Positions 1-64,000 of a DNA stretch of 64,000 nucleotides are shown piece by piece. A program made the translations under genes and the position numbers. Origin of the DNA: Anisakis pegreffii (taxonomy: Eukaryota; Nematoda; Chromadorea; Rhabditida; Anisakidae); NCBI GenBank assembly GCA_035041965.1, contig JAPYMA010000536.1, forward strand, positions 58,935 through 122,934. Direction: 5' to 3'. The stretch's first letter is position 1, and every line of letters begins with the position of its first letter. Under the pieces are notes generated by a model, which saw nothing but the letters and a program-made list of their open reading frames with translations, ran no database searches and was not told the DNA's origin.

Positions 1-2614
1 GCTCCAACATATACAGACGAAAGCATATTTGATCATATTGAGATCAATATTATTGTTCCTTAATACTTCTCTATCAATGTGTCAGCGTTTTGATTACTTA
101 CGATTTTGGGGTGAAATTTGATGAATTCGAGATGAATGACTTGGATAGCTCACATACACTGAACGATGACTTTCACTTGGCAATCAACTGCTAACCACAT
201 ATGAGTGTTCGCTTGATCGATGTGTGGACCGATTGAGTCATTAGTAGAAATATACTGCTTATTTTTGATGATTAATTCGAATAAGTGAATAGCTTTAACT
301 TCGTTTACACTGCTCGAAATGCTCTCCAACGTCTACCGTTAACATATCAAACTCAATCACACCTATCGTACATGCGAAATTCATTAATTTATGACGCTTA
401 ACGATGAATTTACCGATTTTACGAAATTTCAATATGAATAGCATGCACATATCAGATGAATGCCTGATTAATCAAAAAACTTCATGAAGAGTGAAATATC
501 TTGATGCGATTCTCTGTTTATAATCCACTAACATGTATTATTAACCGCTACAGTAATATTAGTAATTGCTGTGTAGTTCACTGTATAGGCGATTATTACA
601 GGAATATTAGGAGCATCATTTTCAAGCTATCCGTACTCTCAATTTGACCCAGCAACACCATAATTTCTTGTCACCATCAGATTCAACAGATTCTCAGCAT
701 TCAAAATATCATATATTTCATTGACGATTCTTACTTAGTTCAAGCGATATAACTGATATGTCAAACTACTTGAATCATTCTATAATACCGCCAAACTCTG
801 CACATTTGATCTCTGTGACGTGATCAATGATACAGTTCCACAGGAATATCATGAGCACCATTTTCAAACTACTCGTATTCTCAAATTTGCTCAGCAACAC
901 TATAATTGCTTGTTGCCATCAGATTCAGCAGGTACCGTACCGAATAGTACCATAATCTAGTATAATTACGCTCTAAGCGCGAAAATTCAAAGTTGTTTTA
1001 TTGCTTCAGTGTGCTGTGAAAGAATTCAGAGAAAGAAGTTTTCTTCTAAGGTAATCAAAGTAAATTTCTTGCCAATGACGAGAGCACACATTCAAAACTT
1101 GTTCAGTCATATAGGAAATGAGAAAAAACACTTATGATGTATGATGTGATTTCTTATTCTCCGGTATGTCTGTTGGTATGTACACCGGGCAGTCAGGTTA
1201 CTGATCAATAACCAAACGTCGTCATTGCCGCTAACATTATTTGCGCTATCATTAGCCATGTTATCAACACTGTCAGTATTATCATTGTTATAACCACTGC
1301 ATACTATCACCACCTTGAAACTGTTTTGATCGTCATTTTTTCATTGTTCTCATTTCATAATTGTCATCATTATTAGTATTATTATCATTTTATCGGTAAT
1401 ATTGTGAGTATCATTTGATACAATAGTTAATACTATCATTTTTTCATTACTATTGTTATCCTTATTATTATGATTGAATGTATCTTCCTCATTCACAGTA
1501 TTATTATTATTATCATTATTATCATGAGTGTTGTTGCTATTATTATCTCGGCTATGATTTATTGCGATTATCGTGATTGTTTCAAAGTTATCCATATGCC
1601 CCTTTCCAGTTTCAACAGTCACATTTGATTCACTTCAATAATCAATCATTATCGTGTGTCTCTCCTCAGTTCGATGATTTCTTTAGTGATCACTTTTCAT
1701 TATCATTCTTCAGCCATTCAGCAGATCACTTTCTCAGTTCTTGTTATTTGGCAAATTGATCGGAATCATAATACCCTCCAGTGGTTATGTTTTCGTGGTG
1801 CATATTTTCAGTTTAATTTACCGCTATAAACATGTTTTTGATGTTTAGATTCCTTCAATCGATTGAGACTGATTAAGAGAGAATTTCAATTATAAACAAA
1901 TTTTTTGCAGATTTTGAACGGAATTGTCAATTGAGGTCAGTCAGCTTTCATATTGTTCAACAAATCGTTCAGTTGCGAATAATCTGAAAATTTCATCAGT
2001 TATGAAAACTCCTTGTTCATTTTCTCTCCCTCCCTCCCCCCCCCCTGATTAACTCCATCCGCATGAAACGACCTAATTATCTGTAAACTATTTTAGGTTA
2101 TTTTCTGAAGCTAATGAATGAGGATACATTTTGATATATCGTTTTGATATATTTGTAGAAGTGTTTTCTGTTTACTGGTCATAGTGAGTGATGTCTAACA
2201 ATAATGATTGATCGAATTTCAGTAAGCGCTCGATGATTTTAATTTTTGTGAAAAAATTATTTTTTCAAAAAATTAAAACTGATGAAATTTCATCAGAATT
2301 TGTTATGCGCATGTCACGAGAGTATGTTTATATATACATTATTTCACTTCCACGAAATTGATAGATTGAATCAGTATCTCAAAATCATCAGAAAACAACG
2401 CGAAGTACACAGTTGCTATTGTCCTCTTATCTGTCTTATTCAAGGCAAAATGACATTTTCGAATAATTCCGTCAATAGAAACTCTTCGAATTCATATGGA
2501 ATCCTGGAACGCGTGGTTCACTTACAACGATTCCATCGAACGTTTTCATTATTTAAACGGTTTCAGAGAACTTTACAAAACTTTAACAATTTTCAGTGAT
2601 TTTATTTTATATCA
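1..2614. other. Left flank, no gene recognised
   Basis: About 2.6 kb of AT-rich sequence before the cotransporter start codon. The open frames here are short, and those between about 1350 and 1760 are simply ATT/GAT-rich simple sequence that stays open by composition (Asn/Asp/Ile-rich on the minus strand). I see no family signature and no chain of exons. It may hold the 5-prime untranslated region and promoter of the cotransporter gene, but no promoter element could be supported. Confidence 0.5.
599..932 (+). repeat. Imperfect direct repeat, two copies of about 92 bp
   Basis: The segment at 599-690 recurs at 841-932. Both start with CAGGAATAT or GGAATAT and share blocks such as GAGCA(T/C)CATTTTCAA, CAGCAACAC and CCATCAGATTCA, with scattered substitutions throughout. 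The two copies are separated by about 150 unrelated bases. No open frame runs through both, so this looks like an old segmental or mobile-element duplication and not a coding repeat. Confidence 0.7.
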
Positions 2615-5600
2615 ATGACAGAAGCAATTAATAATAACATTAGCAGTATCAATAATGCTAATGACACCACCAACAACGATGATAATAACAAAGATGCTGA
2701 TAACAACGCCACTAGTAATGATGAGAACAAGCCATCTGCCATCAAGTTTGACTTAGATCAATGTGCTAGCAATGACAGCATTGATAACGTCAGTGATAAG
2801 GTGATAATAAAGGTGGATGAGTGTGATGGCGGTGAGCCATCATCTCACTATGACACGTTGTCACGCTTCCAGAGTATGCCATCCTTGCATATGCCCTCTG
2901 GAACCAATAGTCATCGAATACCTAGAAAATCCTACACAGTAAAGGAGGGGCATAAACATGTACGGCAATTAATATTATTATTACTCTCATTATTATTATC
3001 ATTATTTGTTGCTATTGTTTTCAGTACTGTTGCCATGTTTATTGTTCTTATAATAGTTTTGATAAGTTACGCTTCCATACTTCCAAAGTATGACATCCTT
3101 GAACTTCGAAGTAATTATTCGCACATTAACCAAATTTATTAGTATCATTATTATGAGTATTTGGTATCATTATTGCAGCCATTTTTTGTTGAAGCGTGAG
3201 CTTATTGCTTTCTTAGATTAGTTGAGATTTTGGTCCGAATTTTCAAGTTCACAAGCACTCATTCTTCTTTTTATAATCATTTGTTTTTTTTAAATTCAAT
3301 AATATTCTCATTTTGACTATTCCAGGTAATGTTTTCAGTTCCAAGTGATAATCAGTTGGACGCACTACCGGAAAGTTACAAGTGAATTTTGAGTATTCCT
3401 ATTATACTCCATCACTTTTTTCTCATAATTTTTCTACGCTATCATAGTTGTTCAGATTCATATCGCATTGCATATTACTTACTATTAGTCAAACTTTATT
3501 ATTTTTCATGATTCATCGCATTCACTTCTAAATAGTGCTAGTTGATAATTAATGCTTCATTTTTAATTGTTTCGTTGGAAATTCTGTTATATAATGGAAA
3601 GTTTCCGTTGTGACAAACTCAAAATTTTTTTGAATTGAAAAATCGTGCACTGGTATAAGATATCATGGGAATATAGAATATGTTCACTTCAATATTCCAT
3701 TAGTGTTTCTTGTTTATTACCAGAAATTAATTTTTGTTCTGCAATTAGCGAATTTCTCGTTGAGAGAATTTCCCTTGTTTTTTTGCACATTCATTCATCG
3801 ATTAATTTTGGCTGAAAAAATGTTATTGATGACAGTATCAATGATGATGACGAACTGTGAACATTTTGAGCACAGAATCCATTTCGATGACTTACGAAAG
3901 TTGCTAGTGAGAACATGGAAGTAATTAACTGTTCGTCATTTATCGAAATTCGAACAAAATTTGAAACATGTTTTGGTTTCAATGATCAGTTCCAATCGGA
4001 ATGATTATTTTACAAATCAACTGGAGTGTTATGAGTCTGAAGGAGATCAAACGATAGATCAGCTGATTTGTTCATGACAATTTTTTCAAAATTGGCAATC
4101 CAGTCCTGTTGAGTAAAAGAAACTCCAAAATTGTTCTGAACTTAACCATAAATTTAGTTCAGAACGCAGTGCTTTTGCACACACGTATCGATTTTCACTA
4201 ATGAACAACATTCACTGTAATGCAGCTGAACAGAAACTCAAAAAATATGAGATAACGATGAATACAGGTAGCTGGAAAGGAATATTCTATGAATGAGTTT
4301 GATGCATCATTTGTTCTCACGCTCACAAAGTCACAGTATTCGTTTCGATTTGCAGTGATCCTCAGCAAATCACACTGGAACGTCCACCAACAATAGACAA
4401 CTATCGTTTAACGATACAAAATCTTCGCAATGCAGGTCATTCAATTCGACCATCCATGATCGAACTGATGCATGGCGCTCGTCAGGCTGCAACTCTCGCT
4501 CAGAAGGTTCTCTTTGAGCCTTTACCTATGCCAACTGCTACTGCTACATTCTAGTGATCAAACTTTCATTATTGATGATCATTGAACTGCGATCACATCA
4601 TAAACTTTTGCAGATTGATAAGACAGATGGATAAATGAAATTACTTTCGTTGGAATGAACTAAACTCCTTGCTTAAAAGATGATTGACCAACCAAAATTC
4701 ATTGCTTTACCAAAATTTCAGTACTTCATTAAGAATAACCAAAAGTGATATAATTTGGTCGTAGGGATTCTTTAAACAAGCTCATCACTTCAATCAGACG
4801 CAAATGAATTCAGTACGAGTATTTTCAAGTTAAATCATTCATGTTTAAGGATCTAGGATTACGCAGATCGCACAGTCAACTATCTGGCTGTCGTGCAGCT
4901 GATTACTCTTATGATATATTCAAGCCGCAGTCTATTCCGAGACCCAAAAAAATCGATTTCTTCCAGGTGCGTGCGGGAATTGATTCCGGTTGAATCCACA
5001 AAATTTTATTTTTCATTTTTGATGGCATTCATTCATCTCGAGCAAATTTTAAAGTATAAACAAATGAAAATACGCCTCAGATGGATATTACCAATAAACA
5101 TTTGTGATATACGAGAACGATGAAACGTTCAGCTGTCGAGTAGTATTTATGATAAAAACATAATATATCACTGAGTGAAATGCTCTACTTCAGGGTGTAT
5201 TCATCCCAGTGTTCACGAATATTGTTGGAGCGCTTTTGTATCTTCGGAATGGTTGGGTTGCTGGACAAGCTGGTATTAGTAAGTGTTCTCTCGTGATGAC
5301 AGTTTTTACAATCCATCAAGAAAATTTTCTATTATTCACCATCAATGAAAAGATTACATTGGGACTCTAGTTTATGCTGGATTTCAATCGGTGGATTTTG
5401 ATTGCTGATAATGTCGAATGAACTAGTTTTTAATCACAATTTATTACATTTAACTCAAGCAAGAATGTTACAACGAAATGAAAATTATTCTTGCAATATT
5501 CGAAAATCTAACCTCGAGAAATTTTGCTGTATTCATTGACAGTTGCCGGTCTTGCGGTTGTTCTACTATCAACATTGGTATGCGTTGTGACGGCTATATC

Positions 5601-8600
5601 AATATGTGGAATTTCGTCGAATGGAATCACCAAAAAAGGTGGATTGTATTATCTAGTTTCAAGGTTAGTTCATTGACGCTTGATTGTTTTTTAATTCTTT
5701 CTCAAACTCGGAAATTTTCTCCTTGACGTATTGATAATGTTCGTTTGCTCTCTTAAAGATCGTTTTCCAAAATCGAGAATCTCTTTACGGCTTTTAAGGT
5801 CTTTGGGACCGGAATTCGGTGGTTCGATTGGTGCGATTTTTGCGCTTGCAAACGCTATGATGGCATCGTTGTATATAGTGTCCGTAGCGGAGACTATATC
5901 TGATTTGATGGTGGAGCATGAATACGGTTTTGTGACGGACAATAGGATCAACGACATTCGAGCAATTGGAATTGGTCTGTTTCAGTCTTTTGAGTGTCGG
6001 TTGAATCAATTTACAGTGGATTGATCAATTGACAGTGATCAATTCCAATTTGAAATCAATGGGGATTACTGAAAAATATTCATGAAATATATTCATTGAT
6101 ATCGATAAATTGGAAAAACGGCTCAGAGCTTACCAAAATGAATGTCTAAACCATATATGAAAGATCACGGGTCAAGTATGAACGAGAAGAGCGGTTAACT
6201 GTAATGATAACAAGGATAACTGGAGTACTCTTCAATGAGCTATGTGCGAAATGTACTGTACACTGATTAACGGAGTGAATAAATCAAAAAAAATCATCAG
6301 CTGGCAACAATATCGTTGATTTATTGTTGCCGATAGATGATAAAATGATAATAGTTTCAGTGATATGTGTTATATTAATGCTGATCACGTTTGCTGGTCC
6401 GGATATAGAGCAAAGCTTCACACTGTTCATGTTCTCGTTGTATTACTTGTCGTTTTTTAATTGGTGTCTCGGCTCGTTGATTCCACCAAACGAAGAGCAA
6501 CAATTACGTGGCATGACTGGATATAGTTGTTGGTATTTTACAGCATTTATTTACTGCCTTCATTATGAGTAAATTCGTTATTATCACAGTCAATATGACT
6601 ATCGTTATTTCAATTCATACTGTTATTCAATGTAGTGATGAATAGCATTGTTTCGATTGTTTATTGCTATTGAATCATTCTTAGATATCTTTTTTTTTCA
6701 CGATCGCGATCCTACTGTTATTGGAAACTTTGCAGTGGCGACAATATCACAGAATCTGTTACCTGCTTGGCGAGGCGAGAATTTCATTTCGGTGTTTGCT
6801 GTCTTCTTTCCTGGTATGACAGGACTGATGGCTGGATCGATGTTCATCAATGATCTTAGAGTTCGTTTTTTTCCTCTTGCCGACAATGTCAAATGATCTT
6901 GTTTTCCAAAATTGTCCATTTGAAACGAAAACTACATGACATCTCTTTGACACTGAACAATAGAATTGTCAACAGTTTTGCTATGCTCCACAAAATGTTT
7001 CCTTTTGAGAATTGTTTCCTCAAAAAGTGTTCATTGAACCGATTGAAACTCAAATTCTTATAGGATCCAGCGCGTGACGTACCATTGGGAATGTTCACAT
7101 CGATAGCGGTTTGCTCGTTGTTCAATCTGATCGCCGTTTTCATATCCGGTGCCACAATGCTTCGCGATGTTTCGGGTGCATCCATACCAATCTACAACGA
7201 TTCCACACATCAATGGGATGCATTCCCATGTGCAGCTAATTTCACATGCAAATATGGCCTGATGAATTATTTTCAAGTAATTTTCATTTGTTCTTTATTC
7301 ATTGCTCTTTCTTTCACTCACTCAGTGCCTCATTTCGTTCATTGTTTTGGTTTCTTGATTAAAATGATTACTATTGAAATTTCTCTTTCGTTGTTTATTC
7401 ATTCTCGAGCAGTTATTTCATTTCATTTGTGTGTATTTTGGTTGTGTCAAAGTCTTGAGTTAACGAAAGATTTCTTCTGTGGTAAAATATCGTGAGCTTT
7501 GGATGCACGAATTCATCTGTCATATCGAGAGGAACCCTTATATCCCTTGGAACAATTCAGATCGCTGAACTCGAAGCCGCATGGGGACCATTAATAATTG
7601 CCGGAATTTTTGCAATGTCACTGAGTTCAACGATGACAAATCTGGATAATGGTCCGCAAATCTTTCAGGTTTGCGATGGAATTATTCGACTGAAATATTA
7701 GATATTATTTTCAGATCAACTGAAGTCGCTATTCACTTATTTTTAGACTTTAACATCTCTTTTTTAATGACTTCTTTTCGTGGAAACGACGTTGTTACAT
7801 TTCATTGAGTTCAAAGAGTTTTAGCGAATGTAAATTTGATCGCTTAGTGCTGATTAAATGATAGTTTTGATGGGAAGTGACAATTTTCGGTACTGCAGCA
7901 GTGTTAAACGGTAAAAAATGCAGAAAGAAAAAATCTCATCAGTTACCTAGAAATTTGTTGTTTTAGGCCATATGTAAAGATCAACTATTTCCATTCGTCA
8001 AATATTTCTCGAAAGAATACGATTTGAATATTCCTCAGCGAGCATACATTTTCTTTGCTGTCATCACAATGGCGATCATTTTAATTGGTTCGTTTCGAAA
8101 GGTTTCGTTTTTCGAAATTTCTCTATAGGTATCAGTTGAATGATTGTTGATTTAAGTTTGCTGGAATGAAAGTTTGAAATATTTTCATTTGAATTTATCA
8201 ATAATTGGACAATTTTGAAAGTAATTCACAGGAGTGTTCTATGTTTGTTTTGTGCTTTCATTTGGATTGGATGATTTAGGCGATTTGAATATCATCAATG
8301 GACTGGTATCGAATTTATTTTTGGCCGTTTATGCATCTGTCAATTACGCTTGCTTTGATGCGTCCTTTGCCAAATCGCCTGGTGAGTGCTGGGGCATTTC
8401 TGCGGTTTATTTTAGTATCGCATTCATTTGAATCAAAATTTCAGAAATAGATGATATATTTGGCAAATTTCTTTGGCGTACGGAATTATTCAACGTATAC
8501 AGTTATGTGCTATATATAAAATTAAGGAAATACAAAAAAGAATCATTTTACTTTCATGGAACGTCAGACAATAATTATTGAAATGTAAAAGACGTTTTCT

Positions 8601-11600
8601 TCAAGGATTTCGACCGTCATTTCGTTTCTACAATATGTGGTTATCACTGGCCAGTTCAGTGCTCTGTATAATTGTAATGTTTATCATTTCGTGGATCTCA
8701 GCTCTAATCATTTTCGCATTTTTCTTCATTGTCTTCGTTTATATGAATCATCGACACGTTGGTGAGCGTTTTTTTTTACTTTTGCCCTCTCATCCACCAA
8801 ATTTCAGTTTCATGTATTCACTGTCATTGAATCATCACGCAATTGACCATATTCTAATACTTTCCGCAGTTGAGTTAATTAATTGCTCTATTGCGGGATA
8901 TGATGTAACTAAGCAGACTATGGGTTATTTTACTCGCATCATTTCTTTAAGCCTAATTTTGGAAGCAATTCCTCTCAATGATATGCAAATTTTCAACAAA
9001 GCCTCAGATCCGGACTTGATCCTCATATCCTCAGATGTTGACAAAATCACGATCTTCTTCTGATGTAATAGAGTGTAGCTTCGGCATAATACTTGAAAGC
9101 CTTCACGTTCGAAGCATTTGTCGTTTCTGTCAGATCAATTTTATTGAAAGAAAGAGTTTCTGTGGATCACTAAGATTTATCGTTTCAAGAAGTGAATTGG
9201 GGCTCTTCAATGCAAGCGAACACTTATCGTGTCGCGTTAACAAGCCTTCTGAAGCTGGCCAATATCGAAGAACACGTCAAAAACTATCGACCTCAGATTT
9301 TGTTGATGACCGGAAATCCAGCAGCTCGTTCGATGTTACTCGACTTTGCCTATAGCATCACTAAAGACACCAGTCTACTGATTGCAGCACACGTTGTACC
9401 TGTAAGCTTTTGCATCGCAGTTTTTACAGCTCTTCGTCTGCGCTTTATCATTTTCGAATGCATTTCCTGAAAATTTCTGCGTTTTCTCACTTGAAAATAA
9501 CTTTTGAACTCGTATTTTGCCGTAGAATTTAGCACACATTATGTTGACTATAGTTTGGGAAGTTCGATGAACGGTTTGCTCGTATTCTCTTGACGATGAT
9601 TTCTTTTGAAGATGGAACATATTTTGTGATTCGCGACTTCCCTTCGAAAGTATCGCGAATTCACTGGCATTCCGTTGAAGCACTCAGTCCACTTTTTGAT
9701 CTAACGATATTGATCAACAATGTGCTGACTGGAAATAGATAGGGCTTGATCCAATGTTATTTGATTTGGTGCATGCGGTGAAGGAAATGGTATGGGATAG
9801 AATTTGATATGATTTAATATGAAAGTGATATGATTGTTGTGCATCAGTATCCTCCATGTGAACGTTTGTTTGCGGTCGTTCGACGATTGGACATTCAAAT
9901 AACGGCCTGGTTATTGGCCAATAAGATCAAAGCGTTCTATTTACCGTTCGCGAATGAAAATGTTCGTTCGGGTGCACAACATCTACTGCAAATCGCTGGT
10001 CTTGGTAAGCTGCGGCCAAATATACTCATGATCGGTTTCAAACAAAATTGGAACAGTCGCGGGGCGGACGGCCTGTCACCATTGCTCGACTATGTTGGCA
10101 TCATAAAGTGCGTTTTTGTTTTTCAGTGATCATACGGTATCTTAATATCACTATATACGGTATCTTAATATCACGATTTTTGCTTTAAGTCAGTTAACAT
10201 ATAGAAATTGCTGAGCAGAATGTCTGAATGGTTTACTCAAACTTTGATATGCGCAGATCAAGCGGTCATATTTCCAACAGAAAAATTCCTCATTTTCAGT
10301 TATTACAAAATCAGATTTCAAGCGAATTTTTATCGATATAACATAACACATCGACAGTTATATTCAACAGTTGTTTGTTTATATGCAGATGTTTCATTTA
10401 GCCATCAATGAATGTGAAAACATTTTGAATGCGTCAATTCAGGGATGCATTCGAGAATAATTTGGGTGTCGGCATATTGCGCAACGGTAACGATGGCTTT
10501 GATTTGAGCGAGAAGCTGCTCGAGTTGAATGTTCGTGATATAACGGCGCTTAGGAACAACGACGGATCTACAGATGAAGTGATGTTCAATAATGGATCAT
10601 CATCGTTACATGGAAGGTAGCTGAAAAAGTAGTGATTTTTGTGATTTTTTAAGTTACTGGAAATTTTTAGTTACGGGATTCCCTCATGAACAGATTGAAA
10701 GCAACTAATTCGTAATCTTCTGTCCAAATTTGCGTAATTAAACTCATATTTTGACTCATATTCCAGAATCAAATTTATTCGGTATTTTAGGGACAATAAA
10801 AGTTTTGTGTGCTTGGCGAGAATCAGTGATGGTCTGGTGGTTTCATCACAGAATGGATCATTCAGTTCGGCAAGAAGTGCGCGACTTCGACGAGACACGA
10901 ACGATTTTACGGATGTTGATAGTGGATACCATGTCGATTTGGTGAAAACGAGTACGGAATAATTTATCGTCTGGAATGAAAATTTCGTGTATTCAGATCG
11001 TTTTTTAACGGTTCAATGCAATAGGATGCATAATTTTAGCGGAATATGAGAAATGCTGTGAGCATTGGCGATAATGTGATTGCATTGGTTCCGTGTGATA
11101 ATTCCGAATGCGCTTTTATTGTTCTGGTCACTGGCTTTGGGTATAGTGCAAAGAATGACATCTAAAAGATGAAGAACTCTGATCAAAAATTTGAATAGAG
11201 ATTGAAATTTTTGGTAAATTATCCTATTACGGATTCTTCTTCATGATACAGTCGCCATGTGTTTGGTATCACCGAAAACTTTTGATGGCTTCTTTAAGAT
11301 ACACTCTATCGAAGAACATCGAAGTTCTTTTCGGATAAGATCGTCTTCGATAGTGAGCGTCGAAGTGAGGAAGATTTGAGACGAACACTTTCCAGGAGAC
11401 GTGAATTCGGGTGAGTTCACGTGTAATTACTCGCGCAGCCGTTGTTTTCTACTTCGAATTTTTCAAGTTTCATTCAGTTTAGAGATGTTTTGGTCTATCC
11501 AGCGAAAAAAATTGTAAATTCTATGGAGATTATATGCAACTAATCCATAAGAGAACTTCTGCGAACCTATTAAACGATGCATTATGAAATCATTGCAAAA

Positions 11601-13028
11601 ACTTGTTCTCAAGAATCATTCAGTCAACTTTTTTGGTATGTTCATAATCGGTATGCCCGTTCCAGAACAACGAGTATTTTGACGGACAAACAGAAGAAAT
11701 TAGCCATAGAAATGAATCGCTTCCATCGTCGGATCAAGAATGGTGTAATTGATGTTTGGTGGCTATACGATGATGGAGGGCTGACCATACTGATACCTCA
11801 TCTCCTTAGATTACCGAAAGCTTATTTGGAGGTTATTAGAACGTTCATTATTTATTCTTTAGTTATTATTATTGTTCATTCGTATGATCATTATGATTAC
11901 CGTTGTTTTATTTATTCGTCATGAATAATCTAGTGCTAGTGACTAGCCAATTTGATGCAATTGAACGCAGCAAAGGTGTTTTTGCTTTCTAAACTTTTTA
12001 TCTCACACGGACATAGTTTTGAAATTTCATATTTACTGGATTGCGCTATGATGGGGAGTGTTTGATAGGATTTTGTGTAAATTTTGTGATGACGAAAGTG
12101 ATCGGCGATGGTTTAAGGGCGCTCAGCTGCGTGTTTTCACGCAAGCAACGTCGAACATCTGCAGAGAAGTGGATGAGAAGAATATGGCGGCGATGTTGGA
12201 CAAATTTCGCATTGAATATGCAGACGTTCGAATTGTTTCAGATCTTACGAGAACACCCAATAATTCAACGTTAGTAATCAGTGGTTCTCAGAAATTGGGC
12301 ATCAATTTGGTGTTATTTGATCACAGTGATTTTTTTAATCGTCGTTTTTTAGCATTCGTGAGTTTGAGCAAATAATTGAGCCACTTCGTGCGACTAACGA
12401 TCCCGGCGATCGAACTGAACTGATCACTGAGAGTGATTTGAGCTCACAGAAGTTTCGAACGAATCGGTATTTGCGTACGAAAGAGTTGTTGCTGCAGCAT
12501 TCACGTCAAGCTGATCTCATTGTTTTGTAAGTGTTTCCCGATGTGTTATTCGTTCATACGAGTTTATTTGTGGATAAGAAACAGCACTGACAAGCTTTTT
12601 CCTTGAATTGTTCGATTTATTCTCTTGGTTAATCGTTCGAGCGTTTTGTATGCATACACTGATCGAATTGATCGCTTATTCGTTTCTTGTCTACTTACTT
12701 TCCATTGTATATTTATCTATTCAATTATTGCTTCTTTTTGTGATTTATTATTCATTTGAAGAGAATCTTATCAAATTTTTTGATTTAAGTTGGCAAATTT
12801 TGAAGCAGTTGATGCCATCATCCCATATGGCTGATGATAATCGTCTTCTCTGAGACGATCGAAATGATTTGTTAATTTCTAGTGAATCGTTTCAGAACAT
12901 TGCCAGTGCCAAGAGTAGAGATTAATGGCTGTTTGTATATGGCTTGGCTGGATATGATGACACGTGATTTGCCTCCAGTGCTCATGATTCGTGGTAATCA
13001 AACATCAGTTCTAACGTTTTATTCTTGA
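2615..13028 (+). CDS. nkcc-1: Cation-chloride cotransporter, NKCC/NCC branch (SLC12 family)
   Basis: Electroneutral Na(+)-(K(+))-Cl(-) symporter of the plasma membrane. Exons: 2615-2938, 3326-3381, 4356-4506, 4814-4966, 5194-5278, 5543-5663, 5799-5974, 6361-6525, 6736-6860, 7064-7276, 7561-7668, 7967-8087, 8280-8381, 8606-8761, 9193-9401, 9848-10107, 10443-10616, 10866-10951, 11299-11410, 11666-11831, 12127-12269, 12353-12526, 12896-13028. All phases close, giving 1170 residues, a normal length. Seen: N-terminal tail with RPSMIEL; membrane domain about 229-685 with [17 protein letters not shown], cysteine loop [10 protein letters not shown] and [10 protein letters not shown]; cytosolic domain about 686-1170 with [30 protein letters not shown] and terminal QTSVLTFYS. 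These are NKCC/NCC, not KCC, signatures; which ions are carried cannot be told. Exons 18 and 19 (about residues 900-965, weakly conserved linker) and the first exon are least certain. A canonical RFx(V/I) SPAK-binding motif is not seen; RFQSM at the N terminus is only similar. Confidence 0.93.
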
Positions 13029-13682
13029 GTTGGTCACATTCATTTGGTCATTCACTGTTATTAATTATTAATTATAATTATGTTATAATGTTGTTATGCT
13101 ATATTATAATGTTAATTGTAATATTAAGGCTGTTGTTCTTTTACAAAATTGCTCCTGTATTATTGTATATGTTAACTTGTTATGTCAATAAAGTTTTACT
13201 GTTCATTTCCTGAATTCAATTGTGCTGTTATCCAAAACAGCTATCATACTGATGTGATAATCAATTGATTGATTGAATTGATTGGAAATGCCTCGAGTTG
13301 AACATGATGATCTGTGAAAGTTTATTCAATATTGTTGATGAGTCAGCGAGTAGCTAACAAGACAATTTTGGTTCCAAAATTTTGTTTCCATTGAAGACAT
13401 TCTATTACTCAGCTGAGCACTACTATTTTCTCTTTCAGAATACTTGTGGACGTCACGAAGGCTAGCACGTATCGTTATCCGTTCACTTCATCAACTCACT
13501 AATTGTAAGTAAGTGAAAATGACTGTTTGAACGCATTAATTGTCTAACATTTATACATGGAAACAAATCCTCACTATAAAAATATCACTTGATACTATCA
13601 CGAACATCACTGAAATAAATTGTTACCAAGCGATAAAGTCACAGGAAAACTCATCGTTATATTAAAAGAATCAAAATGATGA
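13029..13682. other. Convergent intergenic gap
   Basis: About 650 bases separate the 3-prime end of the cotransporter (+) from the proposed last exon of the phosphodiesterase (-). The sequence is AT-rich and should hold both 3-prime untranslated regions. No further gene or RNA was recognised. Confidence 0.5.
13187..13192 (+). other. Poly(A) signal AATAAA of the cotransporter gene
   Basis: A canonical AATAAA lies about 160 bases after the cotransporter stop codon, in the short gap before the convergent phosphodiesterase gene. Its position fits a 3-prime end signal; cleavage itself is inferred. Confidence 0.5.
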
Positions 13683-16600
13683 TCAATTGTGGGAAAGAGC
13701 AGAGTTGTACCCAGACAAATAGCGTATCGGAATTAATGAAGACTGGAGGCGTTCGCTTTTGAGTTCAAGAAGGGTAGCAGCGCAGTCTTTCGCCAAAACT
13801 CTCTGATCAAACTGAATGGATGGAAATGTAACGGAGGAGTGATCATGAGATGAATTCTGAGTTTCTGAACGAACATGAGCGCGTATTTGGTCGAGTCGAT
13901 TCGTTCTTTCGTTGTTCACAATCTCTAATCTCATCAAAAAACGGTCCACATACGAAACGAAAAGTACGCAATGGCACTATAAAATATACGATAAATATAA
14001 TTTTTCGATTTAATCACAAAACAACATTAATAATCGGAAGCTATTCACAATCAGTCATTAACAACAACAACAACAGATATTGCATAATCAAAACGATAAT
14101 TCACACTGAAATTCTCAACATCAGACTAGAATATTGGAAACAGGCGATTAGTCATAACGTTTCCAAGATCAATGATAAAATAAACAAGGATAAGTTAATA
14201 TTGATGCAGCAACAATAATAATAATGATAATTGGTCAAAAATTTTGGGGCAATCGCAATTTCTTAGATAAGCATCTGAATTTATTAGTGAAACTTTCGGG
14301 AGCCTTAATTAATTGTTAATTCGTGGAATTACATTTCATTGCGAAGCTATTTCTAAATTCTTTCACTTGGCTAAAATTACCGCCGGTATCGTTGTTTGCA
14401 TCATTGATATCCCTGTTTAGATCATAAATTACTATATAGTATTGGTGATATTAGCATCATCTTCAATGCATTCCACAGCTTCCCACGTGGATAATCACAA
14501 TATCACATATCAATCTCAAATTGAAATTTATAAACGAATAAAATTATGCCATTGACTTAAATTGACTTTCTGAGTTATTCACACACAATCGCGAATTCAA
14601 CAATTATCCTGAATAAACAACGCTTTCAATCAATTCAACAAGTATTCACACAATATTTTGAATCATGCACAACAGAATATCAAATTGAATATAGTATTGA
14701 TTGAGAACTGAGCTTTGAAAAAAACGATAATGGTCATTATTAATCTATTAGATTTTAAAAAATTGATTTCTTCAATGACAACTCTAAATCAGTGATCGAT
14801 GCTGATCAGTATTCATAGTATAAAACAATGGAATTTATTGGATTCATCGGTGTAAAATAGTTACTGACACCAGGTCCGTAACCGGTATGGTCAGTCTTTC
14901 CAGAGAATAATGCGAGCATGGCAGCTCAACTACCGTATTCGAGTCAAATCCTTTGAAAGTAACATCGGTGTTCCTATGGGGCCATTGGTTTCCTATGGGA
15001 TCAGTGGTCATTTCTGGAATTTCGACCAAAAATTGTGCATAGAACAAATTCGGCGCTCTTAATAAATACGGGCCCGATTGCTATTGCACACAAGTCATAG
15101 TGAAATGATTGTTGTCGAGATTATACCCGCCGCCAAAGTGCTATACTCTCTATTGCACATGGCATGACCTTTGCAAATCATGTTCGAGCATTTGATATCA
15201 TATTTGAATTATTATTTATATTAAGTATTATGTATAGAGTATTATGCATTATCGAGAGATTAATTTTTGAGGATAGTTTTGTTTTGTTCATTTATTGAAG
15301 CGATTTTATCAGAATATATTCCGATTTGATCAGTTGATAGTTATCGATTTCTGTCATTATCAGTTATATTCATTCAGCAAAATCATCGTCATTTTTCCGC
15401 TTCTTCAACGTTCCCGTTCGCCAGCTTACGCTCTTCTTCTTCTGAAAGATCGATTCTTTGTTTTTCAGCTAATTCATTACTCAATCAATGATCAGTAGAA
15501 CAACATATCTTTCTCACAGCTGAAGTCATGGCCACTGAACAACATTCAGAACCGAAACAAAATTCAACATTCATTTTCATTACGAATTCAAATTCAACTG
15601 CTATTATTCATTATCACAATTATCACTGTTGCCATGTCACTCAAATCCTTATCATATGAGCTGATATCAGTACAAATGCTATTAGGATTAGTATTATAGC
15701 CGCAATTGCGCTTGCTAATGTAATCATTGTTGTTAGCATTAGTATTATCATACTCATCAATCACTACCATTATCAGCAGCACTCTTATCATCATTGTTAC
15801 TTAACCTGATCATTTACGCTCACAAAACATTTTCAAGATGAATGAAACCTTTAACAGCTCGTTCCTTCCATCTCATTTTATTCTCTTGCATGTTACTCAT
15901 CCAAGGATTCGGGATTTCCAATTTGCCCGCATAATTCAACGGTAAACGCCGTACTGACGACGAACGCGCTGAGGAACACCTTCTGAAAGGATTGATAAAT
16001 GTTTGCTATTCACAGGTGTTATTTTAGCTGAACACATGAAAAGCACCTGCAGTAAGAGTGCATCGAGGATAACTATGAACATACTGCTCCCTCGAAAATA
16101 AGATCTTTCTCATAGCTGAATTCATAGCTGTGAGAATTGGGATTTGAATTTAAGCGAAAATTTTTCATAGTATTAATTTAAATTTTAGTTTGAATTTGAA
16201 TAGATATTGCGCATAGTTTCAATTTGGACTGATATATTCCGATATTTGTAACACTGATTACGATATGCGAGAATGATCAGCATAATTAGAACAATGACAA
16301 TAATAATGATCTTGTAATAATAATAAATATAATAATAAATGTGCCATACGCGGAATCAGGTACTGGTGACAATCCCGCACTGGAACTGCTTCGTTCATTA
16401 CCCATACCGGGTGGAAATAATGAATCTGACGGGGGTAACGATACCAATGGCTCAACCATTTTCGTCAGCAACTCGCCACACACCATCATTGTTGGTTCAA
16501 CGATGAAATCGATGAAACCTTCAAGTATTTTATTATTTTGTGGATAAAAGTGAACGGTAAACGATGACTGCATTAATGATTTCAGAAAACAATGAAATTA

Positions 16601-19600
16601 GTAACGATATGAAGAATACTATTAAAAAATCGTACCAATTTGTGAGTCAGCCACATGAACTGTATGACGATCACATAAAGGTGAATACGGTAAACCCATA
16701 CTAAACTCCAAATCGCCCTGTCTAAAGAATTCCTCCAAAACGCCTTCAGTCCATCGTGAATGCAAATTCCACGGTTTCGATGCATGTGATATATCGCATG
16801 CATGCACTATTAGACATAACGCCTTGTTTTTGTCGATTCTGAAATTTGATTTAATTTGTGCGCAATAATTACTCATTACTCATTATTTCCTCTATCCTTC
16901 CATAAAGTATGACAGTTCAAAATGAATTTGTTTCAGATCAAATTAAAATAAAAGTGAGGTCAGTATGTAGAATGACTGAAATGAATGAATAAACATTCAA
17001 CTATTTAACTCACCCTTCTGGCAGAGAGAGCATATTTTTCATTGTTTTAATTTGAACGAAATGTGTCGACATATCGGTTGCGAGGACTATTTCGATTACC
17101 ATGTTGCGTAATTCTCTTAAAACTTATTCACTGATTGCTTGAATTCTCTCACTTTTGAATATTCAACTCAAATTTGATTATATTTACAAAAAAAGCGAAT
17201 AAAAATGCGCTGAAATAATTGCAGCAACCAATCACTTAAAGTAGCCTATACAAAAAGCTAGAATTGAGTGATTTTTTCTAAATCTGAAACTCGCAATTAT
17301 ACATTCACAACTTAATAGCCAATGATAATAACAGTATGTATACTGATTATGTTGATGTACCAGTGATACTAGCATAATAGCTATCACATCAGTTAAAATA
17401 ATTTACTAGTTATGTATGAATAAGTGTATGCATTTAAGAATAGTTTCTAACAATATATGGGATAATCTATTTATGAAAGAATTCACACCTGTACTCTTCC
17501 TTTGTAAGTCTTTCCAAAATATTCCTGTCCCCATCCTTCAACAGTCTAAAACATGCGCTTACGTGGTGATTCTCAAGAACACTTCTATCGTTATAGAGCA
17601 TTGCAAAATTAGATCTGCAAAGTGATCATTTCCAATTATTATTACCGATACAATCATCAAATTGCTCGTATGACACCGCTATGAGGATGATAACATTTTT
17701 GAGTCGTAGACATCAAAGAAACTCGAATTTGATTGGATGAGTTTAATTACCCAATGGAAAACTTCTTTGCGCTATGATTCTGGCAATCTGAGCAGAATTG
17801 TCATCACTACCAATAGATAATGCCATTTTGTTGGTATTTTTTTATCAATAATGCACTCAACCCAAACATCCGTTTAACTCTGATAATATCATCCTTGCTG
17901 GCATTATCATTGTTATCATCAGAGTTATTATTTTATCATTATTAATATTAACTCCAATCCAGTTGGCACAATTATTAATATTCCTTCCGGTATCATAATA
18001 ATGATGGTCGTTATCGATATCATTGCTGATTAATGACTATTTTTATCAATAATTCGGAACCTACCCAGACTGTATGTGAAAGTTATTGGTGTGCCCAGTA
18101 TGTTCATAATCATGTATAAGTGCTCCGAATATTACTGCCAATAAATCCAAATCGGTTAAACTGCTCTGAAAATTCAACAAACGCAATTTCTCATCATATC
18201 TAAGCTATCGTTCAACAATACCATCACCCATTCATGTGATTATAACAATTAATGCATTTGTTTTAGGCAGAAATATGAATATAATTTTGGAACAATATTT
18301 TATGGTAATAATGAAGTTAGCATTTGTTATCGGAATAAAATAATAAATCTATAAATCGCCACCGAAACTAAAAAGGTGAGAAAAAGGTAAAGGTAAAAAA
18401 GGTGATATCGTAAGAAAAAAGGTAAAAAAGTAAAAACCGCGAGTCCAGTTTGTGACAGCATAAAATGCGACGATTGTGTAACGTCTGCAGCATGCACAAT
18501 GTTGTGATATGGATTATTATGCTTACTGTAACCAGCTTCCAATGCCAATAGATAATTTTCGAGTGTTTGATACGGTATCTGAAAACAGCATTAAATATCA
18601 CTTATAATAGAGGCAATAACAATAATGATAATAATAATAACAATAATAATATTATTAACAATAACAATGACAATAAAACAGATGAATTAATAATGTTCCG
18701 AAAATTATGATTATGTAAATTTTATTGTATATTGTATATTACGTTCAGAATAAATGAATGCAGACAGGTCCAACTATGTGAAGAATGATTACGATACACA
18801 ATTAAGGCAATTTGCAGTTTCAGGATGAGATATTTTATGAGCGAATCAATAAATCACCTTAAACCGTTCAAGAAAGCCATATCGATTGAACAGTTCAAAT
18901 CCGACATATTTCAGCGCATGACCGTCCGAGACTTCGTTCACTTTGAACGGATCGAACGACCAACTGTCCACGTTCTGAATAATATTGTTTTGATCATTTT
19001 TGCTTTTTTGTCAGCATCTTTGCTGTTATTATTATAGTCAATGCTGATCTAATCAGTTGACATTGCGCTCTCAGCACAATAATCGACAGTATCAACTCAA
19101 AAAAGCACCAAAAGGATCGCAATCAATGAAAAGCAAACCCGCATCAACGCAGCAATCTCAGGTGGAATCGGTGCAAAAACAGCTTGTGATTTTCGAAACA
19201 TTCTGAAAATATCACTCATAAATTGTTATTGTCATAATCATTATCATCACCGTTTTGTTCATCATTATTATCACTGTTGTTAACATTAATCACCGTTTTC
19301 AATGATAATGTTGAATCCGGTATCATATATCAGCGATAACATTACCAGTTAACTTTATCAGTTAAAGTATGGTGCCGAAGGTATCAATGAATGATGTCGA
19401 AATGCTTCAGATCTAAAAGAATAACAAAAATGTGAAATTGCTAAATGAAAAATGCTCACTTATCAAAGAAGATTCCGGTTCGGATCGCATTCGCGACAGA
19501 CTTGAATTTGGGTTTTTCGCGTTTCGACGGAACATTCTGACGAGTGAAAGTGGCTGCAAGCCACTCTCGTACCTCATCCGGCACACTCTCTGAAGTCACC

Positions 19601-20720
19601 TCGGCCAAATCATCGTCCTCATCGCATATTCTTCTGAGCATTAAACGTTTCTTTTTATATTTATTTCAAATATCACAATATTTTGTCATTTTAACTGATT
19701 TTTTACTATTATTCACGTAACTGATATCAAAGAGTCATCATTATATTATCACTGAACACGTTAACTAATATGACTGGATGGAACTTCCGAACCTAGTTTC
19801 ATCCATATAAGCCGTCTCAAGAACGAGCGCAGCATATTCGATGTTTTTCTTGAGATCCTCCAAAGGTAACTGTCCACTGTTCAACTGATGAAGTATATAT
19901 CGTAATCTGAAATTGAAGAATGTTTACTTCCATGATTAAAATGTGTATTTATCACTATTGATATGATTATTTGTGATATAAATGTCGAAATCAACGATAA
20001 ATTGATCTGCTTTTAGTAATTGATCCTCCCTTCTTCTCATTCAATTATGAAATTGTCCATTCTATCATTTTAATTTTGCTTTTTTACACATTGATTTTTT
20101 TGCTTTCAACATTTCTACCAAACGATGTGCATGATGAATTTGACTGATTTATTCATTCCAAGCTTTTGTTTTGCTTTAGAAGAGGCAATATTCGAATTTT
20201 CTTGCAAGCACCGTCACTATTGAAATCGACCGATTTGCGTCATTGAAAAAAGCCATCGTCCAAAATGTGTCGAGATCAATAATTACTCATAGATTCAAAG
20301 TTCTCATAGGAAAATTTTCAAAAAATTTCCTATCGAATTCTATACAAGTGAATATTCGATGAGAATTTCAAGTGATAATATAGAACAAATGATAATGATA
20401 TGATAATAGTCTTGTTTATGTTTTACTTCAACAAATAAGTTGATTAATTATTAATAAGAAAACAGATAAGGAATTCTATCTGACTTCAGAACGTGTCATC
20501 ATTGTGTTCAAAACAACCTCAATGCAACTACCGTATCCTACTGCAATCAGCAAACGACATCTTTTGATTGGATGAGTTCAAAATCAGTGAATTAGAAGCG
20601 GTACTGAGACAGTATTGTAAAACCATACACAGAGACAATTAGAGTGATAGTAAATATAAAGAAATGAATAGAACAATCGTAATTGATTGCTTACGTGTCA
20701 AGAGCTTGTGATACATGCAT
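13683..20720 (-). CDS. pde-1: Calcium/calmodulin-type 3',5'-cyclic nucleotide phosphodiesterase (PDE1 family)
   Basis: Hydrolyses cAMP/cGMP to 5'-nucleotides. Minus-strand exons in transcript order: 20695-20720 (tentative start), 19793-19906, 19460-19633, 19139-19202, 18858-18974, 18438-18578, 18065-18165, 17489-17614, 17014-17115, 16636-16838, 16350-16518, 15849-15982, 13683-13864 (tentative end). Phases close throughout, giving about 550 residues, usual for PDE1. Seen: PDE1 N-terminal block DLKKNIEYAALVLETAYMDE and VPDEVREWLAATFTR; catalytic HNxxH (H190, H194) in NPYHNIVHAADVTQ; HDYEHTG (H230, D231); HACDISH with metal ligand D336; nucleotide-binding Q387 in SQIGFIDFIVEPT; C-terminal NKMRWKERA. 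All expected metal ligands are present, so it should be active. Oddities: HTGHTNNF where vertebrate PDE1 has TT, and a 59-residue Ser-rich tail I do not recognise. The calmodulin-binding N terminus is short; other 5-prime exons may exist upstream. The core from 15849 to 19906 is secure. Confidence 0.93.
14844..15055 (-). other. Coding-like open segment inside the last PDE1 intron
   Basis: A 70-codon open stretch with more even base use than the surrounding AT-rich intron. It could follow exon 15849-15982 in phase using an AG at 15056-15057, and would end the protein at the stop at 14844-14846. The residues (for example TTDPIGNQWPHRNTD and ELPCSHYSLERL) match no family I know. It may be an alternative terminal exon or chance. 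Confidence 0.25.
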
Positions 20721-23700
20721 GACAATGAAACAAGTGCCGATTAGCAATATTCGTGGTGCTGATGGTGTGTGATGATCAGTTGGGATATAATGGTAATGAT
20801 AGTAGTGATAACAGTGATAATAATCGCATACGATACGGTAAGATACCAACAAAAAACAGTGTTGTGGTGAAGTGTGACTGCAATACCTGAGTGAAGAGGT
20901 GCGTGTTTAAAACATTTCCGTCACTCGGGTGATATCAACTGGTAACGATAACAGCGACAACGATCGACTGACGATCAAAGAAATGGGCATTGAGGTGATA
21001 AAGTCGGATAAAATATCAACACGTGGAAGGAAGACTATCGCCATCAACATAGGAAAATGACAACAAAAGAAACCTATATTCAGCTTACCGTATTTCATCC
21101 ATTATTGTCTTTTCCAGGCCCCCCCTTTCCTGTTTTGATCAAACCCACTCCAAAGAAAATTTCAAAGATATCAACCCGTCACGGTGTTCATTCAGTAAAA
21201 TATGTGCAAAAGTTATTCATAAAGTAAAAATAGGACAGAAAAAAAAGAACTGTTTTAATATGCATGATAAATTTGAGTGCATCCTGAATGAGATACATAA
21301 CGAAACATCGTGGATAACAGTGATTAGTCAGAAAACGGTAAAATTGGGGAATCGCACGTGATAACGAATGTAGCCATCAAAAATTCATGATTCATTGCTC
21401 ACAGCTCATGTTGCATGCATGTTTCGTGCACTGTGATAATTTGCGGCCAAAAACATGAGCAAAATAAACGTTCGAAAACTCTTCCAAACCTCCATTAGAA
21501 TTTATCAAATGATAATCTATTATAAACTGAAATTTAGCATTCCGATGAAAAAATTGCTGATCGTGAGTTCGGAGGGAAAATTTACATTTGAAGGGAGAAA
21601 TCAACACATAAATATCAACAGAAGCCATTCTACAATATAGATGCGAATAAATAAATGTGAACAAAAGCGTATGACTCTTGAAAAAGCACTCAGCACTACC
21701 ACTCACTATGAGATTGTTGAATCCGGAATAAAGAGATCACAAAATTTCAATTACTAGGCTCTCCGGCTGAGAATCCTCCATATTCAGCACAGAATTATTC
21801 TCGTAAAGAAGCTGAATTTCAGACTATGAACAATTTCAACAAACGGTTGAGCTGTTATGCATTCTCCACTAGATAAATTTTTTTAATGATAAAGTTCAAC
21901 TGAATTATTCAAATAAATTCCAATAAAATCATAAAATCAGTTCGATAAATAGTATGATCAAGTCAGCTGAGCATTTGTTGGCATTGATACGAAGCTAATA
22001 AAAATGATTTTTGATCATTACGATTTCGAGCAAAATTTCCTAGGCGAACGGAAATTCGAAGGAAAACAAAACTCTGCTCGAAACTAAGCGTTGTACCAAT
22101 ATCATTGTGTTGCAAGCCTGGGCCAGGCTATGATTTGGCTTGTATTTAATTATCTGTTAATAATAATAACAATAATAATAATAACGATAATAAAGATTAA
22201 CATAAGTGCAATAGAAGTGCAACTGACAATATTCATAGGCATGAATGTCAATGTGTATGATCATTTACAATTGAAACGAAACGACACGAATGAAGTTACT
22301 GGAGAATTTTATTGGAATGAATCGAACGAAGTGTTCTCAATAAGTCAAATTTAATGCAAAAATCAATTTCATTTGCTACAAAATATAGCATTAATGCTAA
22401 TCTGGAAGATAGGAAAAACAGCAATCGAAATTATCCGAAGAGTGCAATTCAATTTCATCGTAATTTGAATTTCAATGAGATAAGCAGTTAAAGGCATCGC
22501 AAGATTTACAGCGGAACTTTTGACTTGAGTCGATCTGAATTTATTTTTCGTTTCTGAATTTTCTTCGTCAACATCAATGAGTATTTTGACAGAGAGATGC
22601 AACGAAGATGTTATCAATGAAAATAGCAATAACGATAGTGGGAATAATTTTGGTAATAGTGATAATGACATCATGATAGTAACATCGTTGCACCATTCAG
22701 TTTCGGGCAAAACTTTCCCCACGAGCGCACAGACGATTCGGTTTGTAGGTGAATATCTCAGCAAGCTATGTAAAAAATATTACTAATAATGATAATAAAG
22801 ATTCGAAAAGCACCTGCAAGCATGTTTCCGCAGTATTATTTGATAAAAACCATAAGTATCGTCAATGATCATTGTGTATGTCAATGCAATATTGATGCTG
22901 AATCAATAATTAATAATGAATATCCGATGAATGCAAGATTTGTGAACAATAGGGATATGATTCTTATGCAGATGTATTTGCGATCGATTCCAAACTAGCT
23001 CCAATGAAATCCTTCAGATGTTGAGAAAATAATCAACTTTTAAGCTGTGCGATTTTTAGAATCTTTTATTCGCACAGAATATGAAAAATGCAAGTGTGAA
23101 AGATTATGAATATATGATAGTGATAAGCAGATAAGATTTGTGTTGATAAATTAGAAATTGAATGACGATAGTGACTGTAATGATAGGTGTTTATGGTTTT
23201 GCGCTAATTTATTTGGTTGAAACACTGATATTGATAATAATATCAGTTAATATCAGTGAAGCTAATATGAATACAGTAGGAACAAGGAGAGATTGAAGAT
23301 TTCAGTGGAATATTCAAAAATCAACTGTAGTAGGTTGAGATGATGGATGATGCTAAAGGACGATGAGGTACGTTTACGAAGTGAACTCAGTTGATATATT
23401 AAGCATACATCATTTTATGTGCTGCTTCTGCCTAATGATGGGTATTATAATATGATGTACGACAGTGTGTTATGTGATGTGATCTGATAGAATAAAACAA
23501 AATTTACATTCACATATAAGAGGTTTTAATTATGAAGACGGACGATTAAGTCGTCTTGGTTAAAGGAATATATGGAACGGATGTATTAATGGATTATACA
23601 TATATCTGATTGGGATGTGACGCAAGTTGGATTCGAATAGATTAAAGATGCCATATAAAAATTAGCTAATGAACTGAATGCTCGAAGAAATGTGATGTGA

Positions 23701-25867
23701 TAATGAATTAAGCTAAGGAACTGAAAAATGAATTGAAATGATAAAAATTAACTAATGAACTGAAAAATGATAAGAAATGTGATAATGAATTAAGAGACTT
23801 ATGACTAGATATCGACTAATGCCTGTTGATTTGTCGAAATAAGAAGGGACTGTGAAAGGTCATTAGGATTCATAATTATCTGAATGTCAGCTCATTTAAC
23901 AATTAATTTTCATTTTACACATACCAGCTCAACTGTTATTGATTTATTCATAGTCTTAAAATAATTATTTACTAATGTATTTACTGAATATATTATTTTT
24001 AGTTATTCATTAAAACCTGTAAATATATCCAAACGTATATGAAGTTTATAAGTGTTGATTGATATGAACATTTTATGATGTATATGTTCGACTTTTTCAG
24101 ATTATCTCATCGTTTAAGTTGTCATACTTCATTTTGACATGTTGCTATAACAACAAGTCAATGCCAAATAGATGTATCTTTATTCACTTACGTGACATCC
24201 ATCAAATAATCGCATCACCGACATTATGTTCCACAAATCTTTTCACCTCAACAACATCTTGATTGATGCTGACAAATCAGGCAATCCATCGCATGCAATG
24301 CGTTACATTCTATGCATGAACGCACTCAATTCAATGGGTATATCTTGAAAGCACAGTGGTACTGTATCTGTGACGAAATGCACTTCTTAGTGTTTTGTGT
24401 GCAATTGCTAACATATATCCATGAGATGGGTCAAACTTTGGCTCAGGAGCGATTGAAAATTCAGGTCCGGATGAGATTCACGGTATTCGGACAACTGTTC
24501 CCGAGATAACTGCCCCCGGGGATATTTGCTCCCGAGACAACCGCTCTCCAATAATTTGCCTCCACGATAGCCATCATCGTAAACACAAGTTCTTTTGATC
24601 ATTACAGTCAATATTACTACTATTGTCATTTTGTAGATTACTATTATGATTTCCATTTTTAGTTCTTTCGAAGAGGAATTTTCTGTCACAACTCTTTCTT
24701 GAGGCATTTGTCGTAGAACCAAGGTTCACATTCAGAGCCTGACGATCAAACATCAACATGTGATCAAGAGATTTAAGCCAGAGTATAGATCTATGGAGGA
24801 GGAACGCTGTGAGAACTGAAATTTGTGAAAATTCTCTAACAGAGATAGCTATTTTCAACAGAATGCTTCAATAGAGCTCTGCTTTCAATTTCATTTTGAT
24901 GGGATGGATCAGTCTAGAGACATGTACATAATCATATGCAAACATACGTCATATCATCGCAATTGGCTAAGGATCAACAACTATGACGTTAATGTGTCAA
25001 ATGTTTACATGCCAATCTTCTCCCATAAAAGCGATTTTAATCCTCAGTTTGCGAAAAATAATAAATCACCTCAACAATCATATTGTCTAAACGATCCGAT
25101 AATGAGAAATTTCGTAGAGTGTGGCGGTAGACAGTGTTGAAATGATAACTATCTTAATGATCAAAAATTTGAAGTGAGCATCACCTCGAGCAAGCTAAAC
25201 TCCCTATTTTACGCACATTCTCATCAAAACTTAGGCAATAAGTTTATCGACGTTAATCTAAAGCACTTTGATAACATTGGTTCGATGCGTATTCGGCAAG
25301 CTTAGAGAAGCGAATGCATTTAAATCACTGATATAATTTGGGAATCTCACTAAATCTTATACAGCAACAGAAACGAAAGTATTTATCATTGATGTGGGTT
25401 CATTAAAAACACAAAAATGATCACGGCATTAACAATGATCATCACGACAGCAATAATGATAACAATAAAAATGAAAACAATTGATAAGAGTGATAACAAT
25501 ATTGATAATAACAATCATGATAAAAACTATATCGAATCGAAAAAACACAAATGACGGCAGTAGTCGATGAAGAGGTCCTTCATTGAAGCAATCAATATGT
25601 AAATTAAGTTAGCATCTATCAAAATGTCATCAACCAACGCACACATCTTGTCTCATTCACTCTCGAATCATTAAACAGACAACGCATTTGCTCACAATCA
25701 GTTCAAGCACCACTTCAAAATCAATTACATTGCTTACAAATTGATGCATAACCGCTAAAAAATGAATAGGAATCGAAACGATATACGAAATACCAATAAA
25801 GAATCATTGCAAAGCGTGGGCCAAAATGAATCTGACACATTTGTGGCTTCATTAAAAACACAATAGA
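20721..25867. other. Long stretch without recognisable genes, left part
   Basis: About 5 kb of AT-rich DNA upstream of the phosphodiesterase. Open frames are short and simple, with Asn/Asp/Ile-rich content caused by GATAAT and ATTATT tracts. A minus-strand frame at 20907-21098 encodes a hydrophobic stretch but has no family match and no clear splice partner; it could be an unseen 5-prime exon of the phosphodiesterase. Nothing else could be supported apart from the short GC-rich repeat near 24.5 kb. Confidence 0.45.
24487..24566. repeat. Short GC-rich degenerate tandem repeat
   Basis: Five degenerate units of about 16 bases follow one another, each shaped like A(C/T)AAC(T/C)G(C/T)TCCCGAG, in otherwise AT-rich DNA: ACAACTGTTCCCGAG, ATAACTGCCCCCGGG, GATATTTGCTCCCGAG, ACAACCGCTCTCCAAT and AATTTGCCTCCACGAT. 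The run decays towards the right. It may be an arm or subterminal repeat of a mobile element, but no partner arm was found. Confidence 0.6.
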
Positions 25868-26640
25868 AAATGAATGATGAACGAGAATCTTTTTGTTTTG
25901 CACATGACGCCATTTTGTCTGAGTGCTGTTCAAAGATTACACCAGTTAAGTGCTTCTCAAACGTTTTTTGCTTTAATTCAGGTTTTTCAGATGTCTTTGC
26001 CTGTGACAAGACCCATTTTCATGTGTGTGGAAATGTGAATAAGAAAAATTTTCGATACCGGTCTGAAAAGAAACCTCATGAGTTACACGAACAGCCCTTG
26101 CATAGTCGTCATGTAACCATATGGTGTACGGTAGCAGAATTTAGTATTTTGAATCAGTATTTTTTCAAAGAAGAAAATGACTGTTATCTCTGAACAATAT
26201 TATTATTACTAGACACTTTCTGAGACTCGTTAAACTGGATAAAGTTAACGATAGACATAATGTTCAGTTTTAAGAAGACAGTGCAACAGTCCACTCTTTG
26301 AGACGTTCGATTGCGTAAGATCATCCCTGGTCATTTGATCTCATTTGGGGTGATATCGATCGGTCCGTCCGATCACCTGATCTGAGCCTGCATGATTTTT
26401 TCTGTGGGGATGTTTAAAATCAAAAGTTCAGAGTGTGGCCATCGGTCCATTGAACGTCCAAAAGATGCCATTTGCTAAGAAAAAGTTGATATTCCATATG
26501 AAATGACCCGTCAGGTTATGGATAGCATTCGCAAGCGTCTTCGATAGTGTTTGGTCAATAATGAAGAACATTCGACTGATGTAATTTTAAAACACCAGAA
26601 AACAAGATGGCATTATATGTAGACTTAGAAAACGAAAAAA
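25868..26640 (+). pseudogene. Decayed mariner-like DDE transposase
   Basis: A transposase relic read in several frames. At about 25990-26185 an open segment encodes DKTHFHVCGNVNKKNFRY followed by LHEQPLHSRHVTIWCTVAEF and QYFFKEEN, the conserved block around the second catalytic acidic residue of mariner-like elements. Further on, pieces resembling GATxHSLRRS (about 26280), PGHLISF-GGDID then RSPDLSLHDFF, WG and LKSKV (26320-26420), and MTRQVMDSIRKRLR then CLVNNEEHSTDVILKHQ (26500-26600) follow in family order. A frameshift in the T-run near 26400 and stops such as the TAG after KRLR show it is dead. No N-terminal DNA-binding part, terminal inverted repeats or TA duplications were identified, so the edges are approximate. 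Confidence 0.75.
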
Positions 26641-29592
26641 TTTTTGTTTATTAGTCATTCTGTTGTGCTAACAGCGTCTACAAATCTATCAGATCATTTT
26701 AGCCCACCAGATCATGTGTATGTTTTACTCAACATCTTCATTTATCCGTTATGCAATGTACTTATATATTGTGATGTTATTACATTTGATAACCACATTG
26801 TGACAGGATATTTATTGTGGTGATGTCTGATATTATTATTAGGATGCTTAACGGTATCACTGCGATACTGTCTCTGCCTTTTGCTTATTTCAATTATCAG
26901 TGATAACAAAATGACTGGAAATTGAACGGAACCCAATCGGTACTTCTCAGGACTACTGAGAGATCCAAAAATCGATAAACTCTTATCCGAAAAAATCCCC
27001 CTGATCTCAAATCGTCACCCACTTAGGCACAAAAATCTCCCTCACTTATAGTTCTCATTATTCACTTATAATACTCGTGATAATAGAAAAGCATAACTGC
27101 TGATGAAATGATTCCAGTGACACCATTCATTCATTGCTCGTCTTACTATACTGATCATGATTCAGAATTGATGTTCTCCTCACTGAATGAAAAAATTGGT
27201 AAATAATGAGGACACTTCAAGATGCAATGATGCATTGTGACGTGTGCAAAAATTCTCAGCAATAGAAAACGAAGCACACATCAATTTTCGATGCATTTTA
27301 CAAATCAGATGAGTTATTCAAAAGAACTTTTCGAGTTTTCGTTCCTCTTACTCAGTGCTTTACGAATCTAGTAAACAATTAGCCATCAACATCATCACCG
27401 CTATAAAATTTTCGCCTTCCTCTTCTATTTTCCCGTCTAATGAATTCAATAAATGTTATTTAATTTATTGCAATGTTTACAGCAAATCTTCAAATGCATT
27501 ATCATATTCTCCCACATAAATATCTTCAAAGTAGTGCTAACGGAAAGAATTTTTACATTTATCATTTATGCAAATTTGCTCCAGTTGAATATCAAAAATA
27601 ATGGAGCACTGAAACATTTCAAAAGGATTGATGATGCATACACAACAACAATGAATCCCGAGCCGATCCGATCCTATTTCCTTGTATCCGTTATCATATT
27701 AAATGTTGTGAATACGACAAATGAATGCAGTGTAGTGAAGATGAGCGTTTTGTATCAAATCCTATCAAGTATTCAAAAGAATGAGAACGTGTTGAGTTGA
27801 CTTGTATTCAGCATCAATCATTTACGAGCAATCGAAATTCAATTACTTCTTTCTGTACGAATAGAATATTTTAATTATGTTTTCAGATAAATTCGATTTC
27901 CGAGAATTTAAATTCATTGACAGATGTATATGTTGAATGTAGAATGTGGACTCTTCGAGTGAGTAAACAATAGTGCAAATTAAATTGACTACATTTTGAC
28001 ATTCAAAATGAATTTTTAATATTTACATGAATATGATCAGATGAGAAGATAATTTCTGAAATTATAGAAGTATACTTGGATGAATAATTGCTTGAGCGTG
28101 CAAAATGTGTGAATGGATATGACAGGATTTTTGAATGAGATCCCGAAAGAACGAACTAACTAACGATTGTGTTCGATCATGCGAAATTTATGCGAACACT
28201 TAAATGAAGGCGCGAAACGAATGAATAATGAATAATGAATATGAGTACCATGAAAGATGACTGACTACCCACTTAATCTCACTCATTTATTCATCTATTC
28301 ATGCATTGACTAGTTTCTTTTTAATAGCGTAGGAATGTGCAGTCATCTGCTGATATTTATGAAATCGACATTCTGATGGAAATTGAAGTGAAAAAAAAGA
28401 ATCTTCAAAAAAATTAAGAAACTCAAAGAAGATTATCAAATGGAAAATTCACAGAGAATTTTTCCGTTGTCAGCCATGAAATGCTGATGATCAAAATTTC
28501 TTCACTCACAAAAATATTGATGAATTTATTGGGCGCAATTTTAGAAAAGTTTTTGAGCTGAAGTCAACCAATTCGAAAAAAAAGAACAGTTTTCAGAGGC
28601 CATCGTTAAGATGAAAAGTCGCAAAATAACACAAAAAATCAGCAGCAAAAACAGAAAACAGAATTTTTTTGAATAACGATTAACGATGATCACACGAAAA
28701 GTGCCTGGGCATAACACAATTGTCTAATGAAGCGCCACTTTTGCTTTTAAACAATCGAAAGTTCGAAACGTTAACTTAGAGTGATGCTGAAATATGACGA
28801 TGGCATCAGAGAGTGCATAGATTTTATTCAGAATCAGAATCAGCATCACAAAATGCGAAATTTTTCATCGGGAATGATGACGTTCGAAAGTGATTTCAAT
28901 TGAACAAACGTTTGAAATGAATCAATACGTCGATGTGATATTGTTTATTCGATTACATCAGTCAATTCATTTGAGTCAGTTGAGTTAATTAACAACGAAG
29001 ATACAGCGAGACAAGTGACAAATTGAGACAGCTGATCTTAAGCTTACTCACAACTCAAAGGATAAATCAAATTGATCAGTTGATCTATAATTATTGTATG
29101 ATAGTCGTCATGAAGGCGTAAACCCATTGATTTTGAAACGAGCAGAAAATTGAAACTGAAACTACTAGGAAATAACAAATATCACATTAGAACGGATAAA
29201 CACTAATGAAATCGCTCATTAATGAGATGGTTAATTCATAGGAGTCCGTTTACGAGCGATTCATCTGAAAATACGTACATTTAATGAACGTATTACCCCT
29301 AATCCGTCCCTAGCTCATAGATATTGACTAAGCGATGTCAAGAGTATTGAGTAATGTTCAAAAATAAAGTAAACAAACAATTGCAGTAAAATTACAATTA
29401 ATAGTATGATTGAGCCTAATCCATCGTATTGAAATCTGTTGACACTTATCACTAAAAATTGCTGTTCTCTTCAAAGCAACTGTTCGTTTTGATCAATGGA
29501 AATTGTTTGTGAAGAGATGCTGAGACAATTGATCTTACAACCTAAAGGTCAGATCACTTCGCAACTTGTTGTCACTAGAAGATCTAGCTCTG

Positions 29593-29640
<48 letters not shown>

Positions 29641-32600
29641 TAGAGATATTACTATCAAAATCATCAATATCCAAGTCATGGTGATTATGGAATTTCACGT
29701 AAGTTCATACTGTTATCAGCGAGTTGATAAGGATAATATCGCTACGATTTTTGTTATCAGTGTTATCACTGGATTGCTATCAAAATGATATTGTCATCGA
29801 TGTAGCGATAATTCTTGCCATTCTGAGCAAGCATTATATGCATCATCATTAAGAGCATTCTCATTAGAATTCATTGTGGCATAAGAAGTGGGGCATTATA
29901 AAATATGAATTGTGCCCAAATATTTTCCCGTTAAAGCTGTTTCAGCTTCGAAAAAGTATGCAAAGGACTGGCAATTAAATGAGACTATCGCCATTCAGCG
30001 CAACTAACCATAAAATTATGCCAAGTAACGCACTCATCTGCACAATTTTTTAAGGTTTTACTTTTTACAACGAATCTTCAAACAACATTCAGCATTCGCA
30101 TGAAAGCAAGCAATGTATCAAACAGGTAATCAAAAGCCGGAAAAGACCGATTAGGAAAAGCGTTGCTTGCAACGAAAAAATGATAAATGAAAAATTCTAC
30201 GAAACATTCAAAAAATTCTTTGAATATTTCCTAAAACAGAAAGGAAACTAACCCTTTTAGAGTGGTTAACGAAGCATTTCGTTTTAAATCTGACTGCGCT
30301 TCGATGGTTTCATCAGACGAGGATGGTAGTTGATTGTTCTTATCGTTCAATGATAAGGACAGCAGTTTATCCGCAGTCATATTTTTATTTTCAATAACAT
30401 TAATCATCATCCACCTCTAAACCGCCAAACGAACTGAATACAGGAATTGGAATCTTTAGTTGATATGAGGATTTGCTGCGCTATCGTAAAACACACAGCA
30501 CAGCCATGCTTATTCAATGAAATATCAGTATTATCATCTCTGTTGTGGTGCATTCAGGGTAGTTACTTCACATCTGAAATTTTGTTGGAGATCACTTAAT
30601 GTCGAATCAACACGCTGTGCCGTTTGAAAGGATTATCAATAAGCAGTTTGCGATAGCAATGAACAAGTGATGACATTCATGGCGATGAGATGAAATTGGA
30701 TAAAAATGAACATCCATCCATCGCTTTGAGGACTGCGACTCTCCTCTTGGAACCGCTGCTATACATCGGTGACTACGATATGGTGGCTTAAGTTCAGTTC
30801 AGACAACCGAAACCAAATATCAGATTATAAATAATGCCCTGTCCATTGCAGTACTCTCAGCCACGCCTTTGAAACTTAACTTTTACATTTATCACATATA
30901 TCTTTATTTATGCATTTCTATTTGTTTACTACATATCATATCTCTATAGGTTTCTTTATTATTTATTCATTCAGTTATTAATGAATTATTATTGAACACT
31001 CATTGATACATTCTTAGATATTACTCATTACTATATTGCTTATTAATATCAAATTATACGAATCGATTGATAGGATTATACGTTTCAATGTGTCGCTCTT
31101 GCAGTGGGTCGATCATTACACATGATTTATTCATTAGATTATTAGTATGCTAACAACAATTTATTAATATTGTGTTACACTAATTGAATCATTACTAAAG
31201 TATTGTTTTAATCATTATCGTTATAAATATTCACATGCCACATCAACCTCAACAACGCACGGCTCGCTGGAACAGAAACGATCAAGCAAAACTAATCACC
31301 GATCATTTTCAATCTATGTTTCATCAGTGGCGAATTCAAAATATTATACCGAATAATTGCATTGATTTTCGACTTATGCATGAATAATCTGCTGGTATGT
31401 TCATTTTGTGCAGCTCACTGGGTATCTCTAAGCATCACTATTATCATTGTTATCAATATTAATATTGTTATCATCATTATTATACATCATGATACTGGAG
31501 CCTTGCTTCCTGAATGTTTCCGTTTACAAACTGTTTCAGTTCAAGAACAAAATTTTAGGCAGAAATCAGCATTGGTTAACGAATTACCCCCGTTTACGAA
31601 CTCTCTCGATCAGGGATCAAAACTACCTCGTTATGGTCCCAAACATGTTTATGCATAGAAAAAGGCGAATTATGAACATATGACTGATGTGCAATAGTGT
31701 CTAATCAAGTGAATACCGTTCATCTAGCAAATTCGGTCAATTTTACTTTTCCAGATAACTTTCAACAATTCCATCGTCCGTTATCATCTAGTTTTGTTCC
31801 CTTGCTATTCATTCTATCTTGAAGGTTTATCGCCACCTTCCCTCATCGCTACAAATCAATCGACTGCATATGTGATCTTGTTTGCTCACCACAATGTTCT
31901 GCACGACCTGATGATGATGATGATGATTTCCAACCCTAAGGGAGAAAGAATTATTTCCATTTCTGTTCATTTCTGATAAACAAACTGTTGTCTAGACTTA
32001 TTGAGTTAATGAATGTACACGTCTTTCGCTCCATTGCTCGAATGGAACTGACGTTGGATTTTGCAACATTAATTAGGACATTTCTTGTGTATTGTTTCAT
32101 TGCAGCTGCTTGGCTTTACATTAGCAATGAAAACATTCACGAGGAAAAATTCGGTTAGCTGCAGTGAATTAATTCATTTTCCATTGATTATTAGGGAAAG
32201 GCATGTTTCGATTTACGAACTTTTGGCTTTATGAAGCGAGTGTGGAGTGAAGAGAATTTAAATCGTGAACGACGTTCCATTGCACATTTTTATGTCATCG
32301 TCATTATTGTTGTGGTTACTATTATTGTTGTTAATACTATCAACGTTATTATGTTAATACTTTTCCACCATCTCTTTATTTCCCAAAACGCATTGAATAC
32401 TAATGAAATTTTACGAAGCCAGTTCCGATGAACAGAAATATAAAACTGACTATTCACTATTGGAATCAAGAGTAAAATTCAAATTTGAATTTAAAATCGA
32501 GTTCACAATTGCTCACCGTTTGGCTTTACAGTTTGCTGTCTTGCCAGTAATTTCCTCAATTTCGGATTTCATTAGACTGGAAGAGGGATATCATGCGAGA

Positions 32601-35600
32601 TTGTATGGAATGTGAACATAAAAACTACCTGAATTATCAGGTATTGATCGAATCAATCATTGATAAAATTGATCGCTGGTGATCAAATTTTGTTCCATTC
32701 AGTAAGTGTTACATAAGCATGACTAAATATCACCAAAGCAACTACACGCAATATATCAAATAGTTAACATCAATAAGTTAATTAATTACAAATGTTACAA
32801 TCTTCCAAAAGAGATGATCTGAAGATGTATTTGCTGAGTTCGTTGGTAACAATAAAAGTTGTAGTTGAATGTCGTATACTCCTGATAAGTTTTGAAATTT
32901 GATGATGAGGAAATAAAAATTGGTGACAAATGTGCAAGAAGAAGAAATTGTTGTAAGAATCAAACGAATTCATAGAAAATGAGAATATATCGCAATTAAA
33001 TCCACGATAAAATCAGTTGATCACAGACTAAAAGTTGTTCCGATCAAAATATTACTCACCTCAAAAATTATTCACACATTCCAATGGAAGTAATTTCAGT
33101 AAGCGGAATCATGCATTAATTATAGCGACATTCAACTCCGAATAATCGGTGGCGATTAACAAATGCCGGAATGAAAGCATATAGCAGTAATGGGCGGATG
33201 AAGAAAATCAGCTGAACACATTTTTCAACATTCTTAACAATGAATAATTTCTCAGATGGTGTGATTCAACGCCGAACTCAATAAATCCTTCAACCACCAG
33301 ACGCAAGGAAATCTCTGAAAACAATCTGAAACACAATTCGATTTGTTCGTTGAAGAAGAGTCAGTCGATGGCGAATCAATAAAAAGTCATTTTATGATTT
33401 GCATCCATCTAATATCTATTCAGCTATGCGTAATCCAACCAATCATGCGTTTATCCGTCAATGACTCGGCTGAGCCATTTCAACATCAACAACTTCTAAT
33501 AACAACAACAATAAAAATAACACCGCACAAAGCATCCGAGTTAATTATCGCCATTATCGCTGCCAACTGCTTGCTTCCAACAAAACGAAGCAACTCAAGT
33601 CCGTTCGAAACTCTCGTCCGTTCTATTCCTCATTCGAGAGATTTTTCTCGACATTCATTTTGATCACAGAATGAAAGTAATAACTAACATAAGATGAAAG
33701 AAACTGCAGCAGCAACTCCTCAAACATATCAACATATCACACAACTAATAATAAGTAAACCAGTAAACAACACACAACAAAATGCTAATCACAGCCTCAT
33801 GCATTCTTCATTCTTCAATTTTTCATCGAACCATCCCATCCGTGCATGATTGCCGTCTTAAATCATTCATCTCACTCACCATCAATCCACCCTCTCATCT
33901 ATTTATCCAACAGCATCAACCCACTTAATCACGTCGCTTGGGAACGTCAATCAGTAGTGCTTCGGGTCGAGTGTGATTAATTGCTTTTGTTTTCTGTTCA
34001 AACAACATACTGAATGCCTAATGAATTATCAAATAAATGAAGCACTTTTTTCTTCTGATCGTGTTTATCATTCAGCCATTTACTGTTAACACACTAGCTA
34101 CCAGAAGAATACACTATCAAATAATACCCTAACAATAGGAGTATATTGTTGAAGAATATTCACAATTCGAAATATTTCCGGTTTGATGAGAGCAAATTGA
34201 CATAAGTAAACGACGAGTTAACTGAAAGTGTTACGATTAATACACACTTATGCCTAATAAATATTAATAAATTGGAACTTATATTTACTATTATATGGAC
34301 ATATAACACATGATATGCAGTATGTATCCGGATAAGAGTAAATATAAGCGTTAATAATGTTAATGACCGTGGGGGAATGTTCAGCTCGGAATCGAGTGGT
34401 GTATCGGTACCATTCATTGTCGTTATCGAGTCTGAGCCATGCTATGACTCGGTTTGTATCTAATTACAGCATCGACGTGGTTAGATGTTTGATATTGTTT
34501 GTATGTCAACAGAAGAAGGTAATTTTATCATTTATAAACATGATACATTCACAAATCTTCTACGCGAAGCATTTTCTTTCTGATTGAATTAAGGATTTCA
34601 GATAATGATTATTAAATTAACATTTACATGTGCATATACAAATTGACTTGATTCAAATTAAACAATGTCTTTTTGCTGCATTCCCTGGAGGAAAGTCATG
34701 AAAAAGGATTGAAGAAGTAATAAAATTTGAACGCGATCACACGCAATAATTTCTTCGCATGGGAGAGCAGATGGAAATATGTGAAGATAATTATTATCCG
34801 AAATTCAAAGGTAGCGCATTATAGTAAAGAGAGAACATTTCCGGAACAACTCAATTAAACTATCATTCAAATACCAACATATCAATGGAACGGCCTAATC
34901 TTGTAGATAATCTCCTTTTAAGCTCAACGAATTTCGCTTAGCATTAATCATATATTCGCGAGAGCTTTCCAAAACAATAGATATTGAAAAGACCAACAAT
35001 AGAGCTAATCTTGCGATTTCAATGAAAATGTGCAAATGAGTGAAGTAATTCACGCTTTTCATTAAAGGCTCAACGATAGAACCGCTCAAAAACTCCGTCA
35101 AAATCGCACAGTATCCAACTGATCAGCATTATTAAATTATCGTTATCAGTAGCATTAACAACACAAAAACTGCTCAGTCATAATGTACCCAAAAAAGTAA
35201 AGAAACAAAAATCGCTCATAGATCATAGTTGATAAGAGAGAAGAGCGATCAATCTGAAGAAAACGTCGAAATGTTGTTTCAATGCACAATCATTATGTAA
35301 TTAATCATTACTTCGATTACACGTCATCAAAATATGGCTGACTGAGTTTGGCTTTAACGTCGTCACCTTATCAAATACATATTAAATCAATTGATTAATT
35401 GTTCAAAGAAATTTCGAATAGTTTTAACTTCATTTGCAATATTTGTTTTCGAGGACCGGTTGTGGGCACCCGTCAAATTTCTCTTATTTTGTTTTCGTTT
35501 CGTTGGTAATGAATATACGGAAATCAGCTGCGATTATTATCGGTTTGTGTTTGTTTGCTTATTCGTTAATGAATTTGTTCAAGTCACTATTTATTTCAAG

Positions 35601-36406
35601 AAATCTCTCAATTTTCTCGAAAAATTTTCGCGGAAATGAATTAATTTTCATTTTTAACCGTTTATCTAGCTGGAATGATGGCCAAAAATTTTCAACATCG
35701 TGTTCAGAATTAGAATTTTTTAAGCTGATGGTTCTCTTGAGCGGAGTGGGCAGTTCGGATATTGAGAAATTGACAAAATTCTATAAGTTATTGGCTTTTT
35801 CTGTGGCTGGGAATGTTTTGATAATAGATTAAGATTTATAAGTTGAGTTGAAGCTGGCTAAAAGCATGCATCTACATTAAAATGTTCTTCAAAGAGCATC
35901 GACACGAGCAATATTTTATGACGACATATGAGCACATTTTTATGATACGAATTAACATCAATCGTCCCACTTGTTCCTTCGTGAAACCTTTCTTTTTCAC
36001 TCTAAAACAAGCAAAAATTTGTGTTCGACACTCTCCAGGGATTAGTTTTGGCTACTTTTTATTAGGATCATTTCACACGATGTCCAATTTCACCGTTTTT
36101 GATTTCATCTGAAATTTTCATGTGACCGTTAACGCAAATGAACAATATCAGATAATATTTGAGTCAAATTTTCGATCTTTGAGATTCTTTGAATTCAGAG
36201 AATAATAACGCTAGCGGTTATAATATTGCCTAATAAAACAAATAAAGCAATAAATAAGAATAAGAATAATCACAGTAATAATATCTGACTCAAACAATAG
36301 TAATAACAATTATATTAGTAATAATAACAATAGAATAGCAATAACAACAAGAATAATAGTAATAATAATAATAACAATAATAATAACAATAAAACTCTTA
36401 TTATAG
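26641..36406. other. Long stretch without recognisable genes, right part
   Basis: Nearly 10 kb of AT-rich DNA between the dead transposase and the Nudix gene. I found no chain of exons and no family motif. It contains simple TTA/ATT tracts (notably 29597-29640), and modestly more balanced open stretches at 31494-31660 and 33343-33663 whose products I do not recognise. The first exon or exons of the Nudix gene should lie in the right part of this stretch, since its first visible exon starts with a splice acceptor. The base composition and short spurious frames suggest intergenic DNA and long introns. Confidence 0.45.
29597..29640. repeat. TTA trinucleotide microsatellite
   Basis: An uninterrupted run of about 14 copies of TTA. 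It creates a false leucine run in one frame. Many similar but shorter ATT/TTA runs are spread through introns and intergenic DNA of this window. Confidence 0.9.
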
Positions 36407-38415
36407 TGAATGCGAAACAAGGTAAATTGTTGATGGGACGGCGATGTAGTCGAAGCTCGTTTCTACCGAACGCTTTCGTATTTCCGGGTGGTATGGTCGA
36501 CGACACTGATAAGGCGATGCCGTTATCAGTAACAAATTTATCACTTAATGATAATATCAGCAGGATAAACAGTAATGACGAGAATGCCAATGTACCAGAT
36601 GATTACGAACAACGAATCGCTGCTATTAGAGAACTTTTCGAAGAATGTGCGCTATTACCCATTGTTGATAGCAATTATCAGAGGTATCATATTCCACTTA
36701 CAATAAAGCTGACAATAACAACAATAATAATAATAAGAACAATAAATGAATACTTACATTACCAAATATTCAACTGCATAATCATACATACACACAAATA
36801 TTTTTTCAAAACAATAAATTATTCAGTTATGATCCAAATATATCTTCTACATTACTATTTTGACGCCTTATGTCATTCACTGCCCACTTGCTGGACTTCT
36901 AGCTTGTCCGAAAGTCCGTAACTTGTTACGGTTAAGTTACGAATATAGTTGATACCATTATGATCGTATTCACAATTGCATGCCAATAATAATTTCCATA
37001 ACAAATAATTGAACTAGTGATAAATGAGAATAACAAACGAAAATTTCAGTCGCCTTCTGACTGCGAATGTCGACTCACGTCTACGTGAATGGCATCTGGG
37101 CATGTTGCGTGGTTATGGTTCTTTGGATGAGATGATGAAATATGATTTCAAAAACTTTCGATTGGATTTGAATTCGCTGCAAAAATTCAGTAATTGGTTG
37201 ACACCATTCGATTACGGGAAACGCTTTGATACGTACTTTTACACGCTTGACGTCAGTGATAATAGTGATAAGGAAGCGATAAAAATTGACTCGAAATCAA
37301 AAGAACTGCATGAAATCGATTGGTACTCGGCTGAAGAGATTGTCAATAGAGCCAACAGTGGACAGTTGATATTACCACCACCACAAGCCTATGAAATACG
37401 GCGAATTATTGAAAACCGATTCGGGAACCTCGAACAACTCTATTGCCCACTCAAGTTGTGTCCTCAGTTACTCGATGCAGGCGATAAGGTTTGTTACAAT
37501 TCTATTTCTTATATGTGACTTGTACAATTTCAGTGCAGATGTTATTCATTTATCTTACTTATCTGTTCATTTCACACAAAAATCCTGAAGAATTCATGCA
37601 CTTATTGGAAAATTCACTCGCAGTAACAATAACAATAGTAATAACAATGACAATTATAATAGTAATAGTAATCCATGCAAACTTTTCTACTGCTTTCTGT
37701 TCGTGCCATTCATTTTTGGATTTTGCCAAAAAAATAAGTTCAATCATTGTTAGCGATCTAAAAACCCCTTGCATTGAGAACGCAATGAGTCCAGCTTAAT
37801 TCTTATTTCTATTGCTAGCATTTTTGAGCAAAACGAGTAAGAAATCAAACTGAATTATACGAAATGAAAACTGCGAAGTGATTCTTTCAGAAAGCGACAA
37901 CGAAAACTTTTTTCCCTCATTATATTAGGAAACGAAATCAAATTGACCAACAAATTTCGTTCGTAAAAGGTTGAAAAACGTTGATGATTCGAATTCGAAT
38001 CAAAAACATTCAGAAGTCGATCGATAAAATGAATCTTTGTTCGATGAAATTACTAGACAGAATTTTCACAAAGAACAAACACACGAACAAAACAAAACGA
38101 ATAAGCAAACGAAAAACAAAAGAAACCTCAAACGAACGAAGTAAATAAATAAATAAATAAATAAATAATGAACAAATCGAACAGGTGATCGCATTGCTCA
38201 ACAACGATTTCGCCTACAATCACGACCGAAACTCAACCGAAACACCAATGCGCAAAGCATACAGCGCCGATTTACCGTCAGCAATTGGCACGTCAACAGT
38301 GAATGAAGGAAAGACGAGACGACAACTGCACCGAATGATATTCAATAAGAAACCGCTATGGAGTCAAATGAAAGTCATTTATTGCTCAACACAACAGTCG
38401 CAACAACAACGGTGA
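36407..38415 (+). CDS. Nudix hydrolase, NUDT19-like (5-prime incomplete)
   Basis: Exons 36407-36683, 37050-37488 and 38185-38415 join in phase (leftover bases 2, 0) to about 315 residues ending at a TGA. Seen: KLLMGRRCSRSSFLPNAFVF and PGGMVDD, the entry of the Nudix fold, then after an insert of about 50 residues AAIRELFEECALL, the REx2EE part of the Nudix box. A long insert between the glycine and the REx2EE part is typical of NUDT19. WLTPFDYGKRFDTYFYTLDV and EIDWYSAEEIVNRANSGQLILPPPQ cut short as family-typical blocks follow. NUDT19 proteins hydrolyse acyl-CoA-type diphosphates, often in peroxisomes; that substrate is inferred. The visible ORF starts directly after an acceptor AG with one base owed by a previous exon, so the start codon lies upstream and was not found. 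The C terminus (76 residues) is less conserved and shows no obvious peroxisomal SKL signal. Confidence 0.85.
38142..38168. repeat. AAAT microsatellite
   Basis: Six to seven copies of AAAT just before the acceptor of the last Nudix exon, inside the intron. It replaces the usual pyrimidine-rich stretch upstream of that acceptor. Confidence 0.8.
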
Positions 38416-39288
38416 CGACAACAACTCAAATAATATGATAACAAACTTATCATATCACCAATCAATCGATCAATACCTCTTATTTTCCGATCATCTTCTT
38501 AACAATTAAGATGTCAACTCGTATCATTACAATATCGAATCGTTTCAATAGCACAACAATAACAACACTACCAATTTATACACGATCTCAAATTGAAAAC
38601 TTTTCTAGTTTCGTAATATTCACAAATCAAAAACGCTTTTCACAAAGATCACAACGTTATGTTTCTGTCTTGCATTTACATTTTTACATCTCCATCAATA
38701 CTATATAATACATTTATATTCGTGACACTAAATTCAATATAATATTTATAATTTAAAGAATATTAACGCTCACTCAGAAATCATTTTTTTTGTTTTTCAG
38801 TGCATTTCGATGAAGATGGTTTTACAATTATTTGATTCATATTTTACAGATCAAAACTGTGAAAATAAAACGACTCTTTACACTATATTTCTTATTTTGT
38901 CATTATCATTACTATTATCATTCATATGATCATTATTGTCCTTCTGGCTACTAGCACTGTTATTATTTGGAATATTCCCTATAATTTTTGCACATTTCCG
39001 TTCGCATTCAGTTAAACTAAACACCAAAATGTAACTAAACAATATTTTCAAGCAATTTAATGATAGACTGCAACGCAATAACACCATCAAAAACGATGTT
39101 ATCAGTATGATATTAATGATATCAAGAAGTACATTATTAATCACAGTTAGATGCCAATAATCGTAATGCTGATGCACATAACACTAAAAACGATAACACT
39201 AACAATAAGTAAAGCAAGACATCTGTTGGAAATTCAAGAAAGAACCACAAGTCTGAAATATTTTACGGCGATATCGCGAAACTTTATT
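38416..39288. other. Convergent gap between Nudix and MARCHF6 genes
   Basis: About 870 bases between two convergent genes. An AATAAA at 38864-38869 could end the Nudix transcript. A minus-strand open frame at 38878-39177 has an Asn/Asp-rich, low-complexity product and no family match, so it is not called as a gene. Confidence 0.5.
39283..39288 (-). other. Poly(A) signal directly after the MARCHF6 stop codon
   Basis: On the minus strand the stop TGA (39291-39289) is followed immediately by AATAAA with no spacing. If used, the 3-prime untranslated region would be only about 10-30 bases long. A second signal further on cannot be excluded. Confidence 0.45.
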
Positions 39289-42200
39289 TCAGTTATCGCT
39301 GCCTTCTGCTTTATTCCTGCCTTCATAGTTGACTAGTTGCGTTCCAACTAAATATCTGAAAATACAAATAATTTTTCTATCAAATACTTTCGCTTAAATA
39401 TTTGTCACTGGCCTCATTTAGGAAAAATACAAACAAACAAATATCCATGATTCATAATAATTGTTCCCGAATAATCCAATTCGTGACAATACGAAACGAG
39501 GTCGAATTGAACTTCAAAAAATACTTCAGTGGAATGCAAACTGATGAAAAAGAAGAATCAATTGAAAATGAAAACGATTTAAAAAAACAAGCTCAAATTT
39601 GATCAAACCAAATCAAACTGAGTGAAAACTCACTTGTCATTTCGGATCTTTTGAGTCAGAGCATTGATTTTATGGAGTTGATAATATAAGAAATACACCG
39701 ACGATAAGATGATCAACACAAATGGATAACAATACTGGATGAATAAAATTTTGTCCGATTCGCTGATCTCGATGAATAACCTCAACGCTGCACACAACAC
39801 AAATGGCGTCGACAAGTACAACGCAAGCGCACTTATTACCGGAACTATTAACTCGGTATACAAATGACCTACACGTATTCCTCGTATACCATCCGCGTAC
39901 AGCTGCAAATTACCAAAAAAGGCATTATAATGCAAACAAAAAATGAAAAAGTAAGCATCTGCAGGAAAATACTCGCAGAAAATGAAAAATATATCTTCGG
40001 TGATCACTTCTCTAATCACCAACAAACTCAAATACCATGAATATTCCATTTTTAACAACTATTTTCGAAGCTTTCTTTGCTCCGTTTCAATATCTTAACT
40101 CAAAATTCAATTCACTTCAGTTGAAATCACATCAAATTGAATGCACAATCTCTCATTCAATATCTACTTTATAAGTGACATAAAGGTAGTTCTCCAACGA
40201 TATCATGAATTATACTTTCTGAAAATTTGACAATTCTTCAGTGAATAACACTTCTGAATGATGCTCCTCACTCCAGATTGTGCAAAGCTCTACTGATCAA
40301 TATATGTGTACCTGAGCATAATGAACAAATAAATCAACTAATTGCAAGCACAAAAACGTTCTCAAACCTGTTCGAAGATACGTTTCATCCACCAGTCCGG
40401 TCCCATCATAACTGCCGCACAGAATATTTTACAGTGCAATATGCCCATTGCCCAGTGTTGACACGGAAACAGAAGAGGTGTCTGATGAGGTAATACTCTT
40501 AACGGGTTGATTACGGCCAATTGGAAACAGATTCCACTCAGCAACGGGATTACAAACAATATTGCCAATGCGATTGTACACATCTTTATCACCTGCAAGA
40601 TTATTTGCTTAGCAGTTTGATCATAATCATCATCTTTACTCTTACCATCTACGAATGCAAAAAAGCAATCAAAAATCAACACTAACAGAAAAAATAGCAA
40701 ACGAGAATAGAAACGAAAAAACGCACTGTGGAAATCGTATTGCGAATTGTCAATATTAAGAAGGCAGAGCCACGTGGTAAATATTCATAGACGATCATGA
40801 CCAACTTGAGTAGCAACCATAAGCTGTACAGACCGGCAGCCACTGTGTACAACTCGTGAACGTTTTGATGACCCGACAAATGATACACCAACATACGACC
40901 AACACTCACTCAAATATTATTTCATCAAAAATCACACAATTGCTAATATCGCTTCCAGAATATCAATGCTGCCACATAGAAATATGCACAGTTGAAGCGA
41001 AACGAAAATTTCTCATTATCACTTCGAAAGATCGAATAGAATTGGTCGAAAAACACCGACCTGGTACCACATAGATGATGATACTGGACAACATGGATGT
41101 AGTTGATAGAGCCACTAAAAGCGCTACTATACGAACTGGAAAATATGACGGTTTCTGATACGCCTAAAACACTCATTTTGCACATCCTCCACACATCGAT
41201 GGTGAGACAAATCAATATTCAATATTCAAAACGTGAATCTGCTTCAAGCTACGATATTCAAAGAGCCAAAACCCCTCTCCAAGAGGTCAACTAAACCGAA
41301 CCTGAAATCCAGGTGATTCCCTTACGAGAAGTAGCGCTTGATGTTGTGCTGCCAATCCTTGCAGTGCTTGATTATTATTATTGTTATTCTCATTGTCCAA
41401 GTTATTTAACTGTTGCAACCGAACACCGTTATTTTCGTTGTTTTGTTGTCCGTTACGATTCAACTCATTTCTCAGCTCATCTTCAGGCAACAGATAATGT
41501 TCCAGATCCAGCATTCGACCAATCAATTTGCACCACACATGAACGACACTCTTCAGTAATGTACGAGCATGCGTTTGTTCCAACAGTGCCGGCAATACTA
41601 CCTAAAAACAATTCTCCTCTTCAACGTTACCAATAACCACAACAAAACTGATCAAGAGAGAGATAAAATCAATAAAAGCTTTTTCATGCAATTCTGTACT
41701 GTCCTGTAAACAAACAGATCTTTCGTCAACTCAAATTTGACATTAAAAAAAGTCCTACAAAACATAATAATTCCTCAACTTCCAGAGTCATCGCAAACAA
41801 ATCTGAACACTTCAATCGTTCGCTGCACAATCAAAAAAAAATCTGCACACAACACACCTGAACAATCAACAATTCCAACGACAATTCACTCAACGGTGTT
41901 TCAGCAGCAAGGCTCAGATTGAACGGTAAGACGGATGGTAAAAACTTAGAGATGAAACTCAGTGGTATATAAACAGTCAACAGAACTGTCATGAAGAGCA
42001 GTGATGTGGATGCAAGTATACGACGTAAATGACGCATTACCGGTAGATCGATCATCTGAAAGCGCTCATTTCACTCAAAATATTCCGTAAACACACTTCA
42101 ATCAATGCTTAATCGAACCGAAACAAAAAAAGATGCATTTAGTCAGAATCCAAATCTCAAACGCAATTCGATGATGCGGCTAACAACCTCTTGGATGGGA

Positions 42201-45200
42201 TTAAATTCTGGGTCGTTCAGATTGCGCAAGAACCAAAGAACACCCGGTCGTAGCACTTCACGGAGTACAAGTATGAAGGATGCCGAATAGAAGACATAGA
42301 CCATTCCGATTAACCAATGTAAAAAGAGCGATGAAGTTGGTGAATTTGAGAACGATTGAATACGACGTGGCAGTGTAGAGGCAAATAATCGCTGTAATTT
42401 TATTATCTCATTCGTTGACGATTCCCAACGACAACAACGAGTGCCTTCATCATGCAATCCGCAATCATGCTTCATAGAATACATCACGATCAATCAGTTA
42501 CTACTAACGTACATCACATTTGGTTTGAGGAGCACATCGATAGATTATTATTACTATTATTTCAATGTTTATGAAATCCAATTACGGAGTAAATTCTTTC
42601 AATCAAACAAAACTCTTCTATTCTTTATTATCGAATGACAAAAACAATTTGTCTAAATTTTGAAACAATTTTCCAAAAAAAAAACATTTTTCACTCCCCA
42701 AACAAAAAGAGCAAACAATGAACTAACCAACGAGCAGATGTCCAACCACCAACCACAGATAATTGGGAAAAAACCAAGTTCGATCAGAACCAATAAAAAT
42801 ACCTTTACAACCAAATAGCACATACCCAATAGACGATACATTCTAAAACGTAATTCCGTATCAACGGCCAGTCATTACGAATAACTTCTTTGGCAAAAAT
42901 AAACACGAAAAAAAGATTCGCTACCAAACTGATGTGATACGAATGGATAACTAGATAAACGACACCTCAAATTGAAAATCAATAAGGTTGAATATAAAAC
43001 GGATAATGACAAAGAAGTGAACAATAGGACTAGGACCGAGATCTTAGTTATTACCATCACCATAAAAAATAACAATAATATTATCAAACGGAAAACGAAC
43101 GATGCAAAATGGAAAACTCTCGCGACCACATGTAGAACGCGCATAATGATGCATATGAGGACGTAACCAACTACGACTGATGTCAACGTCGGGAAATAAT
43201 GAATACGTGGTGCTAATCCAATTGATTTCAGCAAGGAATAGCCGAGTTGGTAGGGTGAAAAGGCTGCAAAAAATGAACATATCCAAATTGAAAACAACTC
43301 AATTCTAGACCAGGAAACAATCGATTAATCCGACACAATGTCACTTTGGTGGTGATCAAATCATCAACTCAAATTTGGTTTATAATTTACGAACGCAAGC
43401 GATGGCTACAAATTAGAAGCATCTAGATCAGCCATTTCTAGCCATCTGTTCAATTTATGCAAGACTGCACGAACCACTCATGTGAACTCCTCTTCGCATA
43501 CCTAAACTCTATATTTCGCCACCGATTTCAACGTGATTTTGAAATGTTGAAACATAAATTGAAAACTTCAAAAACTAACCAAAGAGTACCGTGAATAGAG
43601 TGTTCAGAGCGATCACCCAGAAGACATGCTCCAGAAATTGTAGTGATCCATCTAAACCCAACAATCTCTGCCATGTTAACTCATCACCGACCCGATCCCA
43701 GTCTCTCCAGTTATCACCCTCAACCTCTTCACCCTCCACTTCACCGCCTTCCACTTCGGCTCTCTCCTGACCCTCCAGTTCGTCGCCGAATAGCTGCATT
43801 ACTCGTGCACGCTCACCCCCTCCACCCCTTCCAACCCCCTCGCCACCGCCAAACCCTAATCCTACACCACCGTTTACCACTCTCAGATCACCCTCTCGAT
43901 TTTCACCCTCAACCTCTTCACCCTCCACTTCACCACCTTCATTGCCTTCCAGTTCGGCTCTCTCCTGACCTTCCAGTTCGTCGCCAAATATCTGGATTGC
44001 CCGTGCACCCCCACCTCCTCGCCCTCCACCTCTCCCAAACCCCCTGCCACCACCACCACCAAACCCTAATCCTACACCACCGTTTACCAACCTCAGTCCA
44101 CCAATCTCTCGATTTTCTGCATCGCGCTAAAATATACTCATCAAAATTATACATCACGAATAATCCAAAACAGTGCATTTCAAATCCATCACACAATCTA
44201 TGTAATCTTGGCATCATACCTGATTATCGTTATTGTTGATATCGTTGTTCTGCCCCGCACCGTTCAAAAGCAACCAGTCTTGTGGACCTCCGTGTAGGAT
44301 CTGTTCGCGAAGCCAAATCAGCGAAATGAATGCACACAAAAACACTGCCACTAAGAAACAACCCTGAATTTTTCAACAACTCTATTAATAAATGCACAAG
44401 CTTTTCTTACACTCATATTGTTGACCAAAATGAGAAAGCAATTCTACTCTATGAAAATATTTCTTTCCCTCGGAAAATTTCTGAAAATCTCTTCTAAGAA
44501 CTTGATATTTGTCACCAAACTGACATTCTCAATCATCAACCAGAATTATTTCTTACAAAATTTCAACAACTTTTTGTCTAGCGCACTTCAGAATATCACT
44601 CACCACTAAGTGGAATACACAAAAAAAACGAAATGAAATGGAAAAAACAATGAAAACGAAACGCATCACAACCTTCAGACAATCGGTAACAATATTTTCC
44701 AGTGAAAACAACTGGAATGGTAAAGCGAGAAGATTGGCGACGTTAGCTGAGAATACCATCCGATAGACACGACATGCGGTTAACGGTACGAAACCTACCC
44801 ACGCCACTAACACCAACGTATATACAGACCATGTACGTAACATACGACCCACATCTATCAAAATTCCTGAAGATTTTCATTTTTAAACGCATCTCTTCTG
44901 AAACCATCTCTAACAAACACCACTGCAGTAGACTTGCAACATTTTTTCCCATTCTTTCTTGCTTTTTCATATATCTTTATTTATTCGTAGTACCATGGTT
45001 AATACACCTAACTAGTGGCGTAACTAAAGTCGATAGTCAAGTCACTGGCTGTGCACATTTGTAGACGATATTCGCCATCATTAGGAAGAGATTCACTATC
45101 ATTAAGAGAAGGGAGATGCTCTGTAAAACTGCACGATATTCGACGGCGAACGATATCAAAAAGACAATAATGTGAGCCGCAATCTGCTTGCTCGCAACGA

Positions 45201-45922
45201 ACCTCGAACGATTTCGGTGAAGGGCAATGTGGTGGGCATGTCGGTTCGATAGATAGGTTGAAACGAGTACTTATGACTACACAATTCACAAACTTCTTTC
45301 TTGCTATATTTCAACCACTCCATTAAACAGTCCTGATGCACGTATTTGATACTACCCGTACATAGGCACGGATAGTAAAGCGCGCTGTCACCCGCACTTC
45401 GACATACACGACAGATATCTGGAATTTTTTTGTTTTAAAGTTCAATCAATCATGATCCTAAAGTCGAAATGAATAAGTAATTCTGATACAGATAGCATGA
45501 ACAATGACAGGTTTTCTTCTTTAATGAACGAATGAAAAACAGGCATATTGTATACTTTGCAGATTGCATGTTAATGGAAGGGAAATGGAAATCTCTGTAC
45601 TATTTTCATGAATTACCTGTAGATTCTGGTTCGTCCGAAAGAGAGAAGGTTCGTGATAATGTCTGTGATAAGGTGTTCGTTTCATCTGCTAAAATCAATC
45701 AAATTAGAGGTTTCCAAACATTTTCTTTCACTTTGCTCAGGGTATATTTGAACATGATCGTGAGTGAGCAATCATCGAGAAATTCAAACCATATATTCGG
45801 TTGATTGGTTGAAACGAACCTGTTAATGTAGATGACGAATTGGCGGATGATGTTGATTCGGTGGAATGCTGAGCGTTTGAATCTACGGTGTTCATGCTTG
45901 ACTGCGGTATTCCACTTTCCAT
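39289..45922 (-). CDS. marc-6: MARCHF6/Doa10-type ER-membrane E3 ubiquitin ligase
   Basis: Multi-pass ER ubiquitin ligase of ER-associated degradation. Minus-strand exons in transcript order: 45820-45922, 45203-45418, 44673-44866, 44220-44363, 43580-44126, 43101-43263, 42728-42842, 42188-42469, 41858-42055, 41302-41601, 41061-41163, 40727-40908, 40368-40592, 39634-39902, 39289-39355. All 14 junctions keep phase, giving 1035 residues (human protein is about 910). Seen: RING-CH finger with C37, C40, C52, C54, H62, C65, C78, C81 (C4HC3 order); WVGFVPLTACRVYRM; ELTWQRLLGLDGSLQFLEHV; the TD-core block ICGWWLDICSL, FLHWLIGMVYVFY and REVLRPGVLWFLRNLNDPEF cut into parts; VHELYTVAAGLY; PLRVLPHQTPLLF; HWAMGILHCKIF; C-terminal KYLVGTQLVNYE. 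Extra length comes from a duplicated Gly-rich/acidic cytosolic loop (residues about 223-356) and an Asn-rich linker near 735. The start ATG at 45922 is the only in-phase Met before the RING exon. The acceptor of exon 42188-42469 is the least certain. Confidence 0.94.
43716..44117 (-). repeat. In-frame tandem duplication inside a MARCHF6 exon
   Basis: Two direct copies, 43905-44117 and 43716-43904, each encode the same order: ENRE, L-R-x-VNGGVGLGFGGG, a glycine/arginine run, A-R-x-x-Q-x-FGDELEGQERAE, then an acidic tail GEVEGEEVEG. Copy one is 71 residues, copy two 63; the difference lies mainly in the glycine run. The copies are close at DNA level, so the duplication is fairly recent. It sits in the cytosolic acidic loop before ELTWQRLLGLDGSL, where family members vary in length. 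Confidence 0.9.
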
Positions 45923-47243
45923 TTTGTCTTGTTTCTTTCTTTTTTTATTTTTATTTTCGATTTATGAATATGATGAAAATTATCTACTTGAAACCCTTCG
46001 TGCAACTCTTGAAGAAGAGCGCCTGAAAGTCCAACTAAAAGAAACGATAACTAAATTCAACTAAATTCAGGACGATCGTTTAGGATGGATGATACATCTG
46101 AACAGATTTGCGTTTATGTGAGACGTTGTCAACGATTATAATCAAACTCAACAAGTTCCACGCTGACACATACTTCAATTGGATAAGAAAATTTCCACTG
46201 AAACGCCTATGCACCTGTCGCCACAGACACAACAACAAAAAAGATGCGATGAAAATCAGTCGACACAAATTATATTTGAAAAATTATAGCAGCAATCTTA
46301 TCAGCAAGTCCACGTTATCAAAGCAAGCAACCAGTTTTTACGTCTTAGACTGATGCTGAGCAGTTCGTTCGCCAATCCTTTGGGCGATTGGAAAAAATAC
46401 GGATTGTTATTATGACCATTCACCGCACTGCTGTCGGTTGTGCTGAATTATTCAGGACGACGAAGATTCATTATTTTTTGGCTATGGGGTGGATAAATTG
46501 CCGATCTCAATACATCAATTTAATTATATTAATTGAAATCAATATCTAGTGAAATCGATCCGGAAAAACTGTTAGTTTATTGCTATCGATTGTTGTTAAC
46601 ATCAACTCCGGCAGATCACTGGATTCCGAACATGTTCCCTCGATCCATCGGAGTGTACTTCAAGCTTTTCTACCCAGACATCATCGCATAATGTAGGAGA
46701 GTAGCCCTTCTACATCGCTATGATCGCCAAATCAAAATCGAAATAAGAATTTCTTTAAAAAAAAGGATAATTCTCTGCGCTATTATTGTTAGCTGTGAAA
46801 CGATGTGGAAAGACGGCTGTCAAGAAAGCAGGAACGTGATATTGGTGATCAGATAGAGAGGCGTAAACCAGTGAAGAGTTGTAACTGCGTATTTAAAAAA
46901 TTTTAAAAATCATAGCATGCGTGCTGAAGTCGTATGAAAATCTCTTGAGGATTCGTAGTTGAGATTATCAATCTGATTAATATTTCTTGACCAGATTCAA
47001 GAAAACATCAAGATTTCAAATGAAGAATCCTACATCATCAACCCGTAAAAATTAATCAAAACTCAATAATTTATTCATTGTCGATCATGAGACAACAAAG
47101 CTGAAGAATCGCTGAACTCGCAAGAATGCCTGACAATACTCCGTGGTTGAATTGCCACATGATGCAACGGTAAAATTTAACGCGATACAACCGATCGCTC
47201 TTAAAGAACGATTGTAAATCGCACTTAGATGCTTATCTAAACA
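45923..47243. other. Divergent gap between MARCHF6 and the satellite
   Basis: About 1.3 kb upstream of the MARCHF6 start. It should carry that promoter. I looked here for the missing 5-prime tweety exons on the plus strand and did not find a first membrane segment. A stretch around 46580-46720 has more balanced composition and short open frames on both strands, without a family match. Confidence 0.45.
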
Positions 47244-50200
47244 GGATCGGCGATCGCGATTCGACAGGTCGGCGATCGGCCGTCGAATCGATTCGACGGA
47301 TCGGCGATCGCGATTCTACAGGTGGGCGATCGGCCGTCGAATCGATTCGACGGATCGGCGATCGCGATTCGACAGGTCGGCGATCGGCCGTCGAATCGAT
47401 TCGACGGATCGGCGATCGCGATTCGACAGGTCGGCGATCGGCCGTCGAATCGATTCGACGGATCGGCGATCGCGATTCGACAGGTCGGCGATCGGCCGTC
47501 GAATCGATTCGACGGATCGGCGATCGCGATTCGACAGGTCGGCGATCGGCCGTCGAATCGATTCGACGGATCGGCGATCGCGATTCGACAGGTCGGCGAT
47601 CGGCCGTCGAATCGATTCGACGGATCGGCGATCGCGATTCGACAGGTCGGCGATCGGCCGTCGAATCGATTCGACGGATCGGCGATCGCGATTCGACAGG
47701 TCGGCGATCGGCCGTCGAATCGATTCGACGGATCGGCGATCGCGATTCGACAGGTCGGCGATCGGCCGTCGAATCGATTCGACGGATCGGCGATCGCGAT
47801 TCGACAGGTCGGCGATCGGCCGTCGAATCGATTCGACGGATCGGCGATCGCGATTCGACAGGTCGGCGATCGGCCGTCGAATCGATTCGACGGATCGGCG
47901 ATCGCGATTCGACAGGTCGGCGATCGGCCGTCGAATCGATTCGACGGATCGGCGATCGCGATTCGACAGGTCGGCGATCGGCCGTCGAATCGATTCGACG
48001 GATCGGCGATCGCGATTCGACAGGTCGGCGATCGGCCGTCGAATCGATTCGACGGATCGGCGATCGCGATTCGACAGGTCGGCGATCGGCCGTCGAATCG
48101 ATTCGACGGATCGGCGATCGCGATTCGACAGGTCGGCGATCGGCCGTCGAATCGATTCGACGGATCGGCGATCGCGATTCGACAGGTCGGCGATCGGCCG
48201 TCGAATCGATTCGACGGATCGGCGATCGCGATTCGACAGGTCGGCGATCGGCCGTCGAATCGATTCGACGGATCGGCGATCGCGATTCGACAGGTCGGCG
48301 ATCGGCCGTCGAATCGATTCGACGGATCGGCGATCGCGATTCGACAGGTCGGCGATCGGCCGTCGAATCGATTCGACGGATCGGCGATCGCGATTCGACA
48401 GGTCGGCGATCGGCCGTCGAATCGATTCGACGGATCGGCGATCGCGATTCGACAGGTCGGCGATCGGCCGTCGAATCGATTCGACGGATCGGCGATCGCG
48501 ATTCGACAGGTCGGCGATCGGCCGTCGAATCGATTCGACGGATCGGCGATCGCGATTCGACAGGTCGGCGATCGGCCGTCGAATCGATTCGACGGATCGG
48601 CGATCGCGATTCGACAGGTCGGCGATCGGCCGTCGAATCGATTCGACGGATCGGCGATCGCGATTCGACAGGTCGGCGATCGGCCGTCGAATCGATTCGA
48701 CGGATCGGCGATCGCGATTCGACAGGTCGGCGATCGGCCGTCGAATCGATTCGACGGATCGGCGATCGCGATTCGACAGGTCGGCGATCGGCCGTCGAAT
48801 CGATTCGACGGATCGGCGATCGCGATTCGACAGGTCGGCGATCGGCCGTCGAATCGATTCGACGGATCGGCGATCGCGATTCGACAGGTCGGCGATCGGC
48901 CGTCGAATCGATTCGACGGATCGGCGATCGCGATTCGACAGGTCGGCGATCGGCCGTCGAATCGATTCGACGGATCGGCGATCGCGATTCGACAGGTCGG
49001 CGATCGGCCGTCGAATCGATTCGACGGATCGGCGATCGCGATTCGACAGGTCGGCGATCGGCCGTCGAATCGATTCGACGGATCGGCGATCGCGATTCGA
49101 CAGGTCGGCGATCGGCCGTCGAATCGATTCGACGGATCGGCGATCGCGATTCGACAGGTCGGCGATCGGCCGTCGAATCGATTCGACGGATCGGCGATCG
49201 CGATTCGACAGGTCGGCGATCGGCCGTCGAATCGATTCGACGGATCGGCGATCGCGATTCGACAGGTCGGCGATCGGCCGTCGAATCGATTCGACGGATC
49301 GGCGATCGCGATTCGACAGGTCGGCGATCGGCCGTCGAATCGATTCGACGGATCGGCGATCGCGATTCGACAGGTCGGCGATCGGCCGTCGAATCGATTC
49401 GACGGATCGGCGATCGCGATTCGACAGGTCGGCGATCGGCCGTCGAATCGATTCGACGGATCGGCGATCGCGATTCGACAGGTCGGCGATCGGCCGTCGA
49501 ATCGATTCGACGGATCGGCGATCGCGATTCGACAGGTCGGCGATCGGCCGTCGAATCGATTCGACGGATCGGCGATCGCGATTCGACAGGTCGGCGATCG
49601 GCCGTCGAATCGATTCGACGGATCGGCGATCGCGATTCGACAGGTCGGCGATCGGCCGTCGAATCGATTCGACGGATCGGCGATCGCGATTCGACAGGTC
49701 GGCGATCGGCCGTCGAATCGATTCGACGGATCGGCGATCGCGATTCGACAGGTCGGCGATCGGCCGTCGAATCGATTCGACGGATCGGCGATCGCGATTC
49801 GACAGGTCGGCGATCGGCCGTCGAATCGATTCGACGGATCGGCGATCGCGATTCGACAGGTCGGCGATCGGCCGTCGAATCGATTCGACGGATCGGCGAT
49901 CGCGATTCGACAGGTCGGCGATCGGCCGTCGAATCGATTCGACGGATCGGCGATCGCGATTCGACAGGTCGGCGATCGGCCGTCGAATCGATTCGACGGA
50001 TCGGCGATCGCGATTCGACAGGTCGGCGATCGGCCGTCGAATCGATTCGACGGATCGGCGATCGCGATTCGACAGGTCGGCGATCGGCCGTCGAATCGAT
50101 TCGACGGATCGGCGATCGCGATTCGACAGGTCGGCGATCGGCCGTCGAATCGATTCGACGGATCGGCGATCGCGATTCGACAGGTCGGCGATCGGCCGTC

Positions 50201-53200
50201 GAATCGATTCGACGGATCGGCGATCGCGATTCGACAGGTCGGCGATCGGCCGTCGAATCGATTCGACGGATCGGCGATCGCGATTCGACAGGTCGGCGAT
50301 CGGCCGTCGAATCGATTCGACGGATCGGCGATCGCGATTCGACAGGTCGGCGATCGGCCGTCGAATCGATTCGACGGATCGGCGATCGCGATTCGACAGG
50401 TCGGCGATCGGCCGTCGAATCGATTCGACGGATCGGCGATCGCGATTCGACAGGTCGGCGATCGGCCGTCGAATCGATTCGACGGATCGGCGATCGCGAT
50501 TCGACAGGTCGGCGATCGGCCGTCGAATCGATTCGACGGATCGGCGATCGCGATTCGACAGGTCGGCGATCGGCCGTCGAATCGATTCGACGGATCGGCG
50601 ATCGCGATTCGACAGGTCGGCGATCGGCCGTCGAATCGATTCGACGGATCGGCGATCGCGATTCGACAGGTCGGCGATCGGCCGTCGAATCGATTCGACG
50701 GATCGGCGATCGCGATTCGACAGGTCGGCGATCGGCCGTCGAATCGATTCGACGGATCGGCGATCGCGATTCGACAGGTCGGCGATCGGCCGTCGAATCG
50801 ATTCGACGGATCGGCGATCGCGATTCGACAGGTCGGCGATCGGCCGTCGAATCGATTCGACGGATCGGCGATCGCGATTCGACAGGTCGGCGATCGGCCG
50901 TCGAATCGATTCGACGGATCGGCGATCGCGATTCGACAGGTCGGCGATCGGCCGTCGAATCGATTCGACGGATCGGCGATCGCGATTCGACAGGTCGGCG
51001 ATCGGCCGTCGAATCGATTCGACGGATCGGCGATCGCGATTCGACAGGTCGGCGATCGGCCGTCGAATCGATTCGACGGATCGGCGATCGCGATTCGACA
51101 GGTCGGCGATCGGCCGTCGAATCGATTCGACGGATCGGCGATCGCGATTCGACAGGTCGGCGATCGGCCGTCGAATCGATTCGACGGATCGGCGATCGCG
51201 ATTCGACAGGTCGGCGATCGGCCGTCGAATCGATTCGACGGATCGGCGATCGCGATTCGACAGGTCGGCGATCGGCCGTCGAATCGATTCGACGGATCGG
51301 CGATCGCGATTCGACAGGTCGGCGATCGGCCGTCGAATCGATTCGACGGATCGGCGATCGCGATTCGACAGGTCGGCGATCGGCCGTCGAATCGATTCGA
51401 CGGATCGGCGATCGCGATTCGACAGGTCGGCGATCGGCCGTCGAATCGATTCGACGGATCGGCGATCGCGATTCGACAGGTCGGCGATCGGCCGTCGAAT
51501 CGATTCGACGGATCGGCGATCGCGATTCGACAGGTCGGCGATCGGCCGTCGAATCGATTCGACGGATCGGCGATCGCGATTCGACAGGTCGGCGATCGGC
51601 CGTCGAATCGATTCGACGGATCGGCGATCGCGATTCGACAGGTCGGCGATCGGCCGTCGAATCGATTCGACGGATCGGCGATCGCGATTCGACAGGTCGG
51701 CGATCGGCCGTCGAATCGATTCGACGGATCGGCGATCGCGATTCGACAGGTCGGCGATCGGCCGTCGAATCGATTCGACGGATCGGCGATCGCGATTCGA
51801 CAGGTCGGCGATCGGCCGTCGAATCGATTCGACGGATCGGCGATCGCGATTCGACAGGTCGGCGATCGGCCGTCGAATCGATTCGACGGATCGGCGATCG
51901 CGATTCGACAGGTCGGCGATCGGCCGTCGAATCGATTCGACGGATCGGCGATCGCGATTCGACAGGTCGGCGATCGGCCGTCGAATCGATTCGACGGATC
52001 GGCGATCGCGATTCGACAGGTCGGCGATCGGCCGTCGAATCGATTCGACGGATCGGCGATCGCGATTCGACAGGTCGGCGATCGGCCGTCGAATCGATTC
52101 GACGGATCGGCGATCGCGATTCGACAGGTCGGCGATCGGCCGTCGAATCGATTCGACGGATCGGCGATCGCGATTCGACAGGTCGGCGATCGGCCGTCGA
52201 ATCGATTCGACGGATCGGCGATCGCGATTCGACAGGTCGGCGATCGGCCGTCGAATCGATTCGACGGATCGGCGATCGCGATTCGACAGGTCGGCGATCG
52301 GCCGTCGAATCGATTCGACGGATCGGCGATCGCGATTCGACAGGTCGGCGATCGGCCGTCGAATCGATTCGACGGATCGGCGATCGCGATTCGACAGGTC
52401 GGCGATCGGCCGTCGAATCGATTCGACGGATCGGCGATCGCGATTCGACAGGTCGGCGATCGGCCGTCGAATCGATTCGACGGATCGGCGATCGCGATTC
52501 GACAGGTCGGCGATCGGCCGTCGAATCGATTCGACGGATCGGCGATCGCGATTCGACAGGTCGGCGATCGGCCGTCGAATCGATTCGACGGATCGGCGAT
52601 CGCGATTCGACAGGTCGGCGATCGGCCGTCGAATCGATTCGACGGATCGGCGATCGCGATTCGACAGGTCGGCGATCGGCCGTCGAATCGATTCGACGGA
52701 TCGGCGATCGCGATTCGACAGGTCGGCGATCGGCCGTCGAATCGATTCGACGGATCGGCGATCGCGATTCGACAGGTCGGCGATCGGCCGTCGAATCGAT
52801 TCGACGGATCGGCGATCGCGATTCGACAGGTCGGCGATCGGCCGTCGAATCGATTCGACGGATCGGCGATCGCGATTCGACAGGTCGGCGATCGGCCGTC
52901 GAATCGATTCGACGGATCGGCGATCGCGATTCGACAGGTCGGCGATCGGCCGTCGAATCGATTCGACGGATCGGCGATCGCGATTCGACAGGTCGGCGAT
53001 CGGCCGTCGAGATCGATTCGACGGATCGGCGATCGCGATTCGACAGGTCGGCGATCGGCCGTCGAATCGATTCGACGGATCGGCGATCGCGATTCGACAG
53101 GTCGGCGATCGGCCGTCGAATCGATTCGACGGATCGGCGATCGCGATTCGACAGGTCGGCGATCGGCCGTCGAATCGATTCGACGGATCGGCGATCGCGA

Positions 53201-55092
53201 TTCGACAGGTCGGCGATCGGCCGTCGAATCGATTCGACGGATCGGCGATCGCGATTCGACAGGTCGGCGATCGGCCGTCGAATCGATTCGACGGATCGGC
53301 GATCGCGATTCGACAGGTCGGCGATCGGCCGTCGTCGAATCGATTCGACGGATCGGCGATCGCGATTCGACAGGTCGGCGATCGGCCGTCGAATCGATTC
53401 GACGGATCGGCGATCGCGATTCGACAGGTCGGCGATCGGCCGTCGAATCGATTCGACGGATCGGCGATCGCGATTCGACAGGTCGGCGATCGGCCGTCGA
53501 ATCGATTCGACGGATCGGCGATCGCGATTCGACAGGTCGGCGATCGGCCGTCGAATCGATTCGACGGATCGGCGATCGCGATTCGACAGGTCGGCGATCG
53601 GCCGTCGAATCGATTCGACGGATCGGCGATCGCGATTCGACAGGTCGGCGATCGGCCGTCGAATCGATTCGACGGATCGGCGATCGGCGATTCGATTCGA
53701 CGGTCGGCGATCGGCCGTCGAATCGATTCGACGGATCGGCGATCGCGATTCGACAGGTCGGCGATCGGCCGTCGAATCGATTCGACGGATCGGCGATCGC
53801 GATTCGACAGGTCGGCGATCGGCCGTCGAATCGATTCGACGGATCGGCGATCGCGATTCGACAGGTCGGCGATCGGCCGTCGAATCGATTCGACGGATCG
53901 GCGATCGCGATTCGACAGGTCGGCGATCGGCCGTCGAATCGATTCGACGGATCGGCGATCGCGATTCGACAGGTCGGCGATCGGCCGTCGAATCGATTCG
54001 ACGGATCGGCGATCGCGATTCGACAGGTCGGCGATCGGCCGTCGAATCGATTCGACGGATCGGCGATCGCGATTCGACAGGTCGGCGATCGGCCGTCGAA
54101 TCGATTCGACGGATCGGCGATCGCGATTCGACAGGTCGGCGATCGGCCGTCGAATCGATTCGACGGATCGGCGATCGCGATTCGACAGGTCGGCGATCGG
54201 CCGTCGAATCGATTCGACGGATCGGCGATCGCGATTCGACAGGTCGGCGATCGGCCGTCGAATCGATTCGACGGATCGGCGATCGCGATTCGACAGGTCG
54301 GCGATCGGCCGTCGAATCGATTCGACGGATCGGCGATCGGCCGATTCGACGAGGTCGGCGATCGGCCGTCGAATCGATTCGACGGATCGGCGATCGCGAT
54401 TCGACAGGTCGGCGATCGGCCGTCGAATCGATTCGACGGATCGGCGATCGCGATTCGACAGGTCGGCGATCGGCCGTCGAATCGATTCGACGGATCGGCG
54501 ATCGGCCGTCGAATCGATTCGACGGATCGGCGATCGCGATTCGACAGGTCGGCGATCGGCCGTCGAATCGATTCGACGGATCGGCGATCGCGATTCGACA
54601 GGTCGGCGATCGGCCGTCGAATCGATTCGACGGATCGGCGATCGCGATTCGACAGGTCGGCGATCGGCCGTCGAATCGATTCGACGGATCGGCGATCGCG
54701 ATTCGACAGGTCGGCGATCGGCCGTCGAATCGATTCGACGGATCGGCGATCGCGATTCGACAGGTCGGCGATCGGCCGTCGAATCGATTCGACGGATCGG
54801 CGATCGCGATTCGACAGGTCGGCGATCGGCCGTCGAATCGATTCGACGGATCGGCGATCGCGATTCGACAGGTCGGCGATCGGCCGTCGAATCGATTCGA
54901 CGGATCGGCGATCGCGATTCGACAGGTCGGCGATCGGCCGTCGAATCGATTCGACGGATCGGCGATCGCGATTCGACTGGTCGGCGATCGGCCGTCGAAT
55001 CTATTCGACGGATCGGCGATCGCGATTCGACAGGTCGGCGATCGGCCGTCGAATCGATTCGACGGATCGGCGATCGCGATTCGGCGGATCGG
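47244..55092. repeat. 54-bp satellite array, about 145 tandem copies
   Basis: A 7.85-kb array of a 54-bp unit, 63% GC with 13 CpG per unit, in an AT-rich region. The unit is composite: half A (22 bp, starts GATTCGACGGATCGGCGATC), half A-prime (22 bp, 19 of 22 identical) and CCGTCGAATC, the reverse complement of the first ten bases of half A. Where units meet, this gives a perfect 20-bp palindrome. The unit has no stop codon in any frame, so two overlapping false frames of about 2600 codons cross the array on opposite strands (18-residue repeats). Copies from about 47340 to 53010 look identical. Edge copies diverge (47315, 47323, 54978, 55000, 55083). Irregular copies: one-base insertion near 53011, three-base near 53335, rearranged unit near 53690, three-base gain near 54340, and a 32-bp unit near 54500 lacking 22 bp. 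Confidence 0.97.
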
Positions 55093-55151
55093 TAGACTGA
55101 GGTGTTGTTTGTATGTATTGTATAGTAGATCTATCTGTGTGTGTATTTTAG

Positions 55152-57773
55152 CTTTTGCCTTGGATTTTGCCTTTTCGGTAATGAACACTTGAATCGTGCG
55201 GTGACGGCCTCAATCAATGGTATTGATGACGTGGCCAGAAATTTCAAATTGGCCGTTGCTCAGGTTTGTTGTGTTTGATTTGTTGGGATTTAATTTGACT
55301 TGTTGGGATTTAATTAAAATGTGTACGTGTGGCCAGAGATAACTGATTTATTTGGTCATGCACGGAATTGCAATTGCTTTTATTATTGTTATTTTTTGAT
55401 TTTCATTATTATTATTGTTATTGATGTTAATATTACAGTGCAATAATTTGAATGATACCCGTCTGAATGCATCGAAACACGTCGACTCACTATCAGCGAG
55501 CATTCGGAAAGAGGCCGATAAGTCGCCGAGTATTAATAAAACGGTAATGAGCACTTTTTTGGTTTGGTTGTAATTTTTATAATTGATGTGTATTGCAGTT
55601 ATTAAACGAAGCCGAGGCGGTCATCACAGCGCTCAATGAAAAGATCGATGAAGTTGGTGTAGATCTATCGCAAGTGAAGTCGGTGCTCTCCGGTGTGACT
55701 TTTTTGGAACAGGTTAAGATCTACTCGGAACGCATTGAGTTGGAAAGGTCATTTATTATTATTGTTATGATTATTATTATTATTATTGTTATTGTTAATG
55801 TAGTATTACATAATAATAGATAGAAAGTTTAATGCAGTAAGTAATCTAAACGAAATTACAGATGGATTTTGTGTGTGACTCTTCTGTCGATAATGCTAAT
55901 CGTGCTGTTCGCCGGGGTGATAGCGTTTTGTCGTCAATCGAAGAAAGGAGCGGTGGTGTTCTCGGGTTTAGGTTTTGCCATATTCATTGTGGGTTGGATG
56001 CTGTTGGCGGTTATTTTACCAGCAACAGTGGTGAGGAGTTTTGGTGATTGATTGTGTTCGTGATAGCAGTGGCAGCAGCATGTATGTGATGATGATGATG
56101 ATTGCAGTCGTTGTCGGATTTTTGCATGGACGGTGATCATTTCATTGGAAGTCATCTGAGCAACGAAACAATCGAAACGTTAAAATTCTATCGAAAGTGC
56201 GATCCGAAACCAACGCACGACAACGTTCCATCAACACTCGCAGTGAATCAGATCAGTGAACAACTCTCCAAAATTCAAGACATCCAGCAAACCTTAAACA
56301 CCTATATCCATAAGCTGTTCAACGAGAGTGCTGAGGTAATAATTAAATAACGCTGATAAGATGAAGAACAACAAATGTGCAGTGCAGCTTAAGCCTACAA
56401 TATCCTTAGACGAACGAATATTTTTGAAAACTCAGAAGATTCATGATGCATTCAGGCTCAGAGAGAGTAAAGAAAGGAAAACGATAAACTAAGATTGCAG
56501 CTCACCAACGGTACACGTTTAGTGGACGATGATATCAAGCGTTCGCTGAGAGGAATCGGAGCACTGGAAACAACAGTGGCATGTTATGCGTATCACGGCG
56601 ACGTGAACGTGATGCAGAATGGAGTGTGCAACAATGCAGTGTAAGTAGATGATCAAGCTTAATCAATGCACTGATCTATCTGATCTGATCTTTATTTAGC
56701 TCTCTCCAAAACTCTGAGCATCATTGCTTAAAATTGTATCATTTAAAAACCGTTTTGAAATTAATAGATGTTTGAAGGATGTGATTACGTTATGGTTTTG
56801 CGGTCGGACGTGATTTTTTTAAATTTGAAATTTTGTCATTTGATTGAATTTATTGATGCGAATTCAGGATTGGGGCAGCGATACTAACATTTTGTTTGTT
56901 CTTATTGGGCGCGTTCATGTTCGCTCTTTTACTGATCGTTTCAAAATCGTGGCATCTATTCACCAGACTGTATGTTCTTTTATTTGTTTTGTTATTTTTT
57001 GTGTTTTTATTATTATTATTATGAATGTTATTGTAAATGTTGTTATTATTTTAAAAAAATGTTTATTGTTCGGTAGCGGTTTTGCAGACCGTCAGATTAC
57101 GTTGAAGTAGATGACGAAGATCCGTTTTTCCCTCGCGCCAACGACAGCACCATACCGGTAGATATATATGGAACGCATGTATATAATCCACGAACGAGAT
57201 TTGCAAATTCATTGTAAGTGACGACGACATATTTTAATCTAGAAGATTATTCTAGCTATGCTCATGAAATTGGTCATTGCAGGGATCGAACCGAACCATC
57301 AACAAACACCACGAGTGTGACTGCACAGGCAGCGTTGATGCCGAATGGAACGCCGCAAGCGAACAACTCGAATTCGTTGGTACCTCTGCTGGACGGCGGC
57401 AACGAGCCGACTAGTAGCACCCCATGGCATCGCAGTTCGGCCAGCAGTGGCGGCGCTCCAACCCCGTTGCAGGCCCAGCAGCATCACCTCAGCTCACCAC
57501 TCTCGGGCAATGCACCACCTGCGGTACGAACGAACAGGTCTACTTGCACTCTAGATGAATAATCAACTCAGCTCAATCTCATCTCTAATGATTCCCTTTC
57601 CCTTCGCTTGCCGTCGTGTTTTTCCAGTGAACATTCATTTATTATTTGTGAGTGCTGATTAAAAATTAAAAATGACTGATTTCAGTATGATGCGTTCAAG
57701 TTACCCGACGAACTGCGATGAGAGCAGTAATGCGTATCGTTATCGTAACTATCATGAGCAGTTCGATGTGTGA
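55152..57773 (+). CDS. ttyh-1: Tweety-family anion channel (5-prime part missing)
   Basis: Plasma-membrane protein of the tweety family, described as volume- or calcium-regulated chloride channels. Exons 55152-55263, 55439-55543, 55599-55747, 55862-56030, 56108-56335, 56501-56640, 56868-56969, 57088-57213, 57283-57537 and 57686-57773 join in phase to about 490 residues. Seen: end of membrane segment 2 (FCLGFCLFGNEHLN), extracellular helices with cysteine CNNLNDTRLNAS, segments 3 and 4 (WILCVTLLSIMLIVLFAGVI cut, then GWMLLAVILPATV), the family block LSDFCMDGD with the following KFYRKC, LRGIGALETTVACY, segment 5 (GAAILTFCLFLLGAFMFALL), then a cytosolic Ser/Pro/Gln-rich tail ending YRYRNYHEQFDV. 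The first visible exon needs two bases from an upstream exon, which should encode segment 1. That exon was not found; the satellite lies directly upstream, so this first intron either spans the array or the gene is broken or misassembled. Confidence 0.9.
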
Positions 57774-58253
57774 TGATGATGATGATAAGTATGAGCTATG
57801 GTAATTGTTGCTTGATTATTCATTATTCATTCAGTAATTCATTCCCAGTTCGCTTTATCAGCTACCTTCCGTCTCTTTTATGCATACTACATCCATCTGT
57901 CTGTCTCTTATAATCATTTTATTGTTATTGTTATACTGTAATTATGTTTTCCTCATGTATGTATCGGTGTTGATTGTATTTGTATTTGTTTGTCGTCATT
58001 TATAACCCGTTGCAAGAAGTAAAGTGGAGGGGGGATGGGTGCTGAAGTTGTTGCACAATCATTCAGGGTGAAGCTCTGGACTGTCTGATGATAATATCAT
58101 GATTTGAAGAAGGTGACTGACTGATCATTATTGGTGTCTGTGTGAAGAGATTGATTTTGATGTGACGGCACTGAAATGTTGTTGATTTATGAGTTTGTAT
58201 TGGTTCGGCAATTATCGTATTCGTTGTTTTTTGGTTTGTGATTATTATTGTTA

Positions 58254-58296
<43 letters not shown>

Positions 58297-60957
58297 TATT
58301 ACTATTGTTACTATTATTATTATCATTATTATTACTGTTGTTATTATAATGATTGTAAAACTGTACTATATAAGTGTATACCTGTAAAGTAATAGTGGTG
58401 AGCGAAGAACGACGTTGTGTTGTTGAATTTTAAATTGAATTCATTTATGTATTTATTATGAGACATATTAATCGATGCTTTAGACGTGGCAATTATTATT
58501 ATTATTATTAATGTTGTTATTGTTATGACGATCACAATACTGATTAATATTGTTACTGTTTTTAGAATGGTTGTAATTTGGCCGGCATTAATAATCTGTA
58601 AAAGAGCATGACAAAGTTATGCTGGGCTGGCTTGAATTGAACTACTTGCTAATGACTAATGAAAGTAACAATAATAATAGTAATAACAAGATAGTAATAG
58701 TAATGTTAAAGTTGCTGTTATGAAAGTATTCTTCTTCTTTGTGAATATATTTGAAGGATTTATTTATTTGTATGATCATGATTAGTAGTTTGTTTGAGCA
58801 GTTTGCCTTCAAAGAAGTGAGTAGTGCATGATGGCAGTTGATTAATTGAAGAAGCAAGTTATGGTTCAGTTGAATTAGTGGCGAATCTACGTGTTTTGTC
58901 AGATTGGACGCATTCTGTCATTCTACGTATTTTGTCGTTTTTTGTCATTTTTGTCAGGCTGATTTTTGTCAGATCACGACGTCGACGTTCTTCCATAGAG
59001 CAATTTTTGCTGAGCTGATTGTCAGCTTAAACGGAATAATTGCTTCAGTTAATTGAGATGATTGCAGCCAGTCAGCCACGAGAGGAATTGTGTATATTTG
59101 CAAGGTGTGAGGAGACTAAGATTAGACGCTTGAACTAGTGAGCTTAAACTGGGGAAAGGAGGAAATCTAACTTGAAAGTGTACTAAATTACGCCTATTTG
59201 TATGGTGATGATAAGTGAAAAGCGATTCGAATTGCGCTCGGGATTGATGGTGGATATGGATATGGATATGCGTGTGGTGGGAGTTATGTGAAGTTGAAAT
59301 TGTTGTACTGTTGTGTTCATCAATCGGTGATCTTATTCGTTATGAATGATGGATTAATTCGGCTATTTTCTATGTTGATTATTCGCAGCTGATCGTAGTT
59401 GTCTCAAGCTGAACTCATCATAGATAGCCGTTTAGAAAGAAAGAACAAGATGAATGTATCTGCATGATGTTTCAACAACGAACATCAAAAATGGTTGTTT
59501 GAGTTGTTCCTTAACTGATACTTACTCTGCCTTATCAGCTTATCACTTCTATTTGATAGGTTTTATCGGAAACCCTAGAATTTTATCATAACCAGTGTTT
59601 GAGACCCATAGAAGTTAGTAGTGCTGCTAGAATTTAAACATCGAGCAAATTGTTGGTCCTAGTTGGAATGGTGTACGAATGATGGCCAAATGCCAACATT
59701 GTTCTCAATCTGTAGATATCATCCTCCAATTGCGACGGACTGTACGTATGGAATGAAATGTGTGTGTTTGTTTGTTTGTTTAGCAGCAGAGGCGGTTTAT
59801 TGTTGCAACGAACGTAATTAATTAAGAGCTTAAGATCGGATCAACAAAATGTGGTGGTGATAGCGGCTTGAATGGCTAGCTGGGGGTTGAGTGGGGCATT
59901 CTGAGGTGCCGGGAGCAGTAGTTGATGGTTGATTGTGTGTGGCGTGTCGTTGAACTTGTATTATCTGCAGTGAAGTTTACATATATTGTTTTGGTGATAA
60001 TGATGGTTGGTTGGTTGGTTGGTGTTCTTTGTGTGTAGAGCGAGGGCACCAAAAAAACACTACTACTCTATGAAGCAGCGATGGGTGCGGTGTGCTGCTT
60101 TATGAAATGATAAATTTTTACGCGATGATTCATTGTTGTTATTGTTTTTATTATTATTATTACGTTAGTTTTGTCCGATCGTCTAATCATCAGTAATATT
60201 GCGGGTGCTGTTTATTTTTGTAATTGTGAATATGGTTAGTGATCACTTTAGGAAGAGAAATAAATGCGCTCATCGTCATCCTCATTACAATCGTTATATG
60301 AGGATTAGTTTGAGTAAGTGCAATGGTGTGATCAGAAGCTGCTGTGGCTTATCACTGGTTATTGATAATGCTGCTGCTTCTGTTTTTATAACTGTTGTCA
60401 TTAATTATCGAGTGAATTGATTACGAACAAGGAAGGAAGAAAGCAATATTAGGCAGTGTATCCATGCATGTTGAAAATGTGTCTGTTAGGATTTCATTTG
60501 ATATCGTTAATGCTGCTGCTGCTGATTATCACCCGTTTGCGTGTGTGTTTGTTCGTTTGTCTATGATATGATGTGATATTAGCGCGTGAGTAATAATTTA
60601 CCGGATCATGAAATGAATAATGTTGAATGCTGATCAGTCGGAAACTGAGGTGGTGATGAATGGTTTGGAATTGAAAACATCGTTTCACAGTTAAGGTGGT
60701 CGCGTGCCTCTTTGTTTTGAAGCGTTGTTACGGTGAAGTATGGTTGATATTTTCAGGTTGTTATCGTCATTCATATCATATCATATCATAAAAGGGTTGT
60801 GTTGAATTTATCACTTATCACGTTTGCTTGGCTTGGTATATTCTGGTATATGTATGAGTGTTGTTCATATATGCAAAGCAGCAGATTTATACGATAGAGC
60901 AGATATTGTTGAGAGTCTATTGTTGAAGCGATCGTCGATGTGAACGAATACAAAAAA
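57774..60957. other. Gap between tweety and PAK genes
   Basis: About 3.2 kb, both neighbours on the plus strand. It includes ATT/GTT-rich tracts (58240-58320, 58495-58540) that hold minus-strand Ile-rich false frames, and a G/T-rich stretch around 59750-60060. It should contain the tweety 3-prime untranslated region and the PAK promoter. No gene or RNA was recognised. Confidence 0.5.
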
Positions 60958-62629
60958 ATGTCATCAACGCCACGAGAGAAAGAGAAGTCTAAAGTAAGTA
61001 TTAGTATTATTATTATTATAGTAATAAGAGGAGAAATAGTAATAATATTGAATGTTGCTTAGGAGTAATATAATAGTGGTAATGATGTTCGTCTTACAGG
61101 TTCGTCTTCGAAATATTTTCGGACGTTTCTTTAGCGGCACAGCAACGAGTAATAATAATGAGCTGGACGGTGCAGGAGTGGGTACACTGCCGTCATCAGC
61201 GGCGAGCATAGGTAATGCGAACAATAATAACACCGCTTCGAATAGTAGTGCGTCGTTTACGGGTCCAAACGAGATCAGTTCACCCTATAATGCTGTTCAT
61301 CGAATACACGTCGGTTATGACGGCAAAAAGTTCACGGGTCTACCGCAGCCGTGGTTGGACACATTACTGCGTGACATCAGGTGGGACAAGTTTGGTTCGT
61401 TTTTAAAAATCTGATTCTGGTGGTGGTGAATTTTGTGAATGTTCAGTGAAGCAGACCAGAAGAAGAACCCATCAGCCGTGGTCACTGCGTTGAAGTTCTA
61501 TGCGAAGACAGTGATGACACAAGAATCCGAAAAGCAAAAATTTATGTTGACCAAATCGCAGTTGCCATCTGACGACGATATTGACGATGAGGAAAGCTCC
61601 AATTCTCATCCACAACGAACCAAAACCGATAGTCTTGGAAATAGTGAGTAATTGTTGAAATTTTTTTGGTTATTAGTGCTATTATTATTGCTATTATTAT
61701 TACTGTTGTTGTAGTTACTATTATTGTTATTGTTATTGTTATTATTATGATTACTGCTATAATCAGCTTAATTGTTACAAATAGGATTACAGTTCTTTAC
61801 TGTTTTGTAATAGTAAAATTAGAATTAGAATTTATAATTGTTTTTTTAGCGATGAGAACTTCGTCCGATGAGAGTGAGATAGTAGCTGCAGCTGCAGCAG
61901 CAGCAATAAGTCAACATCATCAGGTTGGGCCGATGCCCCCTTTACTACCACCCCGGCAGTCGAAACCTGTGCCCGCACCACCCATCCCACCCTCTCGTCT
62001 TTCATCGAGGTATTTATTTGTGGTTATTTGTGAATGAATATTATTATGGTTATTGTTGTAATTGAGAGTAAAATAGATTGTGTACAAAAGGATTACACTG
62101 AAGTGTAAATAATGGAATGAGAATGTAAGTGATGGATGCTTGCAGTCGTATTTCGAGTCACCGTGATAATTTGACAACAACAGCAAATGCGCCCGCACAA
62201 CTGCAACCGATAACACCATCAAGTGGACTGACTGCTAGTGGTGGAAATGAAACGGTAAGTGGGGCTGGGGCTGGGGCTGGAGCTGGAGCTGGAGATATTT
62301 GTGCGTATTCTTCATCAACTGGCAATCGACAGCAGCATCAGCAGAATGTTGTCGTGCAGAGCCCAACATCGGGCATCATGCAATCGCCAGTGGCATCGTC
62401 ATCGGCATCGGCATCGTTATGTGGTGTTGCTAGTGCAACTTCACCAACTAGAGCAACATCATCAGCAGATGTTACAGCAGCAGCAGCAGCAGCAGCAGCA
62501 GGAACACCGCAAGCGACAAGTCAGCAAGCCGCCGCAGCTGCATCGAATACGAATGCTGCTGCTACTGCAGCTGTAAATACGAATGCAGCGGTTAAACGAA
62601 CACCACCACCATTACCACCGAAACCATTG
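60958..62629 (+). CDS. Group I p21-activated kinase, N-terminal regulatory part (runs off the window)
   Basis: Serine/threonine kinase effector of Rac/Cdc42. Exons 60958-60993 (ATG, MSSTPREKEKSK), 61100-61380, 61447-61643, 61850-62009 and 62146-62629 join in phase to about 386 residues, and the last ends at a good GTGAGT donor. Seen: basic RLRNIFGRFF; CRIB motif ISSPYNAVHRIHVGYD followed by FTGLPQPW; then DQKKNPSAVVTALKFY, which is the group I autoinhibitory/PAK pattern; an acidic stretch DDDIDDEESS; proline-rich segments PLLPPRQSKPVPAPPIPPSR and KRTPPPLPPKPL, likely SH3-binding (Nck/PIX type, inferred). The linker also has poly-Ala and poly-Gly-Ala runs coded by microsatellites. The VHRIHVGYDGKKFTGLPQPW form resembles nematode MAX-2-type PAKs more than PAK-1, but I am not sure. 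The kinase domain is expected beyond position 64000. Confidence 0.9.
62258..62293 (+). repeat. Coding hexanucleotide repeat (Ala-Gly)
   Basis: Six copies of GGGGCT/GGAGCT encode an alternating Gly-Ala run in the PAK linker exon. It begins just after a sequence, ACG-GTAAGT at 62250-62258, that would be a strong splice donor. Confidence 0.8.
62476..62501 (+). repeat. Coding CAG/GCA microsatellite (poly-Ala)
   Basis: About eight GCA/CAG triplets in the PAK linker exon, read as alanine in the chosen frame and as glutamine in the neighbouring frame. The alanine frame continues into the proline-rich RTPPPLPPKP, which supports it. Confidence 0.8.
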
Positions 62630-64000
62630 GTGAGTAGTTGTAGTAATTTGGCAGTTGTTATTGAGGTGGTTCGGTTTATTTTGATGATTTTGATTTGGTT
62701 TGTGTCTTGTCTGGTTTTGTTCCGATTTCGATCGAAGTTGCTTCTTCCATATTGGTCTGCTGTTGTTATAGCGATGGATTTGCTTTGGATTATTGCTCTA
62801 TTGCAAGTAGTATTATTTATTTTATCAATAAATTCAACTGCAGTAACTGATAACGAGTTAATGCCTCTCTCTCTGTTATCATCACCTTAATCACTGATAT
62901 CACCGTCACATTCTTGTTTCGTTGGCAGTCTTCTTTGCGCGCTGGCAGCTGACGTTTGCTTATAATAGCGTTTGCGCTTGCATCTGATCTGCAGCAGTCT
63001 TCGCGAAGTTCAATCACTTACTTTATTGATCACTTACTTTATTGATCACTTACTTTATTGATCACTTACTTTATTGATCACTTACTTTATTGATCACTTA
63101 CTTTACTTTATTGATCACTTACTTTATTGATCACTTACTTTATTGATCACTTACTTGATTTGGCAAGCGCATTATGATCGATGAATTGATTTACTGGTGT
63201 TGATATGGTGATTTGTTAGGTTATTGTGATGCTACAATAACAGACGTAGAATTATTCACATGGATCAGCGAATTAATGCAGCCTAAGTGTAATCACGAAT
63301 ATGAAATTGTTGCTCTCTCTCTTCGTTGACATTTATCTCATTTTCGCGCAGATAGTGTTGATATTAGTTAGCATTGGGAATGATCGATACGTGGATTGAT
63401 CGATGTATCGATCGGTTGATTGATTTTGATTGTCTTGATCAAATTTCAACTTGGATCAGTGATCAGTGATTTGACAAGCAGCACACTGCTACAGGCAGAT
63501 AGGCAAGTCTTGTTGTACAATGATTTCTAGAACAACTAGTAGAACTCTATTAGGTAGTAAATTTGTTGGCTTGATTCGTTGCTGGCTGATAAATGATATT
63601 CAGTTGTGAGTAGTTTATATGGTGTGATGTGATTGATCTTTGACTTTTGGTTTTGAGAAGGTTTATTGATCAATTTGAGGTGTTAATATCGATGAGATGA
63701 GATGAGACGGCGAATTTATTTATTTGATGCGATGCGGCGCATTAATACATTCGGAGAGAGTTTGACGTGAAATTTTGCTTGAAAAAATGAAATTTTATCT
63801 TGCGAATTGAAAATAAAATGGAAGTTGAGCTTTTGTATAAGATTAGGCTCGAGCTCGGGCTCGGGCTCGTGCCCTTGCTTATGCATTTGAAAACTGACTG
63901 AGTGGGTGAGTTTATGGTGTTAGAGTTGCTTGATGAAGTGCTTGTTGCCCGCATCGGGAAGGTATGATCGTAAATTATTTGAAACTATATGGAACGAATT
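62630..64000. other. Probable PAK intron to the window edge
   Basis: After the GTGAGT donor at 62630 no kinase-domain exon was recognised. The reading frame of the previous exon stays open to 62889 with a hydrophobic product, which is intron read-through. The stretch holds a 16-bp tandem repeat near 63.1 kb. A short piece near 63925-63962 (reads DEVLVARIGK before a GTATGA) could be an exon but has no convincing acceptor. Confidence 0.5.
63014..63156. repeat. 16-bp tandem repeat, about nine copies
   Basis: Direct head-to-tail copies of CACTTACTTTATTGAT, nearly perfect, with one copy enlarged by an extra CTTTA. It lies in the presumed PAK intron and contains no coding signal. Confidence 0.95.

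What the first reader, a model, noticed from the sequence alone, without database searches (positions are those of the whole stretch)
47244..55092. Composite, palindromic, six-frame-open 54-bp satellite
The unit decomposes into a 22-bp element, a second 22-bp copy with 3 differences, and an inverted copy of the first 10 bases. This gives every unit a 20-bp perfect palindrome plus a GCGATCGC palindrome, 13 CpGs, and no stop codon in any frame. Such a unit could form cruciforms or hairpins, attract CpG methylation or bind a dimeric protein, and is compositionally alien to its surroundings. Satellites with palindromes are known at centromeres and heterochromatin; this particular unit I do not recognise.
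Basis: partly seen in the sequence, partly recalled or inferred. Interest (0 to 1): 0.75.

Follow-up and report, generated by a model that had tools for sequence, protein, structure and literature searches.

The report
Palindromic minisatellite inside a nematode intron
The 54-base repeat is real, but it belongs to a small minisatellite family found in introns of several ordinary genes of an Anisakis-like roundworm, and the contig around it was probably joined wrongly through the repeat, so it is a modest find and not a new centromere satellite.

Summary
The array is real. The genome is a nematode's: SL1 genes are present, and the nearest proteins are from Toxocara and Anisakis. Related repeats were found at eight places, about 15 kb of 122.7 Mb.

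Three of the eight places are introns, shown by orthologues that read straight across: a tweety homologue (this array), a TBC1D12/14-type gene and a PF07801 gene. Tweety is split between contig C863, which ends inside the array, and the window right of the array. The left flank therefore probably belongs to a second array whose other side is contig C1124. A 143-bp segment found only beside those two array edges supports this.

Likely history: a 32-bp hairpin-forming unit, a 22-bp internal duplication giving 54 bp, then homogenisation. CpG methylation is unlikely, as only a DNMT2-like gene was found. A palindromic intronic minisatellite is known in C. elegans (CeRep25B), so this is a new member of a known kind. 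No reads were available.

The parts
47244..55092 (+). 54-bp palindromic minisatellite array, 146 pieces, 138 of them exact units
47352..52967 (+). run of 104 identical 54-bp units; the presumed wrong join between two array loci would lie in or near this run (inference)
52968..55092 (+). right part of the array with the irregular pieces (55, 57, 59, 57, 32 bp and one 54-mer with two changes); assigned to the tweety intron
55093..55151 (+). last 59 bp of the tweety intron up to the 3' splice site (ends TATTTTAG)
   Evidence: frame and orthologue continuity
55152..55263 (+). tweety-homologue (TTYH) exon that continues the reading frame of C863:18119-18288
55439..56335 (+). further TTYH exons (55439-55543, 55599-55747, 55862-56030, 56108-56335)
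47101..47243 (+). 143-bp segment directly left of the array; the only other copy found in the genome (89%) lies near the array edge of C1124
45159..45434 (-). open frame with a RING-variant domain (PF12906; MARCH type by recall), a coding piece on the left flank

Best explanation
A small palindromic minisatellite family of an ascaridoid (Anisakis-like) nematode, with arrays in introns at three or more of its eight known places. Shown: units of 32, 33 and 35 bp built on the same palindrome occur as short arrays, and a 54-bp form occurs at five places (C393, C1124, two on C863, C341). The 32-bp unit is one 22-bp element plus an inverted copy of its first ten bases. In C341 the 54-bp consensus is that unit with the 22-bp element doubled, the two copies differing by one base; the window's unit carries two more changes. 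The window's array lies in an intron of a tweety-homologue gene. Inferred: hairpins at the palindromes promote slippage and unequal exchange, which expanded and homogenised the arrays; no function is shown and the intron is spliced out around them. Also inferred: contig C393 was joined through the array, so there are two long arrays. Array A is C863 - array - window right side (the tweety intron). Array B is window left side - array - C1124.
For: A C863 exon plus five C393 exons give one frame that aligns with T. canis tweety, 247 of 309 identical, 0 gaps, across the join. The Pfam Tweety score is 70.2 bits for the C393 part and 91.9 with the C863 exon added. In the genome the T. canis protein gives 8 matches: 1 on C863 (from residue 35) and 7 on C393 right of the array (residues 89-440), none elsewhere. 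C863 ends inside the array at 19003 and C1124 at 27264. The 143-bp segment has 2 copies, beside the two array edges assigned to array B. Other introns: TBC1D12/14-type and PF07801-type. Unit history. Folding.
Against: No reads were available, so copy number and the wrong join are not tested directly. The C863 exon alone reaches no Pfam family, and residues 1-34 and 441-536 of T. canis tweety were not matched. Five of the eight places are not shown to be introns, one of them only by a likely splice acceptor. Repeat searches are lower bounds by the tool's own note and their listings were cut. The slippage mechanism is inferred from structure alone.
Confidence: 0.8

Rival explanations
1. The contig is right: a real exchange between two arrays (fixed or on one haplotype) has moved the 3' part of tweety next to the RING-variant gene.
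For: C393 is assembled as one piece; C393 and C1124 share the identical 54-mer, which would allow an exchange.
Against: Tweety would be broken, and the only matches found for it fit C863 plus C393-right. Both other contigs end inside the array, a usual sign of an unresolved repeat.
Confidence: 0.1
2. A centromeric or heterochromatic satellite whose bulk is missing from the assembly.
For: Two contigs end inside the array, so true lengths are unknown; the units are highly uniform.
Against: Only about 15 kb at eight places in the assembly; three places are introns.
Confidence: 0.06
3. The repeats are carried and spread by a mobile element such as a Helitron.
For: Dispersed loci; a 52-bp piece of a high-copy repeat lies at the C1124 edge; Helitrons are said to have spread some C. 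elegans satellites (PMC4595182, passages).
Against: The two tweety flanks gave only short secondary matches, mostly simple repeats (in one search only 40 of 378 candidates were scored). The 52-bp piece belongs to a longer repeat, and the four other copies fetched (L033-L036, about 3 kb each) hold no 14-mer of the 54-bp unit.
Confidence: 0.1
4. The array affects splicing or expression of the host gene through repeated RNA hairpins.
For: Strong predicted hairpins in the intron transcript; CeRep25B, an intronic palindromic minisatellite, is enriched near multiple alternative splicing decisions in C. elegans (PMC4039745, passages).
Against: Nothing tested here shows an effect; conservation of the array in relatives was not tested, and unit sizes differ between loci.
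Confidence: 0.06

Closest known systems
CeRep25B minisatellite of C. elegans (PMC4039745, passages seen)
   Same: Short palindromic or nearly palindromic unit in tandem, 75% reported in introns, nematode
   Different: 24-base unit with AGCAGAC and GGTCTGC, neither of which occurs in this unit on either strand; concentrated on chromosomes III and II there
Cele_Fam_1_35 and other palindrome-bearing Caenorhabditis satellite families (PMC4595182, passages seen)
   Same: Short units with palindromes, dispersed arrays; palindromes proposed there to favour expansion
   Different: 213 members for Cele_Fam_1_35 against eight places found here; a sequence comparison was not run
Satellite-like repeats carried by Helentrons in the Pacific oyster (PMC7492417, search listing only)
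   Same: Short dispersed arrays
   Different: No shared mobile-element ends were found beside the arrays here, though not all flanks were aligned

Membership tests
Palindromic intronic minisatellite (general kind) | Tandem array of units of tens of bp | tested here: met
Palindromic intronic minisatellite (general kind) | Unit contains an inverted repeat or palindrome | tested here: met
Palindromic intronic minisatellite (general kind) | Arrays inside introns | tested here: met
   3 of 8 places by orthologue continuity, including this array; C780 only by a likely splice acceptor; C341, C1124/C393-left and C874 and no others shown or excluded
CeRep25B | Motifs of the CeRep25B unit (AGCAGAC, GGTCTGC; PMC4039745) | tested here: not met
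   absent from the unit on both strands
Centromeric or heterochromatic satellite | High abundance in the genome | tested here: not met
   254 palindrome cores and about 15 kb in the assembly; raw reads not available, so collapsed copies are not excluded
Centromeric or heterochromatic satellite | CENP-A or heterochromatin marks | not testable with these tools
   no chromatin data
CpG-methylated repeat | A DNMT1/DNMT3-type methylase and CpG depletion | tested here: not met
   1 DNA_methylase match, DNMT2-like; CpG o/e 1.10 in the rest of the window; an exon-by-exon search could miss a split gene
Helitron-borne satellite | Shared mobile-element ends beside the arrays | tested here: inconclusive
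   no systematic alignment of the flanks of all loci

The most novel reading that the evidence does not exclude
The join in C393 is real: a hairpin-rich minisatellite acts as a site of exchange between two loci in this worm, so that some chromosomes carry tweety broken in its array intron and joined to the RING-variant locus.
Probability: 0.08. Interest if true: 0.5.

Novelty: new member of a known kind. Interest (0 to 1): 0.22.

Why it matters
It gives a case in which steps of minisatellite growth can be read from sister loci: a 32-bp unit, a 22-bp internal duplication to 54 bp, two more changes, then homogenisation. It also warns that a gene-bearing contig can be joined wrongly through such an array, and shows that the tweety gene of this assembly is spread over two contigs.

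Tried and rejected
Coding reading rejected: pieces of 55, 59 and 32 bp shift the frame, and openness is common in shuffles (2372 of 5000 dinucleotide shuffles). Contamination: no match in plasmids or phages (162 bases, distant mode), nor of exact 24-base patterns in GTDB contigs or IMG/VR. RNA family: no match at the gathering score of any of 4227 Rfam families in the window. CpG methylation: one DNA_methylase match, DNMT2-like. Spread by a mobile element: no shared long flanks seen, not closed. The C695 array as query reached C780; the C780 array as query reached only C695 besides itself, so the family fades out there. One of the 254 palindrome cores was not located: 253 lie in the held loci. 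Papers: no description of this unit was seen in the listings; these cover open papers only, the listings were partial, and the letters of the unit were not searched.

Full report
Observation. The array spans 47244-55092 and splits into 146 pieces, 138 of them exact 54-mers, with one run of 104 identical units. Each unit is two 22-bp elements with three differences plus an inverted copy of the first ten bases. It holds a 20-bp palindrome, GCGATCGC and 13 CpGs, at 63% GC against 35% in the rest of the window. The six-frame openness is not special: 2372 of 5000 dinucleotide-preserving shuffles of the unit share it. The palindrome is rarer: 55 of 5000 dinucleotide shuffles and 0 of 5000 mononucleotide shuffles reach 20 bp.

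Organism. The genome (122.7 Mb, 1740 contigs) has nematode SL1 genes: 24 of 31 listed matches pass the family cut-off. The tweety protein is 80% identical to Toxocara canis. A PF07801 protein (the name DUF1647 is recalled) is 93% identical over 86% of the query to Anisakis simplex. I take it as an anisakid or near relative; no call names the species.

Extent of the family. Blast searches of the genome with three array pieces give eight places: C393 (the window), C1124, two on C863, C341, C695, C780 and C874. The tool calls such counts lower bounds, and the listings were cut, although 9 of 9 and 8 of 8 first-look candidates were scored. With array ends partly read by eye they add up to about 15 kb, 0.012% of the assembly. 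The palindrome core occurs 254 times and 253 of these lie in the held loci. Unit sizes differ: 54 bp in C393 and C1124, 54 and 32 bp mixed in both C863 arrays, 54 bp but only 76% alike in C341, 33 bp in C695, 35 bp in C780.

Where the arrays sit. On C863 a tweety exon (18119-18288) ends 87 bp before the array, which runs to the contig end at 19003. In the window the next tweety exon starts at 55152, 59 bp after the array. The exons form one open frame that aligns with T. canis tweety at 247 of 309 positions identical, with no gap at the join, and matches tweety structures in the PDB (best E 4.1e-10). The Pfam Tweety score is 70.2 bits for the C393 part and 91.9 bits with the C863 exon; the C863 exon alone reaches no family. 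A genome search with the T. canis protein gave 8 matches: one on C863, from residue 35, whose alignment runs on past the exon through stop codons, and seven on C393 right of the array, residues 89-440; residues 1-34 and 441-536 were not matched. A second array on C863 fills 493 bp of a 619-bp intron of a TBC1D12/14-type gene, where the T. canis orthologue reads SLSGFLGDLLKPP straight across. The C695 array lies in a 375-bp intron at a point where the Parascaris orthologue reads straight through and where the deposited A. simplex model ends. The C341 array starts 643 bp after the end of an open frame downstream of a LEM-domain exon. The C780 array ends about 80 bp before a likely splice acceptor. 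C874 was not placed.

The contig is probably chimeric. There are two left flanks (C863 and the window's left side) and two right flanks (the window's right side and C1124, reversed), with the array in one polarity. Tweety pairs C863 with the window's right side. That leaves the window's left side with C1124, and these two share a 143-bp segment (89%) with no third copy found (2 of 2 candidates scored). On C1124 a 52-bp piece of a high-copy repeat lies between that segment and the array. Both C863 and C1124 end inside the array. On the window's left side an open frame on the minus strand holds a RING-variant domain; on C1124 two of three tested open frames hold Cadherin_3 domains. I have no reads, so a true rearrangement cannot be excluded.

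How it likely arose and works. The 32-bp unit is one 22-bp element plus the inverted ten bases, so it can form a hairpin. In the C341 consensus the two 22-bp elements differ by one base; in the window's unit by three, two of them at sites where C341 has none. This suggests the order: 32-bp unit, a 22-bp internal duplication, two changes, then homogenisation in C393, C863 and C1124. Irregular pieces gather at the edges assigned to array A, as expected from unequal exchange. The edges assigned to array B are more uniform: unit 2 of the window is changed, and on C1124 90 of 93 pieces are exact, one is a variant and two are end pieces, as if it were younger. The left edge of array A opens with an 18-bp perfect inverted repeat. 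Three units fold better than 200 of 200 shuffles as DNA and as RNA. Slippage at hairpins is my inference. No function is shown.

Methylation. CpG is not depleted (o/e 1.10 in the rest of the window). The only DNA_methylase match is closest to DNMT2 structures. A CpG-methylated repeat is therefore unlikely, with the caveat of an exon-by-exon search.

Known kinds. CeRep25B of C. elegans is a palindromic minisatellite, 75% of it in introns and enriched near multiple alternative splicing decisions (PMC4039745, passages). Caenorhabditis satellite families often carry palindromes, proposed there to favour expansion (PMC4595182, passages). The present family shares the design of CeRep25B and lacks its motifs.

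Noticed in passing
L014 4876-9000 (C341:128876-133000, end of the fetched stretch): A 62-bp/247-bp AT-rich tandem repeat starts beside the C341 copy of the 54-bp array; it covers more of the fetched stretch than that array does.
   Followed up: no
L050 505-600 (C780): A perfect 29-bp tandem repeat (3.3 copies) lies about 180 bp before the 35-bp palindromic array.
   Followed up: no
C1124:22259-22311: A 52-bp piece of a repeat with at least 38 other places in the genome sits at the array edge, like filler DNA (40 of 182 candidates scored).
   Followed up: partly
L013 8376-8414 (C863:18376-18414): An 18-bp perfect inverted repeat with a 3-bp loop opens the tweety array, as if the array began with a fold-back copy.
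   Followed up: partly
C14, C181, C1485: SL1 genes come in tandem units of about 552 bp (C14, C181) and 559 bp (C1485).
   Followed up: no
43714-44117: Two copies of a 198-bp C-rich repeat in the window.
   Followed up: no
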